DNA from: Candidatus Heimdallarchaeota archaeon
GTDB lineage: Archaea > Asgardarchaeota > Heimdallarchaeia > Heimdallarchaeales > Kariarchaeaceae
NCBI GenBank assembly: GCA_021399405.1
Contig: JAAFKL010000161.1
Coordinates: forward strand, 1 to 7,978
Length of the DNA: 7,978 nucleotides
Direction: 5' to 3'
The position numbers and the translations under genes are program-made. The first letter of the stretch is position 1; each line of letters starts with the position of its first letter. Below are positions 1 through 7,978 of the stretch, piece by piece. The notes under the pieces were generated by a model, which was given only the letters and a program-made list of their open reading frames with translations, was not told where the DNA came from and ran no database searches.

Positions 1-79
1 GCCCAGTCTGGCCAACGGCGCTAGGTTGAGGGCCTAGTCTCTTAGGAGTTCGTGAGTTCAAATCTCACCCTCCGCACCA
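1..79 (+). tRNA. tRNA-Leu (anticodon GAG), 5' end cut by window edge
   Basis: This is the 3' nine-tenths of a class II leucine tRNA, which decodes CUC and CUU. The D arm (GCC/GGC) begins at the first base. The anticodon stem is 21-25 paired with 33-37, around a 7-nt loop at 26-32 with anticodon GAG at 28-30. A long variable arm lies at 38-51 (CTC-TTAG-GAG). The T stem is 52-56 paired with 64-68, with loop TTCAAAT. The 3' acceptor strand is 69-75, followed by discriminator A76 and a genomically encoded CCA at 77-79. The missing piece should be about 9 nt, with a 7-nt acceptor strand complementary to CCTCCGC. The long variable arm, GAG anticodon and A73 discriminator agree on leucine. Confidence 0.93.
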
Positions 80-85
80 TTTTTT
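80..85 (+). terminator. T-run directly after the tRNA
   Basis: Six T residues follow the CCA end immediately, with more T-rich sequence up to about position 103. Archaeal RNA polymerase terminates on such U-tracts without needing a hairpin, so this is a plausible tRNA terminator. No hairpin is seen. Confidence 0.4.
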
Positions 86-220
86 CATTTTCAGACATTT
101 TAAATAATAATTTGACATAAAGAAGTTAAATAAAAAAAATTAAGAAAAGAGTTTCATAGACCCCAATAGATTATTACTACTTTGTTGAAGTTATTCCCAT
201 TTATCTAATTGATCCTCCAT

Positions 221-230
221 AGATATTTAG
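221..230 (+). promoter_or_regulatory. possible TATA box of the toxin-antitoxin module
   Basis: AGATATTTAG lies 24-33 nt before the GTG start at 254, the spacing expected for an archaeal TATA box driving a leaderless transcript. No Shine-Dalgarno sequence precedes the GTG, which fits leaderless expression. In such AT-rich sequence a match this weak could be chance. Confidence 0.25.
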
Positions 231-253
231 AATTCAACAAAAACTAATGTATA

Positions 254-568
254 GTGGATATTCTCAGAAAGATAATTCAAAAGACAAGTAGTGAGGATAT
301 TTTTATAAGTAATCATGCTAAAGTAAGAATGATAGAGAGAGGAATATCAACTTTGTCAATTAAATCTTTGATCAAAAATGGAGAAATAATTGAACAGTAT
401 TCAGATGATTATCCATGTCCATCTGTTCTTCTATTTAGCACTTTAAATGATGTTCCGGTTCATTTGGTTATTGGTAATTGTGACGATCACATTAGGATTG
501 TAACTATTTACGAGCCCGATGAAGATGTATGGATCAATCATAGAAAAAGAAGAGGTGATAGTAATTAA
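254..568 (+). CDS. DUF4258 family protein, probable toxin of a type II toxin-antitoxin pair
   Basis: A 104-residue protein that fits the DUF4258 pattern along its whole length: S19-N-H-A22 with R25-M-I-E-R-G30 near the N-terminus, GEIIEQY at 43-49, a central PVHLVIG strand (68-74), and the C-terminal signature RIVTIYEPDEDVW (81-93) followed by basic residues. Members of this small soluble family often sit next to YgiT-type zinc-finger proteins and are regarded as RelE/MqsR-like toxins; RNA cleavage here is inferred, not shown. The start is GTG at 254: an in-frame stop lies at 245-247, and the ATG at 247 is in another frame and closes quickly. The next in-frame ATG (residue 26) would remove the conserved HA-RM-ERG motif. 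The 3' end overlaps the zinc-finger gene, implying translational coupling. Confidence 0.85.
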   Translation: MDILRKIIQKTSSEDIFISNHAKVRMIERGISTLSIKSLIKNGEIIEQYSDDYPCPSVLLFSTLNDVPVHLVIGNCDDHIRIVTIYEPDEDVWINHRKRRGDSN

Positions 569-812
569 ACCAAATATTTGTAGCTTTTGTCGGAGCGAAA
601 TAAAAGAAGGAAAAACAGAATTTATTGTTCACTTAGAAGGCCAGGTTGTCGTATTAACTGATGTGCCTGCTTGGATCTGTATAAATTGTAAAGAAGCCTA
701 TTTTGATTTTAAAATTTCTACTAAAATTGATGAAGTAATAGAAAACATTCGTGATGGTGATTTTCGGGCAAAACCTATTGCCGCGGGTGAAATTAGCCTT
801 GCAGATTTATAA
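519..812 (+). CDS. YgiT/MqsA-type zinc-finger protein, probable antitoxin
   Basis: The frame encodes two CxxC pairs (C21-x-x-C24 and C54-x-x-C57, counted from ATG 519), with the typical VPAWICINCKEAYF stretch before and around the second pair. This is the signature of the YgiT-type zinc finger found in MqsA-like antitoxins, and the pair probably binds one structural zinc. Unlike full-length MqsA it has no C-terminal helix-turn-helix; only a tail of about 35 residues follows, with one predicted helix (67-78) and a short acidic end (GEISLADL). It may therefore neutralise the upstream DUF4258 protein without binding DNA itself. The start is uncertain. The coordinates use the longest ATG frame, which overlaps the toxin gene by 50 bp; ATG 525, GTG 555 or ATT 564 are alternatives. 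Homologues usually begin only a few residues before the first CxxC, favouring a start near 555-564. Confidence 0.8.
   Translation: MKMYGSIIEKEEVIVIKPNICSFCRSEIKEGKTEFIVHLEGQVVVLTDVPAWICINCKEAYFDFKISTKIDEVIENIRDGDFRAKPIAAGEISLADL
552..559 (+). promoter_or_regulatory. strong Shine-Dalgarno site inside the toxin gene
   Basis: GAGGTGAT is an eight-base match to the complement of the usual archaeal and bacterial 16S rRNA 3' end. It lies within the last codons of the DUF4258 gene (Arg-Arg-Gly-Asp) and is the only good ribosome-binding site seen before any start in the window. It is well spaced for initiation at ATT 564, which overlaps the toxin stop codon TAA at 566-568. It is not suitably placed for ATG 519 or 525, and it overlaps GTG 555. 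It therefore bears on where the zinc-finger protein really starts. Confidence 0.5.
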
Positions 813-916
813 GTATGGGACATAAATTCTGATGCAAGTCGTCGTTACAGTGTCAATGTATAATTACCCATCGTAATCCAATAAATTTCAAGTACTCAAC
901 AAAAATAAAATGAATT

Positions 917-1684
917 ATGAACGAATTAACCCATGGCACCAGTCAAATTAATAGTATTCAATTTGCATATACTGAGGTGGGAGAGGGCGATACCGTCATT
1001 CTCATTCCTGGGACTCTGGGTGATGAATATTTATTTGAAAAAGTCCAATTAGCTCTTGCATCTGATTTTCATATCATAGTTCTTAGCCACCTCAATATAA
1101 CCTCTTTTGACGAATTAATTGATGTGTATCATTCAATATTTACGGTAAAATTTGAGCTGACTAATTTCCACTTGGGTGGATCATCCGTCGGTGGGTGGAT
1201 TGCACAACATTATACAATGAAGTACCCTGATCATGTCAAATCACTTATTATAGGAAATTCATTTGCTGATAATACCATTTTAAGAGATCAATCCCTTGGT
1301 TTGTATAAAATCACCAGATTTATCCCCTGGTTTATCATCAAAAGATTATTCGAAAGAAACACCAGAAAATCACTTGCAAATTATAATCCAGAGATAGCTG
1401 AATATTTTGTTCAATCACTTAGATCAATTAAAAAAACATTTCTCAGAAGAAAATTATACTGGTCACTCGCACCCCTGCCGAAACTTGTGATAAATAATGA
1501 AATTCCAAAGTTAATTATCTACACCAAGGACGATTCAGTAGTTAGTTTTGATAATACCGAAGTTTTATTTGAAGTGTATCCAGAAGCTGATGTGGGTGAG
1601 ATAGAGATTGGGGATCACTATCCCTATAGAACAAATCCTGATGAATATATTGCTAAACTAAGGGCTTTTCTCCTTAGAAAATAG
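917..1684 (+). CDS. alpha/beta hydrolase, maspardin (SPG21)-like
   Basis: A 255-residue cytosolic alpha/beta-hydrolase fold protein without signal peptide or membrane helix. The oxyanion-side loop is ILIPGTLGD (28-36). The nucleophile elbow is G88-S-S90-V-G92 with S90 as nucleophile. The likely acid is D205 or D206 (YTKDDSVVS), and the base is H234 in GDHYPYRTNPDEY. The triad looks complete. The segment after the elbow (LIIGNSFADNTIL, 110-122), the cap region (RFIPWFIIKRLF, 134-145) and the YPEA...YPYR end resemble eukaryotic maspardin more than generic esterases; that comparison is from memory. The substrate is unknown. Start ATG 917 is chosen because the nearby ATG at 910 is out of frame and short. 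No Shine-Dalgarno site is present; weak TATA-like stretches lie at 859-866 and 881-888. The gene ends 10 bp from the oppositely oriented hydrolase gene, so their 3' ends converge. Confidence 0.85.
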   Translation: MNELTHGTSQINSIQFAYTEVGEGDTVILIPGTLGDEYLFEKVQLALASDFHIIVLSHLNITSFDELIDVYHSIFTVKFELTNFHLGGSSVGGWIAQHYTMKYPDHVKSLIIGNSFADNTILRDQSLGLYKITRFIPWFIIKRLFERNTRKSLANYNPEIAEYFVQSLRSIKKTFLRRKLYWSLAPLPKLVINNEIPKLIIYTKDDSVVSFDNTEVLFEVYPEADVGEIEIGDHYPYRTNPDEYIAKLRAFLLRK

Positions 1685-1694
1685 TATTATTATA

Positions 1695-2576
1695 TTATAT
1701 TTTCTCGATCTCGGCTTGATTTGGGAGTAATTCGAATTTCTCCAAAAACCCATTGAGTTTATTAGAATAATTAGGATGCCTTGCCATTTTGGAATGAGCA
1801 GAATTAGGTACAACCCATGCTTGATGCTTAGGATTTGCCTTTAAAGCTTTGCAATTTAGGTCGTAATGCCTCTCGAGACTAAACATAGCATCATTTTCGC
1901 CATGAATAAGAAAAACTGGGGATTTGCTCTTTGCTAAAGTATTAACAGGAGAAAATTCTACCCACGGATAATCCCATTTCATTATGAACCAGGGGATCCA
2001 CCCGAACAAAGCAGATGGTAACCTAAGTGAATTCAAAAAATCATAAAACATTGTCTCGAGGGTGGAAGGTAATGCTTCTAGGACAACTGCTTTTGTTTCA
2101 TATTTGTAGGCATAAAATGAAGCAGCTATGGACCCAAAAGAGACTCCGTGGACAATTGGAACCCCTATATCCTCTGTCTCTACAATTTTACGTGCATCAA
2201 CATAGAAATCATATGCTTTTGAAGTCTTTGCCCAAGCGCTCTGTCCATGACTTCGGGCATCAAGAAAAATCAAAGAAAAACCATTATCCCAATAAGTAGT
2301 AGCTCTAGAAGTCATTCTACTGCTATTTCTTCCCCAAGGGTGAAAAAGAATTACCCAATTATTATTTTCTTTATTTTGATTTTTATGGCAGACCCAATAT
2401 CTTACAAATGGATTATTCAAATATTTTTTTTCCTGCAAACCCGATTCAAGCCCAAATGGAATTTCATAATTGATATTGCGATATTTGAGAGGATTATTTG
2501 TCATCATAAATAATACCACCAAATTTGCAATTAAATATAATCCCAGAATTATATAGATCAATTGGAGAAAGAGCAT
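1695..2576 (-). CDS. membrane-anchored alpha/beta hydrolase (serine hydrolase, substrate unknown)
   Basis: A 293-residue protein with an N-terminal hydrophobic helix (about 3-25) followed by an alpha/beta-hydrolase domain. Visible motifs are VILFHPWGRNSSRM (75-88, the oxyanion-hole region), FLDARSHGQS (104-113), the nucleophile elbow G144-V-S146-F-G148, the acid D229 in IHGENDAMF, and the base H261 in NSAHSKMARHP. This resembles the single-pass ABHD13/ABHD17/Bem46-type hydrolases, which include lipases and depalmitoylases; no specific activity can be assigned. Basic residues just after the helix (K31, R33) suggest the catalytic domain may face the cytoplasm, but an uncleaved signal anchor facing outward is not excluded. 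The ATG start at 2576 has no Shine-Dalgarno site and a TATA-like box about 30 nt upstream. The gene begins 49 bp after the propeller gene on the same strand. Confidence 0.85.
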   Translation of the reverse strand: MLFLQLIYIILGLYLIANLVVLFMMTNNPLKYRNINYEIPFGLESGLQEKKYLNNPFVRYWVCHKNQNKENNNWVILFHPWGRNSSRMTSRATTYWDNGFSLIFLDARSHGQSAWAKTSKAYDFYVDARKIVETEDIGVPIVHGVSFGSIAASFYAYKYETKAVVLEALPSTLETMFYDFLNSLRLPSALFGWIPWFIMKWDYPWVEFSPVNTLAKSKSPVFLIHGENDAMFSLERHYDLNCKALKANPKHQAWVVPNSAHSKMARHPNYSNKLNGFLEKFELLPNQAEIEKI

Positions 2577-2602
2577 TTTGATTATTATAAGCGTCCTAAG
2601 TA

Positions 2603-2611
2603 TATAGATAA
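2603..2611 (-). promoter_or_regulatory. TATA-like box of the membrane-anchored hydrolase
   Basis: On the - strand TTATCTATA, within AATTTATCTATATAC, lies 27-35 nt before the ATG at 2576. This spacing would place the transcript start at or just before the ATG, and no Shine-Dalgarno site exists. It suggests the hydrolase can be transcribed separately from the propeller gene as a leaderless mRNA. Confidence 0.4.
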
Positions 2612-2625
2612 ATTAATCCATAGTC

Positions 2626-4254
2626 TTACTTCAAAGTTGAAAAACGATTTGAGAAATACCTTCGGAATGCAATTATCGCTATAACAACCAAAAAACCGAT
2701 TCTTGAAATTACGTCTATGTTTGAATCCGAGGTTGATGAGGTACTTGATATGGGATAGGTTTGGAGAGTAGAAGAGGATGAAATTTGGTCTGAACTAGTC
2801 ATTGTAGAGGTACTAGAAACAGTAGTTATTGGGTTTTCAACAGAAGGAATATAGAATTTAGCATAAAAAGCATCTGTGACTCCTCCGAAAGTTGAATCTA
2901 CACCCTTTGTTGGCAAATTCTCTGAAGAAGTATACCCAAACAAATGTACAAATTCACCCGATATTAATATTGAGGACCCCAAATCATTATTAGATCCTCC
3001 AAAATATGTGCTGAAAGCTAATTCTCCTCCAGAATTTAATTGCAACAATAGACCATCCCAACCTCCTCCATATGTAGAATTGATGGCATTAACCATTGGA
3101 AAATTATTAGATTTCGTAGCAGCCATGATTATTATATTATTTTGATTATTAATTGCGATTCCACATGCGTGATCAGTTGCATTACTACCTATAATTTTAA
3201 TCCAATCTGGAACACCCAGCGAACTTAGTTTTACTACAATTATATCTTCTAATCCATTATAGATCAATTTTTCATCATTATATGTTGATAAATCGGTAGA
3301 GCTGGTGAAACCTGTTACATAGACATTTCCCCACTCATCGGTAACAATCGCCCTTCCAAATTCATTTTCAGACCCTCCGAGTAATTGTATCCAATTAATG
3401 AGCCCTATAAAATCAATGGAAGCAATCATAATATCATTGAGTTTATCCTGTTGATCGAAAACATATGTATCTTGAAATATTGAAGATGTAGAATACCCAG
3501 CGAGTAAAATATTACCAGTGTTGTCAATTGAGACAGCCATTGCATTATCCATCCCGTTTCCACAAATCATTCGAGTCCAAATTAAATTTCCAATTGGACT
3601 CCACTTTGTAACAAAAATGTTCGAAGAACTTGATAGATCACACTCAGAAAATCCGGCAATAAGGTCTGTAGAGAAAGTAGTACCTATAATTATTAAATTA
3701 TCATCCTCATCAATTGCAACCTTAGAATTTGTTTCCAGGAGATCTCCTCCATAATAGGTTGACCACAATTGACTACCATTTGGATGATATTTAGTAATGA
3801 ATATATCTCCATTTCCGTCATAAATTTCATCAAATCCATTTTTAACAGACAAATCTTCGGATGTGGTCGAACCAGTAACAATTATGTTATCTTCAGAGTC
3901 CGTTACAATGCCATTAATTGCATCAAACTCGCTTCCTCCAATATATTTGCTCCAAACAAGGGTGTTGTTTACATCAAATTTTGATATGAAACCTTCAATA
4001 CCACCATGATGATTGTTATCAGTTACTAAAAAATCAGACGAAGCTGTATAACCAGTGATTATATTATTATTCTGGCTATCAATTGTCCCACCTTTTGCTT
4101 CATCAGTCATATTACCACCGAAGAATAAACTACTCTCAACATATGCTGATTCATTGATTGTATTACTTTGAATCGATAGATCTCCGATAGATCCTAATAC
4201 AGTTTGAACCGAAATTAATATCATGATAAACAATAAGGTTCGTAATATTTTCAA
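2626..4254 (-). CDS. secreted SBBP-repeat beta-propeller surface protein
   Basis: A 542-residue surface protein. It begins with a signal peptide (basic MKILR, hydrophobic 6-20, possible cleavage near 21-22). Seven SBBP-type repeats follow, beginning near residues 41, 101, 164, 226, 288, 351 and 414. Each reads roughly W-s-x-x-x-GGs...D, then a D/N-rich turn with a GN or DN pair, then hhhTGxTxS. This should fold as a seven-bladed propeller. A Ser/Thr-rich stalk (about 477-511), one membrane helix (about 514-530) and a basic tail (RR, R, K) anchor it, so the propeller faces outside. Such propellers commonly serve binding or adhesion; the ligand is unknown. The start is TTG at 4254: no in-frame ATG exists upstream, and the next ATG (residue 11) would destroy the signal peptide. 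C206 and C231 could form a disulfide. Confidence 0.88.
   Translation of the reverse strand: MKILRTLLFIMILISVQTVLGSIGDLSIQSNTINESAYVESSLFFGGNMTDEAKGGTIDSQNNNIITGYTASSDFLVTDNNHHGGIEGFISKFDVNNTLVWSKYIGGSEFDAINGIVTDSEDNIIVTGSTTSEDLSVKNGFDEIYDGNGDIFITKYHPNGSQLWSTYYGGDLLETNSKVAIDEDDNLIIIGTTFSTDLIAGFSECDLSSSSNIFVTKWSPIGNLIWTRMICGNGMDNAMAVSIDNTGNILLAGYSTSSIFQDTYVFDQQDKLNDIMIASIDFIGLINWIQLLGGSENEFGRAIVTDEWGNVYVTGFTSSTDLSTYNDEKLIYNGLEDIIVVKLSSLGVPDWIKIIGSNATDHACGIAINNQNNIIIMAATKSNNFPMVNAINSTYGGGWDGLLLQLNSGGELAFSTYFGGSNNDLGSSILISGEFVHLFGYTSSENLPTKGVDSTFGGVTDAFYAKFYIPSVENPITTVSSTSTMTSSDQISSSSTLQTYPISSTSSTSDSNIDVISRIGFLVVIAIIAFRRYFSNRFSTLK
2914..4134 (-). repeat. seven SBBP propeller repeats (protein level)
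   Basis: Seven units with a spacing of 60-63 residues. The conserved GG(S/N) turn and the (I/V)TG(Y/S/F)T strand end recur in blades 1, 2 and 5. Blades 3, 4, 6 and 7 are more diverged: blade 4 has CGNG, blade 6 has GSNA and MAAT. The nucleotide sequences have drifted, so this is an old protein-level repeat. Confidence 0.8.
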
Positions 4255-4276
4255 AGCTATGTAAATACTATAATTA

Positions 4277-4286
4277 TTATACTAAA
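4277..4286 (-). promoter_or_regulatory. TATA-like box of the SBBP protein gene
   Basis: On the - strand TTAGTATAAT lies 23-32 nt before the TTG start at 4254, and no Shine-Dalgarno site lies between them. The spacing matches a leaderless archaeal promoter. The surrounding sequence is very AT-rich, so the exact box is uncertain. Confidence 0.38.
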
Positions 4287-4340
4287 CAATAGTGTTAGAA
4301 TCATGTAAGATAGTTTTAATTTGTATATTTATAAAATATT

Positions 4341-4376
4341 AAAATTGGAAAGAAGAATTAATTTCTCTCCAATTTT
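4341..4376 (-). terminator. hairpin after the LanC-like surface protein gene
   Basis: A 14-bp stem pairs 4341-4354 with 4363-4376, with an 8-nt loop at 4355-4362. In the RNA from the - strand the arms are AAAATTGGAGAGAA and TTCTTTCCAATTTT, with one G-U pair and no mismatch. It starts 17 nt after the stop codon of the large surface gene and is followed by AATATTTTATAAAT. A transcription terminator or a 3'-end-stabilising structure is likely, separating this gene from the propeller gene. Confidence 0.6.
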
Positions 4377-4392
4377 AGATTTTTATTACGGG

Positions 4393-7300
4393 TTATCTTC
4401 GTGATCTTCGTGCAACAATTGGTAATGCAACTAATGCAAGAGCAACTACAAATAATGATATGGGTAAGAACCCATCGTCAGAGTCGTCCTTCTTGGTAGA
4501 AGAAGTTGTCGTTGGAGTTGTTGTAGTTGTGGTTGAAGTAGTTGGTGTACTAGTTGTTGTTGTTGTTGTTGTTGTTGTGGTAGTAACTGGTTCAGGAATG
4601 GTTACAGTGAATGAGAATTCAACGTAATTTCCTTCATTGTCAGTTACTTTTATTGTAACAACAGTGTCACCAACTGCAAATGCGGAAACATTCAAAGCAT
4701 ATGCTCCAGAAGTTAACGTGATTGCACTGTATGCACCAGTTCCAGTTTTCATTTCATAAGTTGAAATTCCAACATCATCTGTAGCTGTGATAGATACTGT
4801 AACAACATTAGCTACAATATCAGATACTGTGTAACTTACATCAGGTCCGAAGGTTACTAACTCTGTGTTGATTCGTGGCATGTATATATCAACAGCACTT
4901 GTTTCCAAGAATGCAAATGCAACACCAGAAGTACCATAGTACATTGTTGATTCAATGTATGCTTCATTAGTAGATTTGTTCCAATTTGCTTCATCACCAG
5001 CAGAAGTGCTTGTGATATTTGCAATATCTTCCAAATAAGCTGTTGCTTGTGTAATTAAACCATATGCAGCAGTATGTTTGATCTTTTGGAAAGCTTCAGT
5101 TGCAAACATAATAATGCCTGCAGAACCATGACCCAATGAAGTTGCGATTCGCAGATTTGAAGTCGAATCTGCCCATGCCCATCCAGTAGTTACTGCGGTT
5201 ACGTTACCTTCATACCATTTGAAAACACCATCAACTGTTGTTAAATAGTTATTTTCACCAGTTAATAAGTAAGCCCTGAGGTAAGTAGCACCAATACCGG
5301 CTCCACCTCTTGACCATCCACTTAGATATTCAGTTCCGCTCGCTTCATTAACCCAAGAGTATTCTCCTAATACTATGGTTGCTTTAGCATCCAAATACTT
5401 GAGAGCATCGATCGCAGCGTTCATGTAGATATAATTGTTTCCTGCAAGGGCTAAATCCATGAAGAAACTTGCAATACCAGCAGATCCGTGCCAACGACCC
5501 AAGTAAGTACCTGAGGTATCAACATTTGCTAATCTGTACCATTTGAGACCATCTGAGTCTGCGACACCAGTTGAAATTAAGAAATCTCCAACACCAGAGG
5601 CAACATCCAAATATGTTGTATCTCCAGTTTGTACATACAAGTTGAGGAAGAATGTACCAACACCTGGTGTACCTTTACTCCATCTTGTAGATAAGAGTAA
5701 TGGATCACCAACATCAGCATATAATTCAGGCCATGCATAACCTTCTGTAGTATCTGCAGTAGCGATAAAGAATGTACCTGCTGCTTTTGCAAGGTCAAGG
5801 AATGATTGATCACCTGAAGCTTGACTTAGCTTAAGAAGTGTTTCACCAATACCTGCTGCACCACCGTAGAAATCCATGTCAATAGCATTAGATGTGTTTA
5901 CATTTACTGCATCATATCTTTCATACCATGCTTTTCCACCATCTAGTGTCACTGCAACGGCATCGAGCCAATTACCACCTTTTACAGCAGCTTCTAAGTA
6001 CCCAAATGTAGTATTTGTAGTCAATCCACCAAAGTGCAATGCTGTTGTTTGTCTACTGTACATATTGAGTAGTTCAAGAATATTTCCAGAAGCACCCTTA
6101 AGTGTACCAGTTTTATATGTAGCTGATTCAGTTTCAAGCCATTTTAGACCTGTACCATCAACTTCAGCAATGTCCAATAAGTAAGTAGTTGCTGCGACGG
6201 CCATAGCTTTATCAGCTGGATCTTGCATTAATTCGAGTGCTTGCATGAATGTAGCTACACCGACTATTCCATAATAGAGGTAATAATCAATATAATTCTC
6301 AGCAGCTGCATCAGATTTTAACCATGCAACACCATTTGTGTTTGTGAACATCAAATCATTAAGACCTAATGCAATAGATTGCGCCATATTTTTGAATTTA
6401 ACATCACCAGTTGCTTCGTATGCTTGAACAAGGAACATTCCAATACCTGGACCACCATGACCCATTCCGGTCATGTTTCTTGGATTAGATTCTGAATCTG
6501 AGAAAATAATTCCATTTGCAGTTGTGTTTGAGATCTCAGTGTAATAGTTGTAAATTAGATCAATAGTTGCTAGATATCCAGCACCACTATCAAGAGTATT
6601 AGCCCTTAACAGCACTGAACCAATACCAGCACCACCTCGTGACCATCCACTGAAGAATGTACCTTCTGCAACTTGGTTTTCAAATTTTACACCTGTTCCA
6701 TCAGCAATCGCTTGTGCTTGTACATAGTCTACAGCAGATAAAGCAAGCGCCTTATGAGCTGCAGCACCTGTAACTTCATAGAGATCTATCAAGAATGAAG
6801 CGATACCCGCAACACCATGCCATCTACCTAAAAATATTTCACTTGCTACATCAGGGAGTTGTAACCAGTATGCATCTCCAGCAAGGTCTAGTTTCTCAGA
6901 ATCTAACCAAGTGAACAAACCTTTAGCAACGTTCAGATATTGAACATCTTCAGTAAACCTATACATTTCTAGGAATACTGATCCAATACCAGGACCACCT
7001 TTACTCCATCTTGTGGATAAAAGTGTTGATCCATATGATTCAGGCCATGCATAACCGGTAGTTGTATCAGCTACAGCAATCAACCAATCTGCACCACCTT
7101 TAGCGGCATCAAGATACAATGGATCATGCGTAATTCTGTATAATCTAAGTAGGTATGATACAATACCGGCTACACCTCCATAATATGGTGTAGAAACTAA
7201 GGTTCCAGATGGTGTACCATCTTGGTTATAAACCTCATACCAATATGTACCACTGGCATTTGTTTGTGCTCTTCCGAGTAACCAGTTACCAGCTCCAATA

Positions 7301-7978
7301 GCCAGTTCAAGTGGTAGGGCAGTTTCTTCTGTGTTCAATCCGGTGAATAAAGAGGATCTTGATCTCTCTTCATATACATCTAACATGTAATCACCGATCG
7401 AAGCCATACCTTTGATCATACCAGATTTGTAAACACTTCCGGTTTTATTGGTTTCAGGCCATTGTAACCCACCAGCAGCAGGTTCTGCAACAGCAGCTAA
7501 TGTATCGATAACATCCTGGGTATAATCACTATTTATCATAGTCCCATCATTAACGAAAACAACTACTTGTCCTTCTACCCAATCCCAATAATTAGTGGTT
7601 CCACTTACAGCATAAGCATGTATAATGTATGTGCCAGTTGTAGCAGGGGCAGTAAACGTTTCAACATATGCAGCAGTTGAATCATCACCGGTCATAGCAT
7701 GAGCGGGTTCTGAAACTGTTGCAACGAGAAAGTCACTATTATCTCCATCGATGGTATTATAACCGATTGTTAGATCATTGGATGATATTGCTCCACCAAA
7801 GTTTGAGACAGTGGCAGAAATATCAAAGACCTCGCCAGGAGTCACATACATAATTGCAGGAGTAAATAATATTTCTCCAGTAACTCCAGTATTTGGAGAA
7901 CCAAAATTATGACATCCTCCACTTGTTGAGGATGGTCTCCAAGTATCGAAGCTACCATTGTCCTTGTCACTACTTACC
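4393..7978 (-). CDS. cell-surface protein with two tandem LanC-like toroids, 5' end outside the window
   Basis: At least 1194 codons; the frame stays open to the window edge. Residues are counted from the internal ATG at 7851. Order: an upstream piece with a GGCHNFGSP motif; a beta-sandwich (about -20 to 100); toroid 1 (108-560); toroid 2 (561-985); an Ig-like beta-sandwich (about 990-1086); a Thr/Ser/Pro stalk (1090-1119); an acidic spacer KKDDSDD; a membrane helix (about 1128-1147); and an RRSRR tail. Each toroid has seven Gly-rich repeats, such as WSKGGPGIG, GRWHGVAGI, WSRGGAGIG and GHGGPGIG, as in LanC lanthionine cyclases. The zinc ligands of LanC are changed: repeat 5 has WS instead of WC (S404, S847) and repeat 6 has GHG instead of CHG (H465, H908). 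The repeat-4 histidines H345 and H788 are kept. A lanthionine cyclase activity is therefore unlikely; binding or hydrolysis of surface glycans or peptides is possible. Base composition is visibly richer in G+C than its neighbours. Confidence 0.88.
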   Translation of the reverse strand, partial: VSSDKDNGSFDTWRPSSTSGGCHNFGSPNTGVTGEILFTPAIMYVTPGEVFDISATVSNFGGAISSNDLTIGYNTIDGDNSDFLVATVSEPAHAMTGDDSTAAYVETFTAPATTGTYIIHAYAVSGTTNYWDWVEGQVVVFVNDGTMINSDYTQDVIDTLAAVAEPAAGGLQWPETNKTGSVYKSGMIKGMASIGDYMLDVYEERSRSSLFTGLNTEETALPLELAIGAGNWLLGRAQTNASGTYWYEVYNQDGTPSGTLVSTPYYGGVAGIVSYLLRLYRITHDPLYLDAAKGGADWLIAVADTTTGYAWPESYGSTLLSTRWSKGGPGIGSVFLEMYRFTEDVQYLNVAKGLFTWLDSEKLDLAGDAYWLQLPDVASEIFLGRWHGVAGIASFLIDLYEVTGAAAHKALALSAVDYVQAQAIADGTGVKFENQVAEGTFFSGWSRGGAGIGSVLLRANTLDSGAGYLATIDLIYNYYTEISNTTANGIIFSDSESNPRNMTGMGHGGPGIGMFLVQAYEATGDVKFKNMAQSIALGLNDLMFTNTNGVAWLKSDAAAENYIDYYLYYGIVGVATFMQALELMQDPADKAMAVAATTYLLDIAEVDGTGLKWLETESATYKTGTLKGASGNILELLNMYSRQTTALHFGGLTTNTTFGYLEAAVKGGNWLDAVAVTLDGGKAWYERYDAVNVNTSNAIDMDFYGGAAGIGETLLKLSQASGDQSFLDLAKAAGTFFIATADTTEGYAWPELYADVGDPLLLSTRWSKGTPGVGTFFLNLYVQTGDTTYLDVASGVGDFLISTGVADSDGLKWYRLANVDTSGTYLGRWHGSAGIASFFMDLALAGNNYIYMNAAIDALKYLDAKATIVLGEYSWVNEASGTEYLSGWSRGGAGIGATYLRAYLLTGENNYLTTVDGVFKWYEGNVTAVTTGWAWADSTSNLRIATSLGHGSAGIIMFATEAFQKIKHTAAYGLITQATAYLEDIANITSTSAGDEANWNKSTNEAYIESTMYYGTSGVAFAFLETSAVDIYMPRINTELVTFGPDVSYTVSDIVANVVTVSITATDDVGISTYEMKTGTGAYSAITLTSGAYALNVSAFAVGDTVVTIKVTDNEGNYVEFSFTVTIPEPVTTTTTTTTTTTSTPTTSTTTTTTPTTTSSTKKDDSDDGFLPISLFVVALALVALPIVARRSRR
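4495..4584 (-). repeat. low-complexity Thr-rich stalk with a GTT trinucleotide run
   Basis: These bases encode about 30 residues that are nearly all Thr with some Ser and Pro, between the Ig-like domain and the membrane helix. The run includes eight perfect GTT units at 4553-4576 (+ strand). It is probably an extended, O-glycosylated spacer holding the toroids away from the membrane. Length changes in units of three would stay in frame. Confidence 0.8.
4897..6171 (-). repeat. LanC-like toroid 2 (second copy of the internal duplication)
   Basis: Seven repeats matching toroid 1 in order: KTGTLKGASGN (580-590), YGGAAGIG (662-669), WSKGTPGVG (724-732), GRWHGSAGI (785-793), WSRGGAGIG (846-854), GHGSAGI (907-913) and YGTSGVAF (972-979). 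Two DNA stretches are still identical to toroid 1: 5724-5742 equals 7038-7056, and 5671-5688 equals 6997-7014. The two halves come from a tandem duplication. Confidence 0.8.
6172..7530 (-). repeat. LanC-like toroid 1 (first copy of an internal duplication)
   Basis: Seven repeats with cores at residues 142-152 (KSGMIKGMASI), 224-230 (YGGVAGI), 282-290 (WSKGGPGIG), 342-350 (GRWHGVAGI), 403-411 (WSRGGAGIG), 464-471 (GHGGPGIG) and 527-532 (YGIVGV). Each is followed by an amphipathic helix and a second helix ending near a Trp or Leu pair, as in alpha/alpha toroids. It aligns with toroid 2 at an offset of 438-445 residues. Confidence 0.8.

Follow-up and report, generated by a model that had tools for sequence, protein, structure and literature searches.

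Most of what is known of characterised LanC proteins concerns enzymes that form thioethers inside the cell. Within the LanC-like superfamily (PF05147), the nearest solved structures to the protein described here are the cyclase domain of the CuvL synthetase (8cav, 8car) and human LanCL2 and LanCL1; in contrast to the superfamily, this protein has lost both zinc cysteines, has new invariant residues, carries two toroids per chain, and is apparently exported and anchored. The class III LanKC enzymes, which are lyase-kinase-cyclase synthetases (PMC10604976), have cyclase domains (ThurKC, 8sao, 8sam and 8sap; PneKC; SalKC) without zinc ligands, as in both toroids here, and they still cyclise (PMC10604976; PMC7268733). 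The zinc-ligand loss on which the initial annotation of this locus built its proposal is therefore not unique. The double-toroid protein differs from LanKC in having no kinase domain match and in having Gly/His where ThurKC has Phe/Asp. The NCBIfam LanKC model scores 116.1 bits against a cut-off of 575. Our literature searches found no paper joining lanthionine synthetase with Asgard archaea and none joining LanC, archaeal and surface protein, which does not imply absence from print.

The protein is encoded on the reverse strand of a 7978-base stretch of DNA (the window, meaning the whole stretch analysed), and all coordinates below are on the (-) strand. The ORF (4393-7977) is 5'-open and its frame remains open through all 1194 codons; the true start is very likely outside the window, and four relatives (P0002-P0005) align at the N terminus and begin with a hydrophobic leader that is absent from the window. 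The AlphaFold model of the full 1194-residue protein (pLDDT 81.0) and the sequence together give an N-terminal beta domain with a GCH motif (residues 1-146; 7540..7977), two LanC-like toroids (residues 150-590, 6208..7530, and residues 591-1036, 4870..6207), an Ig-like beta domain (residues 1046-1127; 4597..4842), a Thr/Ser-rich stalk recognised from sequence (residues about 1131-1165; 4483..4587), and a TM-like helix followed by a basic tail (4402..4458). The two beta domains are placed by model strands; the first resembles choice-of-anchor V (NF041895) only weakly, at E 0.00099 and 19.2 bits, under the cut-off of 42, and 5 of 14 members of homologue set A3 match this model at E<=1, while the second gives HYR and PKD matches that are both under cut-off. 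The TM-like segment has a hydropathy maximum of 2.73 over residues 1166-1193 and a model helix at 1174-1192, within a region (residues 1131-1194) where pLDDT is below 50. The initial annotation, at 4897..7530, located the toroids and left out the N-terminal beta domain, the Ig-like domain and the TM-like segment. Its residue numbers count from an internal Met and equal ours minus 42, such that its H345, H465, H788 and H908 are H387, H507, H830 and H950 in the ORF numbering used here.

Both toroids are firmly assigned to the LanC family, as predicted seven-hairpin (alpha/alpha)7 folds. The Pfam LANC_like profile scores 138.9 bits for the whole protein (E 2e-40; curated cut-off 23.2), and the halves scored alone also exceed the cut-off, with 82.2 bits (E 3.6e-23) and 72.4 bits (E 3.4e-20). 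The full model has 14 main helices in each half, setting aside an extra 4-residue helix in each, and toroid 1 modelled alone also has 14 helices (pLDDT 92.9, pTM 0.92), with CuvL (Z 36.1) and LanCL2 (Z 33.9) as its best solved matches. The seven Gly-rich repeats that had been described twice in the polypeptide are present, with first glycines in half 1 at residues 190, 268, 327, 388, 448, 508 and 570, and the same series in half 2. The toroids are 36% identical over 436 positions and are the product of a duplication; among relatives the N-halves group apart from the C-halves in clades of their own, which means that both copies have kept their conserved residues since an old duplication event.

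A different explanation for these helical toroids is that they are unrelated to LanC and are instead sugar-enzyme (alpha/alpha)6 or (alpha/alpha)7 barrels of the GH127, GH47, GH76 or cellobiose 2-epimerase type. GH47, GH76, GH127 and the sugar 2-epimerases are also alpha/alpha toroids, and they provide the second-best profile and fold matches, scoring below LanC. In Foldseek the top-ranked match to the full model is a GH76 structure, and for toroid 1 epimerases are interleaved with LanC proteins (TMt 0.72 for LanCL2 and 0.64 for the best epimerase among the matches listed). GH127 also exceeds its curated cut-off of 24.9, with 44.3 bits for the whole protein, 30.6 for half 1 and 22.8 for half 2, values far under those for LANC_like. 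Ranked by Z, however, the first 19 rows for the toroid 1 model are all LanC-family, as are 20 of the first 22. Several of these sugar-enzyme families have six hairpins, including the barrel of N-acylglucosamine/cellobiose 2-epimerases, whereas each half here is predicted to have seven; GH47 has an (alpha/alpha)7 fold with Ca and catalytic acids. GH127 has catalytic and metal-binding cysteines, whereas both toroids here are devoid of Cys. With LanC structures ahead by Z and a count of seven hairpins, we reject the sugar-enzyme barrel as the fold and consider it very improbable; the rejection applies to families in the structure-match lists and does not extend beyond them.

The LanC zinc site appears to have been replaced in both toroids by another strictly kept set of residues. 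Both halves have GRWHG in repeat 4, GWSRG in repeat 5 and GHG in repeat 6, and when they are aligned by profile with LanC proteins that bear zinc (template row P0008) these motifs fall on GFAHG, YWCHG and CHG respectively; in a second profile comparison, with human LanCL2, 'gwsrG' falls on 'HWCHG'. The proposed change from WC and CHG to WS and GHG is thus borne out, with the zinc Cys positions now occupied by S446 and G506 in toroid 1 and S889 and G949 in toroid 2. The repeat-4 and repeat-6 histidines reported in both copies are also present (H387/H507 and H830/H950), the former aligning by profile with the catalytic His (His212 of NisC). We take the catalytic Asp141 of NisC to lie in repeat 3; counting without gaps from the Gly of repeat 3 would put R323 at its position, but hhalign has a gap at that Asp. 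In toroid 1 these residues lie at 7006..7011 (R323-W324 of STRW, repeat 3), 6817..6825 (R385-W386-H387, repeat 4), 6637..6645 (W445-S446-R447, repeat 5) and 6457..6462 (G506-H507, repeat 6), and in toroid 2 at 5680..5685 (R765-W766), 5488..5496 (R828-W829-H830), 5308..5316 (W888-S889-R890) and 5128..5133 (G949-H950).

The full invariant set, in half 1 numbers, is E175, K184, E313, R323, W324, W371, R385, W386, H387, N434, S446, R447, D494, H507, Y568 and Y569. In the predicted model these residues fall outside helices, between the outer and inner helix of each pair (in half 1 this holds for 10 of the 11 invariant K/R/H/D/E/N residues), and they would line one pocket per toroid. The invariant positions are enriched in tryptophan (6 of 11 Trp are invariant, Fisher p 0.0007); enrichment of basic residues is not significant (7 of 28 K/R/H, p 0.06), and we therefore give no weight to an argument from excess basic charge.

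Relatives indicate how far this set extends. GRWHG, G(W/F)SR and GHG are kept in 12/12 full toroids of Heimdall/Thor-type relatives, as is R323-W324, and the covered portions of repeats 3-7 in four partial toroids are in agreement. The 12 are not independent, since several are close relatives and P0014 and P0015 are near-identical in stretches. Three more distant single toroids (P0006, P0016 and P0017) have a similar layout, with a GCH N-domain and one toroid, and none of the three has the conserved set or the two histidines; the fold is thus also used in its absence. The initial annotation had asked whether WS/GHG is conserved in homologues and had named homologues lacking the two histidines as evidence against its proposal; motifs and histidines are conserved within one clade, to which the claim must be limited. 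The three distant toroids have 17 Trp columns, which is uninformative as they are close relatives. Motif counts set aside the truncated second toroid of P0005, the fragment P0018, P0007 and P0023; P0007 (Promethearchaeota) has 14 GxxG motifs and lacks the conserved set in the motifs listed, and P0023 (Kariarchaeaceae) has, as judged by eye, HG in two neighbouring repeats. Each protein search scored only the 7990-7999 candidates that had the most words in common with the query. Scans of genome contigs (6 and 254 pattern matches) and viral contigs (129) confirmed no relative, which does not show absence because few degenerate patterns were used. PADLOC and PHROGs gave no match for the LanC protein, Rfam gave nothing at gathering thresholds, and a library of viral structures contained a single match at E<=0.001, with TMq 0.42.

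These patterns bear on whether the toroids are simply relaxed, decaying LanC domains. The zinc ligands are gone and the whole set is absent from the three distant toroids, as decay would have it, but the replacement residues are invariant in 12/12 toroids even though the window's own halves are only 36% identical, and the long frame is uninterrupted. Decay is thus extremely unlikely, and the sequence comparisons support selection for the Heimdall/Thor-type clade. The initial annotation had proposed a selected zinc-free function; selection stands for this clade, whereas "zinc-free" is to be read as cysteine-free, because two histidines with invariant Asp/Glu could still bind metal. In such a rebuilt site, H387 and H507, at LanC active-site positions, would hold a metal together with an invariant acid such as E175, E313 or D494, a possibility that we regard as quite unlikely.

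An enzyme similar to LanKC that acts outside the cell and, without needing zinc, forms thioethers as a thia-Michael cyclase or adds thiols also has to be considered. ThurKC cyclises although it has no zinc ligands and, like the protein here, carries Ser where the first Cys would be (PMC10604976), and the position following the first zinc Cys varies naturally between Tyr, Lys and His (PMC9934072); the double toroids, moreover, keep the catalytic-His position. Against this, changing Phe770 or Asp771 of ThurKC to Ala stops cyclisation (PMC10604976), and the double toroids have Gly/His there. There are no kinase, lyase or dehydratase matches among the six ORFs of the window scanned with Pfam, no dehydratase match among the four scanned with NCBIfam, and in our judgement a dehydrated substrate and a thiol are hard to imagine outside the cell. 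We consider such a cyclase distinctly improbable.

Evidence for location is indirect and comes from leaders and C-terminal segments, which point to export and membrane anchoring. A hydropathy scan of 12 homologues, leaving out P0015 and P0018, found an N-terminal hydrophobic segment in nine and a C-terminal one in nine; for P0007 it found no N-terminal segment. Exported LANC_like proteins include P0005 (Heimdallarchaeota LC_2), P0011 and P0014 (Thorarchaeota), P0007, P0023, P0002-P0004, P0006, P0016 and P0017; these share the toroid or toroids, and most of them also have a leader, a GCH domain and a hydrophobic segment at the C terminus. The extracellular location that had been proposed is consistent with these features, although it may not be unique to double toroids: the LANC_like protein P0020, which keeps WCHG and a CC motif, has a lipobox-like N-terminus by eye and is possibly exported, but has no segment above threshold in the hydropathy scan. 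The neighbouring gene on the same strand (2626-4254) encodes a protein in which SBBP propeller repeats are accompanied by a leader, a stretch rich in Ser/Thr and a hydrophobic segment near the C terminus.

It is somewhat unlikely that the protein is a non-catalytic surface receptor or adhesin, in which each conserved pocket binds peptide or glycan without turnover. Such a role fits the anchored, stalked and repeated architecture, the distant single toroids that combine a GCH N-domain with a toroid lacking the conserved residues, and the similarly built neighbour; however, two histidines, several arginines and three carboxylates are invariant in both halves, which in our judgement exceeds the usual needs of a binding surface. 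Because the zinc site has been replaced by different, strictly kept residues, the protein probably has another role outside the cell. Our leading interpretation, with a probability of roughly 40%, is a surface-anchored, twice-repeated LanC-fold pocket that is probably glycan- or anion-directed, the ligand itself being a guess. In this interpretation a membrane-anchored protein of a Heimdallarchaeota-like Asgard archaeon would present two duplicated LanC-fold toroids outside the cell, each with a pocket that would work there and would make no lanthionine. The Trp-rich pocket of Arg, His and carboxylates may bind or process a saccharide or another anionic polymer outside the cell, perhaps with the two histidines as acid/base residues, and the pairing of the toroids might create two neighbouring sites that the Thr stalk keeps at a distance from the membrane. 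The second-best matches to sugar-enzyme families (GH127, GH76, GH47 and sugar epimerases) would fit such a ligand, but they may come from nothing more than the alpha/alpha toroid that these proteins have in common. A stronger form of this interpretation is rather unlikely: the double toroids would be cysteine-free enzymes of new specificity, built on the LanC fold and working at the Asgard cell surface, and each toroid would use an active site of His, Arg and carboxylate residues to process a glycan or another anionic polymer outside the cell.

Asgard archaea are regarded as the nearest prokaryotic relatives of eukaryotes, and this protein would provide a testable handle on their surface biology, with an invariant residue set that makes simple binding and mutation experiments feasible. 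If the interpretation is correct, a fold has been moved to the cell surface, doubled, and had its active site exchanged, and the LanC toroid would be a general pocket with uses beyond that of a cyclase.

The minus-strand ORF at 4393–7977 encodes 1,194 aa and is open on its 5' side, where it crosses the end of the window. The protein matches Pfam LANC_like (E 2e-40), and residues 150–590 (half 1) and 591–1036 (half 2) taken alone score 82.2 and 72.4 bits respectively; as both exceed the cut-off of 23.2, each half is a LanC-like domain on its own, and the two such domains per polypeptide proposed in the initial annotation are upheld. GH127 (cut-off 24.9) is also matched by the whole protein (44.3 bits) and by half 1 (30.6), with half 2 falling below (22.8). 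Three NCBIfam lanthionine synthetase models score well under their cut-offs (212.1/650, 137/304 and 116.1/575), as expected because the remainder of the synthetase is absent.

The zinc site was compared using a profile built from seven LanC domains in which the cysteines are retained (database homologues P0008, P0020, P0021, P0024 and P0026–P0028). Aligned with template row P0008, repeat 4 GRWHG corresponds to GFAHG, repeat 5 GWSRG to YWCHG, and repeat 6 GHG to CHG; in a profile search of solved sequences, 'gwsrG' falls on 'HWCHG' of LanCL2. In both halves these alignments place Ser at the first zinc cysteine position and Gly at the second, with the third-ligand His (repeat 6) and the repeat 4 catalytic His still present. 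The sole cysteine of the window protein is in its N-terminal domain, and its toroids contain none. The noted loss of the zinc cysteines and retention of the two histidines in both halves are thus borne out, but "zinc-free" can be kept only as loss of the cysteine ligands, a metal site rebuilt from His/His/acid being a possible alternative. The class III LanKC cyclase ThurKC is a precedent for a LanC domain without zinc ligands, with Ser726, Phe770 and Asp771 replacing them and cyclisation retained (PMC10604976). The residue following the first zinc cysteine varies among zinc enzymes (NisC Tyr285, CylM Lys876, LanCL1 His277; PMC9934072).

Three protein searches returned relatives named as Heimdallarchaeota (P0005, P0012, P0013), Thorarchaeota (P0011, P0014), Promethearchaeota (P0007) and Kariarchaeaceae (P0023), the closest fragments by identity being P0012 (76%) and P0013 (79%), both labelled Candidatus Heimdallarchaeota, which makes that group the most likely origin of the window. 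Twelve full toroids were tabulated (P0001–P0004 contributed both halves, P0005 its first toroid, and P0014, P0015 and P0011 one apiece), and all retain STRW, GRWHG, G(W/F)SR, GHG and YYG in repeats 3 to 7, although the rows are non-independent, with long near-identical stretches between P0014 and P0015. The incomplete toroids of P0012, P0013 and P0022 and the first one of P0011, four in all, concur over the covered parts of repeats 3 to 7. The two halves of the window protein are 36% identical across 436 positions, and Heimdall-type N-halves and C-halves form separate clades, so this set has been preserved in both copies since an old duplication. Thor-type toroids cluster with one another, as if that type had undergone its own duplication, or a conversion. 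P0015 (Thor type, 631 aa) has a single toroid, by eye starting like P0014 toroid 1 and ending like the P0011 C-terminal toroid; this mosaic may reflect recombination between copies altering toroid number, or an assembly artefact.

None of three more distant single toroids (P0006, P0016, P0017), which have a similar GCH N-terminal domain, leader and C-terminal segment, carries the motifs. P0007 (1847 aa), which has three C-terminal hydrophobic segments, contains 14 GxxG motifs, two toroids' worth, and is a predicted second kind of double toroid lacking the set. The set is therefore unnecessary for the fold, and looks like the reflection of a clade-specific function. Conservation of (W/F)S/GHG and the histidines accordingly holds for the 12 full toroids, where it supports selection rather than decay, but does not extend to the distant ones.

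Of the 441 positions in half 1, 53 are identical in all 12 toroids, 34/220 outside helices and 19/221 within them. Invariant K/R/H/D/E/N residues outside helices are E175, K184, E313, R323, R385, H387, N434, R447, D494 and H507; R458 lies within a helix. Tryptophan is invariant at 6 of 11 positions (p 0.0007), and enrichment of K/R/H in half 1 was not significant (7/28, p 0.06). LanC zinc and catalytic residues share these repeat positions, pointing to a single putative pocket per toroid.

Hydropathy scans found an N-terminal hydrophobic segment in 9 of 12 homologues (all except P0007, P0020 and P0011, which begins within a toroid) and a C-terminal one in 9 of 12 (all except P0020, and P0005 and P0014, which stop early). 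The window protein ends with a Thr-rich stretch, a hydrophobic segment (1166–1193) and basic residues. Its N-terminal domain (7540–7977, minus strand) resembles choice-of-anchor V at a score under the family cut-off. A CH motif, GCH in most and CGCH in P0014 and P0015, is retained in all relatives covering this domain and is possibly connected with metal or heme. The proposed location outside the cell is well supported, if indirectly, but as a distinction it weakens: P0020, a LANC_like protein keeping its zinc cysteines, has a lipobox-like start by eye, suggesting that export alone is not unique.

The next same-strand gene, 138 bases downstream (2626–4254, minus strand), encodes a 542-aa SBBP beta-propeller repeat protein (PF06739, 8.1e-13) with a hydrophobic leader, a Ser/Thr-rich stretch and a C-terminal hydrophobic segment, a predicted second stalked surface protein. 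Two alpha/beta hydrolase genes are convergent (917–1684, plus; 1695–2576, minus, with an N-terminal hydrophobic segment). Adjoining plus-strand genes for a DUF4258 protein (254–568, 2.4e-24) and a YgiT-type zinc-finger protein (519–812, 35.8 bits, cut-off 20.2; also phrog_29304, function unknown, E 1e-4) look like a toxin-antitoxin-type pair. At 1–80 (plus), by eye, lies a candidate 3' part of tRNA-Leu with a CCA end, interrupted by the window start and called by neither ARAGORN nor Rfam.

Within reach of our searches, the combination of two toroids, export and anchoring, and an invariant replacement set is new. The analysis shows the predicted fold, the duplication, the cysteine loss and the invariance; the single pocket per toroid and a function outside the cell that involves no lanthionine chemistry are inferred. 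Our preferred reading is a pocket protein at the cell surface in which both toroids would bind a saccharide or anionic polymer outside the cell, or act on it, the ligand being a guess from Trp conservation and second-best sugar-enzyme matches; a receptor that only binds is nearly as likely as this bind-or-process reading.
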